64,000 nucleotides of DNA from Chitinibacter fontanus. GTDB lineage: Bacteria > Pseudomonadota > Gammaproteobacteria > Burkholderiales > Chitinibacteraceae. The position numbers and the translations under genes are program-made. Below, piece by piece: positions 1 to 64,000 of this stretch; the first letter of the stretch is position 1, and each line of letters starts with the position of its first letter. The stretch spans positions 806,001 to 870,000 of the forward strand of contig NZ_CP058952.1 of NCBI RefSeq assembly GCF_013423785.1, written 5' to 3'. The notes beneath the pieces are model-generated. The model saw nothing but the letters and a program-made list of their open reading frames with translations, did not search any database and was not told the DNA's origin.

Positions 1-12
1 TTTGCCCTAGCA

Positions 13-636
13 ATGCCTAACTCCACGACAGAATTGCAAAAAATCGCCAGTGCGCGTCTCCCCACCAATCAGGGCACTTTTACCAGTCATGCGTTTCTCA
101 ACCCGCAAACTGGCGTTGAACACCTAGTGCTCACGCTGGGTGATATTGCTGGTGATGACGTATTGATTCGCCTGCATTCGGAATGCCTGACCGGCGATGC
201 TCTTGGGTCTTTGCGCTGCGATTGTGGTGATCAGCTCAAAAATGCCTTGCAGCGGATTCAAACCGAAGGTCGCGGCGCTTTGCTCTATTTACGCGGGCAC
301 GAAGGTCGCGGTATTGGGCTGTGCAATAAGATCTTCGCCTACCAGCTGCAAGATCAAGGCATGGATACCGTAGAAGCAAATCTGGCGCAAGGTCTACCTA
401 GTGATGGCCGTAGCTATACTGATGCGGCGTGGATGCTAAAAGATTTGGGGGTTAAATCAGTGCGATTGATGAGCAATAACCCACTGAAAATCGAAGCACT
501 CAATGCACTTGGTATTCCGGTGACTGAGCGCTTATCGCATGAAATTGTCGCCAATCCGGAAAACAGCAAATATTTGTTAACCAAAAAAGAACGCATGGGG
601 CATTTACTCAGTTCACACGCAAAAAAACCGAGTTAA
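13..636 (+). CDS. ribA: GTP cyclohydrolase II
   Basis: Opens the imidazole ring of GTP to give 2,5-diamino-6-ribosylamino-pyrimidinone phosphate, formate and pyrophosphate, the first step of riboflavin synthesis. The 207-residue protein has the zinc ligands Cys58, Cys69 and Cys71 (SEC...RCDCG), the RGHEGRGIGL segment at 94-103 and the MSNNP motif near 153, all typical of RibA. It is a stand-alone cyclohydrolase without a fused RibB domain. The frame stays open to the window edge, but the ATG at 13 gives a length close to the family norm (about 200). It converges on fliR with a gap of only 10 bp. Confidence 0.96.
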   Translation: MPNSTTELQKIASARLPTNQGTFTSHAFLNPQTGVEHLVLTLGDIAGDDVLIRLHSECLTGDALGSLRCDCGDQLKNALQRIQTEGRGALLYLRGHEGRGIGLCNKIFAYQLQDQGMDTVEANLAQGLPSDGRSYTDAAWMLKDLGVKSVRLMSNNPLKIEALNALGIPVTERLSHEIVANPENSKYLLTKKERMGHLLSSHAKKPS

Positions 637-646
637 TCCCAACAGC

Positions 647-1435
647 TTACGGGCTAGCAAATGCCTTGATGATTTCTCCCACCACCCTTGTGGTGCCACC
701 AATCAATTGGTCGATTTGCGGCACCATAAACGGTAGTGAGTAATACAACGCAGCAAAACCAATCCCTAGCGTCAGTGGAAAACCAATCGCAAACACGTTC
801 AACTGCGGGGCTGCGCGGGTCATCACCCCAATCGACAAGTTAGTGATTAATAACGCAGCCAGCACTGGCAGCGACAACAGCACTGCAGAGCGAAAAATAA
901 CCCCACCATACAAAGCGACCAACTCAAAGCCTTTGCCATTAAGGTGAACCTGACCAACGGGAAGCTGCAGCATGCTTTCCAATAAAATACGCAACATCAT
1001 TAAATGCCCGTTCAAGGCCAGAAACAGCAAAATCATCAGCAAGCTCATCAACTGCGCGACCGCCAAGGTATTACTGGCATTTTGCGGGTCATAAAAGGAA
1101 GCAAAACCCAAGCCCATCTGCAAACCCGCCAGATGCCCCGCCATTTCGACGGCAGTGAATACAAGGCGCATTACAAAACCAATCGAAATCCCAACCAGCA
1201 ACTCACGAACAGCAATCAGCATGCCATCTGGGGATACCACCGGTACGCTCGGCATCGGCGGCAAGGCAGGTACGACAACTAGTGTGAGAAAGATGGCGAG
1301 CCCCACACGAACCCGCACCGGAATACGGCGGCTGGAAAAGAAAGGGTCAACCAATAACATGCCCATAATGCGCAAGAATGGCCACCAAAACAGGGCGAGC
1401 CAAACCTCAATCTGCGCCTGCGTAACAACCCACAT
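647..1435 (-). CDS. fliR: flagellar export apparatus protein FliR
   Basis: Membrane component of the flagellar type III export gate, where FliP, FliQ and FliR form the helical pore inside the basal body. The 262-residue protein is a string of hydrophobic segments with the family-typical central run around LQMGLGFASFYDPQ. It is the last gene of the fliKLMNOPQR block; its start directly abuts the fliQ stop, so translation is probably coupled. Confidence 0.96.
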   Translation of the reverse strand: MWVVTQAQIEVWLALFWWPFLRIMGMLLVDPFFSSRRIPVRVRVGLAIFLTLVVVPALPPMPSVPVVSPDGMLIAVRELLVGISIGFVMRLVFTAVEMAGHLAGLQMGLGFASFYDPQNASNTLAVAQLMSLLMILLFLALNGHLMMLRILLESMLQLPVGQVHLNGKGFELVALYGGVIFRSAVLLSLPVLAALLITNLSIGVMTRAAPQLNVFAIGFPLTLGIGFAALYYSLPFMVPQIDQLIGGTTRVVGEIIKAFASP

Positions 1436-1705
1436 TTAGCCAATCACTTGTGGAATACTTTGATACAGCCGGGTCATGTAATCGGTCATGATTTCAATCA
1501 TCCACGGCCCAGCCAGCACCAGCACTAAAAAAGCGATCAATAGCTTGGGAATAAACGACAGCGTTGCCTCATTAATCTGCGTCGCAGCTTGAAAAATACT
1601 GATTATCAGCCCCGAAACCAGCGTAGCAACCAAGACAGGGCCACACAGCAATACCATCACTTCCATTGCACGCTGCAGGATTGATACCACCACCTCTGGC
1701 GTCAT
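1436..1705 (-). CDS. fliQ: flagellar export apparatus protein FliQ
   Basis: Small two-helix subunit of the flagellar export gate. The 89 residues contain two membrane helices and the family sequence around ATQINEATLSFIPK, with the usual length for FliQ. It lies between fliP and fliR with zero spacing on either side, as in most flagellated proteobacteria. Confidence 0.96.
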   Translation of the reverse strand: MTPEVVVSILQRAMEVMVLLCGPVLVATLVSGLIISIFQAATQINEATLSFIPKLLIAFLVLVLAGPWMIEIMTDYMTRLYQSIPQVIG

Positions 1706-2458
1706 CTAGCCTCCGACATAAAAGCTTTGTACTAAAGACCCCATCAATAGCGTCCAGCCATCGACCAGTACAAAGAGCATTAGTTTAAACGGCAGCGAAA
1801 TCATGACAGGAGAAACCATCATCATCCCCATCCCCATCAAAATACTGGCCACCACCAAGTCAATAATCAGGAATGGAATAATGACCATAAACCCGATCTG
1901 AAATGCAGTTTTCAGCTCGCTGGTTACAAAGGCAGGCACCAATACTCGCAAACTAACCTCTTCCGGTCCTTGCGGCGCCTGCGCTCCTGAAACCTCGATA
2001 AAAAAGGCTAAGTCTTTTTGCCGGGTTTGCTTGAGCATGAAGTCTTTAAGTGGCAAAGCCCCTTTATCTAAAGCTTCATTAAAGCTGAGCTTATTTTCCG
2101 AATAGGGCTGGTATGCCGTGGTGTAGATTTTATCGAGCACTGGCGACATCACAAACATCGTCAGAAACAGTGATAAGCCAACAATCACCTGATTAGGCGG
2201 GCTTTGCATTGTGCCTAGCGCCTGCCGCAGTAGTGATAACACAATCACAATCCGGGTAAATGCCGTCATCATAAGCAACAGTGCGGGGATAAACCCGAGC
2301 GCAGTCATAAATAGCAGGGTTTGAATCGGCAAAGAATACGCAGTGCCACCCGCTGTTTGCGTCGATGACATAAAGGGTATGCCCGCAGGATCAGCCGCCA
2401 ACAATAGTTGCGGCAACATACCCAATAAGAAAGCCAGAATGGGGAATTTATTTCGCAT
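1706..2458 (-). CDS. fliP: flagellar export apparatus protein FliP
   Basis: Core pore subunit of the flagellar export gate. The 250-residue protein starts with a cleavable-type signal peptide (residues 1 to about 22), followed by hydrophobic segments and the conserved run [16 protein letters not shown] near residue 65. The C-terminal half contains the [14 protein letters not shown] signature. The start overlaps the fliO stop region by 11 bp, which suggests coupled translation. Confidence 0.96.
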
Positions 2459-2882
2459 CTTTGCTCTCTTTGCGTTTTTCTATCGCAGCTTGCAGCCACT
2501 GAGCAAAGGCTGGTGTCACTGGAGTTGGTGTCACTGCCCCTTCTGGTTTAGACAATGTGTGCAACAGATTCACTTGCTCACTTGTCACACCCAATACCAG
2601 CCACTGCTGCTCGATCTCAACAATTACCACGCGTTCACGCTGGCCAACCATCACACCGGAAACGACACGTAAATGCCCAGCTCCAGCCCCCGGCACCAGT
2701 GAGAAACGTCGCATAACCCAAGCGGCGCCAACAATTAAGCCCAGTACCAATGCCAATGCCAGTAATACCTGCAGCAAGGACCCTGCGCCAGATGCTGGCG
2801 TCGCCAGCGCTGGATTTGCGCCAGCCCAAACCGACAACGGCAGCCCGATTAGGCTGCCGCAAAGGAAACGACTATGTGTCAT
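2448..2882 (-). CDS. fliO: flagellar biosynthesis protein FliO
   Basis: Helper for FliP assembly in the flagellar export gate. The 144-residue protein has an N-terminal signal-like segment, a single membrane helix at about 37-58, then a FliO-type beta domain ([20 protein letters not shown]). FliO is poorly conserved, so the call rests on this architecture and on its place between fliN and fliP. An 84-bp gap separates it from fliN, larger than the other gaps of the block. Confidence 0.9.
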
Positions 2883-2966
2883 TTGATTAGACAGGGTACG
2901 GTAGCGTGTATGCTTGCAACACTAACCACACCCTACTCCCATTAATTGATTGAGCACGCCAGCGCG

Positions 2967-3395
2967 CTATTTGTGCAAACGACGAATCCGTTCTGCGGGG
3001 GTAATAATATCGGTCAGCCGGATGCCGAATTTTTCATTTACTACCACCACTTCACCTTGAGCAATCAAGCAGCCGTTCACTAGAACATCCATCGGTTCAC
3101 CGGCCAAACCATCGAGTTCAACGACCGAACCTTGCGCCAATTGCAGCAGATTGCGGATGGCAATTTTGGTACGCCCCAATTCAACCGTCAGTGCCACCGG
3201 AATATCGAGAATCATATCGATATTATTTGGCGCCCCTGCAGGCGTTGCATTGGTATCAAAACTTTGGAAAATATTCGCGGGTTGGGCTTCAGCCTCGGGC
3301 GTTGGCGCAACAGTTTCTTGTTCCGCTAAAGCAGCAGCCCAGTCATCCATAATGTCATCTGGGTTTTCTTCTGCTGGATTATTTTCTTCAGCCAT
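2967..3395 (-). CDS. fliN: flagellar motor switch protein FliN
   Basis: C-ring subunit of the flagellar switch. The 142 residues consist of an acidic, Pro/Ala-rich N-terminal extension (about 1-55) and a C-terminal SpoA domain with the typical runs LGRTKIAIRNLLQLAQGSVV and VLVNGCLIAQGEVVVV. The start overlaps the end of fliM by 8 bp. Confidence 0.96.
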   Translation of the reverse strand: MAEENNPAEENPDDIMDDWAAALAEQETVAPTPEAEAQPANIFQSFDTNATPAGAPNNIDMILDIPVALTVELGRTKIAIRNLLQLAQGSVVELDGLAGEPMDVLVNGCLIAQGEVVVVNEKFGIRLTDIITPAERIRRLHK

Positions 3396-4404
3396 GGTCT
3401 TCCTCTTCGTGGTCCTCTTCCTGCCCGCTGAGCGATTCAGCTGTCGTCAACACTTTGTCGACTTTCAAGGCATATTGCTTGTGAAGAATACCATACTTAC
3501 ATTCAAGCACAGGCACACTATCGACCGTAGCTGTGATCAACTCAGGAATTTCCAGCGGAATCACATCGCCGACTTTCAAACCCAGAATTTCTCCCAGCGT
3601 AATTTGTGAATTACCCAAAGTAGCCACCAGATCAACTTCTGCGTGCTGCACTTGCTTGCGCATCAAATTAGTCCAGCGGTTATCTGCCTCGATCCGGTCA
3701 GCCTGCATACTGCTATAGAGCAAATCACGAATCGGCTCGATCATCGAATATGGGAAGCAAACGTGGAAATCGCCACCGCCAGCACCCAGCTCAATTTTGA
3801 AGGTATATGCCACCACCACTTCGGTTGGCGTGGCGATATTAGCAAACTGGGTATTCATTTCCGAGCGCACATACGCAAATTCGCACTCGAATACCGGCTG
3901 CCAAGCCTTCTGGAATTCTTCAAACACCACTTCGAGCAAACGCTGGATAATGCGCTGCTCGGTCGGCGTAAAATCTCGCCCTTCCACGCGGACGTGGTAG
4001 CGACCATCCGAGCCAAACAGATTATCAACCACTAGAAACACAAAATCAGGATCAAAAATGAACAAGCCGGTACCGCGCAGCGGCTTCATGTGGATCATGT
4101 TCAGATTGGTAGGCACTACCAGATTACGAATAAACTCGCTGTACTTTTGCACCCGCACCGGGCCCACGCTGATCTCAGCATTGCGGCGCATGAAGTTAAA
4201 CAAGGCAATGCGCAGATTACGGGCAAAACGCTCGTTAATAATCTCGAGCGTAGGCATCCGGCCACGGACGATCCTTTCTTGACGACCGATATCATAATCG
4301 CGGACAGCATGAGGGTCGACGTCCTCTTCGACCTCGTCTTGCTCGCCCGTTACGCCACGCAGTAGCGCATCGACCTCTTCTTGAGAAAGGATATCGTCAG
4401 CCAT
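3388..4404 (-). CDS. fliM: flagellar motor switch protein FliM
   Basis: C-ring protein that binds phosphorylated CheY and reverses the motor. The 338-residue protein starts with the CheY-binding peptide (DILSQEEVDALL), followed by the CheC-like middle domain (about 45-230) and a C-terminal SpoA domain. The C-terminus is acidic (EEDHEEEDHG). Length is normal for the family. It lies between fliL and fliN in one transcription unit. Confidence 0.97.
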   Translation of the reverse strand: MADDILSQEEVDALLRGVTGEQDEVEEDVDPHAVRDYDIGRQERIVRGRMPTLEIINERFARNLRIALFNFMRRNAEISVGPVRVQKYSEFIRNLVVPTNLNMIHMKPLRGTGLFIFDPDFVFLVVDNLFGSDGRYHVRVEGRDFTPTEQRIIQRLLEVVFEEFQKAWQPVFECEFAYVRSEMNTQFANIATPTEVVVAYTFKIELGAGGGDFHVCFPYSMIEPIRDLLYSSMQADRIEADNRWTNLMRKQVQHAEVDLVATLGNSQITLGEILGLKVGDVIPLEIPELITATVDSVPVLECKYGILHKQYALKVDKVLTTAESLSGQEEDHEEEDHG

Positions 4405-4457
4405 ATCGCCGCTTTAATTCCAACTGAACTGCTCTAAATAATCGGTTGTTTTGATAA

Positions 4458-5036
4458 TTACTGAACCTGATAAAAATATTTGGTGAAGTTAACACTTAAA
4501 ACACCTTCATCCTTGGCCTCGGCTTCAAGCAAGTGGTTTAAGGCTTCACGAATTTCACGTGCCAGGGTTTCCTGACCTTCGGTGGTCTTAACTTGTTCAA
4601 GTGTTTTAGAACGCAATAAGCGATTCACAGCATCCAAAGCCTTAGGCTGAATTCCCTTCAAGCGCTCTTTATCGTGCTCTTCAGCTAACTCAACCATAAT
4701 CTCAACTTGTAAAACCGATTCGGTATCGCCAGCCAAATTAACGGTAAAAGCCTGATCTTGCAGCTTGTCAAAAACTGGCGCGGTGTGGCCTTCTTTTTTC
4801 TCTTTCTCTTTTTTCTTCTTCTCTTTTTCTTTCTTGGCGTCCTCAGCGTGCGCATTAGCTTCTGCAACAGCCTCATCCGCGCTACCTTCAGCCGGAGTTT
4901 TCAGTAGAAAGAACGCAAGAGCGCCGCCAACCAACAAGACCACCACGATCAAGCCAATAATGGCAAACAGCAAGATATTTTTTTTGGATTTTGGAGCTGC
5001 TGCGTCAGCACTTGGAGCGGCTTTAGCGTCGGACAT
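4458..5036 (-). CDS. fliL: flagellar basal body protein FliL
   Basis: Single-pass inner-membrane protein that surrounds the stator and supports torque under load. The 192-residue protein has a short cytoplasmic head, one membrane helix at about residues 20-43, a Glu/Lys-rich linker (KKEKEKKKKEKEKKEG) and a periplasmic FliL domain ending in VNFTKYFYQVQ. The ATG at 5036 is preferred over an in-frame TTG at 5054 because it has AGAGG about 8 nt upstream. The charged linker is longer than in enterobacterial FliL. Confidence 0.95.
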   Translation of the reverse strand: MSDAKAAPSADAAAPKSKKNILLFAIIGLIVVVLLVGGALAFFLLKTPAEGSADEAVAEANAHAEDAKKEKEKKKKEKEKKEGHTAPVFDKLQDQAFTVNLAGDTESVLQVEIMVELAEEHDKERLKGIQPKALDAVNRLLRSKTLEQVKTTEGQETLAREIREALNHLLEAEAKDEGVLSVNFTKYFYQVQ

Positions 5037-5090
5037 TTGTACTGCCTCTATCAATTTGGGGGAATTCTAACCGAATACTGATGCAAAATA

Positions 5091-5107
5091 CCCCAGCAAA
5101 GCTGAGG
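5091..5107 (-). terminator. probable intrinsic terminator after fliK
   Basis: On the minus strand a 7-bp stem (CCTCAGC / GCTGGGG, loop of three bases) is followed by TATTTTG. It lies between the fliK stop and the fliL start, so fliK may be transcribed apart from fliL-fliR or be attenuated. Confidence 0.4.
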
Positions 5108-5182
5108 CATTTTCGGCTTCTATTGCGAAAGATACTATAAAACAAGCGCTAAGCAAGCGTTTTTGAGGTAACACATTGAAAA

Positions 5183-6466
5183 TCAGACAAACAAACTCAC
5201 TCGAGTCGCACCAACTGGTACTCTGAGTTCATTAAGCTGAATAGTTCGCTCAATACCAGGCAAATTTGCAACTAAGCGCTCGCCACCGGTTGGACTTGCG
5301 CTTTGCTGAGAATTAAAGCGTCCCCCTTGCTGTTGTTGCTGAAAGGCACTTTGCTGCTGTTGCTGCAAAGAATCTGACGCCACTTGCACATTGTGCAAAA
5401 CAATCCCTTGATCAGCCAATAGTGCGGTTAATTTTGGCGTTGCAGCAGCCAACGCCTCCCGCACAGCTGCATGCTGTGAGGTGAATACAACGCTGGCTTG
5501 TTCGCTACCAATATTCAACCGCACTTCCATTGGCCCCAAATTTGGCGGATTGAGCTGCATCTCGATTTGCTGTTCTTGCTTACCCAACATCATGCTCACA
5601 CGCTGCGCTACTGCTTCCCCCCAACGAGCATCTTGCACCGGGGTTTCGATATAGTGAGTTGGCAGCATGACTCGTGTCGCATTTGCACTTGCTAGCGCCG
5701 CATTTGAATTAACGCCCATGGCCGGAGCATTCATACCTGAGCCGAGCTTATTGGCCAAAGTATCAGCAAAATTAGGCTCCGACTTGCTGGTTGTTTTTGC
5801 TGTATCCGGCGGCAAAGCGGCAAGTAAATTCATGTCATCAACGGCAACATCTGCCGCCGATGATTTTTGCCCTGCCAACTCCAAACCAGTAAGTGTTGGT
5901 TTTTGGCGCCCTTGACCTTGGTCTTGCGCGAGCAAATCCTCATCGACGCCAGTTTCAGTTTTGCCCCCCCTCCCAAGCTGATTAGGGTCGCCGATAGCAG
6001 CGATAAGCGCCTTACCATCTGTACTATCACCACTGGTTTGTGGATTCAGCGCTTCGGGCTTTAGGGCTGGTGTTGTGTTTTGGGCTAATTGCATCATGCC
6101 AAGCAAAGCGGCCAACGCGTTCTGATCAGTAGCCTTAGCGGTTTGCTCATCTTGCTCAGCTGGTGGACTGGCTTCAGCATTTGACAGCTTAGTTTGTTGC
6201 GTGTCCGCCGCTGCAGCCTGCGTTTGCTGATTATAGGCAGCTTCGTTGATATTTTTATTGCCGGTTTCAGTGTTATTTTTTGCTTCAGGCGCTTTGCTTT
6301 GTGCCCCCTTATCCGCCGGCTTGGTTTGTACTTTGCCAAGTTCATTTTTAAATTGGCTACCGAACTCCATCGCGTTGCTAGACTGTGCCTCACGCGAAGT
6401 TTTGGCATTACTTGGGAGTGAAGTCACGTTTAATAAATTAACGCTATTACTAGAACCGCTTGCCAT
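5183..6466 (-). CDS. fliK: flagellar hook-length control protein FliK
   Basis: Secreted ruler that sets hook length and switches export specificity. The 427-residue protein has a long low-complexity Ala/Gln/Thr N-terminal region and a C-terminal Flg_hook domain (about 310-400, with QIEMQLNPPNLGPMEVRL), then a Gln-rich tail with two runs of five glutamines. The ATG at 6466 (MASGSS) is preferred; the frame is open further upstream to 6553 but that would overlap the flhB leader. It is divergent from flhB. Confidence 0.93.
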   Translation of the reverse strand: MASGSSNSVNLLNVTSLPSNAKTSREAQSSNAMEFGSQFKNELGKVQTKPADKGAQSKAPEAKNNTETGNKNINEAAYNQQTQAAAADTQQTKLSNAEASPPAEQDEQTAKATDQNALAALLGMMQLAQNTTPALKPEALNPQTSGDSTDGKALIAAIGDPNQLGRGGKTETGVDEDLLAQDQGQGRQKPTLTGLELAGQKSSAADVAVDDMNLLAALPPDTAKTTSKSEPNFADTLANKLGSGMNAPAMGVNSNAALASANATRVMLPTHYIETPVQDARWGEAVAQRVSMMLGKQEQQIEMQLNPPNLGPMEVRLNIGSEQASVVFTSQHAAVREALAAATPKLTALLADQGIVLHNVQVASDSLQQQQQSAFQQQQQGGRFNSQQSASPTGGERLVANLPGIERTIQLNELRVPVGATRVSLFV

Positions 6467-6553
6467 GATCGATACACCACAAAAATGAGTCACTCGCTTT
6501 AAAGCAAACTTGATGCCAATTCTACGCAAAGAGTCCCATGCTACACTTTGCAC

Positions 6554-7699
6554 ATGGCAGAAGATTCAGACCTCGAACGCACCGAACCGGCCTCGCCCAA
6601 GCGCTTAGACGAAGCGCGCAAGAAAGGGCAAGTACCGCGTTCGCACGAACTCACTTCATTTTCCACCTTGATGGTGGGCTTGGTCGCGGTGATCACAACC
6701 GGACCAGATATTTATGCAGCCATGAAGCAAGTCATGGTCAGCGCGCTGAGTTTTAATCGAACACAAATCTGGCAAAGCCAATTAATGAGCGAGCAATTGT
6801 ACGAATTGTCGCGCATTGCCTTGATTGCCATCTTGCCGATCTTTGCTGCCTGCGCACTCATATCAATTATTACCCCCATCATGATCGGTGGCTGGCTTTT
6901 TAGCATGGAGGCCTTAGGGCCCAACTTTGGGCGCATGAATCCATTGAGCGGCATTGGTCGCATGTTCTCCCCGCGTACGGTAATTGAAACCATCAAAACC
7001 GTCCTGAAATCCGGCTTGATTGGCGGTATTGCAGCGTGGCTTATGTGGAACGAAAAAGAGCAATTTATCTCGCTGCTGGCAATGGCACCTGAGTCAGGCT
7101 TTGCAATGGCATGGCAAATGACCCGCCACACCCTGTTGCTCGTCGTCAGTACCATGGCCGTCATCGCGTTAATTGATGTGCCATATCAGCTATGGGATTA
7201 CTACAAAGGCTTACGAATGACCAAAGAAGAGGTCAAACAGGAGGGCAAGGAAGCCGAAGGGGATCCACATGTCAAAGGACGGATTCGACAATTGCAACGT
7301 GAAGCTGCTCGTAAACGGATGATGTCTGAGATTCCGAAAGCCAATGTTGTTGTCACCAATCCGACTCACTATGCGGTAGCAATTCGTTATGACCAGCAAA
7401 TGCGTGCACCAACCGTGGTTGCCAAAGGTTCATTCTTACTCGCGGAGCGCATTATTGAGGTCGCCAAAGACCATAAAGTGGTCGTGATTCGTACTCCACC
7501 ATTTGCGCGAGCGCTGTACCATCACGCTGACCTAGGCGAAGAAATTCCGACAGCACTGTATACTGCGACAGCGGAAGTTTTGGCCTACATCTATCAGCTA
7601 GAACTGTATCGTAAAGAAGGTGGCTTCGAGCCTGTACTTAACACTGATTTACCCGTTCCACCGGAGCTTGATCCAGAATCAGGCATATCCGATGTATAG
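6554..7699 (+). CDS. flhB: flagellar export switch protein FlhB
   Basis: Membrane protein of the flagellar export gate that changes substrate from hook to filament after cleaving itself. The 381-residue protein opens with the family sequence MAEDSD...ERTEPASPKRLDEARKKG, has four hydrophobic segments, and carries the autocleavage motif NPTH with Asn at residue 269, the position known in Salmonella. The ATG at 6554 gives the canonical N-terminus; a TTG two codons earlier is unlikely. First gene of the plus-strand flagellar run. Confidence 0.97.
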   Translation: MAEDSDLERTEPASPKRLDEARKKGQVPRSHELTSFSTLMVGLVAVITTGPDIYAAMKQVMVSALSFNRTQIWQSQLMSEQLYELSRIALIAILPIFAACALISIITPIMIGGWLFSMEALGPNFGRMNPLSGIGRMFSPRTVIETIKTVLKSGLIGGIAAWLMWNEKEQFISLLAMAPESGFAMAWQMTRHTLLLVVSTMAVIALIDVPYQLWDYYKGLRMTKEEVKQEGKEAEGDPHVKGRIRQLQREAARKRMMSEIPKANVVVTNPTHYAVAIRYDQQMRAPTVVAKGSFLLAERIIEVAKDHKVVVIRTPPFARALYHHADLGEEIPTALYTATAEVLAYIYQLELYRKEGGFEPVLNTDLPVPPELDPESGISDV

Positions 7700-7755
7700 C
7701 CCGCAACAGCTCATGCAAAATAAACTAGCGAAAGATACTCCAACCAGGTATTTGA

Positions 7756-9846
7756 ATGTGGCGTAATAAACTCACCGTACTTGCAATGCCAGCCTTGGTG
7801 CTGATGGTGTTGGGCATGATGATTCTGCCCTTACCCCCGCTCGTACTCGACTTCTTTTTCACATTCAATATTGCGCTGTCAGTCATTGTATTGATGGTGA
7901 GTTTGTATACTCATAAACCACTTGAGTTTTCCAGCTTTCCGACGGTACTACTGATGACGACGCTTTTGCGCCTGTCATTAAACGTAGCTTCAACAAAATT
8001 GGTGCTAACCGAGGGTCATGCTGGGGGCGACGCTGCGGGCAAGGTAATCGAATCATTTGGCCACGTACTAATTGGCGACAATATTGCCGTCGGTATCGTG
8101 GCGTTTATTATTCTGACCATTATTAACTTTGTCGTAATCACCAAAGGTGCCGGCCGGATTGCCGAGGTCTCTGCCCGCTTTACTTTGGACGCGATGCCCG
8201 GCAAACAGATGGCAATTGACGCCGATTTAAATGCCGGATTAATTGGTGAGGAAGAGGCTCGCACCCGGCGCGCGCAAATTTCTGAAGAGGCCAATTTCTT
8301 TGGCTCTATGGACGGTGCGAGTAAATTCGTCCGTGGTGACGCTGTAGCGGGCATTTTGGTCATGGTCATCAATCTGATCGGCGGTTTGTTGGTCGGGATG
8401 TTGCAACACGACCTAGCCTTCGCTGACGCAGCCAAAACCTACACTCTACTTACCATCGGTGATGGCCTAGTGGCCCAAGTTCCGGCACTAATTATTTCAG
8501 TTGCCGCCGGTATTGTGGTTTCTCGTGTAGGCACCAACCAAGATTTATCCGAGCAAATTCTGGGGCAACTGTTTTCACGCCCACAGGTAATGTATGTAAC
8601 CGCCGGTGTACTGGCCGTACTGGGTATTATTCCTGGCATGCCCCATTTTGCCTTCTTATTAATGGCACTGATTGCCGGTGGCTTGGCATGGTATTCCGAA
8701 CAAAACCAGTTGCAAGCGGCCACAGGTGGCGCCACAATCAAACCAGGCAGCGCACCGGGTGCCACACCCGGCTCAGCACCAGCCGCCCCCGCTGAAGCCC
8801 CCTTGCAGGAAGTTAGTTGGGCTGACGTACAGCCAGTCGATCCAGTAGGGCTAGAGGTGGGCTATCGGCTAATTCCGCTCGTCGACCGTAACCAGGATGG
8901 TGAATTGCTGCGGCGTATTCGTGGCATTCGCAAAAAAATTGCCCAAGAATTGGGTTTTCTCGTTCCCGCAGTTCATATTCGCGACAATCTGGAATTGCGC
9001 CCCAACCAATATCGCATCCAGCTTAAAGGCGTTGATGTCGGCATGGGCGAAGCTTTTGTCGGCCAATGGCTGGCAATCAACCCGGGCAATGCGGCGGGTA
9101 ATTTACCGGGAACAGCCACCACCGACCCGACCTTTGGCCTGCCCGCGACCTGGGTCGACAGCAGCCTACGTGATCAAGCCCAAGCTATGGGTTATACCGT
9201 CGTTGATGCTTCAACGGTAGTTGGCACACATATCTCCAATATTTTGCAATCCCACGCGGCAGAGTTACTTGGCCGCGAGGAAGTTCAATCCCTGCTCGAT
9301 CACTTTGCCAAAGAATCACCAAAACTGGTGGAAGATCTGGTACCCAAAGTCATTGCTATCGGCACCTTGCAAAAAGTGCTGCAAAACCTTCTCGACGATG
9401 GCCTGCATATTCGCGATTTGCGCACCATTCTGGAAACGCTGGGTGACAATGTCACGAGAACTCAAGATATTGATGACTTAACCTCGATAGTGCGCGTTGC
9501 CTTGGGCCGTGCCATTGTGCATCAACTATTCCCAGGCGAGAATGAGCTACAAGTCGTTGCATTAGAGCCACAGCTGGAAAACATCCTGATGTCGGCAGCC
9601 AGCGGCAAATCTCAAGGCGGTTTAGAGCCAGGGCTGGCCGAGCGCTTGCTACAGCAGGCTGCACAATTATCGGAACAACTTGAGATGCAGGGCATTAATC
9701 CGGTAATTATCACGCCCTCGCAATTACGGCCTATGCTGTCGCGCTTTTTAAAGCGCTCTATCCCGAATTTACGGGTTATAGCCCATACCGAAATTCCGGA
9801 AGCCAAAACCCTGCGCATCATTGGTGTACTGGGTGCCAACAACTAA
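7756..9846 (+). CDS. flhA: flagellar export gate protein FlhA
   Basis: Largest subunit of the flagellar export gate; its cytoplasmic ring docks export chaperones and filament subunits. The 696-residue protein has about eight membrane helices in the first 330 residues, including the conserved FHIPEP-family segments (TKGAGRIAEVSARFTLDAMPGK near 140), then the cytoplasmic domain with a Pro/Ala-rich linker around 330-350. Length is normal. A 56-bp gap separates it from flhB. Confidence 0.97.
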   Translation: MWRNKLTVLAMPALVLMVLGMMILPLPPLVLDFFFTFNIALSVIVLMVSLYTHKPLEFSSFPTVLLMTTLLRLSLNVASTKLVLTEGHAGGDAAGKVIESFGHVLIGDNIAVGIVAFIILTIINFVVITKGAGRIAEVSARFTLDAMPGKQMAIDADLNAGLIGEEEARTRRAQISEEANFFGSMDGASKFVRGDAVAGILVMVINLIGGLLVGMLQHDLAFADAAKTYTLLTIGDGLVAQVPALIISVAAGIVVSRVGTNQDLSEQILGQLFSRPQVMYVTAGVLAVLGIIPGMPHFAFLLMALIAGGLAWYSEQNQLQAATGGATIKPGSAPGATPGSAPAAPAEAPLQEVSWADVQPVDPVGLEVGYRLIPLVDRNQDGELLRRIRGIRKKIAQELGFLVPAVHIRDNLELRPNQYRIQLKGVDVGMGEAFVGQWLAINPGNAAGNLPGTATTDPTFGLPATWVDSSLRDQAQAMGYTVVDASTVVGTHISNILQSHAAELLGREEVQSLLDHFAKESPKLVEDLVPKVIAIGTLQKVLQNLLDDGLHIRDLRTILETLGDNVTRTQDIDDLTSIVRVALGRAIVHQLFPGENELQVVALEPQLENILMSAASGKSQGGLEPGLAERLLQQAAQLSEQLEMQGINPVIITPSQLRPMLSRFLKRSIPNLRVIAHTEIPEAKTLRIIGVLGANN

Positions 9847-9960
9847 GAGCAGGCTATGCCCCCAGCCAACGCTAATTTCTTGCAACAAACGGCCACTATT
9901 CTGACTTTCAGTGTGCAGATCAATTGTGCAGATGGCCGCGAGCAGCGATAATCCATCCCT

Positions 9961-11535
9961 ATGGTCGTCAAAAAATTCTTCGGTGCCACCACTCGTGAAG
10001 CCCTCAGGCAAGTTCGTGATGAACTCGGCCCGGACGCGCTCATCCTTTCCAACCGCCAAGTGGCGGGCGGAGGCATTGAAATTATGGCTGTGGCCGATGC
10101 CGATGTGGCCGCACTCACCAATGTACAAACGGTAGCCACCCCGCCCAAGCCATCGCCACGTGCGGCACAAAATGGCGCACGGCTGATTAACTCAGCCCAA
10201 AGCGAAGCACCAAGCCCCAATATTGCCAAAGCCTTGGCGCGCTCCTACGCTATTCCTGATGATGAACAAGAGCCAACTACCGCTGATATTGGCGTAGAGG
10301 CGCCATCCGTTCTGCGTAGCAATCGCCAATCGCGGCCAGCCGAAACGCGTTTTGAGGGGCAACGTGATGAAATTTCTCTCACGCAATTTGCCAGCCAGAG
10401 AACGCCAGATTATTTAACTGAACGCCCTGAAGCACGTACTACAGAGCCCAGCCGCACGCCACCACCACGTCGCGCGCCGCCCGTAGTCGAGCCGCAACAT
10501 AAAGCTTTGCCGACCTTCAGCTTTGAAGACGAGCCAGCAGCCAAGCCAGCCCAGCCAGCGGTCGATCACGAAGCAATGCAGGATATTGCGCGCGAAATCC
10601 GCATGCTGCGCGGTCTATTGGAAAGCCAAATGGCGGGTATGGCGTGGGGCGAACTATCGAAACATGCGCCCGAGAAACTCGAAATTTTGCGTCAATTACT
10701 GGGCGCAGGTTTTTGCGCCGCACTGTCACGTCAACTGATCGACAAAATGCCCGGCGGGATGAGCCTAGATACAGGAGTGAAATGGGTAAAAGCCGCATTG
10801 GCGCACAATCTGCCCGCCACCGGCGCCAGCGATGATCTGGTCGCACGCGGTGGCGTGTATGCGCTGATTGGCCCAACCGGCGTTGGTAAAACCACGACGG
10901 TGGCCAAACTTGCCGCGCGCGCGGCGCTGGCCTATGGCCCGCAATCGGTCGCGCTGCTGACCACCGACAGCTATCGGATTGGCGCGCATGATCAGTTGCG
11001 TATTTATGGCCGCATTCTGGGTGTACCCGTCCACGATGTGAAAGACGAAACCGATTTGCAGCTGACCTTGGGTGAGCTGAGCGATCGCCATCTGGTGCTG
11101 ATCGACACCGTCGGCATGGGCCAGCGCGATCAGCGTATTGGTGAGCAGCTCGCGATGCTCGGCCACGATAACGTCGGCACCATTTTGCTGCTGGCGGCCA
11201 ACGCGCAAGCGGGCACGCTTGACGATGTGGCGCGCCGTTATCGCAACCATCATTTACTCGGCTGCATTCTGACCAAGCTCGACGAAACTGTGGCACTCGG
11301 CGGCTGCCTTGATGTGGCGATCCGACATAAACTGCCGCTGCAATTTGTCACCAATGGCCAGCGTGTACCAGAAGATTTGCATCGCGCCAATTTGGCTTAT
11401 TTACTGGATCGCGCGTTTAAAACTCAGCAAGATCATAGCGTTTTCCAGCTCCAACGCGACGAATATCCGCTGTATATGAGTACCCAAGACACCCCAACCG
11501 ACTTCACCCTTAGCCTAGGTGGTGCGCGTGCCTAA
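9961..11535 (+). CDS. flhF: flagellar SRP-like GTPase FlhF
   Basis: SRP-type GTPase that places the flagellum, usually at the cell pole. The 524-residue protein has the FlhF N-terminal segment (KKFFGATTREALRQVRDELG), a long variable Pro-rich basic region (about 60-195), an N domain, and a G domain with the P-loop GPTGVGKTT at about 304-312, the TTDSYRIGAHDQL motif and ILTKLDE. It overlaps flhG by 17 bp. FlhF plus FlhG suggests polar flagellation. Confidence 0.95.
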   Translation: MVVKKFFGATTREALRQVRDELGPDALILSNRQVAGGGIEIMAVADADVAALTNVQTVATPPKPSPRAAQNGARLINSAQSEAPSPNIAKALARSYAIPDDEQEPTTADIGVEAPSVLRSNRQSRPAETRFEGQRDEISLTQFASQRTPDYLTERPEARTTEPSRTPPPRRAPPVVEPQHKALPTFSFEDEPAAKPAQPAVDHEAMQDIAREIRMLRGLLESQMAGMAWGELSKHAPEKLEILRQLLGAGFCAALSRQLIDKMPGGMSLDTGVKWVKAALAHNLPATGASDDLVARGGVYALIGPTGVGKTTTVAKLAARAALAYGPQSVALLTTDSYRIGAHDQLRIYGRILGVPVHDVKDETDLQLTLGELSDRHLVLIDTVGMGQRDQRIGEQLAMLGHDNVGTILLLAANAQAGTLDDVARRYRNHHLLGCILTKLDETVALGGCLDVAIRHKLPLQFVTNGQRVPEDLHRANLAYLLDRAFKTQQDHSVFQLQRDEYPLYMSTQDTPTDFTLSLGGARA

Positions 11536-12421
11536 ACGCTGGCAAGACCAAGCCGCTGGCTTGCGTCAAATGGTCAGCCCGACGCATTGCCGCAGCATTA
11601 GCCTGTGCGGTGGCCGCGGCGACTCGGGTACGACCACGCTGGTGATTAATCTGGCTGCCGCGCTCAGTGAGCGCCAGCGGGAAGTGATGATTGTGGATGA
11701 GTTCACCGGTAGCCAAAATGTCAGCTCCCGGCTGCATCTAAGCCACGGCTTCACATTGGAACACGTACTGCGCCACGAAGCGACGCTGGCCGATAGCCTG
11801 ATTGAAACCCCGCAGGGCTTTCAGCTGCTCTCGATTGCTGGCAAACCGCAAATCATTGCCCACCTGAACGACGCCGAACAGCACTGGCTGGCCGCCGAAT
11901 TTGAAGCCATCACCGAATACGTTGATTATTTATTACTCGACACTCGCCCGATGGGCAGCAATGGGATTCCGAGCTTAAGTCTGGCCGCCGATGACGTGCT
12001 CGTCGTGTTATCCAACCGCGCCGAATCGCTCACCGATGCCTACGCCACGATCAAGCAGCTGGCGCAAGAATACGCACGGCGCGATTTTCGCGTACTGGTC
12101 AATCGCGTCGAAAGTCTGGGCGAGGCAATGGCACTATTTGATCGCCTGCGCAGCGTATGTCAGCAGTTTCTGGGGGCAAGCCTGGGATTAAAGCTAGTGG
12201 GCTATGTCCCCGAAGACACCAAACTAAATCGTGCGACACGCTTAGGCAAAACGGTACTAGAAGCTTTCCCCGATACTGAGGCCAGTATGGCGCTACGTCA
12301 ATTAGCAGATGTGATCTTGCGGTGGATACCCCCTAAAGTGGCCCACGATTCTGCTGGGCACTTTGTGCATCGCTTGGTTGAATCATCCCGTTTATTACAC
12401 GAAAGGTTGCACCATGGCTGA
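11519..12421 (+). CDS. flhG: FlhG (FleN/YlxH)-like MinD-family protein with degenerate Walker A
   Basis: MinD-like partner of FlhF that limits flagellar number. The 300-residue protein keeps the N-terminal FlhF-activating motif DQAxxLR (DQAAGLR, residues 10-16). The deviant Walker A, normally KGGxGKT, reads GRGDSGTTT at 32-40: both the signature lysine (Arg33) and the P-loop lysine (Thr38) are replaced. A Walker-B-like LLLDTRPMG remains. It may no longer hydrolyse ATP. The start is a GTG at 11519; GTGs at 11522 and 11528 are alternatives. It overlaps flhF by 17 bp and the MlaE-like gene by 8 bp. Confidence 0.85.
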   Translation: MVRVPKRWQDQAAGLRQMVSPTHCRSISLCGGRGDSGTTTLVINLAAALSERQREVMIVDEFTGSQNVSSRLHLSHGFTLEHVLRHEATLADSLIETPQGFQLLSIAGKPQIIAHLNDAEQHWLAAEFEAITEYVDYLLLDTRPMGSNGIPSLSLAADDVLVVLSNRAESLTDAYATIKQLAQEYARRDFRVLVNRVESLGEAMALFDRLRSVCQQFLGASLGLKLVGYVPEDTKLNRATRLGKTVLEAFPDTEASMALRQLADVILRWIPPKVAHDSAGHFVHRLVESSRLLHERLHHG

Positions 12422-13496
12422 AGCAGCGTTGCGCCTTGAGCCCGTAGACGGTGGCTACCAACTCATTGGCGATTTAACGCTGAGCGCAATTGCGCCCATC
12501 TGGCAACAGAGCCGCCAAATAAATTGGCAGCAACAAACGGTCGACTTGCGCCAAATTACGCATTGCGACGGTGCTGGGGCGGCATTGTTATTCGAATTAA
12601 GTCAGGCCGGGGCTCAGTTGCTGAACCTCAACGCCGAAACCCAACGCTTACTCACCGCGCTAGAGCCAGAACAAGCACTAATTGTGGCCCCGCGCGCGCC
12701 GAGCATGCGTCCAATCAGTCAGCTGGGGCAATTAACCCGCAGCATGCTTGATGATTTTGTGGCCCAGATTGCTTTTATCGGTGAAGCGGCCAGTACCATC
12801 GTTGATGCAATCGCTAAACCGCATCAGGTCCGCTGGCGCGAGTTTTTGCGCCAGTGCGAATTAACCGGTGCCAACGCCCTACCGATTATTAGCCTGATTT
12901 CATTTTTGCTGGGCATTATTTTGGCATTTCAATCGGCAATTCCAATGCGGCAATTTGGTGCGGAAATGTTTGTGGCCAATTTACTGGGTTTATCACTGAT
13001 CCGTGAGCTTGGCCCTCTGATTACCGCCATTGTACTTGCTGGCCGCTCTGGCGCAGCATTTGCCGCGGAGATTGGCACAATGAAAGTCAATGAAGAAATC
13101 AACGCCCTCGTCACATTCGGCTATAAACCTATGCATTTTCTAGTGCTGCCACGATTGATGGCGGGCTTGTTAATGTTGCCATTGCTGGCGATCTGGTCCG
13201 AAGTGATTGGCATGTTGGGCGGCGCACTGGTTATGCAGGGCTTTGGCATTCCGCTGGCCACATTCTGGACGCAAGTTGATACCCAAGTGGATGCGATTGA
13301 TTTTTTCAGTGGCCTACTCAAAGCGGCGGCATTTGGCTTGGTTGTGGCATCGGTGGGCTGCTTCCGCGGGCTAGGCACCGGTACCGGCGCCAGCGCAGTA
13401 GGTGCTTCGACCACCCGCGCAGTAGTCAATATTTTGGTGTTATTAGTGATCACCGACGGTATTTTTGCTGTCGTTTACTACCATCTGGGGTGGTAA
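12414..13496 (+). CDS. MlaE-family ABC permease with N-terminal STAS domain
   Basis: Permease of an MCE-type phospholipid transporter in the inner membrane. The 360-residue protein has an N-terminal STAS-like domain (about 1-95; VDLRQITHCDGAGAALLFEL) fused to an MlaE permease with about five membrane segments and the conserved stretch LIRELGPLITAIVLAGRSGAAFAAEIG. In E. coli the STAS protein MlaB is separate; the fused form is a known variant. The ATG at 12414 lies 7 nt before the flhG stop, so it is probably coupled to flhG. Confidence 0.92.
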   Translation: MAEAALRLEPVDGGYQLIGDLTLSAIAPIWQQSRQINWQQQTVDLRQITHCDGAGAALLFELSQAGAQLLNLNAETQRLLTALEPEQALIVAPRAPSMRPISQLGQLTRSMLDDFVAQIAFIGEAASTIVDAIAKPHQVRWREFLRQCELTGANALPIISLISFLLGIILAFQSAIPMRQFGAEMFVANLLGLSLIRELGPLITAIVLAGRSGAAFAAEIGTMKVNEEINALVTFGYKPMHFLVLPRLMAGLLMLPLLAIWSEVIGMLGGALVMQGFGIPLATFWTQVDTQVDAIDFFSGLLKAAAFGLVVASVGCFRGLGTGTGASAVGASTTRAVVNILVLLVITDGIFAVVYYHLGW

Positions 13497-13498
13497 AC

Positions 13499-14257
13499 AT
13501 GCAGACGGTGATCGAGGTACAACATCTATATTGCGGTTGGGGGCAGCGCTCAATTCTAGAAGACGTGAGCTTTAGCGTGAATCGGGGCGAAGTGATTACC
13601 ATTCTAGGCGGCTCAGGCTGTGGTAAGTCCACGCTGCTTAAGCATTTGATCGGCCTTTATCCACCACAAGCAGGATCTATACGGATAGTGGGTAATGAGC
13701 TAGTACAAGCATCCAGCAAGGATCGCGAAGCAATACTGCGCAAAATTGGCGTGATGTACCAATCAGGCGCGCTATTTGGCTCGATGAGTATTCTAAATAA
13801 CATCACATTGCCCTTGAGTAGTTTTAGCCATTTAGACAGCGCAGCAATTGATACGCTGGCCAGACTTAAATTACGGCTTGTTGGGCTGGAAGAGTTTGCC
13901 GATTTTTACCCCAACGAACTATCTGGCGGCATGCAAAAGCGTGCGGCAATTGCCCGTGCCATGGCACTTGATCCACAAATTTTATTTTTGGATGAGCCAT
14001 CCGCAGGCCTAGACCCCATTACCTCAGCCGAGCTCGATCGCCTGATTCGCCGTCTGGCAGAAACCCAAGGGGTCACCATCATGGTGGTGACACATGAATT
14101 AGCCAGTATTGCTGCCATTGCAGATCGCGCAATTATGCTCGATAAAAGTATCAAAGGGATTTTAGCCATCGACACTCCCGCAGCACTCGCCCAATCAACA
14201 GATAGGCGGGTTGCGGGCTTTTTTAATGCACAGCGGCCATCGCACGCCGCAGTTTAA
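13499..14257 (+). CDS. MlaF-like ABC transporter ATP-binding protein
   Basis: ATPase that drives the MCE lipid transporter. The 252-residue protein has Walker A GGSGCGKST (about 38-46), the Q-loop MYQSGALF typical of MlaF, the signature LSGGMQKR and Walker B ILFLDEPSAGLDP. The ATG at 13499 follows the permease stop by 2 bp. Gene order permease, ATPase, MCE, lipoprotein supports the assignment. Confidence 0.94.
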   Translation: MQTVIEVQHLYCGWGQRSILEDVSFSVNRGEVITILGGSGCGKSTLLKHLIGLYPPQAGSIRIVGNELVQASSKDREAILRKIGVMYQSGALFGSMSILNNITLPLSSFSHLDSAAIDTLARLKLRLVGLEEFADFYPNELSGGMQKRAAIARAMALDPQILFLDEPSAGLDPITSAELDRLIRRLAETQGVTIMVVTHELASIAAIADRAIMLDKSIKGILAIDTPAALAQSTDRRVAGFFNAQRPSHAAV

Positions 14258-14265
14258 GAAGCCAC

Positions 14266-15309
14266 ATGGAACAACAATCGAATTTTCGACTGGGCGTGTT
14301 TATTCTGCTTGCGCTGCTATTGGGTGCCGCCATATTAATTGGCATCGGTAGCGGACGCTGGTTGCACAAAAAGGTGACGCTCGAAACCTATTTTAATGAG
14401 TCGGTACGCGGGCTCGATATTGGCTCCAAAGTACGCTATCGCGGGGTCGCGATTGGCGAGGTGAGCGCGATTACATTTACCTACACGCGCTACGAGAGCG
14501 ATATACCCAATTCCCAGCGCCAACAATACGTTTTGGTTGAGGCTCAGCTGGATAACAATATCTTGGGGCAATCGAGCGGAAATAGCAGTGCACAAGCCGA
14601 ACTGGATCGCGAAATTGCCAAGGGTTTGCGCGTAAAATTATCGCCGCAAGGGCTAACAGGAACTAGCTATCTCGAAATTGATTATGAAGCAGGCCAAGGC
14701 CAACCGCTGCCTTTCAGCTGGAAGCCCGAGCATTTATATATTCCCTCAACCAACAGTACCGTCAATCAACTCCTAGGCAGTGCTCAGGATTTAATGGCCA
14801 AATTGCAGCGAGTTGATGTGGATAAAACCATCAATCTACTCAATCAAACCTTAAACACACTCAATACCAAGCTCGATGAGCTGCCCGTGAAAAGCATAGC
14901 GAGTGAAACAAATCGGCTGCTACATACGGCTAACCAGCTGCCCTTAGTTCAAATTGCCAGCGAAAGCAGCCAGCTTCTGAGTGAAGTACGAGAAAGCAAT
15001 CAAGCGCTCAAAGCACTGCTTGAGCAACCCGCACTCCACAGCGCCACCCATGATCTGGCAAGTGCGGCCAACTCTGCCAAAGTGCTCCTCGCCAACCCAG
15101 CCTTAGCTAGCGCGGTGCAAAGATTGGATCAAATTACATTGCGTCTGGACCATTTAAGCGCGCAGCGTGAAGGCGATGTACAACAAATTATTGATAATTT
15201 ATCGAGCACCAGCAGCAATCTTAAAGCCCTGAGCGAAAAAGCCAATCAGCGTCCAAGTAGCTTGCTGTTCTCCGATCACCCCAAACCTTATAGCCCGCCC
15301 AAACCATGA
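14266..15309 (+). CDS. MlaD-family MCE protein
   Basis: Periplasmic substrate-binding subunit of the lipid transporter, anchored in the inner membrane. The 347-residue protein has one membrane helix at about 9-29, an MCE domain at about 38-130 (VRGLDIGSKVRYRGVAIGEV, then GLTGTSYLEI) and a long C-terminal helical tail of about 190 residues. It is longer than E. coli MlaD (about 180), closer to the PqiB/LetB style of extended helices but with one MCE domain. It overlaps the next gene by 4 bp. Confidence 0.92.
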   Translation: MEQQSNFRLGVFILLALLLGAAILIGIGSGRWLHKKVTLETYFNESVRGLDIGSKVRYRGVAIGEVSAITFTYTRYESDIPNSQRQQYVLVEAQLDNNILGQSSGNSSAQAELDREIAKGLRVKLSPQGLTGTSYLEIDYEAGQGQPLPFSWKPEHLYIPSTNSTVNQLLGSAQDLMAKLQRVDVDKTINLLNQTLNTLNTKLDELPVKSIASETNRLLHTANQLPLVQIASESSQLLSEVRESNQALKALLEQPALHSATHDLASAANSAKVLLANPALASAVQRLDQITLRLDHLSAQREGDVQQIIDNLSSTSSNLKALSEKANQRPSSLLFSDHPKPYSPPKP

Positions 15310-15884
15310 AAAAACTGCTGTTATTACTATGCGTACTTGTTTGTTCGGCCTGCAGCACAACACCGCCAGATCGACAGGATTTCCTACTTACCGCGCAGCG
15401 TGCAGGTACAAATCAGTCAGTGCGCTTCGGCGCTTTGCAAGTCAATGAATTACGCAGCAGTGCACCATTTCGCGATTTGGCACTGATTTATCGCGAAAGC
15501 CCTCAGCGCTATATTGCCGACCCGTACCACGGTTTTTTGGCAACTCCCAGCAGTCAGATCACCCAAAACACACGTCGCTGGTTAAGCCAAAGCGGGCTGT
15601 TTAGCCAAGTCTATCCTTCCGGCAGTAGCCTGATTGCCCCTTGGCAGCTCGAAGGAGAATTGCTTGCCGTCTATATTGATGTGAGCGAGCCAAATTCACC
15701 TAAGGCAGTAATTCAAGCTCAGTTTTTACTCAGCCATCAACAGCAGTCCCGCAGTTTTGAACTTAGCGCGGCACAAGCACTGCCGGATGCAACCCCCGAA
15801 ACCGCGGCGCAAGGCCTGAGTGTGGCGCTGGAAAGCCTATTAAAGCAATTAGAACAACATCTGACTTCGTCAAACTTCGATTAG
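15306..15884 (+). CDS. ABC-type transport auxiliary lipoprotein (PqiC-like)
   Basis: Outer-membrane-directed lipoprotein that completes MCE transporters of this type. The 192-residue protein has a lipoprotein signal with lipobox LVCSAC (Cys at about 16), followed by the family-like region with VRFGALQVNELRSSAPFRDLALIYRESPQRYIADPYHGFL. Start and MCE stop overlap as ATGA. It is the last gene of the lipid operon; fliA follows after 38 bp. Confidence 0.88.
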   Translation: MKKLLLLLCVLVCSACSTTPPDRQDFLLTAQRAGTNQSVRFGALQVNELRSSAPFRDLALIYRESPQRYIADPYHGFLATPSSQITQNTRRWLSQSGLFSQVYPSGSSLIAPWQLEGELLAVYIDVSEPNSPKAVIQAQFLLSHQQQSRSFELSAAQALPDATPETAAQGLSVALESLLKQLEQHLTSSNFD

Positions 15885-15922
15885 TCAGCTACACTTAGGG
15901 ACAATTAGTCACCGCTTATATC

Positions 15923-16663
15923 ATGTCAGCCAATCGCGCCCTATCTCTATACCGCAGTACGCAAAGCACTTGTGAGGAAGACCGTGTGAAACAGCACGCG
16001 CCACTTGTGCGGAAAATTGCGTATCACATGATGAGCAAACTGCCTGCCAGTGTGGAGGTGGATGATCTGATTCAAGTCGGCTTAATGGGCTTGATGGAAG
16101 CGGCGCGTAATTTTGATGTTGATGCAGGCGTACAGTTTGAAACTTTTGCCAGCCAGCGCATTCGAGGCGCCATGCTCGACGAGCTGCGCAACGCCGATTG
16201 GCTGCCACGGCAAGCACGCAAAAATATGCGTGAAATCGAAAAAGCCATTGTGCAACTTGAACAGCAATTGAGTCGTCACCCCAGCGAAGGCGAAGTCGCA
16301 CAAGCCTTGCAAATTCCACTCGATGAATATCAATCTATGCTCGGCGAAGCTCGTGGGCATCAGCTACTGCATTATGAAGACTTTGAAGTCGATGGCGAAA
16401 ATGATCAACTGGATCAGTACGCAGCCGATCATAATGCCAACCCAATTGATATTCTGAGCGATGATGCATTTCGCGGCCATTTAATCGAGGCCATTAAGCT
16501 ATTGCCGGAACGCGAGCAGTTGCTGATGGCTCTGTATTATGATGAAGAACTCAATTTGAAAGAAATTGGCGCGGTATTGGGCGTTTCGGAGTCGCGCGTT
16601 TGTCAGCTTCACACTCAAGCCGTTGCACGCCTGCGCGGCAAACTTAAAGACTGGCTTGTGTAA
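15923..16663 (+). CDS. fliA: flagellar sigma factor FliA (sigma-28)
   Basis: Directs RNA polymerase to late flagellar and chemotaxis promoters. The 246-residue protein contains sigma region 2 (HMMSKLPASVEVDDLIQVGL, FETFASQRIRGAMLDELRNADW), region 3 and region 4 (LPEREQLLMALYYDEELNLKEIG...SRVCQLHTQAVARL). Normal length. It usually follows flhG directly; here the lipid-transport operon lies between them. Its stop abuts the motC start. Confidence 0.96.
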   Translation: MSANRALSLYRSTQSTCEEDRVKQHAPLVRKIAYHMMSKLPASVEVDDLIQVGLMGLMEAARNFDVDAGVQFETFASQRIRGAMLDELRNADWLPRQARKNMREIEKAIVQLEQQLSRHPSEGEVAQALQIPLDEYQSMLGEARGHQLLHYEDFEVDGENDQLDQYAADHNANPIDILSDDAFRGHLIEAIKLLPEREQLLMALYYDEELNLKEIGAVLGVSESRVCQLHTQAVARLRGKLKDWLV

Positions 16664-17407
16664 ATGGATAAAATCAGCGTATTCGGCGTTTTACTGGGTC
16701 TAACAGCGATCATTCTTGGGCATTGGCTGGAAGGTGGCCATATTGGCTCGCTGGTGCAATTTACCGCTTTTTTGATCGTAATCGGCGGCACCATGGGCGC
16801 GGTAATGATTCAAACCGAAATGCGCCATTTTTTTGCCGGCATCAAAATGCTGCGCTGGATTTTTTTCCCGCCATCGATGGATTTTCGCAAAGTACTCTCG
16901 ACACTAATGAATTGGGGCAATCAGGCACGCCGTGGCGGTTTGCTGGCGTTAGAAGCCTACCTTAATAGCGAAAAAGACCCCTTCGTAAAGCGCGGTCTAA
17001 CCATGGTGGTTGATGGTGCCGAGCCTGAAACGGTGCGCCGCGCACTTGAGCTCGACATCGATGCTTACGAGGATCAAGCGCGGGCGGCGGCAAAAATCTG
17101 GGAGTCGGCGGGTGGATATTCGCCCACGTTCGGGATTCTAGGTGCGGTGTTAGGTTTGATTCATGTAATGGAAAATCTGACCGACCCTTCAAAATTGGGC
17201 GCAGGGATTGCCGTTGCGTTTGTTGCGACCATTTACGGTGTGGGTGCGGCCAACTTATTTCTACTTCCCGTTGCCAACAAACTGAAGCATTACATCATGC
17301 TCGAAGTCCGCCGTCGGGAAATGGTGGCAGAGGGACTAGTCACTATTGCAAATGGTGAAAACCCACGCCTACTCGAAAACAAATTAGCCGGTTTTCTACA
17401 CCACTAA
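16664..17407 (+). CDS. motC: flagellar motor stator protein MotC (MotA family)
   Basis: Proton- or sodium-channel stator subunit of the flagellar motor. The 247-residue protein has four membrane segments (two N-terminal, two at about 150-205), the charged cytoplasmic loop and the MotA-family segment GGYSPTFGILGAVLGLIHVM. It begins one base after the fliA stop. The usual partner gene motD is absent: the next gene is an acyltransferase. A 49-bp palindromic repeat lies 9 bp after the stop. Confidence 0.92.
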   Translation: MDKISVFGVLLGLTAIILGHWLEGGHIGSLVQFTAFLIVIGGTMGAVMIQTEMRHFFAGIKMLRWIFFPPSMDFRKVLSTLMNWGNQARRGGLLALEAYLNSEKDPFVKRGLTMVVDGAEPETVRRALELDIDAYEDQARAAAKIWESAGGYSPTFGILGAVLGLIHVMENLTDPSKLGAGIAVAFVATIYGVGAANLFLLPVANKLKHYIMLEVRRREMVAEGLVTIANGENPRLLENKLAGFLHH

Positions 17408-17415
17408 CCCCACAG

Positions 17416-17464
17416 GGGTATTGCCATACACATCAATTCAAACAGCAGATTGATAGCAATACCC
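17416..17464. repeat. 49-bp palindromic repeat, copy A
   Basis: Begins GGGTATTGC and ends GCAATACCC, a perfect 9-bp terminal inverted repeat; an inner ATCAAT/ATTGAT pair extends the hairpin. It lies 9 bp after the motC stop. One of eight elements of identical length in this window. Confidence 0.75.
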
Positions 17465-17553
17465 GATAAAACAATATTCATCACCAGCATTTATTGCGCA
17501 CGCTTGTCAGTCACTCGCTATAGTCAAACTAAGTGGTTGCGAGAAGATTGCAT

Positions 17554-18299
17554 ATGCTTTATTTGGCACAAATTTTAGTTAGGCTAATTGCTTGGCTTGA
17601 CTTGGCTATTTTTACAGCCGCAATGGTATTGCTTGCTAGCCTACCGCAGTTCTGGCTTAAAAAGATATACCCCCCCTATTTCATAGCTGGTGCCGTACTT
17701 TTGTCCGTGCATTAGGGGTTCAGTTACGTCTGCACCAGCACTATCAGGGTGAGCTGCCTGCACATTACATTTTGATAGCCAATCACCCCTCGGCGCTCGA
17801 AGACGTGGGGATTCCTGCGTTTTTTGCTGTGCGCAGCTTAGCCAAACACGAAGTGGCAAATTGGTTTTTAGTTGGAAAAATCGCAAAAGCGGCTGGCACT
17901 TTATTTGTCGAGCGAGAAAGTAAAGCCTCACGACAAGCCGCACAACAGGCACTGATCGATGCGGTCAATGCCGGGCACAATATCGCGCTCTACCCGGAAG
18001 GGGGCTGCAAGGGGCGACGGATAGCGCCCCGGTTTCTATTTGGTGCTTTTGCGACATCGCTAGCCACAGGGGTGCCGATTCTGCCGGTGTTTTTACATCA
18101 TGAGGCACAAGCTGAATTTGAGTGGCAAGCAGGCGAGCATTTACTTCACAAAATTTGGCGCATCGCGAGCAGCCCCAATCGAGTCGTGCACTACCACATT
18201 TTTAACCCTATTTCCCCAGCTGATTATCCAGACAAAGAGACCTATACTGCAGCGGTTTACGCGCTTTATCTGCAATGGCAGCAACGCTTTTTAGACTAA
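17554..18299 (+). pseudogene. PlsC-type 1-acylglycerol-3-phosphate acyltransferase, frameshifted in a C7 tract
   Basis: Acyltransferase of phospholipid synthesis. The N-terminal part (17554-17715) has a membrane helix and runs FWLKKIYPP; the rest continues in the -1 frame as LFHSWCRTFVRALGVQLRL and on through ANHPSALED, GTLFVERES, YPEGGCKGR and VPILPVFLHH, the four PlsC motifs. One extra C in the run of seven at 17670-17676 joins them into a 248-residue protein. The catalytic His-Asp spacing is HX5D rather than HX4D. The ATG at 17554 has GAGAAG 7 nt upstream. The cause may be a real mutation, slippage-based phase variation or a sequencing error. Confidence 0.8.
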
Positions 18300-18383
18300 T
18301 TGTGCAGCTTTCGTCGCTTTTCTCCTGCATGACTCGGGCTTGCCGTTATAATCGCGAAAGCTATCGTAGATGACACCTTCACC

Positions 18384-20789
18384 ATGCCTCTGTTTCGCAA
18401 GAAAAACGTCCCAAATATTTCGACCCGTGCCGCATTACCTGCACCTGTCGCAAATTTATTACGCGAATCGTGGTGGTTATTGTTGGTGGTATTACTGGGC
18501 TATTTGCTGCTGGTGCTCACTAGCTATCACCGTGGTGACCCAGGCTGGTCGCACAGCGCCACAGAGCTAGTCGTTCACAATCGAGGCGGCAGCTTTGGTG
18601 CTTGGTTGGCCGATGTTTTGTTATATACCTTTGGTCTATCTGCTTGGTGGTGGACAGTGTTTTGTCTGGCCGCCATTTTGTGGGGCTATCGCCGCATAGA
18701 TCGCGTCACCGAATCGTCCAAGCCCTTGGTATTACTAGCCTGCCTGGGCTTTACACTGATTATTTTGTCCAGCTCCAGCCTTGAGGCACTTCGCCTACAC
18801 AGTTTAAATGTTGCATTACCGCATAAACCCGGTGGTATTTTGGGGCTATCGCTTGGCGGCTGGCTGATGAAAAGCTTTGGTTTTAGCGGCGCAACTTTGC
18901 TGCTATTTACCACCATGGGATTGGGGGTATCACTCTTAACCGGTTTATCATGGCTTAACGTGATGGAAAACATTGGAACTGCCTGCGAATGGCTGTACTT
19001 CAAAATAGTCGATGGCATTCAAGCGGCGCAAGATCGGCGCATTGGTCGCGAAATAAAAAAAGAACGCGAACAAAAAGTCATGGAGGCCAAAAAGAAACAA
19101 GACGATAAAGCCCCACTCATCATTGCCCCACTACAAACCGAAGTACCAGTAGCCAAAAAACTCGAGCGCGAGAAAAAAGAGCTGGAAAAACAGCAGGAAC
19201 AACAAGCCAAACAAGCCGCACAACCAATGCTGTTTGCTGAGGATGATCTGCCTCCTGCGCCACCTGCGCCCAATAAAAAAGCAGCAGCGCCAACACTCAA
19301 CTTTGGCGACAGCTCACTACCATCGCTAGCCCTGCTCGCCCCCGCGCCGGTGGCGCAGGAAACCATCAGCAAAGAAACGCTGGAATTTACCTCGCAACTC
19401 ATCGAGCGCAAGCTCGCTGATTTCAACGTTGAAGTCAAAGTCGTCGCAGCCTACCCTGGCCCCGTGATTACCCGCTACGAAATCGAGCCGGCAGTGGGGG
19501 TGAAAGGCTCGCAGATTGTGAACCTAATGAAAGACCTAGCCCGTGCGCTGGGCTTGGTGTCGATCCGCGTGGTTGAGACAATTCCGGGCAAAACTTATAT
19601 GGGCTTGGAGCTGCCTAACCCAACCCGCCAAATGATTCGTCTCTCCGAAATCATGTCGAGCGAGCCCTATCACGCGATGGCCAGCAAGCTGACTTTGGTG
19701 CTGGGCAAAGACATCACCGGCAAACCGATCGTAACTGATCTAGCCAAAGCGCCGCATATGCTGGTAGCAGGCACGACCGGCTCGGGTAAGTCAGTGGGTG
19801 TGAATGCGATGATTTTATCGTTGGTCTACAAAGCTACTCCTGACGAAGTGCGCTTCATCATGATCGACCCAAAAATGCTAGAGCTGTCGATTTATGACGA
19901 AATCCCGCACTTGCTCGCCCCTGTCGTGACTGACATGAAGCTCGCGGCCAATGCGCTGAACTGGTGCGTAGCCGAAATGGAAAAACGCTACCGACTACTT
20001 AGTGCCTTGGGCGTACGTAATCTGGCGGGCTACAACCAAAAGATCAAAGAAGCAGAAAAGGCTGGTAAAAAGCTCACCAATCCATTCACATTAACGCCTG
20101 ACGATCCTGAGCCACTGGAGCATTTGCCGTTTATTGTCGTAGTGGTCGATGAATTTGCCGACCTAATGATGGTGGCAGGTAAAAAAATTGAAGAACTGAT
20201 CGCGCGACTGGCACAAAAAGCCCGCGCGGCAGGTATTCACCTGATTTTGGCCACCCAACGCCCATCGGTCGACGTAATTACCGGCCTGATTAAAGCCAAT
20301 ATCCCGACGCGCCTCGCGTTTCAGGTATCGAGCAAGATTGATAGCCGGACCATCCTCGATCAGATGGGCGCAGAAGCCCTGCTAGGCCAAGGTGATATGT
20401 TATTTTTACCACCGGGCAGCGGTTACCCGCTGCGCGTGCATGGCGCTTTTGTGGCCGATGATGAAGTGCATCGCGTGGTCGATTCGCTCAAAGCCATGGG
20501 CGAGCCTAATTACATCGATGGCATTCTCAATGGTGGTTTTGAAGCCGAGGGGGCAGCCAATAGCGGCCTGAGCAGTGGCGGCAGCACCGAAGAGACAGAT
20601 CCACTGTACGATGAAGCCGTAGCGTTCGTCATGAAAAGTCGCCGCGCATCTATTTCTTCCGTGCAAAGACAATTGCGGATCGGGTATAATCGTGCCGCGC
20701 GTCTGATTGAACAAATGGAAAGCGCAGGTTTGGTGAGCTCGATGGAAAGTAACGGCAACCGGACTGTACTGGCGCCAGCCAGTGAATAA
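18384..20789 (+). CDS. ftsK: DNA translocase FtsK
   Basis: Septal DNA pump that clears chromosomes from the division plane and activates XerCD at dif. The 801-residue protein has four N-terminal membrane helices (about 25-195), a charged coiled linker, a RecA-like motor with Walker A GTTGSGKS near 463 and Walker [14 protein letters not shown] near 590, and a C-terminal winged-helix gamma domain (about 735-800). The linker is short, as in SpoIIIE-size members. No clear Shine-Dalgarno precedes the ATG. Confidence 0.96.
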
Positions 20790-20951
20790 CACGGCAGATG
20801 GTATTTATCTGCCACGCCCTCCAAAGACAGGCGGCTACACCTTTCGGGATGGGCGACTTAGCTAAACACTGTTGTCGCGTGAGATTAATGCCGTTGAACA
20901 ACAGAGTTGGCACCACTTATTCCGATTAACCCTGCATTTTGCACCTTTGAC

Positions 20952-20981
20952 TTGAACTCGAAGGGCGATCTGTGATATAAA
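20952..20981 (+). promoter_or_regulatory. predicted sigma-70 promoter of rpmB-rpmG
   Basis: TTGAAC at 20952-20957 and TATAAA at 20976-20981 are separated by 18 bp and lie 37 bp upstream of the rpmB start, in the intergenic gap after ftsK. Confidence 0.5.
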
Positions 20982-21018
20982 CGTGGACTTTTCCAGTTCC
21001 GACGTTAGGACAAGAATC

Positions 21019-21252
21019 ATGGCACGAGTATGCAAAGTCACCGGCAAAGGCCCGATGACCGGGAATAACGTTTCCCACGCCAATAACAAAACAAAACGCC
21101 GCTTCCTCCCGAATCTGCAATCACGCCGTTTCTGGGTTGAGAGCGAAAACCGCTTCATCCGTTTGCGTGTTTCTAACGCTGCGTTGCGCCTGATCGACAA
21201 GAAAGGCATCGACGTAGTATTGGCTGACTTGCGCGCCCGCGGCGAACTATAA
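21019..21252 (+). CDS. rpmB: 50S ribosomal protein L28
   Basis: Structural protein of the large ribosomal subunit. The 77-residue protein begins [21 protein letters not shown] and matches the family length (77-78). The frame is open 36 nt further upstream, but the ATG at 21019 gives the canonical N-terminus. It is followed after 17 bp by rpmG, the usual pairing. Confidence 0.97.
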
Positions 21253-21269
21253 TTCCGAGGTAATTTAAG

Positions 21270-21425
21270 ATGCGCGATAAGATCAAGCTCGAATCTTCTG
21301 CTGGTACTGGTCACTTCTACACTACGACCAAGAACAAACGTACCATGCCAGAAAAGATGGAAATCAAGAAGTTCGATCCCGTTGCTCGTAAGCACGTGAT
21401 CTACAAGGAAACCAAACTGAAGTAA
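21270..21425 (+). CDS. rpmG: 50S ribosomal protein L33
   Basis: Small protein of the large ribosomal subunit. The 51 residues begin [21 protein letters not shown] and end YKETKLK. It is the cysteine-free (C-minus) form without a zinc ribbon. The start has GAGG about 9 nt upstream. A strong terminator follows 24 bp after the stop. Confidence 0.97.
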
Positions 21426-21448
21426 TTCAGTGCTGGTGACCATACTCG

Positions 21449-21476
21449 AAACCCCGCCTCGGCGGGGTTTTTGTTT
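21449..21476 (+). terminator. intrinsic terminator of rpmB-rpmG
   Basis: A perfect 10-bp stem AAACCCCGCC / GGCGGGGTTT with a 2-base loop is followed by TTGTTT. Confidence 0.85.
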
Positions 21477-21480
21477 GCAC

Positions 21481-21512
21481 AAAAAAAGAGGTATTGCTCT
21501 ACAAGCAATACC
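21481..21512 (-). terminator. intrinsic terminator of the lysR gene, formed by repeat copy B
   Basis: Read leftward, GGTATTGC and GCAATACC form an 8-bp stem around a 7-base loop and are followed by TCTTTTTTT. It lies 25 bp after the lysR stop and is made by one end of a 49-bp palindromic repeat. Confidence 0.7.
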
Positions 21513-21537
21513 CCATCTTAGTCAGGGATAGATACCC
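21489..21537. repeat. 49-bp palindromic repeat, copy B
   Basis: Begins AGGTATTGC and ends GATACCC, directly abutting the lysR stop codon. Its left half holds a complete small hairpin that works as the lysR terminator. Confidence 0.65.
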
Positions 21538-22425
21538 CTACCCTAGATTCCAGATCGTCTTCAGCGTTGCACACAGCTTGTGCATCATCGGATCGGAGAC
21601 GCGGTCACCCGAGTAGATAAATTGCAAGGGCGCTCGCGTCACGACCTCACCGCCGCGCCACAACACAATCGAGCCATCCGAGGCAAAACGCTGCGCGGTC
21701 CGCTCGGCCAAAATACCAATCCCGACGCCGGATTTGATCAGCTCCAATAGCGTCGCTTCTTCATCAAACTCACCAACCACTTTCGGTGCCAAATTATGGC
21801 TGCGCCATAATTCTTGTGAAATATCCGCCAAGCTGGTGTATTGCGACAAGCCTAGCCACGGCGCTTCACCTAATTTTGGCCAATCGGCATTTTGATATTC
21901 CGCCGCCATCGATACCGGCAAGGCAATGCAAAAGCCAATTTCATCAAGCGGCAGTGTCATCACATTCTGATATGGATTGCGCCCCAAATAAAAACCACCA
22001 TCGAGCGATTTTTTACGGACTTCATTCAAAATACTCACTGAAATACCGTGGGTCGTTTGGACGGTGATGAGCGGAAAAGTGTCACGTAATAGTGACAACC
22101 ATGCCCCAAGTCTAAGTCGCGCAGGAACACCAATGGTACCGATCTTGACCTTACCTTTAGGCTCGCCTTGCAAGGCTTTGCCTTTATGTAGCAGATCGCG
22201 CGCCTGCGCCAAAATTTGTTCCGCATCGGGCATCAACAATTTACCGGCCTCGGTCAATTGCACTCCGCCCGGATAGCGCTCGAACAGCGCTAGGCCAAAT
22301 TGCTCTTCCAGCGCTTTAATCTGCGCCGTCACCGCGGGCTGGGATAAATGCAACAATTCAGCAGCTTGCGTTAAGTGCCCTTGTTGCGCCACCGTCACAA
22401 AAGTACGTAGTTGATAGAGTTCCAT
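21538..22425 (-). CDS. LysR-family transcriptional regulator
   Basis: DNA-binding regulator, probably of the divergent DUF485-actP operon; that target is inferred from position. The 295-residue protein has the LysR winged helix at 1-60 (MELYQLRTFVTVAQQGHLTQAAELLHLSQPAVTAQIKALE) and a substrate-binding domain of normal size. The ATG at 22425 is preferred because it gives the canonical N-terminus; the frame is open upstream to 22569. Confidence 0.92.
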   Translation of the reverse strand: MELYQLRTFVTVAQQGHLTQAAELLHLSQPAVTAQIKALEEQFGLALFERYPGGVQLTEAGKLLMPDAEQILAQARDLLHKGKALQGEPKGKVKIGTIGVPARLRLGAWLSLLRDTFPLITVQTTHGISVSILNEVRKKSLDGGFYLGRNPYQNVMTLPLDEIGFCIALPVSMAAEYQNADWPKLGEAPWLGLSQYTSLADISQELWRSHNLAPKVVGEFDEEATLLELIKSGVGIGILAERTAQRFASDGSIVLWRGGEVVTRAPLQFIYSGDRVSDPMMHKLCATLKTIWNLG

Positions 22426-22653
22426 AGCCCTGATTATCACCCAAACCACATTGCTCGTGGCATAAAGCTTGCCCCGAAATGTAGTTAAAAATCCTTGATT
22501 ACAAACAAAAAAGTAAGCTTCATGCAACACAACATAACTTTCAGTGATTCTGAGCATCAAAAAAAGCAATTAGCTTCTAGTATGCAATGAGACTTACATT
22601 AATTGTGGGAATAGCTAATCGTTTAGCTTTTTACACTTCACAGGAGGCAGCGT

Positions 22654-22962
22654 ATGCATGATTCAATGATTGAACGCGTCCAGAATAATCCGAAATTTCA
22701 CGCGCTAGTGGCCACACGTTCCAAATTTTCTTGGATTTTGACCATTGCTATGTTGGTAATTTACTACGGCTTTATTCTGCTCATCGCTTTTTCACCTGCA
22801 ACACTAGGCACCCCCATCGGCAATGGCGTGACCACCTTAGGCATTCCGGTCGGCATTTTTGTAATTGTCTCGGCCTTTATTCTGACCGGCATTTATGTAC
22901 GTCGTGCCAACACTGAATTTGATCAATTGACTCGTGAAGTGGTTGAGGACGCTAAAAAATGA
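22654..22962 (+). CDS. DUF485 membrane protein (YjcH-like)
   Basis: Small inner-membrane protein usually encoded with the acetate permease ActP. The 102 residues contain two membrane helices (about 27-47 and 60-82) and the typical start in which the helix pair follows [20 protein letters not shown] strong AGGAGG lies 8 nt upstream of the ATG. The stop overlaps the actP start as ATGA. The biochemical role of the family is not known. Confidence 0.93.
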
Positions 22963-24767
22963 AATCATTCCTCCAAAAACTAGGTTTTGCGGGTGTGTTT
23001 GCGCTAGCTAGCATGCCCAGCTGGGCCTCAGGGGCCATTGAAGGTGCGGTCGAAAAACGCAGCCTCAATGTACACGCCATTGTAATGTTCTTGGCATTCG
23101 TCGCCTTCACGCTCGGCATTACCTACTGGGCGGCTCGTCGCACCCGTTCGGCAAAAGATTTTTATGCCGCAGGCGGCGGTATTACCGGTTTTCAAAATGG
23201 CTTGGCGATTGCCGGTGACTATATGTCCGCCGCATCTTTCTTGGGTATTTCGGCCATGGTGTTTACCACTGGCTACGATGGTTTGATCTACTCAATCGGC
23301 TTTCTGGTCGGCTGGCCAGTCATTACGTTCATGGTGGCAGAGCGCCTGCGTAACTTGGGTAAATATACTTTTGCCGATGTGGCATCGTACCGCTTAGCCC
23401 AAACGCCAGTACGCGTATTTGCAGCGACCGGTACTTTGGTTGTAGTAGCCCTGTACTTGATCGCACAAATGGTGGGTGCAGGTAAGTTGATTCAGTTGTT
23501 GTTTGGTCTGGAATACAACTACGCGATTATCTTGGTGGGTATTTTGATGATCCTGTATGTCACTTTTGGTGGAATGTTGGCCACCACTTGGGTGCAGATC
23601 ATTAAAGCCATCTTGCTGCTGTCCGGCGCGTCATTCATGGCATTTATGGTAATGAAGCACGCCAACTTCAGCTTTGAGACGCTATTCCAAGAAGCCGTTA
23701 ATATTAAGCACGCAGGTGCAGAAGCACTGGCACACAAAGCCACCGTTGCATCTGAAGCTGCAGCGCAAGCGGTTGCTGCCAATGCCCCTGATGCCTCGGC
23801 AGCCGTAGCTTCCGCAACTGAAGCGGCAGAAAAGGCAGCCAAAGCAGCGAAGGCCAATATCATGGCACCTGGTGGCTTGGTTTCTAATCCAATTGATGCA
23901 ATCTCTTTGGGCTTAGCTCTGATGTTTGGTACGGCAGGCCTGCCGCACATTTTGATGCGTTTCTTTACGGTATCGGATGCCAAAGAAGCCCGCAAATCCG
24001 TATTTTTTGCTACGGGTTTTATCGGCTACTTCTATATTCTGACCTTCATTATCGGCTTTGGTGCAATCGTCTTGGTTTCCACCAACCCGACCTTTAAAGA
24101 TGCCGCCGGTGCCTTGATTGGTGGCTCGAATATGGCGGCAATTCACTTAGCAGATGCAGTGGGGGGCGATTTGTTCCTCGGCTTTATCTCTGCGGTGGCT
24201 TTCGCGACTATTCTGGCGGTGGTTGCTGGCTTGACCTTATCGGGTGCTTCAGCGGTGTCGCATGATCTGTATGCCTCAGTGATCAAGAAAGGCAAAGCCA
24301 ATGAAGCCGATGAGATTCGCGTATCCAAAATGACCACTGTGGCACTGGGTATCGTGGCGATGCTACTGGGCATTATCTTCGAGAAACAAAACATCGCCTT
24401 CATGGTGGGTTTGGCCTTCTCGATTGCAGCCTCGGCTAACTTCCCGGTACTGATTTTGTCGATGTTCTGGAAAAATCTAACCACCCGCGGCGCAGTGTGG
24501 GGCGGTGCGATTGGTCTGATCTCGGCGGTAGTACTGATTATCTTGGGACCAACCGTGTGGGTAGATGTATTAGGTCACGCTAAAGGCTCTGAGCTATTCG
24601 CGTACAAAAACCCTGCACTGTTCTCAATGACTGCCGCGTTCTTCTTTACCTGGCTGTTCTCAATTACAGACAACAGCGAGCAAGCGCAGAAAGAGCGTAG
24701 CAAATTTGATGCTCAGTTTGTTCGCTCTATGACAGGTATTGGCGCAGAAGGCGCATCAGAACATTGA
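22959..24767 (+). CDS. actP: cation/acetate symporter ActP
   Basis: Sodium:solute symporter that imports acetate and similar short acids. The 602-residue protein has about 13 membrane segments and the SSS-family run [20 protein letters not shown]. It is about 50 residues longer than E. coli ActP; the extra length is an Ala-rich, probably helical insertion at about 248-300 ([32 protein letters not shown]). It ends near a strong hairpin and is followed by the cNMP/CBS/DUF294 gene. Confidence 0.94.
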
Positions 24768-24797
24768 TCTAGCTTTATACCCCACTAGGGGGTAATC

Positions 24798-24833
24798 AAT
24801 GCGCCCCATGCGTGCTTCACGCTGGGGCGCATT
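24798..24833 (+). terminator. probable terminator after actP
   Basis: A long hairpin with stem AATGCGCCCCA / TGGGGCGCATT and an inner GCGTG/CACGC pair, followed by only a short T run. It may act as terminator or as a 3' stabiliser. Confidence 0.5.
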
Positions 24834-24867
24834 TGCTATGTTGCACGACATTGAGTAGGAATGATTC

Positions 24868-26667
24868 ATGTCCAGCCCGTTTGATTTTTCCTTTCCCCCA
24901 TTTGATGCGCTCAATCCGGTTGAGCGCAGTGAAATCGCCCTGCAAATTGATATCGAATATTATGCTGCGGGCAGCACGATCATTCAGGCAAATAGCCCGA
25001 TGGCGGCGCTGTATGTGGTAATGAAAGGTCTGGTCGTAGGGGGGGCAGATCAGGATGTTTACATCGCTGAGCAAGAGCTTTTTGATGGTAAAGCATTACT
25101 AGAAGGCCACTGTAGCTACGCGTTTACAGCACAAGAAGATACGCTACTGTGGCGCATTCCACGGGAAGCGGTTTTGCAACTGAGCCAACGCAACACCACC
25201 TTTGCCGCCTATTTCTATCAGGATGTGGCACGCCGGATGGCCGAGCTATCACCTAGCCCGCATCAACTTAGCCAAGCCACGCTGATGCTTAGCCGAGTAC
25301 GTGATGCCAGCAGCAGCCCAGTATATTATGTAGCGGCAGACGCGAATGTTTTAGAAGCGGCGCAATGCCTGCAACAGCATAATGTGAGCTCTGTCCTCAT
25401 CAAAACCGAGCATGGCTGCGGAATCTTTACGCAAAGTGATTTACGTCAGGTCGTTTGCAACGGGCTGATTCCTGCCCAAACTCGCGTTGCCGACCATGCC
25501 AGCTTTGAGCTGCACAGTGTTGACCCAGATACCACGCTGCATCAAGCCATGATTTTAATGATTCGTCATGGCATCCATCGGGTGCTAATTGCCCGCCAAG
25601 GGGAAATCATCGGAGTACTGGAGCAACTGGATTTACTCTCTAGCCTGGCCAATAACCCACACAGCATCGGGGTGCAGATTGATCGCGCCACTGGGCTGGA
25701 CGAACTCAAAACTGCCTCTGCACGGTTTTTACCGCTGATTCAGCTACTGCAACACAGCGGAATGAAGGTCACGCTGATCGCCGAATTAGTCAGCGAATTG
25801 CGACAAAAACTACTGGCCAAGTTGTTTACACTACTAGCCCCCGCTGAAATGCTGCCGCATGTCTGCTTATTGGTATTGGGCTCAGAGGGGCGAGCCGAAC
25901 AAATCTTGCGCACCGATCAAGACAACGCCTTAATCATTGCCGATGGCTACCAGCACCCTGAGCTTGAAACGGTCTGCCTTCAATTTAACTCGGCGCTAAC
26001 GGAACTGGGCTACCCACCCTGCCCCGGCGGCATTATGGCCAGTAATCCCGAGTGGCGCCAAAGCGTTGGCGGATTTAAACAACAAATCAATCAATGGACC
26101 TACACACCCAGCGGGGAAAATGTCATGAAAATGGCAATTTGGGTTGATGGTAGCGCAGTGACTGGCAATACATCCCTCCTGTATGAGCTGCAAGAGCATT
26201 TAAAACGCTGGCTAGATAGCAATACATCTTTCATGGCCCATTTTGCCTTGCCGGTGGAGCACTTCCCGACGCCGCTCGGGCTATTCTCCCGTTTGGTCAC
26301 CACGGGGGAGAAAAACCAACTCGATCTAAAAAAAGGTGGGATATTTCCAATCACTCATGGTCTGCGCAGCTTGGCGCTGGAATCTCGTGTCGAGGCCAAA
26401 AACAGCTACGAGCGACTGGCAGCGCTCAGTGGCAGTGCCGTAATTAGCAGCACACTGGCACAAGACATTGCGGAAACCCTAAGCTTCTTGCAAACCCTGC
26501 AATTGAAATACGGCTTGCTCGCACATTTTGGCGGCAAAACCACCCTCAATCTGGTTGACCCCAGCCAGCTGTCGGCACTGGAGCGCGATTTATTAAAAGA
26601 TGCCCTAAGTGTGGTGAAACAATTTCGCAGCTTGCTGCGGCATCATTTCAAACTGGATCGGCTATGA
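24868..26667 (+). CDS. cNMP-binding / CBS / DUF294 nucleotidyltransferase-like signalling protein
   Basis: Likely a nucleotide-sensing regulator of acetate metabolism or transport; function is inferred from domains and neighbours. The 599-residue protein has a cyclic-nucleotide-binding fold at about 10-125, a pair of CBS domains at about 145-270, a GlnD-like DUF294 nucleotidyltransferase domain with LGSEGRAEQILRTDQDNALI near 340 and a C-terminal helical DUF294 domain. It is preceded by TAGGA and overlaps the exonuclease gene by 4 bp (ATGA). The same pair is often found beside actP/acs in proteobacteria. Confidence 0.88.
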   Translation: MSSPFDFSFPPFDALNPVERSEIALQIDIEYYAAGSTIIQANSPMAALYVVMKGLVVGGADQDVYIAEQELFDGKALLEGHCSYAFTAQEDTLLWRIPREAVLQLSQRNTTFAAYFYQDVARRMAELSPSPHQLSQATLMLSRVRDASSSPVYYVAADANVLEAAQCLQQHNVSSVLIKTEHGCGIFTQSDLRQVVCNGLIPAQTRVADHASFELHSVDPDTTLHQAMILMIRHGIHRVLIARQGEIIGVLEQLDLLSSLANNPHSIGVQIDRATGLDELKTASARFLPLIQLLQHSGMKVTLIAELVSELRQKLLAKLFTLLAPAEMLPHVCLLVLGSEGRAEQILRTDQDNALIIADGYQHPELETVCLQFNSALTELGYPPCPGGIMASNPEWRQSVGGFKQQINQWTYTPSGENVMKMAIWVDGSAVTGNTSLLYELQEHLKRWLDSNTSFMAHFALPVEHFPTPLGLFSRLVTTGEKNQLDLKKGGIFPITHGLRSLALESRVEAKNSYERLAALSGSAVISSTLAQDIAETLSFLQTLQLKYGLLAHFGGKTTLNLVDPSQLSALERDLLKDALSVVKQFRSLLRHHFKLDRL

Positions 26668-27302
26668 GCGCCCTGTTGCCCCAGTATCTCACCCCACACT
26701 ACTGGCGCCAGCGCAGGCTACGCGCACAGCTCAAACGCGCTGAATTTGCTTTTTTACTGGAAACACCACCAGCACAGGAATGGATCAGCCTCGATTGCGA
26801 AACCACCTGCCTCGACCCCAAACAGGCCGAAATCATCAGCATTGCCGCCGTGCGTATTGCGGGGCCTCGGATTGCGTTATCCGAACATTTATCGTTACTG
26901 ATCAAGCCCAGCGGCCAGCTCGACCCGAAAAGCATCCCGATTCATGGCCTGCGCGCGCAGGATGTCGCGCAAGGCTTAAGCATTGAAGCGGCACTGAGCC
27001 AATTGCTGCAGTTCATTGGCGCCCGCCCAATTGTGGGCTATTACCTCGAATTTGATCTGGCGGTCATTAATCGCCAACTCAAGCCCTGGCTGGGGATTGG
27101 GCTCCCCAATCAGGCGATTGATGTATCGGGGCTGTATTACGACCGGATGGTAAGCGCCTACAACCCACAAGTTGATCTGCGCTTGGAGACGATTCTGCGC
27201 ACCTTGGAAATCCCTAAATTGGCTCGGCACGACCCATTGAACGATGCCTTAATGGCCGCAATGATCTTCCAAAAACTAAGTAAAAACCCTAGCAAGCCTT
27301 AA
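26664..27302 (+). CDS. DnaQ-like 3'-5' exonuclease (DEDDh)
   Basis: Nuclease of the RNase T/DnaQ fold. The 212-residue protein has the DEDDh residues: DCETT near 44, HGLRAQDV near 96, the EFDLAVINR run near 130 and the final HDPLNDAL near 190 with its His and Asp. It is translationally coupled to the DUF294 gene and probably works in the same pathway, not in replication. The substrate is unknown. Confidence 0.88.
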   Translation: MSALLPQYLTPHYWRQRRLRAQLKRAEFAFLLETPPAQEWISLDCETTCLDPKQAEIISIAAVRIAGPRIALSEHLSLLIKPSGQLDPKSIPIHGLRAQDVAQGLSIEAALSQLLQFIGARPIVGYYLEFDLAVINRQLKPWLGIGLPNQAIDVSGLYYDRMVSAYNPQVDLRLETILRTLEIPKLARHDPLNDALMAAMIFQKLSKNPSKP

Positions 27303-27518
27303 TTTACAGTCACTTACAAGGCACATCAGCCAGATTGATTTGCCACATCAGAAAAGACAATTAGCTTTGCTCCCGGCTCGGCTTTACAGTTCACGCTAAC
27401 AACTGGTGTTGAATTGTTCGAGCAAAACATCCCATTTCGCGGATCGAAGCAGCATTCGGCAAATCATCTAACCAGCTCTACTTTTCACAACCCGTTTTGG
27501 CTTGCAGGAGTATTTAGC

Positions 27519-29489
27519 ATGAGTGGTATCGATTCTGTTTTGAAAGAAACCCGTCTGTTCCCGCCATCGGATGATTTCCGCGTTAATGCGAACGTTTCTG
27601 GCATTGAAGGCTACAACGCCTTGTGCGAGAAAGCGAACAACGATTACGAAGGTTTCTGGGGCGACTTGGGCAAATCCCTGCTCGACTGGAAAAAACCTTT
27701 TACCAAAGTATTGAACAGCGACAACGCGCCGTTCTACAAATGGTTTGAAGATGGCGTGATGAACGTGTCATACAACTGTATCGACCGTCACCTCGAAACC
27801 AAAGCCAACAAAGTAGCAATCATTTTTGAAGCCGACGATGGCTCTGTAACCCGCGTAACCTACCGCGAGCTGTATCACCGCGTTTGCCAGTTTGCTAATG
27901 GTCTGAAATCATTGGGCGTTGCTAAAGGCGACCGCGTTGTGATCTACATGCCACACACCATCGAAGCCGTCGTTGCGATGCAAGCGTGTGCGCGTATCGG
28001 TGCGATTCACTCAGTGGTATTTGGCGGTTTCTCGGCTGGCGCATTGCGCGACCGCATTCAAGATGCGCAAGCGAAAGTCGTGATCACGGCCAACGAAACC
28101 GTGCGCGGCGGTAAAGCAACGCCACTGAAATCCATCACCGACGAAGCCTTGGGCTTGGGTGGTTGCGAGTCAGTATCCAAAGTAGTGGTGTTCCAACGCA
28201 CTAGCACCAAACCAGAACACTGGAACGAAGAGCGCAATATCTGGTGGCACAAACTGGTGAAAGACCAAGCCGACACCTGCGAGCCAGAATGGGTTGAAGC
28301 AGAACACCCACTGTTCATTTTGTACACTTCAGGCTCAACCGGTAAACCTAAAGGCATCCAGCATTCATCAGCAGGCTACCTGCTCGGCACGCAAGTGACG
28401 ATGAAATGGGTGTTCGACTACAAAGAATCAGACGTTTACTGGTGCACGGCCGACGTGGGTTGGATTACTGGCCACTCTTACATCGCCTACGGCCCGCTGG
28501 GCATCGGCGCAACACAAGTCGTGTTCGAAGGCGTGCCAACCTACCCAGATGCATCCCGCTTCTGGCAAATGATTGAAAAACACGAAGTAACTACGTTCTA
28601 CACCGCGCCAACTGCGATTCGTTCATTGATCAAACTCGGCGGTGATTTGCCGAAGAAATATGATCTATCATCATTGCGCCTGTTGGGCACGGTGGGTGAG
28701 CCGATCAATCCGGAAGCTTGGATGTGGTATTACGAAGTAGTCGGTGGCAGCCGTTGCCCAATCGTGGATACTTGGTGGCAGACAGAAACTGGCTGCAATA
28801 TGATCGCCCCACTGCCAGGTGCTGTTGCGACAAAACCAGGTTCTTGCACTTTGCCGATTCCAGGCATTATGGCCGACATCGTTGATGAATCAGGCGCACA
28901 AGTAGATCTGGGCAAAGGTGGTTTCCTCGTGGTGAGCAAACCTTGGCCATCAATGGTACGTAACATCTGGGGCGACTCTGATCGCTTTAAGAAAACCTAC
29001 TTCCCAGAAGACTACAACGGCAAATTGTATCTGGCTGGCGATTCAGCGCACCGCGATGAAAATGGCTACATCTGGATCATGGGTCGTATCGATGACGTAT
29101 TGAACGTATCAGGCCACCGCCTCGGCACGATGGAAATCGAGTCTGCGCTGGTAGCTAACCCACTGGTTGCCGAAGCAGCCGTGGTCGGTAAACCGCACGA
29201 TATCAAAGGCGAATCAGTCGTTGCCTACGTGGTACTGAAAGGCGCTCGCCCAGAAGGCGAAGAAGCCAAACGTATTGCGAAAGAGCTGCGTGAATGGGTA
29301 GCTCACGAAATCGGTAAGATCGCTCAGCCAGACGAGATCCGTTTTGGTGACAATCTGCCAAAAACTCGCTCAGGTAAGATCATGCGCCGCCTGTTGCGTG
29401 ATATCGCGAAGGGCCTAGAAATCACTGCGGACACTTCTACTTTGGAAAACCCAGCGATTCTGGAGCAATTGCGTCAATCCGCAATCTAA
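27519..29489 (+). CDS. acs: acetyl-CoA synthetase
   Basis: Converts acetate, ATP and CoA to acetyl-CoA via acetyl-AMP. The 656-residue protein has the adenylate-forming signature [11 protein letters not shown] near 268, the [14 protein letters not shown] run, TWWQTETG, and the C-terminal acetylatable lysine motif [11 protein letters not shown]. The ATG at 27519 is chosen because CAGGAG lies 9 nt upstream and the length is the family norm; the frame is open 105 nt further upstream. A 216-bp leader separates it from the exonuclease gene. Confidence 0.96.
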
Positions 29490-29550
29490 TCGGTTCGCGA
29501 TCAAAGCCGCACAACAATTACGCTTGTACTGTTAAACCACAGTAGTTCAA

Positions 29551-29580
29551 CCCGCCATCCTCAGGATGGCGGGTATTTTT
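29551..29580 (+). terminator. intrinsic terminator of acs
   Basis: A perfect 10-bp stem CCCGCCATCC / GGATGGCGGG with a 3-base loop is followed by TATTTTTTT. Confidence 0.85.
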
Positions 29581-29603
29581 TTGCCCTGCAGAAACACTGC
29601 GGC

Positions 29604-29652
29604 ATGTATATCGGCACAGACTAATTAATATAATAATCACAAGGCAATACCC
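29604..29652. repeat. 49-bp palindromic repeat, copy H (degenerate)
   Basis: Begins ATGTATATC and ends GCAATACCC. The left end has lost two of the three terminal G residues, but length and right end match. It lies between the acs and nadV terminators. Confidence 0.5.
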
Positions 29653-29656
29653 AACA

Positions 29657-29682
29657 AAAAGCCCTGCAATTGCAGGGCTTTT
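29657..29682. terminator. bidirectional terminator between acs and nadV
   Basis: AAAAGCCCTGCAA / TTGCAGGGCTTTT forms a perfect hairpin. It has T runs in both directions and lies 23 bp after the nadV stop. Confidence 0.8.
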
Positions 29683-29705
29683 ATCACAATCCAGTAGTAA
29701 TCAGA

Positions 29706-31175
29706 TTACAGCGTCGCCGCCAATCTAGCGCGTACTTGCGCCAGCGTGGTTTCATTGAGCAAGCGGCCATTTTCAAATACGGGGATAAATTCGCACTGAT
29801 TCACTTCATCCCAAGTCGCCTGATCTTTCAGATACAGCTTGCCTTCAGCATTTTTGTACACCGCCACCAAGCCTTTGGCCGAGTTTTTAGTACCGTCGCC
29901 GGTTTTCGGTGCTTTGAAAATCTCGCGATCTTGCCCCGCTACTTTGGCAAAGGTGGCTTTCACAGCAAAACCGTCGGTGTCACGCGTTACATACTGATAG
30001 GTGTAGCTGCCGATGCCAAACACGATATTGGTCGACGCAAAGCCTTTGGCTTTTAAGCCCGCACAAATCGCGCGTGCCCGCTCAAACGTGATCGAATCGC
30101 CATAAATCACGCCCACGTGTGCATCAAGCAATTTGTAACCCTTGCTGGTGGTCGTGCCGCCAAACACATCCCATAAGCATTCCACCGCGCCTTTGTGTTC
30201 GGGGCTGCCAACGGGCGCATTGGCATCGCCGCAAATCACATTCACCGGATCACCCGAATCAGGACGGAACACCACTTTGCCGTTGCGCGCCAAGATTTTG
30301 TCTTTCAGGCGTACAGTGAAGTCGGTCATCACCAGCCAGAAATCCCATGAATCGGACACGATACTGACAATCCCTTCCGGGTAAATGTCTTCGATCAGGC
30401 GGCGGAAAGTTTCCAGCTCGTTATCCATGCCGCCCGCACACATCACCGAGTGCTCGGTCGCCGCCACGCTGCCACCGACCAGCTCCAGATCGCTATTTGC
30501 ACCGTAGTAGTCTTCCAGAAAATCAATCGCCGGAATCGTGTCGGTACCGGTAAAACTGAGCAAGTGCGCTGCGCCACTCATCATCGCCGCTTCCGCGCCA
30601 AACATGCCGCGGAAGCTAAAATCGTGGCCTTGCCAATTCACAAACTCGGTGCCGCCGTCGGTTTCCAAAGCATACTGGGTGAGTATCTTCTTGTACTCGT
30701 GTGCTGTAGTGGCACTGGTGCACATACCCCAGATGTTGGTCGATAAAATTGTTTCCAGATAATTGGTCAGCCAGAAGAAACGCTCGTCGGTGTTGTAAAT
30801 CACCAAGCACGGCACGCGCACTGGGTAAACCGTACCTTCTGGCAGCGCCATAATTTTGATCGGCAAGTAGCCCAAGTCGTGCAGATCGGCAATGTGCTGC
30901 GTGCCGACATTATTCGGGCCCAGATAATTATTAATCCGGCGCGCAAAGCGGCGAATCACTTCGTCTTTAGGTTGCTGGAAGAAATCTTTATACCAGCTCT
31001 CGATCAGAAAATCTTTTACAAAGTGCTGCAGGCCGAAAAACACCATTTCATCGGTGTAATCGCGGCGCGTGGTGCGCGCGGTGAGATTACTAAAAATGAT
31101 TTCGGTATTGTCCGGATACTGACGGCGGTGATCGACTTTATAGCCATCAATCGCGGTAACTGGGTTGAGTCTCAT
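29706..31175 (-). CDS. nadV: nicotinamide phosphoribosyltransferase
   Basis: Joins nicotinamide and PRPP to give NMN in NAD salvage. The 489-residue protein resembles NAMPT/NadV: N-terminal DGYKVDHRRQYPDNTEIIFSN, the central FVNWQGHDFSFRGM run, the VSDSWDFW segment and VVFRPDSGDPV. The ATG at 31175 has GGAGAG upstream and overlaps the prs stop as ATGA, so the two are coupled. Prs supplies the PRPP that NadV uses, a pairing also known from some phages and proteobacteria. Confidence 0.92.
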   Translation of the reverse strand: MRLNPVTAIDGYKVDHRRQYPDNTEIIFSNLTARTTRRDYTDEMVFFGLQHFVKDFLIESWYKDFFQQPKDEVIRRFARRINNYLGPNNVGTQHIADLHDLGYLPIKIMALPEGTVYPVRVPCLVIYNTDERFFWLTNYLETILSTNIWGMCTSATTAHEYKKILTQYALETDGGTEFVNWQGHDFSFRGMFGAEAAMMSGAAHLLSFTGTDTIPAIDFLEDYYGANSDLELVGGSVAATEHSVMCAGGMDNELETFRRLIEDIYPEGIVSIVSDSWDFWLVMTDFTVRLKDKILARNGKVVFRPDSGDPVNVICGDANAPVGSPEHKGAVECLWDVFGGTTTSKGYKLLDAHVGVIYGDSITFERARAICAGLKAKGFASTNIVFGIGSYTYQYVTRDTDGFAVKATFAKVAGQDREIFKAPKTGDGTKNSAKGLVAVYKNAEGKLYLKDQATWDEVNQCEFIPVFENGRLLNETTLAQVRARLAATL

Positions 31176-32044
31176 TTTTGCTCTCCTTCGCATGGATTAG
31201 TTGGCATTAGCGACCAAATATCCTGAATGGTTAAAAAGTCATCACTGCTTAAATCATTAATGCTGTTGGTGGTGTAAACCGCGTCGATGCCGCTGTTTGC
31301 TAATAGCTGCAGATTGGCCGTTCCTTCAAAGTGCGACACCGCCAGCACGATGCGCGCGCAATTTTTCTGCTTCAGCTTTTTCGCCAGCTCGATAAAGGTG
31401 CGGCCACCGGCGCAAATATCGTCAACGATCAGCGCGGTTTTGCCGGATAAATCACCACAAAACACCTCGGTATCGACAATCGCGCCGTTACGCACATCGC
31501 GAATTTTGTCGGCCCGAATCACCGGTAAACCGCCCAAGTGCGTCGCCAGCGCAAACACCTTTTTATTCGCACCCGCGTCGGGAGACACCAGCACTACATC
31601 GTTACCCAACTGGCTAAGTACTCGTTCAATCAGTGCGTAGTTTTTCACCACTTGCGCCCGATCAAGCAAGGCGACGACCACATCGCTGTGCGGGTCGAAC
31701 AAAGTGACTTGGCGATAGCGCTGCTGGTTAATCAAATCGGCATACACTTTCACCGACAAAGCCTCGCCGTCATTACACACTCGATCTTGCCGCGCACCGG
31801 GAAAGTACGGAATCAGCAAATCAATCTCGCTCGCACCTTGGCGTTTGAGTGCATCGGTTAGCAAAAGCAGCTGCATGATCGACGCATCGCCGGTGTAGCG
31901 GTAGCGAATTTGCACGCGCGCTGCACTCTGCTGTAACACCTGCACATGTTGCTCGCCGCTGCCGAATTGAAACAACTTTAAGGCATCAGACGCCGCGCCT
32001 TGCGCGGGTAAATCATAGCTAGATCGCACATTATTGCAGCTCAT
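31172..32044 (-). CDS. prs: ribose-phosphate pyrophosphokinase (PRPP synthetase), salvage-linked
   Basis: Makes PRPP from ribose 5-phosphate and ATP. The 290-residue protein is shorter than housekeeping Prs (about 315) and belongs with NadV-linked forms. It has the LIPYFPGARQDR run near 80, the DPHSD metal-binding motif and the PRPP loop LIVDDICAGGRT near 220. The ATG at 32044 has AAGGAG 7 nt upstream. It is probably not the only prs in the genome, since it is under NAD-type control. Confidence 0.9.
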   Translation of the reverse strand: MSCNNVRSSYDLPAQGAASDALKLFQFGSGEQHVQVLQQSAARVQIRYRYTGDASIMQLLLLTDALKRQGASEIDLLIPYFPGARQDRVCNDGEALSVKVYADLINQQRYRQVTLFDPHSDVVVALLDRAQVVKNYALIERVLSQLGNDVVLVSPDAGANKKVFALATHLGGLPVIRADKIRDVRNGAIVDTEVFCGDLSGKTALIVDDICAGGRTFIELAKKLKQKNCARIVLAVSHFEGTANLQLLANSGIDAVYTTNSINDLSSDDFLTIQDIWSLMPTNPCEGEQK

Positions 32045-32155
32045 CACCGTCTCCTTATCCACCGCAGATCGTAAGCATATTCACAAGCAAACGCCAGCAT
32101 TCACTTTTAAATCTGACAAATCCTTGCAAATTACATACTTGCTTGCGATGAGTTG

Positions 32156-32184
32156 ATATTAGTGTCACAGAGACACTATATCAA
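32156..32184 (-). promoter_or_regulatory. predicted promoter of prs-nadV
   Basis: On the minus strand TTGATA (32184-32179) and TAATAT (32161-32156) are separated by exactly 17 bp. The whole spacer is filled by the palindromic operator AGTGTC-N5-GACACT, so a bound repressor would block polymerase. Confidence 0.65.
32159..32179. promoter_or_regulatory. predicted NrtR operator 1
   Basis: Palindrome AGTGTC-ACAGA-GACACT (32161-32177) with A/T flanks. It matches operator 2 in half-site and in the 5-bp spacing. Assignment to NrtR rests on position beside nrtR and the NAD salvage genes. Confidence 0.7.
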
Positions 32185-32260
32185 ACATTTTTTCAGATCA
32201 TCTTTTTCATTGTGTTGAAAATCACTGCTTAGGATTGAGCCGCGCCCGAGTGCATCTGCA

Positions 32261-32289
32261 TTGGTCTTTATGACTTTGTTCGCTAAAAT
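32261..32289 (+). promoter_or_regulatory. predicted promoter of nrtR
   Basis: TTGGTC (32261-32266) and TAAAAT (32284-32289) are 17 bp apart. Operator 2 overlaps the -10 element and the start site, which suggests autorepression. Confidence 0.55.
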
Positions 32290-32305
32290 GTCCCTTAGAC
32301 ACTAA
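32285..32305. promoter_or_regulatory. predicted NrtR operator 2
   Basis: AATGTC-CCTTA-GACACT (32287-32303): the right half is identical to operator 1, the left has one mismatch. It ends 19 bp before the nrtR start codon. Its centre is 126 bp from that of operator 1. Confidence 0.6.
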
Positions 32306-32322
32306 TTAAGCGATCTTCTGCC

Positions 32323-33009
32323 ATGGCGTTTAAAAACCCACTATTCACCGTCGATAGCGTGCTTTTTACCGTGCACAACAACACACTCAAAGTGCTGCTG
32401 GTGCAGCGCGCCGAAGCGCCTTTTCTTGGCCAGTGGGCGCTACCCGGCGGGTTTGTCGATGTCGATCAGGATGCCAACACCGACGCCACCGCCCACCGCA
32501 AATTGCGCGATAAAACCGGCTTTACGCCGCAATATCTGGAGCAGCTACAGGTGATTTCAGGCGCACAGCGCGATCCGCGCGGCTATAGCGTCACACTGGC
32601 CTACTACGCGCTAGTCGCCCACCAGAATGTCAGCCCCAAGATCGCCAGTGTGGCGCTGGCGCAATGGATTGCAGTGCAGGATTTGCCGCAATACACCCTC
32701 GCCTTCGATCACGCCCATATCATCGCGCTGGCGCAAGCGCGGCTACAGCAAAAAACGCTGTACTCAATGATCCCCGCCTTCTGCCTGCCCGAGCGTTTTA
32801 CGATTGCACAGTTGCAGCAAGTGATTGAAACCATCATCGAAAAACCCATCCAGCGCAAAAGCCTGATGCGGCGCCTTGAAGCGAGCGACATGTTTGCAGC
32901 CTTAGACGAAAAAACAAGCTCGGGCGGGCGCTTAGCGCAACTGTATTCGATTAAAGCGGGGGCGGATTTGGTGAATTTTGAGCGTAATTTAATGGCAAAA
33001 GACGAGTAG
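32323..33009 (+). CDS. nrtR: NrtR-type Nudix-related transcriptional regulator
   Basis: Regulator of NAD metabolism that uses a Nudix fold to sense ADP-ribose-type ligands. The 228-residue protein has an N-terminal Nudix domain (LLVQRAEAPFLGQWALPGGF) and a C-terminal winged helix (about 150-228; QRKSLMRRLEASDMF). The Nudix box is degenerate: the REUxEE core reads RKLRDK, so hydrolase activity is unlikely, as in known NrtR proteins. It is divergent from prs-nadV across a 278-bp region with two matching operators. Confidence 0.9.
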   Translation: MAFKNPLFTVDSVLFTVHNNTLKVLLVQRAEAPFLGQWALPGGFVDVDQDANTDATAHRKLRDKTGFTPQYLEQLQVISGAQRDPRGYSVTLAYYALVAHQNVSPKIASVALAQWIAVQDLPQYTLAFDHAHIIALAQARLQQKTLYSMIPAFCLPERFTIAQLQQVIETIIEKPIQRKSLMRRLEASDMFAALDEKTSSGGRLAQLYSIKAGADLVNFERNLMAKDE

Positions 33010-33413
33010 GCCTATAGCCAGTTTCAGTCAATTAAACAGCCACCATTTTATAGGGAATAGCCACCATTCTGAGCAATTTAGCCACTCCCCAACTGAAGAA
33101 GCAGCTTGGAAATAGGCAATGGATTAAACTATCCGAGAGGCCATACTCGGCCAAAAAGGGAAGTAAAACTGCGCTTGCTCATACTCGAATGAGCTTCGAT
33201 GCGCCCTTCTGATAGCTGACACCACAAACATGGTTGACGCGTTAGTAACGCTTAATGCTTTTGATTGTAGAGGTTGAAGTCGTTTAATAAAAACACATTA
33301 AAAAATAACATAGTATGGAATCACTTATTGCGTTAAGCCTCACCTGATTAAGATTAGGCACCAATGAGTTAGGCCTACTTAATAATTGGGCATCATTATG
33401 AAGAGGAAACGAC
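33010..33413. other. gene-free 404-bp stretch with IS-end-like repeats and a cassette-like boundary
   Basis: The first 80 bp hold four AGCCA units at 33016, 33038, 33059 and 33080, that is every 21-22 bp, like the multiple terminal repeats of IS21-family elements; no transposase gene is present. Near the right end, GTTAAGC (33332) and GTTAGGC (33368) fit the attC core consensus GTTRRRY, the latter 45 bp before the channel gene. The middle part shows no recognisable gene or RNA. Confidence 0.4.
33016..33090. repeat. four AGCCA(CCATT) units at 21-22-bp intervals, possible solo IS21-type end
   Basis: Units start at 33016, 33038, 33059 and 33080; the middle two share AGCCACCATT. The array starts 7 bp after the nrtR stop. 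Family assignment is from memory of the repeat style and is unverified. Confidence 0.4.
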
Positions 33414-34088
33414 ATGAAGCCGAGTGAACTTCGCGAGTACAGCTTCCTGACTTGGTTGCTTGAACGTTTGTTTCGATTTCTGCAGTTGTTATCCGTTGCG
33501 ACTTGGTTGATGGGAACACGAATTGGTGCGCAAACCCAATTCGCTCAAGTGCAGGATCCCGTCGCAATTACAAAGCGGCGAGGAAGACAAATTGAAGCCT
33601 ATGTCGTTGTATGGTTCGTGCTGGAAATACTGCTGGTTACGTTTGCCAACACTCTTCAAAAACCTCTTCAATGCTTCGCAACATTCGTCGCAGCCTATCG
33701 CGTTCTGGACATTCTGCAGGCAACGCTAAATCTCAACGTGTTCGACCGCTTGCGAACTTCGTCGAAACATGTTTTCGTGGCGAGCCTTGCTCGCACCGCG
33801 ATATTGAGTGTATGGAATTTCTTTGAATCAATTTTCTGTTTCGCGATTGTCTACTCGGTAAACCAGCAACTTCTAAAGCATGGCTACGGCAAGATTGATG
33901 CCTTCGATCCTATCTATTTCAGTACCATTACGCAGTTGACTATCGGCTATGGCGACGTAATGCCTATGTCTTGGTTGCGTGGGGTCGCGGTAGTTCAGGG
34001 AGCTTGTGGCTTCTTGCTTGGGGTATTTGCTGTTTCAAGAGTAATTTCGTTCCTTCCAAGAACCCCATCGGTTTTAGGTGATGAGTAA
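33414..34088 (+). CDS. K+-channel-like membrane protein (two-helix pore domain)
   Basis: Probable ion channel. The 224-residue protein has membrane segments near 62-80, 123-143 and 190-210 and the potassium selectivity filter TIGYGD at about 180, followed by a last pore helix. No ligand-binding or TrkA-N domain is fused. The ATG has AGAGGAAAC upstream. Codon use looks unlike the neighbours, and it sits between IS-end-like and attC-like sequences, which suggests arrival by transfer, perhaps as an integron cassette. Confidence 0.75.
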   Translation: MKPSELREYSFLTWLLERLFRFLQLLSVATWLMGTRIGAQTQFAQVQDPVAITKRRGRQIEAYVVVWFVLEILLVTFANTLQKPLQCFATFVAAYRVLDILQATLNLNVFDRLRTSSKHVFVASLARTAILSVWNFFESIFCFAIVYSVNQQLLKHGYGKIDAFDPIYFSTITQLTIGYGDVMPMSWLRGVAVVQGACGFLLGVFAVSRVISFLPRTPSVLGDE

Positions 34089-34521
34089 GACACCCAGCCC
34101 ATCATTTCACAGAGCGTTGCGCGATAAAGCCACGCAGTTTGACCAGCGGCGTGCTTCGTGGGCGTCTGCAAGTTGGCAGCAGTCGCAATGCGCGTTCTTG
34201 CCACCAAACCCTAGCAAGTCATTCAACCAGACTGGCCGGGACGCGGCAGCTTCACATCCACTACCAACGACTCATCGTACCGAATACTAGGTTTCCACAG
34301 TGGGTCTGGAGCAGCAGCTCAAACCACAGGATAAATTAAATATCACAAGCGGCTACCCCCGATAAAAGGGGTAGCTAAATGGCGAAGCACTGGCTCCCCG
34401 CAATTCAACGCGGCAAGTCGCGTGCTCTCTGCAGCGTTTATAGTACAAACGTTCAACATACTTGAATGCAAACCCAGTTGCGCCGACAATAAGCGATTGC
34501 CTTTTCGCCGTGCAGCCGCCC
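34089..34521. other. gene-free 433-bp stretch with attC-like remnants upstream of uvrB
   Basis: Two tandem segments, about 34094-34195 and 34208-34290, look like decayed integron attC sites: each opens with a CCCAGC/CCCTAGC box followed by CATCATTTCA or AAGTCATTCAACC, and the first has paired GCGTTGCG/CGCAATGC and CACGC/GCGTG arms. No intact GTTRRRY box is found downstream. A GCTACCCC/GGGGTAGC hairpin lies at about 34354-34375. The uvrB leader fills the rest. Confidence 0.4.
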
Positions 34522-36540
34522 ATGTTTGTTGAATATCCCGACTCGCCGTATCAACTATTTCAGCCCTTCCCGCCTGCAGGTGATCAGCCGACGGCGATCA
34601 ATCAGTTGATCGAGGGGCTGGATGATGGCTTGCGCTTTCAGACTTTGCTCGGCGTCACCGGCTCGGGCAAGACGTTTACGATGGCGAACGTGATTGCGCG
34701 CACGGGGCGGCCGGCGATTATTCTGGCGCCGAATAAAACGCTGGCGGCGCAGCTGTATGCCGAGATGCGCGAGTTTTTCCCGAAAAACGCGGTCGAGTAT
34801 TTCGTCAGCTATTACGATTACTACCAACCCGAAGCCTATGTGCCGAGCCGCGATCTGTTTATCGAAAAAGATTCGGCGATTAACGAGCATATCGAGCAGA
34901 TGCGTCTCTCCGCGACCAAGGCGATGCTGGAGCGCAAAGACTGCATTATTGTTGCCACCGTTTCGGCGATTTACGGGATTGGCGACCCAAGCTCGTACCA
35001 CGCAATGATTTTGCATCTAGTCGAGGGAGAGCAGATCGGCCAGCGCGATATCATCAAACGTCTGACGACGATGCAGTACGATCGTAATGAGCTTGATTTC
35101 TCGCGCGGGCATTTTCGGGTGCGTGGCGATGTAATTGATATTTTCCCCGCCGAATCAGCCGAGCTGGCGGTGCGCGTGTCGATGTTCGATGACGAAATCG
35201 AGCGCATTAGTTTATTTGACCCGCTCACCGGCCATGTGAAGCAGCGCGTGGGTAGGTATACGATTTTCCCCAGCAGCCACTATGTCACGCCGCGCGATAC
35301 CGTCATGCGCGCAATTGAAACGATCAAAGACGAGTTACGTGACCGACTGGCGTTTTATTACAAAGAGCAAAAACTGGTCGAGGCGCAAAGGCTGGAGCAG
35401 CGCACACGGTTCGATCTGGAAATGCTCACTGAAATGGGCTTTTGCAAAGGCATCGAGAACTACTCGCGGCATTTCTCCGGCAAACCAGCCGGTTCGCCAC
35501 CGCCGACGTTACTCGACTATCTGCCCAAAGACGGCTTGATGATTCTGGACGAAAGCCATGTCATGATCGGCCAAGTCGGCGCGATGTATAAGGGCGACCG
35601 TTCGCGCAAGGAAAACCTCGTCGATTACGGTTTCCGCCTGCCTTCGGCAATGGACAACCGCCCGCTCAAATTCGAAGAATTCGAGCGGCTGATGCCGCAA
35701 ACGATTTTCGTCTCGGCCACGCCTGCCGATTACGAAGCGCAGCACCAGGGCCAAGTCGTCGAGCAAGTCGTGCGCCCGACCGGTCTGGTCGATCCGATTA
35801 TCGAAGTGCGCCCCGTGGGTACGCAGGTCGATGATTTGCTGTCCGAAATTAAAAAGCGCACCGAGATTGGCGAGCGCGTACTGGTAACGACGCTGACCAA
35901 AAAAATGTCCGAGCAGCTCACCGATTATCTGGCCGAGCACGGTGTGAAAGTGCGCTATTTGCACTCGGATATTGATACGGTCGAGCGCGTTGAAATCCTG
36001 CGCGATTTGCGTTTGGGCGTGTTTGACGTGCTGATCGGGATTAACTTATTGCGCGAAGGCTTGGATATTCCCGAGGTATCGCTGGTGGCGATTCTGGACG
36101 CCGACAAGGAAGGCTTCCTTCGCAGCGAGCGCAGCCTGATCCAAACCATCGGTCGCGCAGCGCGTAACCTGAACGGTAAGGCGATTTTGTACGCCGACCG
36201 CATTACCAATTCGATGGAAAAAGCCATCGGCGAAACGCAACGTCGCCGCGAAAAACAAATTGCGTTTAATGTCGCCAACAACATCACGCCACGCGGCGTA
36301 GTGAAACGTATTAAAGATATCATCGACGGAGTGTATAACGCTGAAGAAGCCACCGCGGCGCGCTTGGAAGAGAAAAAGCAGCGCATTGTGGCCGAGATGG
36401 ATCAGAAACAATTGGCCAAAGAGCTCAAGCGCATCGAAAAAGAAATGATGAACGCGGCGCAAAATCTGGAGTTTGAAAAAGCGGCGCAATTGCGTGATGA
36501 GCTGAAACAATTACGCGACCGAGCATTTGGGCATGAATAA
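34522..36540 (+). CDS. uvrB: excinuclease ABC subunit B
   Basis: Damage-recognition helicase of nucleotide excision repair; receives DNA from UvrA and loads UvrC. The 672-residue protein has Walker A GVTGSGKT near 44, the beta-hairpin region [19 protein letters not shown], helicase motif VI (QTIGRAARN) and a C-terminal UVR domain ([23 protein letters not shown]). The ATG at 34522 matches the family N-terminus; an in-frame TTG at 34462 would add 20 residues. A 49-bp repeat starts at its last stop base. Confidence 0.96.
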
Positions 36541-36588
36541 GGTATATCTTTGTAGTTATTGTTAGCACAGCGCCTTAGCAAAATACCC
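36540..36588. repeat. 49-bp palindromic repeat, copy E
   Basis: Begins AGGTATATC and ends AAATACCC; the first base is the last base of the uvrB stop codon. The left arm continues TTTGTAG, as in other copies. It ends 14 bp before the fosX start. Confidence 0.65.
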
Positions 36589-36602
36589 AACGGAGTATAT
36601 CG

Positions 36603-37013
36603 GTGCAAATTCAGAGCATCAGCCATTTAACTTTTATTGTAAAAGATCTGGAACGGATGGCGCGCTTTCTGTGTGAAGGACTAGGCGCGACCGAGGTTTA
36701 TGACAGCGGTGCGCAAACGTTTTCTGTAGCGCCGGAAAAATTCTTTCTGCTCGGCGAGATTTGGATCGCTGCGATGCAAGGTGAGCCACCGGCCGAGCGC
36801 AGCTATCAGCATGTGGCTTTTGCGGTGAATGAGGACGATTTAGCGGCGATCACCGCGAGATTAATTACGCTGGGCATCGAAATCAAACCGCCACGTCCGC
36901 GCATCGCAGGTGAAGCCCAATCGCTGTATTTTTATGATTTCGACAATCATTTATTTGAATTGCACACCGGCACACTGGCGGAACGACTGAGCAGCTACCG
37001 AGAAAAATTATAG
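36603..37013 (+). CDS. fosX: FosX-type fosfomycin epoxide hydrolase (VOC family)
   Basis: Metal-dependent enzyme that opens the epoxide of fosfomycin with water. The 136-residue protein has metal ligands His8, His70 and Glu119 and a glutamate (Glu45) at the place of the catalytic base known from Listeria FosX. The end reads YFYDFDNHLFELHTGTLAERL, very close to known FosX. It starts at a GTG with GGAG about 8 nt upstream. Resistance activity is inferred; a related epoxide could be the natural substrate. Confidence 0.85.
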   Translation: MQIQSISHLTFIVKDLERMARFLCEGLGATEVYDSGAQTFSVAPEKFFLLGEIWIAAMQGEPPAERSYQHVAFAVNEDDLAAITARLITLGIEIKPPRPRIAGEAQSLYFYDFDNHLFELHTGTLAERLSSYREKL

Positions 37014-37022
37014 GGTATACGC

Positions 37023-37580
37023 ATGAAGAATATTATTAATCTGGCCTGCAAAGTAATACTAGCTCTAGGTATTAGCAGCACTAGCGCACTGGCTGCCGAT
37101 AATCAGGCTTTTGGCGAGGCAACGCCCGCTTGGTTGCAAGGCATGAATGGCGAGCAAGAATGGAAAACTTGGGGGGTATTGCCGGTGTATACCCGCCACT
37201 TTGATCGCCAAGCCGTTATTGATGACGACTTAAACGAAAACAACTACGGCCTTGGGATTGAGCGCAGCAATGGCCGCTGGCACTGGATGCTGGGCGCGTA
37301 CCGGAACTCACTACGCGACACCTCAGTCTACGCGCAGCTTGGCTGGACGCCACTGCAATGGCAGTTCAGCGAAAAAGCCAGCATCTCGCTCGGCGCTGCG
37401 GCGGGCTTAGTCAGCGGCTATCAAAACACCGATAAAGGCTATCCAATCGTGCCGGCTGGCGGCTTTTTGGTGTCGCTGGAAACGGATTACTACGTTGGCT
37501 TAAACCTGTTTATCGTGCCGACTATTCAGGCAGTAGATGTTGAGGGTTTTGTGGCGGCACAATTAAAGTTTACTTTCTAA
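37023..37580 (+). CDS. small outer-membrane beta-barrel protein, function unknown
   Basis: The 185-residue protein has a signal peptide (cleavage after ALA, about residue 24), then alternating aromatic strands and a C-terminal phenylalanine (LKFTF), the pattern of outer-membrane barrels. The run NENNYGLGIERSNGRWHWM, followed by GAYRNSLRDTSVYAQLGW, resembles a family of small PagP-like barrels of unknown function. It starts 9 bp after fosX, so the two may be co-transcribed. Confidence 0.6.
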   Translation: MKNIINLACKVILALGISSTSALAADNQAFGEATPAWLQGMNGEQEWKTWGVLPVYTRHFDRQAVIDDDLNENNYGLGIERSNGRWHWMLGAYRNSLRDTSVYAQLGWTPLQWQFSEKASISLGAAAGLVSGYQNTDKGYPIVPAGGFLVSLETDYYVGLNLFIVPTIQAVDVEGFVAAQLKFTF

Positions 37581-37704
37581 GAGAAAACCCTAATGTCATA
37601 GTTTGTAGCGCCAAGGTCATATCAGCATTGCCTGATATTGCATAGTATTTCCCTGCTCGATTCCAAAAATGCGCCGCAAAGGCCAAAGTACAGGGAGATT
37701 TACC

Positions 37705-39333
37705 ATGCAGTGGTTGATGAGTTTAAAGATCAAAATCCGCCTACTGATTTTGAGCTTTCTAGCCCTTGGCGGGATGGCAATCCTGTGTGGGCTGCAATTA
37801 AGTACCCAACACCAAAATTTGCTCGACAGCCGTAAAGACCAAGTTCGCAATCAGGTCGAAACCGCGGCAGCCATTGTGCAGCATTTTCGCGCGCAAAGTG
37901 TGCAAGGCAAAATGTCAGATAGCGCTGCCCAGCAAGCCGCCGTGGCTGCGCTGCGCAATGTCCGCTACAACAAAAGCGACTATTTTTTCATCTTCAACAC
38001 CAAGCAGGTTTACGTACTGCAACCGACCAAACCTGAGGTAGAAGGCCAATATAAAGGCGATCTGCAAGATACTCAGGGCAAATATATTATTCGGGAAATG
38101 AGCAAGGTCGCCCTCGCTGGCGGCGGATTTGTCGATTATTACTTCCCCAAAGCTGGCTCTAGCACGCCGGAACCCAAGCTCTCGTACGCCGTTTTGATCG
38201 AAGGCTGGGACTGGATTTTAGGCACCGGAGTTTATATCGATGATATCGACCATGAATTTGAACGCAATTTATGGCTGGGGCTGCTGCAACTGGGGGTAAT
38301 GGCGCTATTACTGAGCTTGCTGGCTTGGCAGATTACGCTCAGCATTCTGCGCCAGCTCGGTGGTGAGCCACAGGATGCCATCTGTATTATGCGCCGCATC
38401 GCCGATGGCGACCTGCAAGCCGATGTGGGGCAGGCAGCCCCCGGCAGCATGCTGGCCAACCTAGGAGAAATGACGCAAGGACTGCGCCAAATCATTCGCC
38501 AGATTCGCACCGACGCTGAAAATTTGGGAACTCAAGCCAGCCAGATTGCCGGCTCCAGCAAAGAAATCTCACAAGCCGCCCAGCGCCAAGCCGATGCCAC
38601 CACCTCGATGGCGGCGGCAATGGAAGAGCTAACAGTGAGCATCAACCATATTTCGGATAGCTCGCAGATTACACGGCAAACCTCGCAGCAGGCCAGCGAG
38701 CTGGCTAGCGCCGGTGTCGTACAAGTTACTGATGCCAGCACCACCATGCAGCAAATTGCCAGCACCGTATCGGATGCCACGGTGCAAATTCGCCAACTCG
38801 ATAGCAAAGCACGCGAGATTTCGGGCATTGCCGCGGTAATTAAAGATATTGCCGGACAAACCAATCTATTGGCGCTCAACGCGGCGATTGAAGCGGCCCG
38901 CGCGGGCGAGCAAGGCCGCGGCTTTGCAGTGGTGGCCGATGAAGTGCGCAAGCTGGCTGAGCGCACTTCGCACGCCACCGTCGATATCGAGCAAATGCTG
39001 GCCGCAGTGCAAAATGACACACTCAGTATCGTCAATGTGATGGAAGGTGCGCTGCCACAGGTAGAACAAGGCGTACTACTCAGCCAGCATGTGACTCAAT
39101 CGTTGGAGCGCATTTGTGCCGGGGCGCAAAGCACCTTAAGCCACCTGAACGAAGTGGCTGATGCCACCCGGGAGCAAGGAATGGCCAGCAATAATATTGC
39201 CTCGCGCGTGGAGGATATTTCTCAAATGGTCGAGGAAACCAGCACCTCGATTGGGCATAGTGCCGAAAATGCGGCACAAGTGGATCATATTGCGCGCGGC
39301 TTAACGCAGCAGCTGAATCGATTTAAAACCTAA
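37705..39333 (+). CDS. methyl-accepting chemotaxis protein with Cache sensor
   Basis: Chemoreceptor that controls CheA. The 542-residue protein has an N-terminal membrane helix (about 12-32), a periplasmic single Cache domain (about 35-180; [20 protein letters not shown]), a second helix near 190-215, a HAMP region and the MCP signalling domain with hairpin tip [21 protein letters not shown] near 382. No CheR-binding pentapeptide is seen at the C-terminus. The ATG at 37705 has GGGAG 7 nt upstream; the frame is open for 12 more codons. Confidence 0.95.
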
Positions 39334-39347
39334 ACCGATATTATGAT

Positions 39348-39396
39348 GGGTATATCAACAAAAGCCAATCTAATAATTGCTTACAAGGATATACCC
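39348..39396. repeat. 49-bp palindromic repeat, copy D
   Basis: Begins GGGTATATC and ends GATATACCC, a perfect 9-bp terminal inverted repeat. It lies 14 bp after the chemoreceptor stop codon. Its right arm read inward is GGGTATATCCTTGTAAGCAA. Confidence 0.75.
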
Positions 39397-39580
39397 ACCA
39401 ATAAAATTAGCCACCCCTGCTCCCCTCGGCCAACACCCACGATACGCTACAGCAGCACCAGCGCAATAAATACCCTGTGCTGCGCGCAACTAATTCTCGG
39501 CATGGTAGGACTTTCTCGCATTGCTGCTTACAAATAAAGCAAAGAGAATGACTGTTTTTACGCATGGCAGAAGGTGAAAG

Positions 39581-40327
39581 ATGCATTACCGCACTCTATT
39601 TTCGACCCTGGCTTTGGCTTTGGGCTTGTCTGTGGCGCCAGCACACGCTGAGCGAGTTTACAGCGTAGGCACCGACGCAACTTTTGCGCCGTTTGAATCA
39701 CTGAATAACAACAAAGAAGTCGTGGGTTTTGACGCCGACTTAATCAAAGCGATTGCGCAGAAGTCGGGTTTGAAAATCAAGCTGGTTAACACCCCATGGG
39801 AAGGCCTGTTTGCGGGGCTCAACACGGGCGATCGCGATATTGTGATTGCCGCAGTCACCATCACGCCAGAGCGTAAAGCCAGCATGGATTTTTCTGAGCC
39901 TTACTTTGAAGCCAAGCAACTGATTATCGTACGCGATGGCAGCAAAGTGGCCAAACTAGCTGACCTGAAAGGCAAAAAAGTCGGCGTACAAACCGGCACT
40001 ACCGGCGACACCGTGGCACAAAAAGCCTTTGGTAAAACCAGCCCCGATATTCGCCGCTATGAAAATATCGTATTGGCGCTGACCGAGTTGCGCGCGGGTG
40101 GTATCGAAGCCGTAGTGGCCGATAATGGTGTGGTCAATAATTACCTGACCAATAATAAAAACACCCAACTTAAAACCATCGACGACACCAGCTTTGCCAA
40201 AGAGTATTACGGCATTGCTGTGAAAAAAGGCAATAAAGCGGTACTTGATCAGCTTAATAAAGGTCTAGCTGCCACCAAAGCCGACGGCACCTATCAGAAA
40301 ATCTACCAGCAATACTTCGGTCGCTAA
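39581..40327 (+). CDS. basic amino-acid ABC transporter substrate-binding protein
   Basis: Periplasmic binding protein of the HisJ/ArtJ type. The 248-residue protein has a signal peptide ending APAHA (about 23), then the family runs VGTDATFAPFESLNNNKEVVGFDADL and the DIVIAAVTITPERKASMDFSEPYF segment. GAAGGTGAAAG precedes the ATG. No permease or ATPase gene is adjacent, so its membrane partners must be elsewhere, or it may serve the upstream chemoreceptor. Confidence 0.9.
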   Translation: MHYRTLFSTLALALGLSVAPAHAERVYSVGTDATFAPFESLNNNKEVVGFDADLIKAIAQKSGLKIKLVNTPWEGLFAGLNTGDRDIVIAAVTITPERKASMDFSEPYFEAKQLIIVRDGSKVAKLADLKGKKVGVQTGTTGDTVAQKAFGKTSPDIRRYENIVLALTELRAGGIEAVVADNGVVNNYLTNNKNTQLKTIDDTSFAKEYYGIAVKKGNKAVLDQLNKGLAATKADGTYQKIYQQYFGR

Positions 40328-40372
40328 CTGAGCGATCTGTGGGCTAGCCATTCGCCCAGCCTGCACTAAATA

Positions 40373-40407
40373 GCGATGGCGCTCTGCATCAGCAGCAGCG
40401 CCATCGC
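40373..40407. terminator. hairpin between the convergent binding-protein gene and tonB
   Basis: A perfect 11-bp stem GCGATGGCGCT / AGCGCCATCGC with a 13-base loop lies between two converging genes. It lacks long T runs but probably ends transcription both ways. Confidence 0.55.
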
Positions 40408-40426
40408 AACATTTATCTGAGCACAC

Positions 40427-41137
40427 TCAGTCGACTAGATTCAGCCGAATCGGCACTTCCACCTCTGATTCAACCGCCACCGAGCCGCTGCGCGCGGGCT
40501 CAAAACGCCATTGGTTTTTGACCGTTTTTTGCGCCACCCGATCATAAATGGCGCAACCGCTCTCTTTGGCCACCGTCACTTGCAAAGGTTTGCCGCTGGC
40601 GCTAACCAGCACGCGCAGCACCACGCGACCTGATTGACAGCGCTCTCGCGCCAAAAACGGAATTTCTGGCGTCGGGTTATTTAAGTAGGCAGCACTAAAT
40701 TGCGCCACTTGCGTAATCGCCCCACTACTTTCGCCCTCACTCGACTTGGCTTTGTCCGCCGCGCCAGCTGGCAGTTTGGGCTGGCTCGGCTCGCCCGGCA
40801 CAGTGGCATGTGAATTGGTCGTGTCGGCGATAGCCAAGACTTTGGGCGCTAAGGGCGCAGCAACCGGCGGCGGCGCAGGCGGCGGTTCGGCTGCTGCCGG
40901 ATGGCGCGGCAAATGCGGTGGGGCCTTTTGCGCAACGGGCTGATCAGCGCGCGGCGCGCTACGCGGTGCCGCAGCGAGCGGTTTGGGCGCAGCAGGCAGT
41001 AAGGCTACCTTCATCATCTCCGAAGCGACAAGGGTCTGAGCAGGCGGCGCTAATTGCGCAGACGGCAGCAGCCAGATCAGCAAGGCGTGCGCCAGCAGTG
41101 AAATTAGCGCAAAGCGCGCTAAACGCGCTGACATCAA
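40427..41137 (-). CDS. TonB-like energy transducer
   Basis: Links the proton motive force to TonB-dependent outer-membrane receptors. The 236-residue protein has one N-terminal membrane helix (about 10-25), a long Pro/Ala-rich spacer and a C-terminal TonB domain (about 150-236; GRVVLRVLVSASGKPLQVTVAKESG, WRFEPA). No exbB or exbD gene is near. It likely serves the receptor encoded at 43106-45211. A second ATG one codon downstream is an alternative start. Confidence 0.87.
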   Translation of the reverse strand: MMSARLARFALISLLAHALLIWLLPSAQLAPPAQTLVASEMMKVALLPAAPKPLAAAPRSAPRADQPVAQKAPPHLPRHPAAAEPPPAPPPVAAPLAPKVLAIADTTNSHATVPGEPSQPKLPAGAADKAKSSEGESSGAITQVAQFSAAYLNNPTPEIPFLARERCQSGRVVLRVLVSASGKPLQVTVAKESGCAIYDRVAQKTVKNQWRFEPARSGSVAVESEVEVPIRLNLVD

Positions 41138-41265
41138 GTGCGCTCACTACGCGTGAATAAATTAATCATGCTTCATCTCTTTTGTTGCAACGCACACTCG
41201 TCGGTCATCCCTATTTTTTTGTCTTCAACTGCTACAGTGAAGTGGACATCCCCGAGGTGAATATT

Positions 41266-41619
41266 ATGAACTACACCGTCTTGCTTGTTGATGCTGAGCG
41301 CAACTCACGGCTACAACTGCGTTCGCAATTGGCGCAGCAGCGCCCCGGCTGGCATTTTTTAGAGGCTGGCTCGGATGATGAGGCCATCGACCACAGCATT
41401 CGCGAGCCGATCCAGCTGGTTAGCATCCATTGCGCGACCGGCAACGATCTGGCGCGTAAACTGCACGCCCTGCTGCCACATAGTACGCTGATTCAGTGGT
41501 TCGATCAGGGCGCCGACACGCCAAGCAGCTTACCGCAGCTACATTATCTGGCCACCCCAATCGATGAGGCGGCCATTCGCCAGTTATTGCAATTGAGCGC
41601 GCCAGCGCTACAGCATTAG
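41266..41619 (+). CDS. receiver-like domain protein lacking the phospho-acceptor Asp
   Basis: The 117-residue protein folds like a response-regulator receiver: it begins YTVLLVDAERNSRLQLRSQL. At the place of the acceptor aspartate it reads LVSIHCATGNDLARKL, with His where Asp is expected, so it is probably a pseudo-receiver. No output domain follows. The ATG at 41266 has GAGGTG upstream. Its stop shares four bases with the converging PepSY gene. Confidence 0.65.
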   Translation: MNYTVLLVDAERNSRLQLRSQLAQQRPGWHFLEAGSDDEAIDHSIREPIQLVSIHCATGNDLARKLHALLPHSTLIQWFDQGADTPSSLPQLHYLATPIDEAAIRQLLQLSAPALQH

Positions 41620-43109
41620 TTTTTGCCGACTTTCCTGCGCCGTAGTAGCCACAAGCCACACACGGCCAGCACCACATTTAATGCAGCAAAACTGGCCAAG
41701 ATCACATCACGACTGGTTTTGCCCAGCCCATCCAGCCAGTGCCATTTGTGCAAATTGGCAAATAAATAGCCTTCAAACCGATCACTATTTTCTACCCGAG
41801 TTGAAAACGTGCCAGTGGCGGGCTCCAAATACCAGCTCGCCGCGCTTGGGGTCGCCAAGTCAACGCGATACACCGGCAGTCGTTTCTGGAAAAAACCATA
41901 CTCGCCGCCAAATTGGGTTATCAGGGTCAACGACTGCAGGTTCGCACTGTGGACCTGCGCCTCCTTGGGCGCGAGTTGACGCAACATCTGCATTGCATGC
42001 CGCGCGGCGATGCCCTCCTCTACCGCGCCGTGCTCATTTAAATACGTTGGCAGCGCACTGGCGGCGTGATGTGCACCATGCTGATGCCCACCCCCTGTAT
42101 TAACAGCTGCGTTTTTATCGGATTGCTCTACAAGCCAATACCCCTTGGCACCGACATTCACAGCGATCAGTGAACTCACTCCGACGGGCATATGATGCAA
42201 CTCGGGCAACACCGTCAATGGCTGCGGCGCTGCGGCTTGAAACGGCGCGCGCTGTAGCCATAAATGCGTCAAGCCGGAAAAAGTAATCACCAAACCCGCC
42301 AGCCCTGCTGCAACGCCGAGGCCACGATGAAAGCGGCGCAGCGCTGGCTGAGTCGCTTTCAAAGTCTGGCGACGGTAGCGCAACCAGTACATCGCCAAGC
42401 CACCGATCATGCTGAGTAGCGCGACCAGCAGCACCAGCGTCATGCCGAGTTTTTTGACTGGCTCGCTCGCCCAGCTCCAGGTATGCAGTAACGAAAAAAT
42501 CGGCATCAGGCTGCGTTTGGTGTTGTCGGACAAGCTCGCCAGTCGCCGCCCTTCGGTATCCACAAACGCCACCATGCCGTCGTCGCGCACAAATTCCACG
42601 CGCCACACAGGCAGGATTTTATTGATACTTGGATAGCTGCGGCTAAACTCGGTGATCGGCGTCAGGCTGCGGATCGCTGATTGCGGATCACCCACCAAAG
42701 CCCGCGCCAAGCGCTCTGCCTCTTGCGCATCGGCGTTGGCCAGTACCTGCCCGTTTCTGGCATCAAACCAGATACCCACTGGCTGCGCCTGCATTCCTAT
42801 CCGCCAAGCTGGCGTGTCGTCACCCCACATGCGTAAGCGCAGCGATTGCACGGCACCAGCAGGCAGCCTCAAGCTTGCCGGTGGTACGACTTGTAGATCG
42901 GCTGGCAGGCTCAGCGCCACTGGCAAAGGATGCACATTGGGTGTCAATGCCGACATAATTGGATGCAAGACACCGGTTAGGCCCCAAAAAATCACCGCTA
43001 TGCCAGCAATCCACGCCAGCTTTTTATGCCAACGGTTTAACCAGCCCAATACTGAAGTTTTACGCTGGCCAGTCTGCGTGGTAAGCACATCAAGTTCATC
43101 CCGTTTCAT
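41616..43109 (-). CDS. PepSY-associated membrane protein
   Basis: Inner-membrane protein of the type found with TonB-dependent receptors, thought to reduce or handle metals or siderophores in the periplasm. The 497-residue protein has four membrane helices (about 32-52, 220-243, 265-288, 470-490) and two periplasmic PepSY-like regions. A His-rich stretch (GGGHQHGAHHAA near 342) suggests metal contact. It overlaps the receptor gene by 4 bp (ATGA). Confidence 0.85.
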   Translation of the reverse strand: MKRDELDVLTTQTGQRKTSVLGWLNRWHKKLAWIAGIAVIFWGLTGVLHPIMSALTPNVHPLPVALSLPADLQVVPPASLRLPAGAVQSLRLRMWGDDTPAWRIGMQAQPVGIWFDARNGQVLANADAQEAERLARALVGDPQSAIRSLTPITEFSRSYPSINKILPVWRVEFVRDDGMVAFVDTEGRRLASLSDNTKRSLMPIFSLLHTWSWASEPVKKLGMTLVLLVALLSMIGGLAMYWLRYRRQTLKATQPALRRFHRGLGVAAGLAGLVITFSGLTHLWLQRAPFQAAAPQPLTVLPELHHMPVGVSSLIAVNVGAKGYWLVEQSDKNAAVNTGGGHQHGAHHAASALPTYLNEHGAVEEGIAARHAMQMLRQLAPKEAQVHSANLQSLTLITQFGGEYGFFQKRLPVYRVDLATPSAASWYLEPATGTFSTRVENSDRFEGYLFANLHKWHWLDGLGKTSRDVILASFAALNVVLAVCGLWLLRRRKVGKN

Positions 43110-45211
43110 CGCCCCGCCCCTTTACCGTCAAAAGCGTAAGCAATTCCGACAAAAAAGCTGCGTGGCGCTCCCGGGCTGTAAGTATCTTGCGTGTCACCGT
43201 TATGCGCGCCCACGCCCTTGTAGCTCGATGCGGCGATGTCAGCGTAATGCGCATTGCTCAAATTCAAGGCTTGCGCCCACACAGTCCAACCGTGCTGCTG
43301 ATATTCACCACGTAGGTTAAATAGGGTATGTCCTTTGTACTCAACCGTATTGCTGTTATCCATCCAATACTGGCCTAGGTATGTGGTTTCCAGTGCAATT
43401 CTGATGTTGGTCAGCGGCTTGTAGGCAATTTCCAATGTGCCTTGCCATTGCGGCGCCGCGGGAATGTCTTTGCCAGCGTAGTTTTCGACTGGCGACGGGC
43501 GATATTCGCGATAAACATGCCGCGCGTATTGGCCGGCCAACTTGGTGCTCCACTGATTGGAGAGCGCCCAATCGAGCCCTAGCTCAATGCCTTCATGACG
43601 GGTTTTACCGGCATTACGCGGCTCGGATTTGCCCGGTACGATGCTGTAATTCACCAGCTCATCCTCGCCATCGAGGCGGTAAATTGCCGCATCAATCTTC
43701 ACGCCAGCCAGCGGCGAAAAGCGCGCCCCCAGCTCAAACTGATCAAAGCTGGCTGATTGCAAATTGGGTACGCTAGCGCTGCTAAATAACGCTCCAACTT
43801 CGGGCGGGGTAAAACCTTGGCTATAGCCACCGTACACAAACACGTTTTTGGCGGCATCCCAAGTGAAGCCAATTTTGGGCGACACATCGGCAAACGATTG
43901 CTTTTGTGATGCTGCGCCGGTGGTGGCCGATGGCGTCAGGTGATTCGTGAAATCATAACTAACGCGGTCATAACGCAATGCGCCATTCACCCCCAGCCCA
44001 CGGGTGATTTGATAGTTAGCATCAGCAAACACTGCCTGATTACCCAGATCAACACGATAATCACGGCGTACGCTGCCGGTTTTGTAGCTGAGGTATTTGC
44101 CGGTTTTCGGATCGCGCACGATAGATAAATTGGTTTCTCGCTGATCGTTCGGGCTTGCCTCGATCAAACCACCGACAGTCAGCTTCAAATCGCCCCACTG
44201 CTGGCGATGAAATGCGCTCAAACCCAAAGAGGTGAACGTGTTATCGGTGGTGCGCCCGCTGGCTGAATTTGGCCCGGTGTTGAAAATCAGATAGCTCGGC
44301 AACTGGTAAGTGCTGTTGTCACGGTAATACAGCGTGGCACTGCTAAAGCCACCAGCATTCAACTCACCGGCCAAGCTGGTACTGGCGCGCAGCGCTTCAA
44401 CTTGGCGGGTAGTAAAGGTTTGATACGAATAGCCGGGGCGGGCGTTGTAATCGCTTTCGTTCAAGCTGCCCGGCATATCGGTATCGAGCTTGGAATAAGT
44501 CAGCACTGATTTCCACAGCAGCGCATCGCTAAGCCAATGATCAAGGCGAGCGGTGACGCCGGTTTTATCCATGGCGTTATAGTCTTGCCAGCTCTCACCG
44601 CGCGTGGCGCTATAGCCAGCGATACGTAAGCCAGTATCACCCCATGAATTAGATAAACCAGCATCTACACGGCGATACCCCTCGGAGCTGAGTTGCCCGG
44701 CTACATTCCACGTTAATTCAGCACTTGGTGCTGCGGTGGTGAAATTGACCGCTCCCCCAACTGCATTGCTGCCATACAGACTCGATGCCGGGCCTTTGAC
44801 CACCTCGATGCCGTCGCTCCCCGGCAGGTTAATTTCATACAGCGCATTGTGGTTGAAAATACCCACCGGACGGATTGGCACACCGTCTTCCAGATATTGA
44901 TACACCGCCGAATAAGTCATCGGCTGGCGAATCGACAGATTGTGCTGCTCATTACCCAGATCGGTCATATGCACGCCGGGGATTTTATCGAGCACTTGGC
45001 CAATGAAAGTTGGCTTGGTCTCGGCGATGGTTTTTTCGTTCACTTTGCCAATCGAAATTGGCGCTTTGGCTAATGGCGTGGCCTCACGGGTGGCGGTGAC
45101 CACAATTTCATCGAGTTGAGTTACTTCGTTCGCAAAAGCTGGCTGCGGGCCAAGCGTCGCCAATACCGCACACACACTGGTACGTAACGCCCAAGTAGGG
45201 AGATTCGACAT
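43106..45211 (-). CDS. TonB-dependent outer-membrane receptor
   Basis: Active transporter for a metal chelate or metal ion. The 701-residue protein has a signal peptide (to about FA-N, residue 28), a TonB box (LDEIVVTATR), the plug domain (about 45-150; VKGPASSLYGSNAVGGAVNF) and a 22-strand barrel ending in YAFDGKGAGR. The ATG at 45211 has TAGGAA upstream. The C-terminus lacks the usual terminal Phe. Copper or iron is likely from the PepSY and DUF2946 neighbours; the sequence does not settle which. Confidence 0.9.
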   Translation of the reverse strand: MSNLPTWALRTSVCAVLATLGPQPAFANEVTQLDEIVVTATREATPLAKAPISIGKVNEKTIAETKPTFIGQVLDKIPGVHMTDLGNEQHNLSIRQPMTYSAVYQYLEDGVPIRPVGIFNHNALYEINLPGSDGIEVVKGPASSLYGSNAVGGAVNFTTAAPSAELTWNVAGQLSSEGYRRVDAGLSNSWGDTGLRIAGYSATRGESWQDYNAMDKTGVTARLDHWLSDALLWKSVLTYSKLDTDMPGSLNESDYNARPGYSYQTFTTRQVEALRASTSLAGELNAGGFSSATLYYRDNSTYQLPSYLIFNTGPNSASGRTTDNTFTSLGLSAFHRQQWGDLKLTVGGLIEASPNDQRETNLSIVRDPKTGKYLSYKTGSVRRDYRVDLGNQAVFADANYQITRGLGVNGALRYDRVSYDFTNHLTPSATTGAASQKQSFADVSPKIGFTWDAAKNVFVYGGYSQGFTPPEVGALFSSASVPNLQSASFDQFELGARFSPLAGVKIDAAIYRLDGEDELVNYSIVPGKSEPRNAGKTRHEGIELGLDWALSNQWSTKLAGQYARHVYREYRPSPVENYAGKDIPAAPQWQGTLEIAYKPLTNIRIALETTYLGQYWMDNSNTVEYKGHTLFNLRGEYQQHGWTVWAQALNLSNAHYADIAASSYKGVGAHNGDTQDTYSPGAPRSFFVGIAYAFDGKGAGR

Positions 45212-45315
45212 GGTATTTCCTAACAATCTGGCGCACCACGGGCGGCCAGATTCAGCATCCCTGCTGCATCAATGGCAGCAAGGCAGATTGAATGAATCGC
45301 CAGCAGGCAATCGGG

Positions 45316-45364
45316 GGGTATGAGCGTGGAGCGCCTTAAGGCGGACACTGCGCAACTAATACCC
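45316..45364. repeat. 49-bp palindromic repeat, copy G
   Basis: Begins GGGTATGAGC and ends CTAATACCC, with an inner GCGCCTTAAGGCG palindrome. It lies 54 bp after the DUF2946 gene stop and upstream of the receptor gene. Outer bases and length match the family; the arms are the least alike. Confidence 0.55.
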
Positions 45365-45418
45365 AGCCAATTACATGCAGCACAGCATCGCGCCAAGACG
45401 CGATGCGCAAACAGACCA

Positions 45419-45859
45419 TCAGGAAATCAGCGGTGGGCCACGGGGTGGCGGGGGAATCGCGTAGGAAACGGGGGAAATAACGTCTTGCGCCGCAACCCAG
45501 GGCGCATATTGTGCCGGTTTGAATACCGGTAGGCTAAATGGCGCGGGAGGTGGTGCAATCGCATGCAGGCTAGCCACCGAGCAGATGGCACACTTCACAA
45601 TAATTTTGGCATTGCCATTATCTTGCGAGCCAGCCAGATCTGCGCCCAACATAGGGGCTTTACCCGTACCACACCAAGCTAGTTTCACGCCCGCATCCAT
45701 GGCGGCCGCATGCGCAAATGGCAGCAGCAGTTGTGCCACAATGGCCAGCAAAGCTAGCCAAGTCGCGGCGGTACGCCCAAGTTTGGAGGAGTGAATAAAC
45801 GGTGGCACGGCCAATCGATCACAATTGAAATTGGCGGCGATCATAACGTAAATATTCAC
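45419..45859 (-). CDS. DUF2946-family protein
   Basis: Small membrane-anchored protein of unknown biochemical role that is often encoded beside copper-linked TonB-dependent receptors. The 146-residue form has one hydrophobic helix (about 33-52), then a region with CG and CAIC cysteine pairs and a Pro-rich end (IPPPPRGPPLIS). The start is uncertain: a GTG at 45859 has AAGG upstream, an ATG at 45844 has no clear Shine-Dalgarno. Confidence 0.7.
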   Translation of the reverse strand: MNIYVMIAANFNCDRLAVPPFIHSSKLGRTAATWLALLAIVAQLLLPFAHAAAMDAGVKLAWCGTGKAPMLGADLAGSQDNGNAKIIVKCAICSVASLHAIAPPPAPFSLPVFKPAQYAPWVAAQDVISPVSYAIPPPPRGPPLIS

Positions 45860-45957
45860 GCCATACCTTACTTTAAACTGACAAAATAAAAATAGCGAGT
45901 TTTTTCACCGGCCCCAATTTGCTTCGCTAAACTGAAATAAACTGATTTGGAGGTGCA

Positions 45958-47715
45958 ATGCCTCACTCCGCCCCTACCGCATCCCGCTGGCGTCAGATCT
46001 GGCAACTTTCGGGCTTGTCACAAATTCGTCGCGCTCATTTAGCGGCAGACATTACCGCCGGCATCAGTGTCTGCGTGGTCCTGATCCCTGCCTGTGTCGC
46101 CTATGCTGACTTGGCGGGCATGCCCGCCCAGAATGGCCTCTACACCGCACTGGCTGGCATGCTGGTGTATGCGCTGGTCGGAAGCTCACGACAACTGATC
46201 GTCGGGCCCGATGCCGCCTTGGCCCTGCTCGTTGCGGCGGCCATTACCCCGCTGGCGCATGGCAATATGCTGCAATATGCGCTGCTATCGGGCATGCTGA
46301 CTTTGCTGGTGGGCATTTTGATGCTGATCGCGGCTCAAGCACGGCTGGGTGCGATTGCCGATCTACTTTCCAAGCCGGTGTTATTGGGATTTATGAACGG
46401 CGCTGCGTTAATTTTGATCGCCAGCCAGCTGGGAAAATGGTCAGGGCTAGATTTACATGAAGCTGCTTTTTTCCCCCGCGTATTCGAATTTTTAACGCGG
46501 CATGAAGCAATGCACAGCACCACTCTGATCATTGGTGCGCTTTCAATGGGCTTTTTAATGTTGCTGCGCCAACTGCAGCCGCAGCTCCCCGCTGCCGTGC
46601 TGTTGTTTATGGGCGCGATTGCTTGCGCGTATTTTTTGCAACTTGAGCGGCATGGCGTGCATCTACTGGGTAATCTGCCACAAGGTTTACCCCAATTGAG
46701 CTGGCCGCTGCTGAGCTTCGATCATTTCACCACCTTACTACCTGCCGCCGCAGGGATTGCCTTGCTGGCCATGCCAGAGGGCATTTTGCTCTCTCGCGCT
46801 TTTGCTCAAAAAAACCATTATGAGATTGCCCCCAATCGCGAGCTAATGGCCTTGGGCTTGGCCAATATTGCTGCCAGTTTATGGCAAGGCTTTGCGCTGG
46901 GCGCCAGCCAATCGCGCACCGCAATTAATGATGCAGCAGGGGGTAAATCGGTCTTATCCGGGCTGATTGCGGCCTTATTATTGGGGCTATTTTTGCTGTT
47001 TTTATCGGGCTCACTTCGCTATTTACCTGTGAGCACCTTATCCGCATTGCTGATTTTTGCCGGGATTAATCTGATTGATTTGCGTAGCTTGCTAGAAATG
47101 TATCGACTGGATCGCACCGCGGCAATTTTCTCATTAATCACCACTGCCGGGGTTCTTATTGTAGGGGTATTGCCTGGTATCATAGTTGGTATATTGCTTT
47201 CATTGGCATACCTAATACGTTTTATGGCCAGACCTTTTGATGCAGTGCTGTGTTCGGCCGAGGGACGCAAAGGGTTTCATGACGTGGCCGAAGCGCATTT
47301 GAGCGGGGAATCACGCTATCTGCAAGGGCTACTGGTCTATCGCTTTTATGCTCCACTGCTGTTTGCCAATAGCAGCTATTTTTTCGATCGCATCAGCCAG
47401 CTTGTCGCCGAAGATGGCGATACCCGCTGGGTCTTAATCGACGCCCAGGCCATCACTTTTCTGGATGTAACCGCGGCCGAGCAACTGCTAACCCTTAATC
47501 GCATGTTGGAAGAAGCCGACATCGATTTGAAATTTGCCCGCTGCAATCGCCCCCTACGCGAGGCACTTGATCGCTATGGTGTCACGCAAGCAATTGGCGC
47601 CGACAGTTTTTACAGCCACGTGCATGATGCACTCGCGCAATACAAACAACGCTATCCCGATGTTGTTCCCGAGCCTGTAGGTGAATGGAATGGTGTTGAG
47701 CGCCGCCAACGTTAG
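45958..47715 (+). CDS. SulP-family anion transporter with STAS domain
   Basis: Inner-membrane sulfate, bicarbonate or related anion transporter. The 585-residue protein has the SulP signature near the N-terminus (ADITAGISVCVVLIPACVAYADLAGMPAQNGLYTAL as a block, about 25-65), about 12 membrane segments, and a C-terminal STAS domain (about 440-560; LIDAQAITFLDVTAAEQL). GGAGGTG precedes the ATG. No carbonic anhydrase or cys gene is adjacent, so the substrate is open. Confidence 0.93.
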   Translation: MPHSAPTASRWRQIWQLSGLSQIRRAHLAADITAGISVCVVLIPACVAYADLAGMPAQNGLYTALAGMLVYALVGSSRQLIVGPDAALALLVAAAITPLAHGNMLQYALLSGMLTLLVGILMLIAAQARLGAIADLLSKPVLLGFMNGAALILIASQLGKWSGLDLHEAAFFPRVFEFLTRHEAMHSTTLIIGALSMGFLMLLRQLQPQLPAAVLLFMGAIACAYFLQLERHGVHLLGNLPQGLPQLSWPLLSFDHFTTLLPAAAGIALLAMPEGILLSRAFAQKNHYEIAPNRELMALGLANIAASLWQGFALGASQSRTAINDAAGGKSVLSGLIAALLLGLFLLFLSGSLRYLPVSTLSALLIFAGINLIDLRSLLEMYRLDRTAAIFSLITTAGVLIVGVLPGIIVGILLSLAYLIRFMARPFDAVLCSAEGRKGFHDVAEAHLSGESRYLQGLLVYRFYAPLLFANSSYFFDRISQLVAEDGDTRWVLIDAQAITFLDVTAAEQLLTLNRMLEEADIDLKFARCNRPLREALDRYGVTQAIGADSFYSHVHDALAQYKQRYPDVVPEPVGEWNGVERRQR

Positions 47716-47923
47716 CCCTCACGTTCAAGCGCAAGCCCTAAGATTTCATCACCCCATACCAAGAACAGTAATTCCTTATTTACAACAGTAACTTAGATTA
47801 CTTAATCAAAAAGACTGTTCGGCCTACAATCATCCAGTTTCTGACCCGCAATGCAAAAAATGCGGGCGGAAATCGCCACCTCTTTGTGGGGGGTGCCATA
47901 TCTACTTTGGATGGAGAAGAACT

Positions 47924-49678
47924 ATGCAACAACGCATCATTGCGCTGCTCGCCGGGCTATTGCTCGCGGCCAGCGTTCATGCAGCCAGCTGGCAGGAAGG
48001 CAGCAGCTACACAGCGGGCACCACGGTTGACTACAACGGAAAAACCTACACCGCCCTAGTAAGCCACACCGCTTACGTTGGCGCAGGCTGGAACCCAGCC
48101 AGTACGCCAACACTATGGAAAGAAGTCGGATCATCCAATACGACTCCGGCTCCTTCAGCCAGTGCGGTGCCTAGTGCAACACCAGCAATCACGAGCACAC
48201 CACAAGTTAGCCCTGCAGTCACCCCAACCGCATCCCCAGTTGTAACGGCAAATCCAGGCATCGCAAATTGGGATAAAAGTGCCGCATATGTTGGTGGCCA
48301 GCGTGTGAGCTACAACGGCCAAGTGTATGAGGCCAAATGGTGGACGCAAGGCGATGTACCTGGCGCAGCCGAATGGGGCCCGTGGAAACTAGTCAGCAGC
48401 ACAACGGCGACACCAAAACCAACGGCCACGCCGGTAATCACTGCAAGTCCATCACCAACTCCGATGACATGCCCTGCGCTGACGCCACCACCGCCGATCT
48501 ACGACGCAAAATATGTGCCGATCTATGATGCGGCAGGCTGCGTGATTGGCTGGAATATAGTTTCGACCTTACCTACGCCTTATCCAACGCCAAGTGCAAC
48601 GCCGAATGTCACCAGCTCACCGAGCCCAAGCACAACCCCAAGCGTCACACCAGCGCCAGTCAACGACAAACTGCTGGTCGGCTATCTGCACGCTAGCTTT
48701 GCCAATGGCTCGGGCTATATCCGCATGAATGATGTGTCGGATAAATGGGACTTTATCAATCTGTCGTTTGCCGAGCCGACCTCATCCACCAGTGGTGAAG
48801 TCGCGTTCAAGCTCTGCCCTTCGACCGAATGCCCGAATGTCGAATCGGAAGCCGACTTTATTGCCGCGATTAAAGCCAAACAGGCTAAAGGCAAAAAGGT
48901 GCAAATCTCGATTGGCGGCGCCAACGGTCAGGTTCGCCTCGAAACCACCGCCGCGAAAGACGCCTTTGTACGCTCAGTAGCAACCATCATCGACAAATAT
49001 GGCCTTGATGGCTTGGATGTCGATTTTGAAGGGCATTCACTGCAGCTCAATGCCGGCGACAACGACGTGGCTAACCCGAAAGCACCGGTGATTGTGAATC
49101 TGATTGCCGCGCTGAAAGAGCTGAAAGCCAAATACGGCAGCAAATTCACGCTGACCATGGCGCCAGAGACGTTCTTTGTGCAGTTGGGTTATAGCTTCTA
49201 CGGTGGCACTTGCTCGGGTTGCGATACCCGCGCCGGGGCTTACCTGCCAGTGATCTATGCGCTGCGCAATGATCTGACACTGTTACACGTGCAGGATTAC
49301 AACTCCGGCCCGATCACCGGTCTGGATGGCGTGTACCACACCATGGGCAATGCCGATTTCCACGTGGCGATGACCGATATGCTGCTGAAAGGCTTTAAAG
49401 TTGCGGGCACCAACTTTATGTTCCCCGCGCTGCGCCCTGATCAAATCGCCATCGGCCTGCCGGCCAACGCCAATGCCGGCGGCGGCTTTACCACCGTGGG
49501 CGATGTGCAAACTGCACTCGATTGCCTGATGAAGGGCACGAACTGCGGCAGCTACAAACCGGGCGCCACTTACCCTGGCCTGCGTGGTTTGATGACTTGG
49601 TCGGTCAACTGGGACAAATTCAATAATTTTGAATTCAGCACCCAGCACCGCGCTTATTTCGACAAACTGCCTAAATAA
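47924..49678 (+). CDS. secreted GH18 chitinase with two CBM5/12-type chitin-binding modules
   Basis: Hydrolyses chitin outside the cell. The 584-residue protein has a signal peptide (to SVHA, about 20), a first chitin-binding module (about 21-68, with SSYTAGTTVDYNGKTY), a Thr/Pro linker, a second module (about 112-158, with SAAYVGGQRVSYNGQVYEAK), further Pro/Thr-rich linker containing a two-cysteine segment, and a GH18 barrel (about 250-584) with DGLDVDFEG, acid Glu369. An unusual 208-bp leader with GC hairpins precedes it; GGAG lies 10 nt upstream of the ATG. Confidence 0.93.
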   Translation: MQQRIIALLAGLLLAASVHAASWQEGSSYTAGTTVDYNGKTYTALVSHTAYVGAGWNPASTPTLWKEVGSSNTTPAPSASAVPSATPAITSTPQVSPAVTPTASPVVTANPGIANWDKSAAYVGGQRVSYNGQVYEAKWWTQGDVPGAAEWGPWKLVSSTTATPKPTATPVITASPSPTPMTCPALTPPPPIYDAKYVPIYDAAGCVIGWNIVSTLPTPYPTPSATPNVTSSPSPSTTPSVTPAPVNDKLLVGYLHASFANGSGYIRMNDVSDKWDFINLSFAEPTSSTSGEVAFKLCPSTECPNVESEADFIAAIKAKQAKGKKVQISIGGANGQVRLETTAAKDAFVRSVATIIDKYGLDGLDVDFEGHSLQLNAGDNDVANPKAPVIVNLIAALKELKAKYGSKFTLTMAPETFFVQLGYSFYGGTCSGCDTRAGAYLPVIYALRNDLTLLHVQDYNSGPITGLDGVYHTMGNADFHVAMTDMLLKGFKVAGTNFMFPALRPDQIAIGLPANANAGGGFTTVGDVQTALDCLMKGTNCGSYKPGATYPGLRGLMTWSVNWDKFNNFEFSTQHRAYFDKLPK

Positions 49679-49698
49679 GCCGTATTAAGCCCCTACCA

Positions 49699-49724
49699 AC
49701 GCCCCGACCTCGGGGCGTTTTTTA
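49699..49724 (+). terminator. intrinsic terminator of the chitinase gene
   Basis: ACGCCCCGA / TCGGGGCGT forms a stem with a 2-base loop and is followed by TTTTTTATTTT. Confidence 0.85.
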
Positions 49725-49727
49725 TTT

Positions 49728-50177
49728 TCAGGCGGGCCGCTGGCGGCGAAAATACTGCAGGCGTAGCACATCGTAAGCCCAGTTATACAAATAGGTGTAG
49801 GGCAGAAAAAACAGGAAAAAGCCAATATCCAAAGCCAGCGCCTGCCACAGGCTGAGCTGTAGCCACCACATCGTCAGCGGCACGGCCAGCATGATAAAGC
49901 CGCCTTCGAACAGTAGCGCATGTAGCGTGCGAATTTTGGCCGTGCGCTGCCAACCCTGCCGGCGCTCCAGTTTTTCAAAACCGTAATTAAAAATAGCATT
50001 CCACAGCATGGCGCAGCTGGCCAAAATCACCGCCAGCACCCCCACATGCGCCACACTGGCCCCCAGCAACCAAGCGGCAATCGGCGTCACCAGCAGCACA
50101 CCGCCCACTTCAAACAGCACCGCATGCAGCACCCGCTCGGCCCAGGTTTTGGCGGGTAATTGGGCTAAGTCAGGCAT
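49728..50177 (-). CDS. PACE-family multidrug/biocide efflux transporter
   Basis: Small proton-driven efflux pump of the chlorhexidine/AceI type. The 149-residue protein has four membrane helices in two tandem repeats, each opening with the family motif: RVLHAVLFEVGG near 15 and RTLHALLFEGGF near 83. GAGGATG precedes the ATG. It is divergent from a LysR gene, the usual arrangement for PACE pumps. Confidence 0.93.
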   Translation of the reverse strand: MPDLAQLPAKTWAERVLHAVLFEVGGVLLVTPIAAWLLGASVAHVGVLAVILASCAMLWNAIFNYGFEKLERRQGWQRTAKIRTLHALLFEGGFIMLAVPLTMWWLQLSLWQALALDIGFFLFFLPYTYLYNWAYDVLRLQYFRRQRPA

Positions 50178-50225
50178 GGCACATCCTCTGTAGTAAGGTG
50201 ATTCGCCCAGATTATCCGCAGAAAA

Positions 50226-50266
50226 ACCGATAGAATAAAATCAGTTACCATCGGCTTTACCGATAG
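50226..50266. promoter_or_regulatory. predicted LysR-type operator between PACE and LysR genes
   Basis: ATCGG-CTTTA-CCGAT (50250-50264) is a T-N11-A palindrome; the half-site CCGATAG occurs again at 50227-50233. It lies in the 102-bp divergent region. Confidence 0.55.
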
Positions 50267-50279
50267 ATAGGGTGTGTTT

Positions 50280-51161
50280 ATGTTTAACTCCATCGATAGC
50301 CTGACTGCCTTTGTGCATGCGGCCCAGCTGGGCTCTTTTTCCGCCGCCGCGCGGCATATGGGCAAGAGCCAGTCCACGGTGTCCGAGGCCATCAGCCAGC
50401 TGGAAATCGACGCTGGGGTTGCCTTATTTGATCGCCGCACCCGCCAGCCCACCCTCACGGCGGCGGGCGCGCGCCTACTGAGCCATGCCCAGCATGTGCT
50501 GCACAGCCATGCCGCGCTGCGCCAGCAAGCGCTGGCTTTGCAAGGTGGCGAAGAAGCGCAATTGGGCATCGTGCTGTCCGACACGTTTCAATCACAAGCC
50601 TTTGAAACGCTATTAACCGCTTTTGCCGAACGATTTCCGCTACTGAGTCTGGAGTGCCTCGTGGGCGAAGACGATGATGTGCTGGCGCTATTGCGTAGCG
50701 GGCGGGCGCAGCTGGGAGTGATGCGCGCGCAGGGGCGCTATCAGGCCGATGTCTCCGCCCAAGCCATGCCCGGCCAAACGGCCATGGCGCTGTATGTGGG
50801 TGCAGAGCACCCGCTCGCACAGGTGGCGCAGGTGGATGAAGCGCAATTATTGCAACACCGCGAGCTGCGGCTTAGCACCTACACCAGCAGCCAAGCTGGC
50901 CCACACAGCCCGCGTTGCTGGCTGGCGCCCAGCTATCTGCTGCTACTGGAACTCACCGCACGCAATTTTGGCTGGGCCGCCCTGCCCACTTGGCTGGCGG
51001 CGCAGTTTGGCCACGGGCAACTGGTGCAGCTCAAGACCGCCAATTGGCCACAAGCCACTACGCTCGATCTGGTGTGGCTACGCACCGCACAATTGGGGCC
51101 GGCCGCGTGCTGGCTGATCGAGCAGCTGCAACACGCGGGGCACACGGTAGCAGTTAGGTAG
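50280..51161 (+). CDS. LysR-family regulator, probably of the PACE pump
   Basis: DNA-binding regulator. The 293-residue protein has the winged helix at 3-62 (FVHAAQLGSFSAAARHMGKS, then STVSEAISQLE) and a normal effector domain. The ATG at 50280 is preferred; a GTG two codons earlier is possible. Control of the divergent PACE gene is inferred from position and from the T-N11-A palindrome between them. Confidence 0.9.
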   Translation: MFNSIDSLTAFVHAAQLGSFSAAARHMGKSQSTVSEAISQLEIDAGVALFDRRTRQPTLTAAGARLLSHAQHVLHSHAALRQQALALQGGEEAQLGIVLSDTFQSQAFETLLTAFAERFPLLSLECLVGEDDDVLALLRSGRAQLGVMRAQGRYQADVSAQAMPGQTAMALYVGAEHPLAQVAQVDEAQLLQHRELRLSTYTSSQAGPHSPRCWLAPSYLLLLELTARNFGWAALPTWLAAQFGHGQLVQLKTANWPQATTLDLVWLRTAQLGPAACWLIEQLQHAGHTVAVR

Positions 51162-51200
51162 GGCACGGCAAGCGGGATACCCGCGCCCTCACTCAAGCAG

Positions 51201-51249
51201 GGGTATTGCTTGATAGACATTATTAAATAATGCCTACCAACATATACCC
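51201..51249. repeat. 49-bp palindromic repeat, copy C
   Basis: Begins GGGTATTGCTTGATAG and ends with the complement of GGGTATATGTTGGTAG, with a central CATTATTAAATAATG palindrome, so the whole element is one imperfect hairpin. It lies between two converging genes. Confidence 0.75.
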
Positions 51250-51256
51250 TGCCCCA

Positions 51257-52294
51257 CTATTTGGCTACCGGCAATTTCGGCAGCACTTCGCGGCTGAAAT
51301 ACGGCTCTTCCAAGCCCCAGAAAATATAATCCAGCCCCAGATACTGCTCGGCAAATTGCAAATTATCGGCCACGGTATTGCGCTTGCCGGTTTTCGGGTT
51401 TTTCTGGCGCAAATTGCCATCCTGCACCGCCAGCGCTTTGATCAGCTCGGCCGGATAGGCGCGCAAGAATGCATAGCTTTGCTGCATATGCGCTTTGCGG
51501 TACGGCATCAGATCAGGGCCACCCACGCCCATTTTCAGCTCGGCCGCGCGCTGAAACAGCCGGCGCATATAGCCATGATCGTCCCACGGCAGCCATTCGC
51601 CCGGTAGAAAATTCAGATAAACCATCGCGGTGCTGTGCGGGAAAGCCGCCGCCAGTGCGCCCATATTCTCCTCGATGGCCGCCACATACTGCGCCGGGGC
51701 AAACCCCGCCGGCCACGTGGTGGTGCCATCACGATGCTCGGTGCCAATGTCGATGGCACTTTCGCTCAAGTTGATCCCGGCAATCTGGCCATCGAATTCC
51801 TGCCCCAGCGCCTGAATCAGCGCCTGATAGCGGCTGCGCACGCTCGGCTCCCACATTTTGGGCACCCAGCCATATTCATCGCTGCCTAAGGGCTGGGTTG
51901 GGTCGCGCTCGGGCGCGCTGGCCATGCTTTGCTTGAGCGCCCCGCCCTGATAGGCCGGGCTCAATAAATACGCCGGCACATTGGGTTGGGGCGTGAACGA
52001 TTTATCCTGCAGCTGCACCCACAGCTGTTTGTGCTGGCTACGCAAATACGCCAGATCGGCGCGGATGGCGCTGAAATCATATTCGCCGGCTTTCGGCTCC
52101 AGCAGGCGCCACGGATAGGCAATTTGCGCCCCGACAAAGCGCGGATCGCTCAGCGCCTTGATGGCGCGCAGGGTTTCGCCTTCGCCACCTCGCGATGGGA
52201 AATACAGCCAGTGTTGCGGGGCGGCGGCGCTGGCGGCGTTAGCCAGCAACACCAAGAGCAAACCGGCCACGGCCAGTAGGATGCGTAGCGGCAT
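51257..52294 (-). CDS. secreted TIM-barrel protein, putative glycoside hydrolase
   Basis: The 345-residue protein has a signal peptide (to about ASAA, 24) and then reads like a clan GH-A barrel: AYPWRLLEPKAGEYDF near 60, VQLQDKSF near 95, INLSESAID near 174 as possible acid/base region and YIFWGLEEPYF near 325 as possible nucleophile. I do not recognise a specific family. GGGAG precedes the ATG. Its place near the chitinase hints at polysaccharide use, but the substrate is unknown. Confidence 0.6.
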   Translation of the reverse strand: MPLRILLAVAGLLLVLLANAASAAAPQHWLYFPSRGGEGETLRAIKALSDPRFVGAQIAYPWRLLEPKAGEYDFSAIRADLAYLRSQHKQLWVQLQDKSFTPQPNVPAYLLSPAYQGGALKQSMASAPERDPTQPLGSDEYGWVPKMWEPSVRSRYQALIQALGQEFDGQIAGINLSESAIDIGTEHRDGTTTWPAGFAPAQYVAAIEENMGALAAAFPHSTAMVYLNFLPGEWLPWDDHGYMRRLFQRAAELKMGVGGPDLMPYRKAHMQQSYAFLRAYPAELIKALAVQDGNLRQKNPKTGKRNTVADNLQFAEQYLGLDYIFWGLEEPYFSREVLPKLPVAK

Positions 52295-52427
52295 CTGTCA
52301 CTCCCTTGCGGCCGAGTACGGCCAAAAAACGGCAGAGTGTCGGCCAAGGGCTGCGGCTTGCCAAGTGGTAAAAACCCAAGCTCGCCAACTCTGTAGCGAC
52401 GCACAACTCATTTTTCGCGCCCAAAGA

Positions 52428-52451
52428 AAAACGCCCCGATTGGGGCGTTTT
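52428..52451. terminator. intrinsic terminator after nadA
   Basis: AAAACGCCCCGA / TTGGGGCGTTTT forms a hairpin with T runs on both sides; on the minus strand it ends nadA 15 bp after the stop. Confidence 0.75.
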
Positions 52452-52465
52452 GGATGAATTACGCC

Positions 52466-53380
52466 TTACGCGTAGTAGCGCTTAGAAAATTCCAGCATCC
52501 GCTCGATTGGGGCACGGGCGGCGTCCATATCGGCCGGAGTCAGGTAATCAATGACGGTACCTTGACCCGCTTGCGCGCGTTTTACGGCTTCGATGGTGTT
52601 CATTTTCATGTATGGGCAAGAGTTACACTGGCAACCGGCATAAATCGGCGCTTGCTCAATATTCAGATCAGGACGAGCGAGGCGCATATTGTACAAAATG
52701 CCATCTTCGGTCGCGACAAAGATCGCCGCATCAGGCTCTTTATCAAACGTTTTGATCCAGTTGAGCATGCCCGACGTTGAGCCCACATAATCGGCTTGTT
52801 GCAACACAGGCAATGGGCTTTCAGGGTGAGCAATCAGATATTTAGCTGTTTTCACAGCTGCAAACGCCTCATCCAACGCGGTTTGATTGAATTTATCGTG
52901 CACTTCGCAAACGGCGGACCACAGCGGCATATCGTAGCCGTGCTGGAAGTTCAAATACGCGCCCATATTGCGATCAGGCGAGAAAATGACTTTTTTACCT
53001 TCGGCGTACAAATGGGCAATGATGTCGTCCACATTGCGGCTGGTCACGATCCAATCGCTCAATGCTTTGTGCTCGGCCGAGCTATTGATGTACGACACAT
53101 GCACGTGATCTGGGTACGACTCGCGCCACGCTTTCAGTGTAGTCACGTCGGTTTGCGTGACCAGCGAACAGGTTGAGCCTGCATCGGGCAAAATCACCGT
53201 GGCATTCGGATTCAAAATCTTGGCTGTTTCAGCCATAAAGCGCACGCCAGCAAACACAATAATGTCAGCATCGGCATCGCGCGCAAACAAAGAAAGCTCC
53301 AGACTATCACCCACTTTATCCGCCATTTGCTGGATTTCAGGGGCAGTATAGTAATGGGCAAGTGTCACAACGCGTGGCAT
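52466..53380 (-). CDS. nadA: quinolinate synthase
   Basis: Condenses iminoaspartate with dihydroxyacetone phosphate to quinolinate in de novo NAD synthesis, using a 4Fe-4S cluster. The 304-residue protein begins MPRVVTLAHYYTAPEIQQMAD and has the cysteine sites GSTCSLV, AVCEVHD and CQCNSCPYM. The ATG at 53380 has AAGGA 7 nt upstream; the open frame upstream to 53509 is Cys/Arg-rich and unlikely to be translated. It is a lone gene with no nadB or nadC beside it. Confidence 0.93.
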   Translation of the reverse strand: MPRVVTLAHYYTAPEIQQMADKVGDSLELSLFARDADADIIVFAGVRFMAETAKILNPNATVILPDAGSTCSLVTQTDVTTLKAWRESYPDHVHVSYINSSAEHKALSDWIVTSRNVDDIIAHLYAEGKKVIFSPDRNMGAYLNFQHGYDMPLWSAVCEVHDKFNQTALDEAFAAVKTAKYLIAHPESPLPVLQQADYVGSTSGMLNWIKTFDKEPDAAIFVATEDGILYNMRLARPDLNIEQAPIYAGCQCNSCPYMKMNTIEAVKRAQAGQGTVIDYLTPADMDAARAPIERMLEFSKRYYA

Positions 53381-53578
53381 AAGGCTATCCTTGATCAGAC
53401 TTAGTAAAGGCGACGCACACAGCATAAAACAAGCCGCAAAGCATAATCTTGCCCTGCCGCAAGTGCATCGAAACGCATAGAGCCGAATCTTAACACGCTC
53501 GCGCGGCAATGCTTAGCCACTAAAGCGGCATTTTTGATTAAAAAATCGACATTTAGGAAAAAAGTCAGTTCAAGTCGC

Positions 53579-53607
53579 TTGACAGCTCCCATTACCTTAG
53601 CCATAAT
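53579..53607 (+). promoter_or_regulatory. predicted strong sigma-70 promoter of the tRNA cluster
   Basis: TTGACA (53579-53584) and CATAAT (53602-53607) are 17 bp apart and followed by a GC-rich discriminator. The first tRNA starts 41 bp downstream. Confidence 0.75.
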
Positions 53608-53648
53608 TGCGCTCCTCTGCAAATCACATAGAAATGCAGAAACGTGAT

Positions 53649-53724
53649 GCGGGATTAGCTCAGTTGGTAGAGCGATACCTTGCCAAGGTATAGGTCGAGA
53701 GTTCGAGCCTCTTATCCCGCTCCA
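53649..53724 (+). tRNA. tRNA-Gly (GCC), copy 1
   Basis: The 76-nt gene has acceptor GCGGGAT/ATCCCGC, anticodon GCC in CTTGCCAAG, T arm GTTCGAGCC and an encoded CCA end. Copies 2-4 are identical. Confidence 0.96.
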
Positions 53725-53766
53725 TCACACATTGGCGCAGTACATAGCATCACAGCAATTTGCGAT

Positions 53767-53842
53767 GCGGGATTAGCTCAGTTGGTAGAGCGATACCTTG
53801 CCAAGGTATAGGTCGAGAGTTCGAGCCTCTTATCCCGCTCCA
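53767..53842 (+). tRNA. tRNA-Gly (GCC), copy 2
   Basis: Identical over 76 nt to copy 1, including the encoded CCA; spacer to copy 1 is 42 bp. Confidence 0.96.
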
Positions 53843-53858
53843 AAAATAGCATTGCGAT

Positions 53859-53934
53859 GCGGGATTAGCTCAGTTGGTAGAGCGATACCTTGCCAAGGTA
53901 TAGGTCGAGAGTTCGAGCCTCTTATCCCGCTCCA
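53859..53934 (+). tRNA. tRNA-Gly (GCC), copy 3
   Basis: Identical over 76 nt to copy 1; spacer to copy 2 is only 16 bp. Confidence 0.96.
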
Positions 53935-53955
53935 TTAAAATGCTAGCAATACACT

Positions 53956-54031
53956 GCGGGATTAGCTCAGTTGGTAGAGCGATACCTTGCCAAGGTATAG
54001 GTCGAGAGTTCGAGCCTCTTATCCCGCTCCA
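53956..54031 (+). tRNA. tRNA-Gly (GCC), copy 4
   Basis: Identical over 76 nt to copy 1; spacer to copy 3 is 21 bp. Confidence 0.96.
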
Positions 54032-54074
54032 AATTTTCAAAGAAAGTAGTTTTAGTACTTTCTTTACCCCTTAA

Positions 54075-54148
54075 GGCGGGGTAGCAAAATGGTTATGCCG
54101 CGGATTGCAAATCCGTTTACGCCGGTTCGATTCCGGCCTCCGCCTCCA
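54075..54148 (+). tRNA. tRNA-Cys (GCA)
   Basis: The 74-nt gene has acceptor GGCGGGG/CTCCGCC with one G-T pair, anticodon GCA in GGATTGCAAATCC and an encoded CCA end. Confidence 0.95.
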
Positions 54149-54152
54149 GTTG

Positions 54153-54179
54153 AAAAGCCCAGCAGAGCTGGGCTTTTTT
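54153..54179 (+). terminator. terminator after tRNA-Cys
   Basis: AAGCCCAGC / GCTGGGCTT stem with a 3-base loop followed by TTTT. It may attenuate reading into tRNA-Leu. Confidence 0.75.
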
Positions 54180-54231
54180 ACAGAGCAATACTAGCAAGCG
54201 AAGGCAAACGCTGTTAATATTTGCAGCCCGT

Positions 54232-54316
54232 GCTCGGGTGGTGAAATAGGTAGACACAAGAGACTTAAAATCTCTCGCCGAAAGGTGTACCGGTTCGATT
54301 CCGGTCCCGAGCACCA
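54232..54316 (+). tRNA. tRNA-Leu (TAA)
   Basis: The 85-nt gene has acceptor GCTCGGG/CCCGAGC, a class II long variable arm (CGCCGAAAGGTG), anticodon TAA in GACTTAAAATC and an encoded CCA end. Confidence 0.95.
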
Positions 54317-54342
54317 TTACTTAGTTTCAAGCTTCACCAAGC

Positions 54343-54376
54343 AACCCGCATTAAGCCAATGCTTTGCGGGTTTTTT
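54343..54376 (+). terminator. terminator after tRNA-Leu
   Basis: AACCCGCA / TGCGGGTT stem, loop with an AGC/GCT pair, followed by TTTT. Confidence 0.75.
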
Positions 54377-54404
54377 GCTGCCTATCGAATCGCGAAAAGC
54401 CAAT

Positions 54405-54431
54405 AAAAAACCCACCAAGGTGGGTTTTTTT
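54405..54431. terminator. terminator after ssb (both directions possible)
   Basis: AAAAAACCCACC / GGTGGGTTTTTT hairpin with T runs on both strands, 45 bp after the ssb stop. Confidence 0.75.
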
Positions 54432-54475
54432 ACTCCTAATCACATGGATGCTCTGTGCATCACAGGCACTAAGCA

Positions 54476-54994
54476 TTAAAACGGAATATCGTCCTCAAAA
54501 TCATCAAAGCTCTTCGCTGGGCGCGCAGCAGGCTGTGGTGCTGCTTGTGGCGCTTGGCGTGGGGCTTGTGGCGCGCTGTATTCTTGATTGAAATCATCAC
54601 CGCCGTAGCCGCCTTGGCCGCCTTGTGAACCGCCGCCCATGCCGCCCCCCATACCACCACGACCGCCGAGCATTTTCATTTCATCGGCGATAATTTCGGT
54701 CGTATAGCGATCTGCGCCGGTTTGTTTATCTTGCCATTTGCGCGTTTGCAGACGGCCTTCGATATACACTTGGCTGCCTTTTTTCAGGTATTCACCGGCG
54801 ATTTCAGCCAAACGGCCGTACATCGTGATGTTGTGCCATTCGGTTTTTTCTTGTTTGGAGCCCGTGTTTTTGTCTTTCCAGCTCTCGGTGGTGGCAATTG
54901 AAAAATTGCACACCGCGCCACCGCTCGGTAAGAAACGAGATTCAGGGTCTTTGCCCAAATTGCCGATCAGCAACACTTTGTTTAACGATGCCAT
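54476..54994 (-). CDS. ssb: single-stranded DNA-binding protein
   Basis: Coats single-stranded DNA in replication and repair. The 172-residue protein has the OB fold at 1-110 ([20 protein letters not shown], then [21 protein letters not shown]), a Gly-rich linker at about 111-135 and the acidic tip DDFEDDIPF that recruits partner proteins. It directly follows the MFS gene: its ATG touches the MFS stop. Confidence 0.97.
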
Positions 54995-56362
54995 TTAGTT
55001 GGTCTCCGCAATCAGTTGTTGTGCCGCCGCTTCATCCCAGCCTTCCTGCAGGACTTTGAGCAAAGCGACACGTTCTTCAATCAGTACAACGGCTTCTTTT
55101 ACGCCGCGAATAGCGCCTAGTTTAGCAGAGAGTTCGCTCGCACTCCCCGTCCAATCTTCACCAATGTGGAACATTTGCGTTTTAACCGGCAACGGTGGCT
55201 GCATGCCCCATGACACGATCAACCAAATCGCCATCAAGCTCGCACACAGCGCAAACACCGGCGTGGCGCTGTTGTAATGCTGATATAGCCAGCCCGCCAG
55301 CGCCGAGCCTAAAAACATACTGAGCGACTGGCAGGTGTTATACACGCCCATCGCAGTGCCTTTGGCCTCGGTGGGGGCAATTTTGGAAATCAGGCTCGGC
55401 TGTGTCGCTTCCAAAATATTGAAGGCAATGAAATAAATCCCCAGCCAGATCACAATGGCGGTCAGGCTAGGCAGCCACAGCGTCATGCCCAATTGCGCCA
55501 AAAACATCAGCGCAATCGCAAACACGAATACTTCTTTCAGATGGCGTTTTTTCTCGCCATATATAATCGCCGGCACCATCAGCACAAAGCCGACCAGCAC
55601 CACCGGCAAATACACATACCAGTGATGCGCCACGTCAATGCCACCAATGGATTTCAGCAAGAGCGGCATCACGGTAAACATCGCCATTTGCGCGGCGTGT
55701 AGCGCAAAAACGCCGTAATTGAGGCGCAGCAATTGCGGGTGTTTCAGCACTTGCGGCAGGCGACGGGTATTGGCTTCGGCATCGGAGTGAAAACGACTAA
55801 TGGTCGGGTTCGGAATCACTTTCCACACACCAATGAGCGCCGACACCGCCAGCACTGCCGTCATCAGAAAGATCCCCGGCAGGCCGATCCACTCGGCTAA
55901 CTTGGGCGCGGCAACCAGCGAGACGGCAAAGGTCGTTGCGATACTACCGCCGATCATCGCCATCGCCTTGGTGCGATTTTCTTCGCGCGTCAAATCAGCC
56001 AGCAAGGCGGTAATCGCCGCCGAAATCGCCCCCGCACCCTGCACGGCACGACCAATAATCAGCCAAACGATATGATCGGCCATCGCGCACATGATCGAGC
56101 CCAGCGCAAACAGCGCCAAGCCGATATAGATGACTTTTTTGCGGCCAACATGATCCGACCACATGCCAAAGGGCAATTGCAACAAAGCTTGCGTCAAGCC
56201 ATACGCCCCAAACGCCAGCCCGACCAAAGCATGGTTTTCACCGCCGGGCATATGGCCCGCGTACACGGCAAACACCGGCAAAATCAAAAACATGCCCAAC
56301 ATACGCAAGGCATACAAACCCGCCAAACCACTGGCGGCGCGTAATTCCAAGCGACTCATCAT
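54995..56362 (-). CDS. YajR-like MFS transporter
   Basis: Major-facilitator efflux protein of the inner membrane. The 455-residue protein has 12 membrane segments, the motif-A run GMWSDHVGRKKVI near 65 and a soluble C-terminal domain of about 65 residues (GVKEAVVLIEERVALLKV), which matches the YAM domain layout of E. coli YajR (about 454 residues). The ATG at 56362 has GAGG 8 nt upstream; a second ATG follows at once. It precedes ssb with no gap. Confidence 0.88.
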   Translation of the reverse strand: MMSRLELRAASGLAGLYALRMLGMFLILPVFAVYAGHMPGGENHALVGLAFGAYGLTQALLQLPFGMWSDHVGRKKVIYIGLALFALGSIMCAMADHIVWLIIGRAVQGAGAISAAITALLADLTREENRTKAMAMIGGSIATTFAVSLVAAPKLAEWIGLPGIFLMTAVLAVSALIGVWKVIPNPTISRFHSDAEANTRRLPQVLKHPQLLRLNYGVFALHAAQMAMFTVMPLLLKSIGGIDVAHHWYVYLPVVLVGFVLMVPAIIYGEKKRHLKEVFVFAIALMFLAQLGMTLWLPSLTAIVIWLGIYFIAFNILEATQPSLISKIAPTEAKGTAMGVYNTCQSLSMFLGSALAGWLYQHYNSATPVFALCASLMAIWLIVSWGMQPPLPVKTQMFHIGEDWTGSASELSAKLGAIRGVKEAVVLIEERVALLKVLQEGWDEAAAQQLIAETN

Positions 56363-56615
56363 AATTACGCCTCTATTTCCCTTTATGATGGGCACGAGAA
56401 CTACCCACACATTTACCTAGCGGCGTGCATTTTACCTGATTGTGTCACTGAATTTTCGATCTATTTAGCAGACTTTAAATGCCCCATCTCAGACCAATCG
56501 GTGGATACAATGGCTTCTGTAATCACCACCGTTGATCATCAGGATAACAAACGTGCAATCGGGTACCGAGGCAAGGCCAATCTAGACAAAAAGAACCATA
56601 CCGAATGCAGCAGTA

Positions 56616-56664
56616 GGGTATATCTGTGTGGATCAGTTTTTTAATAGGATGTGCGCAGATACCC
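56616..56664. repeat. 49-bp palindromic repeat, copy F
   Basis: Begins GGGTATATCTGTG and ends with the complement of GGGTATCTGCGCAC. It is the only copy that is not close to a stop codon. Confidence 0.7.
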
Positions 56665-56837
56665 TGAGCTCGATTGCAATTTATGCAAATCTAGAACCAA
56701 CAAATTACGTTTTAGTCAGCCATTAAAAAAGCGAAGTTGCTCACAGTTATTATCTATTAAGCATAAACCCTAACTTGTCAGCCATCCGCCTTCTAACGTC
56801 TAATTACATAAAATAATCAATAATTTAGCCCAAATAA

Positions 56838-56948
56838 GTCCGAAAGATTAGGCAAGCTCTTGAAGAGTTTTGGGATTACTTCAGGCCTTCGGACTCAATA
56901 ACTGAGCTGTTTGCGCTGATTAACCGCAAACTGAAAAAGAGCAATTAA
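56838..56948 (+). pseudogene. 36-codon open remnant without start codon
   Basis: Between two stops the frame reads VRKIRQALEEFWDYFRPSDS and then ITELFALINRKLKKSN before TAA. The composition is protein-like and helical, but there is no ATG or ribosome site. It could be the tail of a lost gene or transposase. I do not recognise it. Confidence 0.25.
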
Positions 56949-57002
56949 ATCAACGAACTTAACCACAAACATCAGAATTCGTTAATATTCTTATAGATTA
57001 AT

Positions 57003-57530
57003 ATGAAAAACAGATCCTCAGGCTTCACCCTCATTGAAATGATGGTTGTCGTCGCCCTACTCGGCATCATTGCTGGCATTGCGGCCCCTAGCCTCACCAT
57101 GTTTGCTAAAAACAGCGCACTCAGCGGCTCATCGGAAGAACTCCTGAATGTGTTTAGCTACGCCAAAACCGAGGCGATAAAGCGTGGCAGCAGCATCTCC
57201 ATCTGTAATTCAGCAGCCCCTACTGCCGCAAGCCCTAGCTGTGTAACCGGCACGCCCAATTGGGCTACCGGCTGGCTGCTATTTTTAGACGCAGATGGCG
57301 ACGGAGTGTACGACTCTGGTGAAACCCTGCTACAGATTGGTCATGCGGTGAAAAATGTTAGCAGCATCAACGTGACTAATAACGCTAAATTTGTGCGCTT
57401 TCGGTCAGTAGTTCTCGCGGGCAGCAGCGACACAACATTCACGCTTTGCAATAGCGGCGCTACCGCACGAATAGTCACCATCGATAAAGTTGGCCGGATC
57501 ACCCGCGAGCTTGGCACCACTTGTAGTTAG
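57003..57530 (+). CDS. fimT: type IV pilus minor pilin FimT/GspH
   Basis: Minor pilin that helps start pilus assembly and may bind DNA. The 175-residue prepilin has the class III signal SSGFTLIEMMVVVALLGII with cleavage after Gly7 and Glu5 of the mature protein, then a GspH-type beta domain with DADGDGVYDSGE near 98, a Ca-binding-like loop, and a cysteine close to the C-terminus. First gene of fimT-pilV-pilW-pilX-pilY1. Confidence 0.9.
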   Translation: MKNRSSGFTLIEMMVVVALLGIIAGIAAPSLTMFAKNSALSGSSEELLNVFSYAKTEAIKRGSSISICNSAAPTAASPSCVTGTPNWATGWLLFLDADGDGVYDSGETLLQIGHAVKNVSSINVTNNAKFVRFRSVVLAGSSDTTFTLCNSGATARIVTIDKVGRITRELGTTCS

Positions 57531-57539
57531 GAGCATGCC

Positions 57540-58190
57540 ATGAAACAAACCGGAATGATTATGATCGAGGTGCTGGTCTCCCTCGTGGTGCTGGCGATTG
57601 GTATCTTGGGCCTAGCTTCATTGCAAGCCTACTCATTACGTGCGACGCAAAGTTCATATTTGCGCTCGGTAGCCACGGATCTGGCAAGCAGTTTAAGCGA
57701 ACAAGTTCAGGCCAATCGCGCCAAAACAATCGCCTCGCAAGATGCGGGCGGCGATGCCAAATACTACGGCACAGGCGCCCCTACCCTACCCAAAGCGCCG
57801 GACTACGCACGATTTACTTGTAGCGTAAACGCTTCGACCCATCATTTTGAATGTGAGAACGCCACAGGCTATACGCCCGAAAGCAGCGCCAACAGCACGG
57901 CACTCGCACGCACCGAACTTGGCTACTGGCTAGATCTGGTCGCAGCCTCATTACCTCTGGGGACAAGCGGGGGAGCGGTGATTTGCCGTGACACAAGCCC
58001 AGACGATGGCTCAGAACCCGTACTCGATAGCACCGCGGCTGATTTTGCAGCTAAAACGGGTTGCCTTGCTAGCAATAATGGCAGTTATGCCAGCGCACCC
58101 TATGTAATCAAGATCTGGTGGCAGGACGAAAAACCAACTAAAGCCAATCCAACCCCCGATCTGATGCGTTTTGCGCTGACTATTTCCTAA
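57540..58190 (+). CDS. pilV: type IV pilus minor pilin PilV
   Basis: Minor pilin of the pilus priming complex. The 216-residue protein has a prepilin-like start in which MIMIEVLVSLVVLAIGILGL follows Gly4; the residue after Gly is Met instead of Phe. The Glu at mature position 5 is present. GGAG precedes the ATG. It lies 9 bp after fimT. Confidence 0.9.
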   Translation: MKQTGMIMIEVLVSLVVLAIGILGLASLQAYSLRATQSSYLRSVATDLASSLSEQVQANRAKTIASQDAGGDAKYYGTGAPTLPKAPDYARFTCSVNASTHHFECENATGYTPESSANSTALARTELGYWLDLVAASLPLGTSGGAVICRDTSPDDGSEPVLDSTAADFAAKTGCLASNNGSYASAPYVIKIWWQDEKPTKANPTPDLMRFALTIS

Positions 58191-58200
58191 GAGACACAAA

Positions 58201-58980
58201 ATGGATACTTTTAGCCGCCAAACTGGGTTTACTCTGGTCGAGCTTATGGTTGGCCTGACCTTAGCCCTGCTTCTAACACTAGGGATTGCCAATATCTATG
58301 TGCAGACTCGGCAAACCTTCCGCAGCCAAACTGCATTAAGCCGCATGACTGAAGATGGCAAATACGCCATGGCCTCTTTGCAGCGGATGATGTTTCAAGC
58401 GGGCTTTCAAAATACGTCCAGTATGAAGTCGAACATGAGCACAGCCTTTCCTGCTGGTTATGGTATGGCAGCCGGCACTGTGATTAAAGGTAATGATACA
58501 AGTGTAGATATCCGGTTTTTGGGCGACCCTGATGGCAATATCATTACCTGTGCGCAAGATTCAACCGGCAACTCTGATTACCCACTACTGACCACCAACC
58601 AGCAATATGCCTATCGGCTATCGGTGGAAAATAGCCAGCTAAAATGCGGTCGCCTCGACAATACTGGCAGTACAGTCAGCAATCAGCAGGTGCTTGCAGA
58701 CAATATTGTCGATTTTAATCTCGTGTATGGCGTCGATAGCGACAATGATCGTCTGACAGACACCTATACCGACGCACCCACCAATTGGGCCAATGTCTAC
58801 TCGGTGCGCGCCTGCATGGTTGTTCGCAGTCGCGATGACAAGATCTCGGTCAGCAGCACCGGAAAAAGCTATCTGAATTGCAGTTTTCCCGATCACGCAC
58901 AGCAATCGGTAAGCAATAGCGACGGGCATCTCTACCGTACGTTCTCAACAACGCTCTATCTGCGTAACAAGCCCAACTAG
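58201..58980 (+). CDS. pilW: type IV pilus minor pilin PilW
   Basis: Minor pilin of the pilus priming complex. The 259-residue protein has the prepilin signal QTGFTLVELMVGLTLALLL with cleavage after Gly9, followed by the PilW family run SQTALSRMTEDGKYAMASLQ. The rest is a large beta-rich domain with paired cysteines. 10 bp after pilV. Confidence 0.92.
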   Translation: MDTFSRQTGFTLVELMVGLTLALLLTLGIANIYVQTRQTFRSQTALSRMTEDGKYAMASLQRMMFQAGFQNTSSMKSNMSTAFPAGYGMAAGTVIKGNDTSVDIRFLGDPDGNIITCAQDSTGNSDYPLLTTNQQYAYRLSVENSQLKCGRLDNTGSTVSNQQVLADNIVDFNLVYGVDSDNDRLTDTYTDAPTNWANVYSVRACMVVRSRDDKISVSSTGKSYLNCSFPDHAQQSVSNSDGHLYRTFSTTLYLRNKPN

Positions 58981-58990
58981 GACCGTCATC

Positions 58991-59518
58991 ATGTACACGC
59001 CCAAAATTCAGCGCGGCTTCGTTCTGATCACTAGTATTGTGTTTTTGATCGCCATCACGATCGCCGTGGTCTATGCGGTACGCAGCGCAACATTGCGTGA
59101 GCATTCCGCAGGTAACAATCGTGCTCGCTCTCAAGCCTTTGAAATGGCTCAACTGGCTATGCGTCGCGCCCAAGCCCAACTTACCGAAGAAGTGATTTTC
59201 CCTGCTTCGGGTTGCGCTAATGGCTTATGCAATAAGGAAGACGCTAGCAAAACCTATCTATTGAACAGTACCAACTGGTCGAGCGGCACTGGCACCTGCG
59301 CCATCGACAGCACAAGCTGCAACAAAGTCAAAGGTGGCAATACTGCAATTACCCAAACCGTAGCTGGCGTAGCCGCTCAGCCCCGCTGGGCGATTCGCGA
59401 CCTGGCCAATAACACCGACGGTGACTGCACTTTTTATGAAGTATGGGCGCAAGGCACAGGTGCCGACCCCAGCAGCTCAGTTTTACTCAAATCGATCGTC
59501 AAAGCTTGCGAGAGCTAA
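58991..59518 (+). CDS. pilX: type IV pilus minor pilin PilX
   Basis: Minor pilin that works with PilY1. The 175-residue protein has a prepilin-like start RGFVLITSIVFLIAITIAVV with cleavage after Gly9 but no Glu at mature position 5, as is common for PilX. The family run AFEMAQLAMRRAQAQL follows. Four or more cysteines in the C-terminal part are likely disulfide-bonded. AGGA precedes the ATG. Confidence 0.9.
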   Translation: MYTPKIQRGFVLITSIVFLIAITIAVVYAVRSATLREHSAGNNRARSQAFEMAQLAMRRAQAQLTEEVIFPASGCANGLCNKEDASKTYLLNSTNWSSGTGTCAIDSTSCNKVKGGNTAITQTVAGVAAQPRWAIRDLANNTDGDCTFYEVWAQGTGADPSSSVLLKSIVKACES

Positions 59519-59529
59519 GGAGCTTGATC

Positions 59530-62500
59530 ATGCAACGTACCACTTTATCTATCATCCTTAGCCTGCTGTTTATGCCTCACCTCGCGCAAGCGGTAGCGCT
59601 CAATAATTTAACCCAAGGTGGCCGTGATCCATTCACGCCACTTTATCAATCCTCTAATGAGCCACCACTCAATATGCTGGTGTTGGGCAAAGATCATCGT
59701 TTGTATTACGAAGCGTACAACGATGCGTCTGACCTAGACGGTGACGGCAATTATGATATTGGCTACCAAGGCTGGCGGGTTAAAGCTGGCTATAGCGAGG
59801 GCAAAGGCAATTTCAAAATTGACTACTATGGCTACTTCGATAGTTATAAATGCTACAGCTACAACAGCAGCAGCACTCGGTTTGAGCCAATCAATACCAC
59901 GACAAATAAAAAGTGTCGTAGCTATAGTGGTGCCCGCTGGAGCGGTGACTTCCTTAATTACCTGACCACCTCGCGGATCGACGCAATCCGTCGCGTATTG
60001 TACGGCGGCAAACGCAGCACCGACACGGCCAGCGAAACAGTGATCGAACGCGCGTTCATTCCGCAGGATGCACACACCTGGGGCAAGGAGTATATGAGCA
60101 TAGCCAATGATGGCTATGACATTCGAGACTATACCCCAATGGATTTACCAACCACAGGTAATCGACATCTTTTTGGGAACACCACCTTATGTACCCCGAA
60201 TAACTGCCAAACCAGTTATCTCAATCCACCGATGTTACGCACGATTAAAAACAGCCCACGCCGTATTTGGGAGTGGGTGAGTATTGAGCGCCCGGTTACC
60301 GATGCGCAATACGCGGATGGCTCAAACAACCGGGTAAATATCCCGACTGCGGATATGAATAACTACGTCGTGCGCGTACAGGTTTGCAAAACGGGGCTAT
60401 TGGAAGACGAGTGTAAAAAATATGGTTCCAGCTACAAGCCATTTGGCCTCATCCAACAATATGGCGATGCCGACAGTATGCGCTTTGGTTTATTGACCGG
60501 GAGCTACTCGGACAATACGCAAGGCGGTGTTCTACGCAAAAACATTGGCACCATCAGTGACGAAATCAACTCAGCCGATGGCACCTTCACAAACACCGTG
60601 GGCATTATTCGCACCATTGATAATCTGCGCATTGAAGGCTTCTCTAATAGCCGGGAATATTACGGCGTCAGCACGAATGACAATGACTGCAGCTACGGCA
60701 ATGCTTTCTCGAAACAATTGGTCAATGGCCGTTGTAGTAGCTGGGGCAATCCAGTGGCCGAAATGCTATGGGAAACCGTTAAGTATTACGCCGGTGGCAG
60801 CGCAGGCAACACCAGCGATGCTAAAGGCAGCGCACTAAATCTACCCGTAGCCAGTTGGCAAGATCCATACGGTTTAAACAACAATGTTCGCCGCAATAGC
60901 GTGTGCGCCAAGCCCGTTATTACCTTGATGTCCGACATCAACCCAAACTTTGATGGCAATTTAAGTGATGCCACCATCAACAGCACCAGCTTTAACATTC
61001 AAACCATTCTGAACAATATGTGGGCGGCTGAATTTGGCTCGGGCAGTAAAAATGTCATCATCGGCGAAAATGGCACCACGAATGATCAGGCGCCAACCAC
61101 CAAAACAGCCAGCAGCTTCTTTAACCTGAAAGGGCTGCCAGAAGAACCTGGTAAAGCAGGAACCTTCTTTAGTGCTGCAGTGGCCGAATTTGCCCGTAAA
61201 AATGACATCAATGCTGCTCCGTCTAAACAAGTCGTTAGTACATTTTCGATTGCGTTGGCTTCGGCGCTGCCGAAAATTGAGATTCCGGTTGCTGGGCAAA
61301 AAGTGACCTTTACCCCGTTCGCCAAATCTCCATCCAACGGCGGTGGCGCGGGCAGCCAAGGCGATTATCGCCCTACTAACCAGATTGTTGATTTCTACAT
61401 CGACACCATTCGCAATGTACCGGGCTTTACAACCGACACCTCGGTCAACGCTGGGCGGCCCTATTACAAATTCCGCATCAACTTTGAAGACGTGGAATAC
61501 GGTGGCGACCACGATATGGATGCGATTGCCGAATACGAAATTCGTCTGCTCGCCAATAACACCATCGAGGTGAAAGTAAACTCGACTTATGCTGCCGGCG
61601 GGATCGATCAGCACATGGGCTACGTTGTTTCTGGCACCACCAAGGATGGTGTTTATCTGGTGGTAAAAGACATCGGTGGCGGCAACGTCAAATACTGGAT
61701 GGATGCGCTGCCAGCAGGAACAGGGAATCCATCTGGCACGCCGATGGCACCAAGCAATGCAATGAGCGCATTGACTGATACGCGAACCTTCACACCGAAT
61801 AGTGCCGCAACCACCATCACCGAATTGAAATCGCCACTTTGGTATGCTGCAAAATACGGTGGGTTTATCGATGATGAATCGGAAGGCTCTGCCAATAAAG
61901 ATGTGCTGGACAACACCGCCGAATGGGATGGTGACGGTGACGGGATACCTGACAACTATTTCCTTGTGACCAACCCGCTCAAGCTCAAAGAGCAACTGGA
62001 TCGCGCCTTCTCGCGCATTGACAGTACCAGTCGCTCTAGCGCCCCCGTGGGCAGTACCGCAGGCAGTAACGCGCTATCCACCGAATACCGCATTTACCGC
62101 ACAGCCTATAAAGCCAATCAATGGAGTGGCAATCTTTCTGCGATTGCCCTTAATACCGATAGCTTGCAACTCGGCACGGTTTACTGGGACGCCAATGACC
62201 CAGGCAAACTGATTCCGCCGATCCAGCGGGTTTTAATGTCTTGGAATCCAGACACCCGTACTGGTCGCGCCTTTGATGCCGCCGCCGAAATGGCGCAATT
62301 ATCGTCGGCGCAAAAAGCCGCCCTAAACTATCCAAATGGCGACCCTGGTGGCTTTGTGGTTACCCCACTAATGGAGGCTCGCGCCAAATATATTCGCGGT
62401 GACAATAGCAACGAGGGCACCACAGCGGGTAAATATCGCGTGCGTGAGCAATTTAATGGTGAAACCAATTATCTGGCAGACATACTGGATGCGCAGCCCT

Positions 62501-64000
62501 ACGCCGTAGGCCCTGTGCCACGTGCCGATTACTACGTCGATAACGGCTACGCAGCCTTTGCTAACCAACAATCGGCCCGAACCAATTTTGTTTACGCCGG
62601 AGCCAATGGCGGCGTCTTTCATGCCTTTATGGACGACGTGGTAACCAATCAGGTTGACAATGGCAGAGAGCGTTTTGGTTATATTCCTTCATTCATGTTT
62701 GATAAGTTACGCAAATTGGAAGAGCTAACTTATAGCCATGAGTACTATCTCAACGGCCAACCTGCCGTGCAGGATGTGAAAACGGATGATGGTAGCTGGC
62801 GCACGCTACTGGCTGCTACTGCAGGTTTTGGTGGCAAAGGGATTTTTGCCCTCGACATCAGTAATCCACTGAGCGTGGGTTCTTCCGTTATTTCAGGCGT
62901 AACGCGCTGGGAGTTTTTTAACACCAATGACACCAGCAAAGGCAGCCCAGACATGGGCTATCAACCCTACAGCCCATTAATTACCAAAATGAATAATGGC
63001 AAATGGTATGCCATTACCGGCAATGGCCTAAATAGCACAACTGGCAGCGCGACTTTATTTTTACTGGATGTTTCTGGCCCGAGCGTCAGTGGCTGGGCTA
63101 ACAAAGTGGTCAAAATCACCGTTGATGCATCCGTTGCCAGCAATGGTGGCCTATTTAGCGGCGCCAATGGTTTATCGGCCCCCACTGCCGCTGATCTCAA
63201 TAGCGATGGCACCGCTGATTACGTGTACGCCGGCGATATGTTTGGCAATTTGTGGAAATTTGATGTCAGCAGCAACGATCCAAGCCAGTGGCGAGTTGCG
63301 CTGGGTGGCAAACCCATGTTTCGCGCCACCCGCAGCAACAAAGCACAATCGATCGTAAGCCCACCGGCGATTGCTCTGGAAAAGAACGCTGAGTCTGCAC
63401 TCAATATCACCAATAAGCGACTGATGGTTTACTTTGGTACCGGTAAATTCTATGAAGATTGCGACCGCTACAATGCCAGCTGTACAGGGCAATCGGATAC
63501 CAATGGCTTCTACGGTATTGTCGACCCAGAGATATCAATGGGCAGTAATGGCAATATCACAAGTACCGCAGTTACGAACTATACCCCGCCAAGTCTCACT
63601 GATTTGCTGCAGCAAAAAATGGCGCAATTTAATAGCACCGATTTGGCCAAATTTAATATTTCGGGTCTGACGCTAAGCGATATAGAAAACTATCGCTGCA
63701 TCTTGCCGAAAAAAGAAGATGGCAGCTTCCAGACTAATTGCTCGGATGACAATAAATACACGCCATCGATTCAATACGGCTGGTATTTAGATTTTCCACG
63801 GGGTGAAGAGCGTCACGTCGGCATGCCTAGAATTGCGGGTGGCACGATTCTATTTAACTCAATTATCCCAGCCGAGGATAGCGCCAACAGCTGCGCCTTC
63901 ACCTCACAATCGGGCTTAATGGCACTCAATCTCGATGACGGTGGACAATCTCGACCACGGTTTACCATGAACAATAGCGGCACCAGCAGCAAAGTGAGCA
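59530..64000 (+). CDS. pilY1: PilY1-family pilus tip adhesin (3' end outside the window)
   Basis: Calcium-dependent adhesin and assembly factor at the pilus tip. At least 1490 residues lie in the window. It has a signal peptide (to AQA, about 21), an N-terminal part that reads NMLVLGKDHRLYYEAYNDAS without a visible VWA MIDAS (DxSxS), Ca-loop-like motifs DLDGDGNYD near 75 and DGDGDGIPD near 800, and a C-terminal beta-propeller with the PilY1 calcium site DLNSDGTAD near 1222. AAGGAG lies about 8 nt upstream of the ATG. The stop is beyond 64000. Confidence 0.93.
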   Translation, partial: MQRTTLSIILSLLFMPHLAQAVALNNLTQGGRDPFTPLYQSSNEPPLNMLVLGKDHRLYYEAYNDASDLDGDGNYDIGYQGWRVKAGYSEGKGNFKIDYYGYFDSYKCYSYNSSSTRFEPINTTTNKKCRSYSGARWSGDFLNYLTTSRIDAIRRVLYGGKRSTDTASETVIERAFIPQDAHTWGKEYMSIANDGYDIRDYTPMDLPTTGNRHLFGNTTLCTPNNCQTSYLNPPMLRTIKNSPRRIWEWVSIERPVTDAQYADGSNNRVNIPTADMNNYVVRVQVCKTGLLEDECKKYGSSYKPFGLIQQYGDADSMRFGLLTGSYSDNTQGGVLRKNIGTISDEINSADGTFTNTVGIIRTIDNLRIEGFSNSREYYGVSTNDNDCSYGNAFSKQLVNGRCSSWGNPVAEMLWETVKYYAGGSAGNTSDAKGSALNLPVASWQDPYGLNNNVRRNSVCAKPVITLMSDINPNFDGNLSDATINSTSFNIQTILNNMWAAEFGSGSKNVIIGENGTTNDQAPTTKTASSFFNLKGLPEEPGKAGTFFSAAVAEFARKNDINAAPSKQVVSTFSIALASALPKIEIPVAGQKVTFTPFAKSPSNGGGAGSQGDYRPTNQIVDFYIDTIRNVPGFTTDTSVNAGRPYYKFRINFEDVEYGGDHDMDAIAEYEIRLLANNTIEVKVNSTYAAGGIDQHMGYVVSGTTKDGVYLVVKDIGGGNVKYWMDALPAGTGNPSGTPMAPSNAMSALTDTRTFTPNSAATTITELKSPLWYAAKYGGFIDDESEGSANKDVLDNTAEWDGDGDGIPDNYFLVTNPLKLKEQLDRAFSRIDSTSRSSAPVGSTAGSNALSTEYRIYRTAYKANQWSGNLSAIALNTDSLQLGTVYWDANDPGKLIPPIQRVLMSWNPDTRTGRAFDAAAEMAQLSSAQKAALNYPNGDPGGFVVTPLMEARAKYIRGDNSNEGTTAGKYRVREQFNGETNYLADILDAQPYAVGPVPRADYYVDNGYAAFANQQSARTNFVYAGANGGVFHAFMDDVVTNQVDNGRERFGYIPSFMFDKLRKLEELTYSHEYYLNGQPAVQDVKTDDGSWRTLLAATAGFGGKGIFALDISNPLSVGSSVISGVTRWEFFNTNDTSKGSPDMGYQPYSPLITKMNNGKWYAITGNGLNSTTGSATLFLLDVSGPSVSGWANKVVKITVDASVASNGGLFSGANGLSAPTAADLNSDGTADYVYAGDMFGNLWKFDVSSNDPSQWRVALGGKPMFRATRSNKAQSIVSPPAIALEKNAESALNITNKRLMVYFGTGKFYEDCDRYNASCTGQSDTNGFYGIVDPEISMGSNGNITSTAVTNYTPPSLTDLLQQKMAQFNSTDLAKFNISGLTLSDIENYRCILPKKEDGSFQTNCSDDNKYTPSIQYGWYLDFPRGEERHVGMPRIAGGTILFNSIIPAEDSANSCAFTSQSGLMALNLDDGGQSRPRFTMNNSGTSSKVS

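Follow-up and report, generated by a model that had tools for sequence, protein, structure and literature searches.

Betaproteobacterial FlhG proteins combine a degenerate ATP site with a conserved FlhF-activating motif

FlhG takes part in setting the position and number of bacterial flagella. Does an FlhG protein whose nucleotide site is degenerate still work as an ATPase, and if not, what is it kept for? The question is raised by a 64,000-nucleotide stretch of DNA (the window) that carries flagellar genes in the order flhB, flhA, flhF, and flhG, the first two of them named from their sequence. An earlier note on this DNA had claimed that the encoded FlhG lacks both lysines of the P-loop while keeping the DQAxxLR motif that activates FlhF, and had read the protein as an ATP-independent regulator. 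Published mutants support its premise that known FlhG proteins depend on these lysines: in the parts of the sources that were available, Geobacillus FlhG K36A does not bind ATP and has lost GpsB binding (PMC12327844), and Walker A mutants of Vibrio FlhG lose ATPase activity, polar localization, and braking (PMC7226244). The Vibrio D60A variant is nearly normal in the same partial source, and therefore loss of that aspartate alone need not alter function.

Results

The window encodes an FlhG orthologue with a degenerate ATP site

The partner gene flhF (9961..11535; this and all features below are on the + strand) encodes an SRP-type GTPase that scores 274 bits against TIGR03499 (cut-off 174), and the G1, G3, and G4 patterns are present in FlhF from 43 of 43 genomes of the window's family. 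Directly downstream within the flagellar cluster lies flhG (11519..12421), a 300-residue open reading frame with a GTG start as called, overlapping flhF by 17 nt. Translation probably begins at another in-frame GTG, at 11528, because relatives align from that position and a putative Shine-Dalgarno sequence read from the DNA, AGGTGG (11517..11522), sits 5 nt upstream; the overlap would then be 8 nt. The next flagellar gene encodes a FliA-like sigma factor with Pfam sigma-70 regions 2, 3, and 4 (15923..16663).

The window gene is an orthologous FlhG. Besides its position after flhF, it carries the N-terminal DQAxxLR enhancer helix motif (DQAAGLR, residues 10–16, 11546..11566), and its predicted structure (pLDDT 89.2) adopts a MinD/SIMIBI fold whose best matches are FlhG 4rz2_B and FleN 7ejw_B, each with a Z score of 30.1. 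FleN is also the nearest solved relative in sequence (phmmer E 1.7e-38 to 2.5e-38 to FleN chains), followed by Geobacillus FlhG. No second FlhG was found in the window genome, its sole other match (C1:1574491) being 26% identical and encoded ≈757 kb away from flhG.

Alignment confirms the loss of both lysines. The P-loop, G31-G-R33-G-D-S-G-T38-T-T, aligns without gaps to GGKGGVGKTN of FleN, placing Arg33 at the signature lysine and Thr38 at the Walker A lysine within GRGDSGTT (residues 32–39, 11612..11635), and the deviant Walker A pattern KGGxGK[ST] is accordingly absent. Two further losses had gone unremarked in the earlier note. In switch I (D60-E61-F62, 11696..11704), the second, catalytic aspartate of D-x-D, equivalent to Geobacillus FlhG D60, is replaced by Phe62, so that this element of the deviant Walker A site is missing as well; in switch II (DTRPM in place of the DTAAG of FleN, residues 141–145, 11939..11953), the glycine is replaced by Met145. 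No intact P-loop has been displaced elsewhere in the protein: the only GK[ST] occurs in RLGKTV (GKT at 243–245), just after a predicted helix at 234–241, and is not a P-loop because the glycines are missing before the GKT. Sequencing error is an unlikely source of Arg33 and Thr38, since neither lysine occurs in any of the 43 family genomes; the window genome is a single contig, and the five other genomes of the genus all read Arg and Thr.

The altered gene is under purifying selection, with dN/dS of 0.03–0.12 in comparisons with five same-genus genomes and one other genus of the family (silent sites were saturated in a seventh comparison). A stretch of 13 codons around the P-loop shows no amino acid change relative to three of these five same-genus genomes and a single change relative to each of the remaining two, amid many silent changes. 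Such a conserved altered loop within the genus fits a retained ligand as well as a scaffold.

Loss of ATP-site residues extends far beyond one family

The earlier note had asked for an alignment to see whether the loss is clade-wide, and it is, reaching well past the family. FlhG was recovered from 43 of 43 genomes of the window's family, and not one of the 43 rows has either lysine, the D60 aspartate, or the switch II glycine. The signature position is Arg in 41 and Leu in 2, the Walker position is Thr in 26, Ala in 11, and Ser in 6, and the D60 position is Phe in 37, Tyr in 3, and His in 3.

From the nearest named relatives, we infer that the window's order corresponds to the betaproteobacteria. 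Among 399 genomes drawn evenly from the order, 198 match the FlhG profile of the window's family (1e-25) and 251 encode FlhF above the curated cut-off. The rest-of-order set comprises 109 FlhG rows, which span 84 genera in 40 families and were located either with that profile or by their position downstream of flhF. Both lysines (K31 and K36) are present in only 4 of the 109 and both together with D60 in none; D60 is kept in 10, and all three residues are missing together in 64. In 23 rows, neither P-loop glycine remains, nor does either lysine. We use this stricter count rather than absence of the looser pattern GxxxxGx[STG] (51 of 109), as many of the latter rows have lost one glycine only and 3 keep GKT. 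A GK[ST] remains in the P-loop region of 25 of the 109, and ATP binding may survive there.

A gammaproteobacterial control (49 loci found by FleN query, plus FleN itself) retains both lysines, both switch I aspartates, and the switch II glycine in 50 of 50 rows. Nine of ten site columns are invariant in this set, and the tenth is Thr in 47 and Ser in 3. Of 116 gammaproteobacterial genomes with flhF, 115 also have a FleN-like match (assessed by eye, with adjacency checked for part of them); in the remaining genome, G648, flhF lies close to a contig end.

Before these counts were made, 12 duplicate loci (L046–L057), a MinD-like match (L002), and a locus with a 10-base region (L127) were dropped. 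Two canonical rows, L123 and L124, with both lysines and D-x-D, were left out of the 109 because they have no DQAxxLR, lie beside a divergent FlhF, and group inside the gammaproteobacteria. The FlhF proteins beside them are 29–31% identical, and TIGR03499 has no match at 1e-25 in the genome of L123 and only one below cut-off in that of L124. Initially, 23 of 214 loci showed no recognized FlhG right after flhF; 13 were restored by the best FlhG match, and ten stay out (L177, L186, L205, L206, L210, L211, L212, L223, L224, and L226); three of these ten carry an altered motif, and one lacks FlhG. L177 is canonical and has no adjoining flhF; its genome carries a TIGR03499 flhF at another site, and the gene after that flhF encodes a degenerate FlhG, L221. 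A contig scan yielded a single confirmed locus, L032, which reads GKPRVGQT, belongs to a metagenome-assembled genome, and is outside the counts.

Of twelve matches in plasmid records, nine were examined. P-loops are broken in records of three Cupriavidus (including C. metallidurans CH34), Burkholderia glumae, and Paraburkholderia, and KGGxGK[ST] is found in those of Aeromonas, Aquicella, Bacillus, and Acetoanaerobium. Four of the five betaproteobacterial records retain DQAxxLR; the Paraburkholderia protein, its P-loop broken, has no DQxxxL[RK] in the frame read. The Cupriavidus and Burkholderia proteins are 72–82% identical to rows of one sampled family (f31).

In a quick LG+G4 tree search with the P-loop and switch I columns removed, which left 49 of 106 inner branches open, 94 betaproteobacterial rows form one group with support 100, apart from 13 gammaproteobacterial rows and L123 and L124, the latter two pairing with a gammaproteobacterial row with support 97. 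The Walker lysine changed at least 13 times on this tree, a rough figure in which loss and gain are indistinguishable. Because several basal betaproteobacterial rows read SGRxGVGKT with DEQ or DEN, the switch I aspartate and the signature lysine may have gone first, and the Walker lysine later and repeatedly.

The FlhF-activating motif is conserved as the ATP site erodes

Among 45 columns that are near-invariant in the gammaproteobacteria, the most variable across 95 betaproteobacterial genera are, in decreasing order, D60, the switch II glycine, a P-loop glycine, K31, and K36. The most conserved betaproteobacterial columns are Leu15, Gln11, Arg16, Asp10, and Ala12, all within DQAAGLR, then Tyr175 and Lys179, although choice of open reading frames in the main set gave the DQ motif a bonus that inflates its conservation there. 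We therefore recounted downstream of flhF alone, choosing 50 loci that lean toward families with weak or no profile match. In the 45 that were reached, 39 have DQxxxL[RK], 5 have an altered motif that retains the Gln, and 1 has nothing; only 2 of the 39 carry GK[ST]. The opposite dissociation occurs in the gammaproteobacteria, where 17 of 45 flhF-adjacent rows lack DQxxxL[RK] and have both lysines. Pseudomonad FleN is known to lack DQAxxLR (PMC12713375, available in part).

The claim that DQAAGLR is intact at residues 10–16 of the window protein holds, and DQA[A/S/T]GLR occurs in all 43 FlhG proteins of the family. The model places a helix at 12–18 over this motif with low confidence (block pLDDT 56–60). 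We also considered the residues corresponding to Lys177, Arg207, and Phe215 of Geobacillus FlhG, which bind the C-ring protein FliY (the source, available in part, gives two numbers for the arginine, 277 and R207, of which we adopted R207; PMC12327844). By alignment, with numbering shifted by 8 to fit K36 and D60, their predicted equivalents are Lys179 (12053..12055), Arg209 (12143..12145), and Phe217 (12167..12169). Each is kept in 43 of 43 family rows (Phe or Tyr at the last position). Among the other betaproteobacterial rows, Lys179 is conserved in 101 of 109 and Phe or Tyr at 217 in 82 of 109; the Arg209 column is Asn in 59 and Arg in 32. The lack of conservation of the R207 equivalent outside the window's family counts against the explanation favored below. 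At the other end of the protein, the model helix at 279–299 (12353..12415) is a possible membrane-targeting helix, its hydrophobic moment being moderate (0.47 for 279–297) and the tail's best 11-mer ranking at 0.92 among the protein's own 11-mers.

One genus retains a minimal FlhG

In one genus (g30, family f20), a short query taken from locus L191 finds a match in 18 of 19 genomes and none in the nineteenth. In 17 of the 19, the protein is a "mini-FlhG" of 85–111 residues counted from the Asp of DQ; the eighteenth match (L247) is full-length, with the P-loop SGHEACGRTT, and is not counted as a short form. Of the 19 loci, 18 have FlhF on the upstream side, and 18 have a FliA-like frame on the downstream side. 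The mini-FlhG has no P-loop, switch I, or switch II. Instead, DQAxxLR is joined straight to a β-α-β-α-β half corresponding to approximately residues 155–231 of the window protein, the half in which Geobacillus FlhG has its FliY-binding residues. An alignment of 17 sequences from 16 genomes (A3) shows DQA.GLRRL, Tyr30, Lys34 (equivalent to Lys179), Phe62, and Tyr72 (equivalent to Phe217) to be invariant; a locus flagged for an in-frame TGA (L237) is outside this alignment and inside the count of 17 short forms. The mini-FlhG is under purifying selection (dN/dS 0.03–0.19 in nine pairs). Among the matches listed for the 399-genome sample, the only short frames are those of two genomes of this genus, at 133 residues, the next shortest being 230.

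Occurrence of the FleQ domain differs between the two groups

A FleQ domain is present in 26 of 30 gammaproteobacterial versus 4 of 47 betaproteobacterial genomes, the latter four matching weakly (E 8e-7 to 2.2e-6). This contrast is strong and fits a lost ATP-dependent job, and it is confounded by ancestry. A general link between loss of the ATP site and FlhDC was also considered and rejected, with FlhC found in 20 of 47 betaproteobacterial genomes and in 0 of 7 of the window's family.

Discussion

What betaproteobacterial FlhG proteins have kept are the parts that serve jobs independent of nucleotide, whereas the parts that serve nucleotide-dependent jobs have been lost. In the available part of one study, FliY binding by FlhG is nucleotide-free and GpsB binding requires ATP; the Gln of DQAxxLR in Bacillus FlhG is critical for stimulating FlhF, and a Q8A variant resembles an flhG deletion (PMC12327844). 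Judged from the pattern of kept and lost residues, the FlhG studied here is probably a pseudo-ATPase whose kept job is to stimulate the FlhF GTPase, most plausibly while docked on C-ring proteins. As in other FlhG proteins, the N-terminal helix would place the DQAxxLR Gln into the active site of the FlhF dimer, and stimulation of GTP hydrolysis by FlhF would be the work that is retained. The former MinD domain would persist as a scaffold, its second half around Lys179, Arg209, and Phe217 probably coupling FlhF stimulation to C-ring assembly; the same half of Geobacillus FlhG binds FliY without nucleotide (PMC12327844, in the part available). What would have been given up is the alternation, driven by ATP, between a monomer in the cytosol and a dimer at the membrane, along with the brake on FleQ/FlrA transcription. 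ATP hydrolysis has likely been lost in the window FlhG, and FlhF stimulation and C-ring docking would be intact.

A less probable but serious competitor is that the protein resembles BcsQ in having given up hydrolysis only: lasting, lysine-free ATP binding would hold together a stable sandwich dimer that still meets the membrane, with ATP as a structural ligand. The GRGDSGTT loop is conserved across the family, with Arg in 41 of 43 rows and Thr, Ala, or Ser at the Walker position in all 43. The N, P, and D columns, which correspond to adenine-side contacts, are likewise kept in 43 of 43. BcsQ itself has the P-loop RGGVGTT (PMC9178275, available in part, and the E. coli K-12 sequence) and DAC at switch I, and forms an ATP-bound dimer (PMC11470070, available in part). 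Because BcsQ with the same R...T P-loop is ATP-bound and the GRGDSGTT loop is conserved, the window FlhG may, by analogy, still hold ATP without hydrolyzing it. The ATP-bound BcsQ dimer is, however, stabilized by BcsR (PMC11470070, same excerpt), and no such partner is known for FlhG here. Moreover, the P-loop glycines and lysines are gone from 23 of 109 other betaproteobacterial rows and the entire site from the mini-FlhG; in parts of the group, FlhG can therefore do without ATP binding. In those relatives, whose P-loop is unrecognizable or whose ATPase half is missing, sequence comparison indicates that ATP binding has very likely been lost. The earlier note's interpretation thus stands in part: loss of the ATPase residues with the activating motif kept is real, under purifying selection, and far wider than one family, but ATP independence does not follow, given that BcsQ with its R...T P-loop is ATP-bound.

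We consider it improbable that betaproteobacterial flhG is simply a dying gene, with loss of the ATP site a drift toward gene loss. One locus (L186) does have a fliA-like gene directly after flhF, and the Walker lysine changed at least 13 times on our rough tree. Yet dN/dS is low both for the window flhG and for the mini-FlhG, and the DQAxxLR columns and Lys179 are among the most conserved while the ATP site erodes. Still less credible is a transfer of the ATP switch to a canonical ParA/MinD paralogue with degenerate FlhG as its partner: in some genomes of the order, a canonical MinD-like protein (L123 or L124) does sit next to a divergent FlhF, but L123 and L124 lack DQAxxLR and pair with a gammaproteobacterial row, and the one other match in the window genome is the distant one described above.

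A broader reading is, on balance, slightly favored: the two-nucleotide FlhF/FlhG switch would have become a GTP-only circuit in betaproteobacteria, with FlhG as an FlhF cofactor on the C-ring, cut in one genus to a helix and a docking half of ≈100 residues. On this view, an ATP cycle in FlhG would be of use only to lineages in which FleQ/FlrA or ATP-dependent membrane partners operate as well. In its available part, a review of December 2025 written by workers in the field treats FlhG as an ATPase whose dimers depend on ATP, and monotrichous species as far better known than others (PMC12826062). Among the titles, abstract openings, and passages covered by our literature search, which lay outside most subscription journals and bioRxiv, none describes such a group-wide loss in FlhG. 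A large group whose FlhG is mostly unfit for the ATP cycle, together with a natural minimal version, makes the purpose of that cycle directly testable, and the pattern of losses appears to show which half of FlhG matters in betaproteobacteria. It also advises caution, as the label "MinD/ParA family" on such genes need not mean an ATPase.

Among known systems, the closest is FlhG/FleN/YlxH itself (Geobacillus 4rz2 and 4rz3; Pseudomonas FleN 5j1j and 7ejw), with which the window protein shares the MinD fold (Z 27 to 30), the gene position directly after flhF, the DQAxxLR helix as in Bacillus FlhG, and apparent equivalents of the FliY-site residues; it differs in lacking both P-loop lysines, the switch I aspartate, and the switch II glycine. 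Pseudomonas FleN is its mirror image, having an intact ATP site and a lost DQAxxLR (PMC12713375, available in part). BcsQ, a MinD family protein of cellulose secretion, shares the R...T substitution in the P-loop and a non-Asp residue, Cys, at the D60 position. Its partners and gene context are nevertheless different, the window FlhG scores 54.8 bits against the BcsQ equivalog TIGR03371 (cut-off 157.85) and is not BcsQ by this measure, and BLASTP similarity between the two is confined to a 30-residue stretch. The nearest functional analogy is the SRP RNA of the Ffh–FtsY pair, a cofactor that stimulates an SRP-GTPase dimer. FlhG has been called a protein-based analogue of SRP RNA (PMC12826062, available in part), and it differs from that RNA in being a protein with a MinD-derived body.

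Gene order around flhG

In the window, flhG (11519-12421, forward strand) is separated from the fliA-like sigma factor gene (15923-16663, forward strand) by an Mla-type lipid transport set (12417-15884), which comprises an MlaE permease, an ABC ATPase, and MlaD, together with a lipoprotein-like ORF that has no Pfam match. In several of the other loci that we read, a FliA-like frame directly follows flhG. At L186 (family f24), a fliA-like gene comes after flhF, and no FlhG was found between the two. The FlhF reading frames of L205, L210, L212, and L226 (families f31, f4, and f49) are very long, at about 770-1010 aa.

Variation in FlhG

The short FlhG of genus g30 (L230-L248) lacks the ATPase half of the MinD fold and carries the FlhF-activating motif fused to what remains, the second half. 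Elsewhere the motif itself is altered, reading HQG..L or HQASGL in L206, L221, L223, and L224 (family f49) and in L207 (f22), such that the D and R are lost and the co-catalytic Gln is retained. An FlhG-like gene on a Paraburkholderia plasmid (L250) has a broken P-loop, and its frame as read contains no DQxxxL[RK].

Among the gammaproteobacterial controls, 17 of the 45 flhF-adjacent FlhG sequences (L129-L178) lack DQxxxL[RK] while both the signature and Walker A lysines are present. L123 and L124, which come from the same order as the window, group inside the gammaproteobacteria. Their FlhG is canonical and MinD-like, is without DQAxxLR, and adjoins a divergent FlhF; these loci are perhaps imported second flagellar systems.
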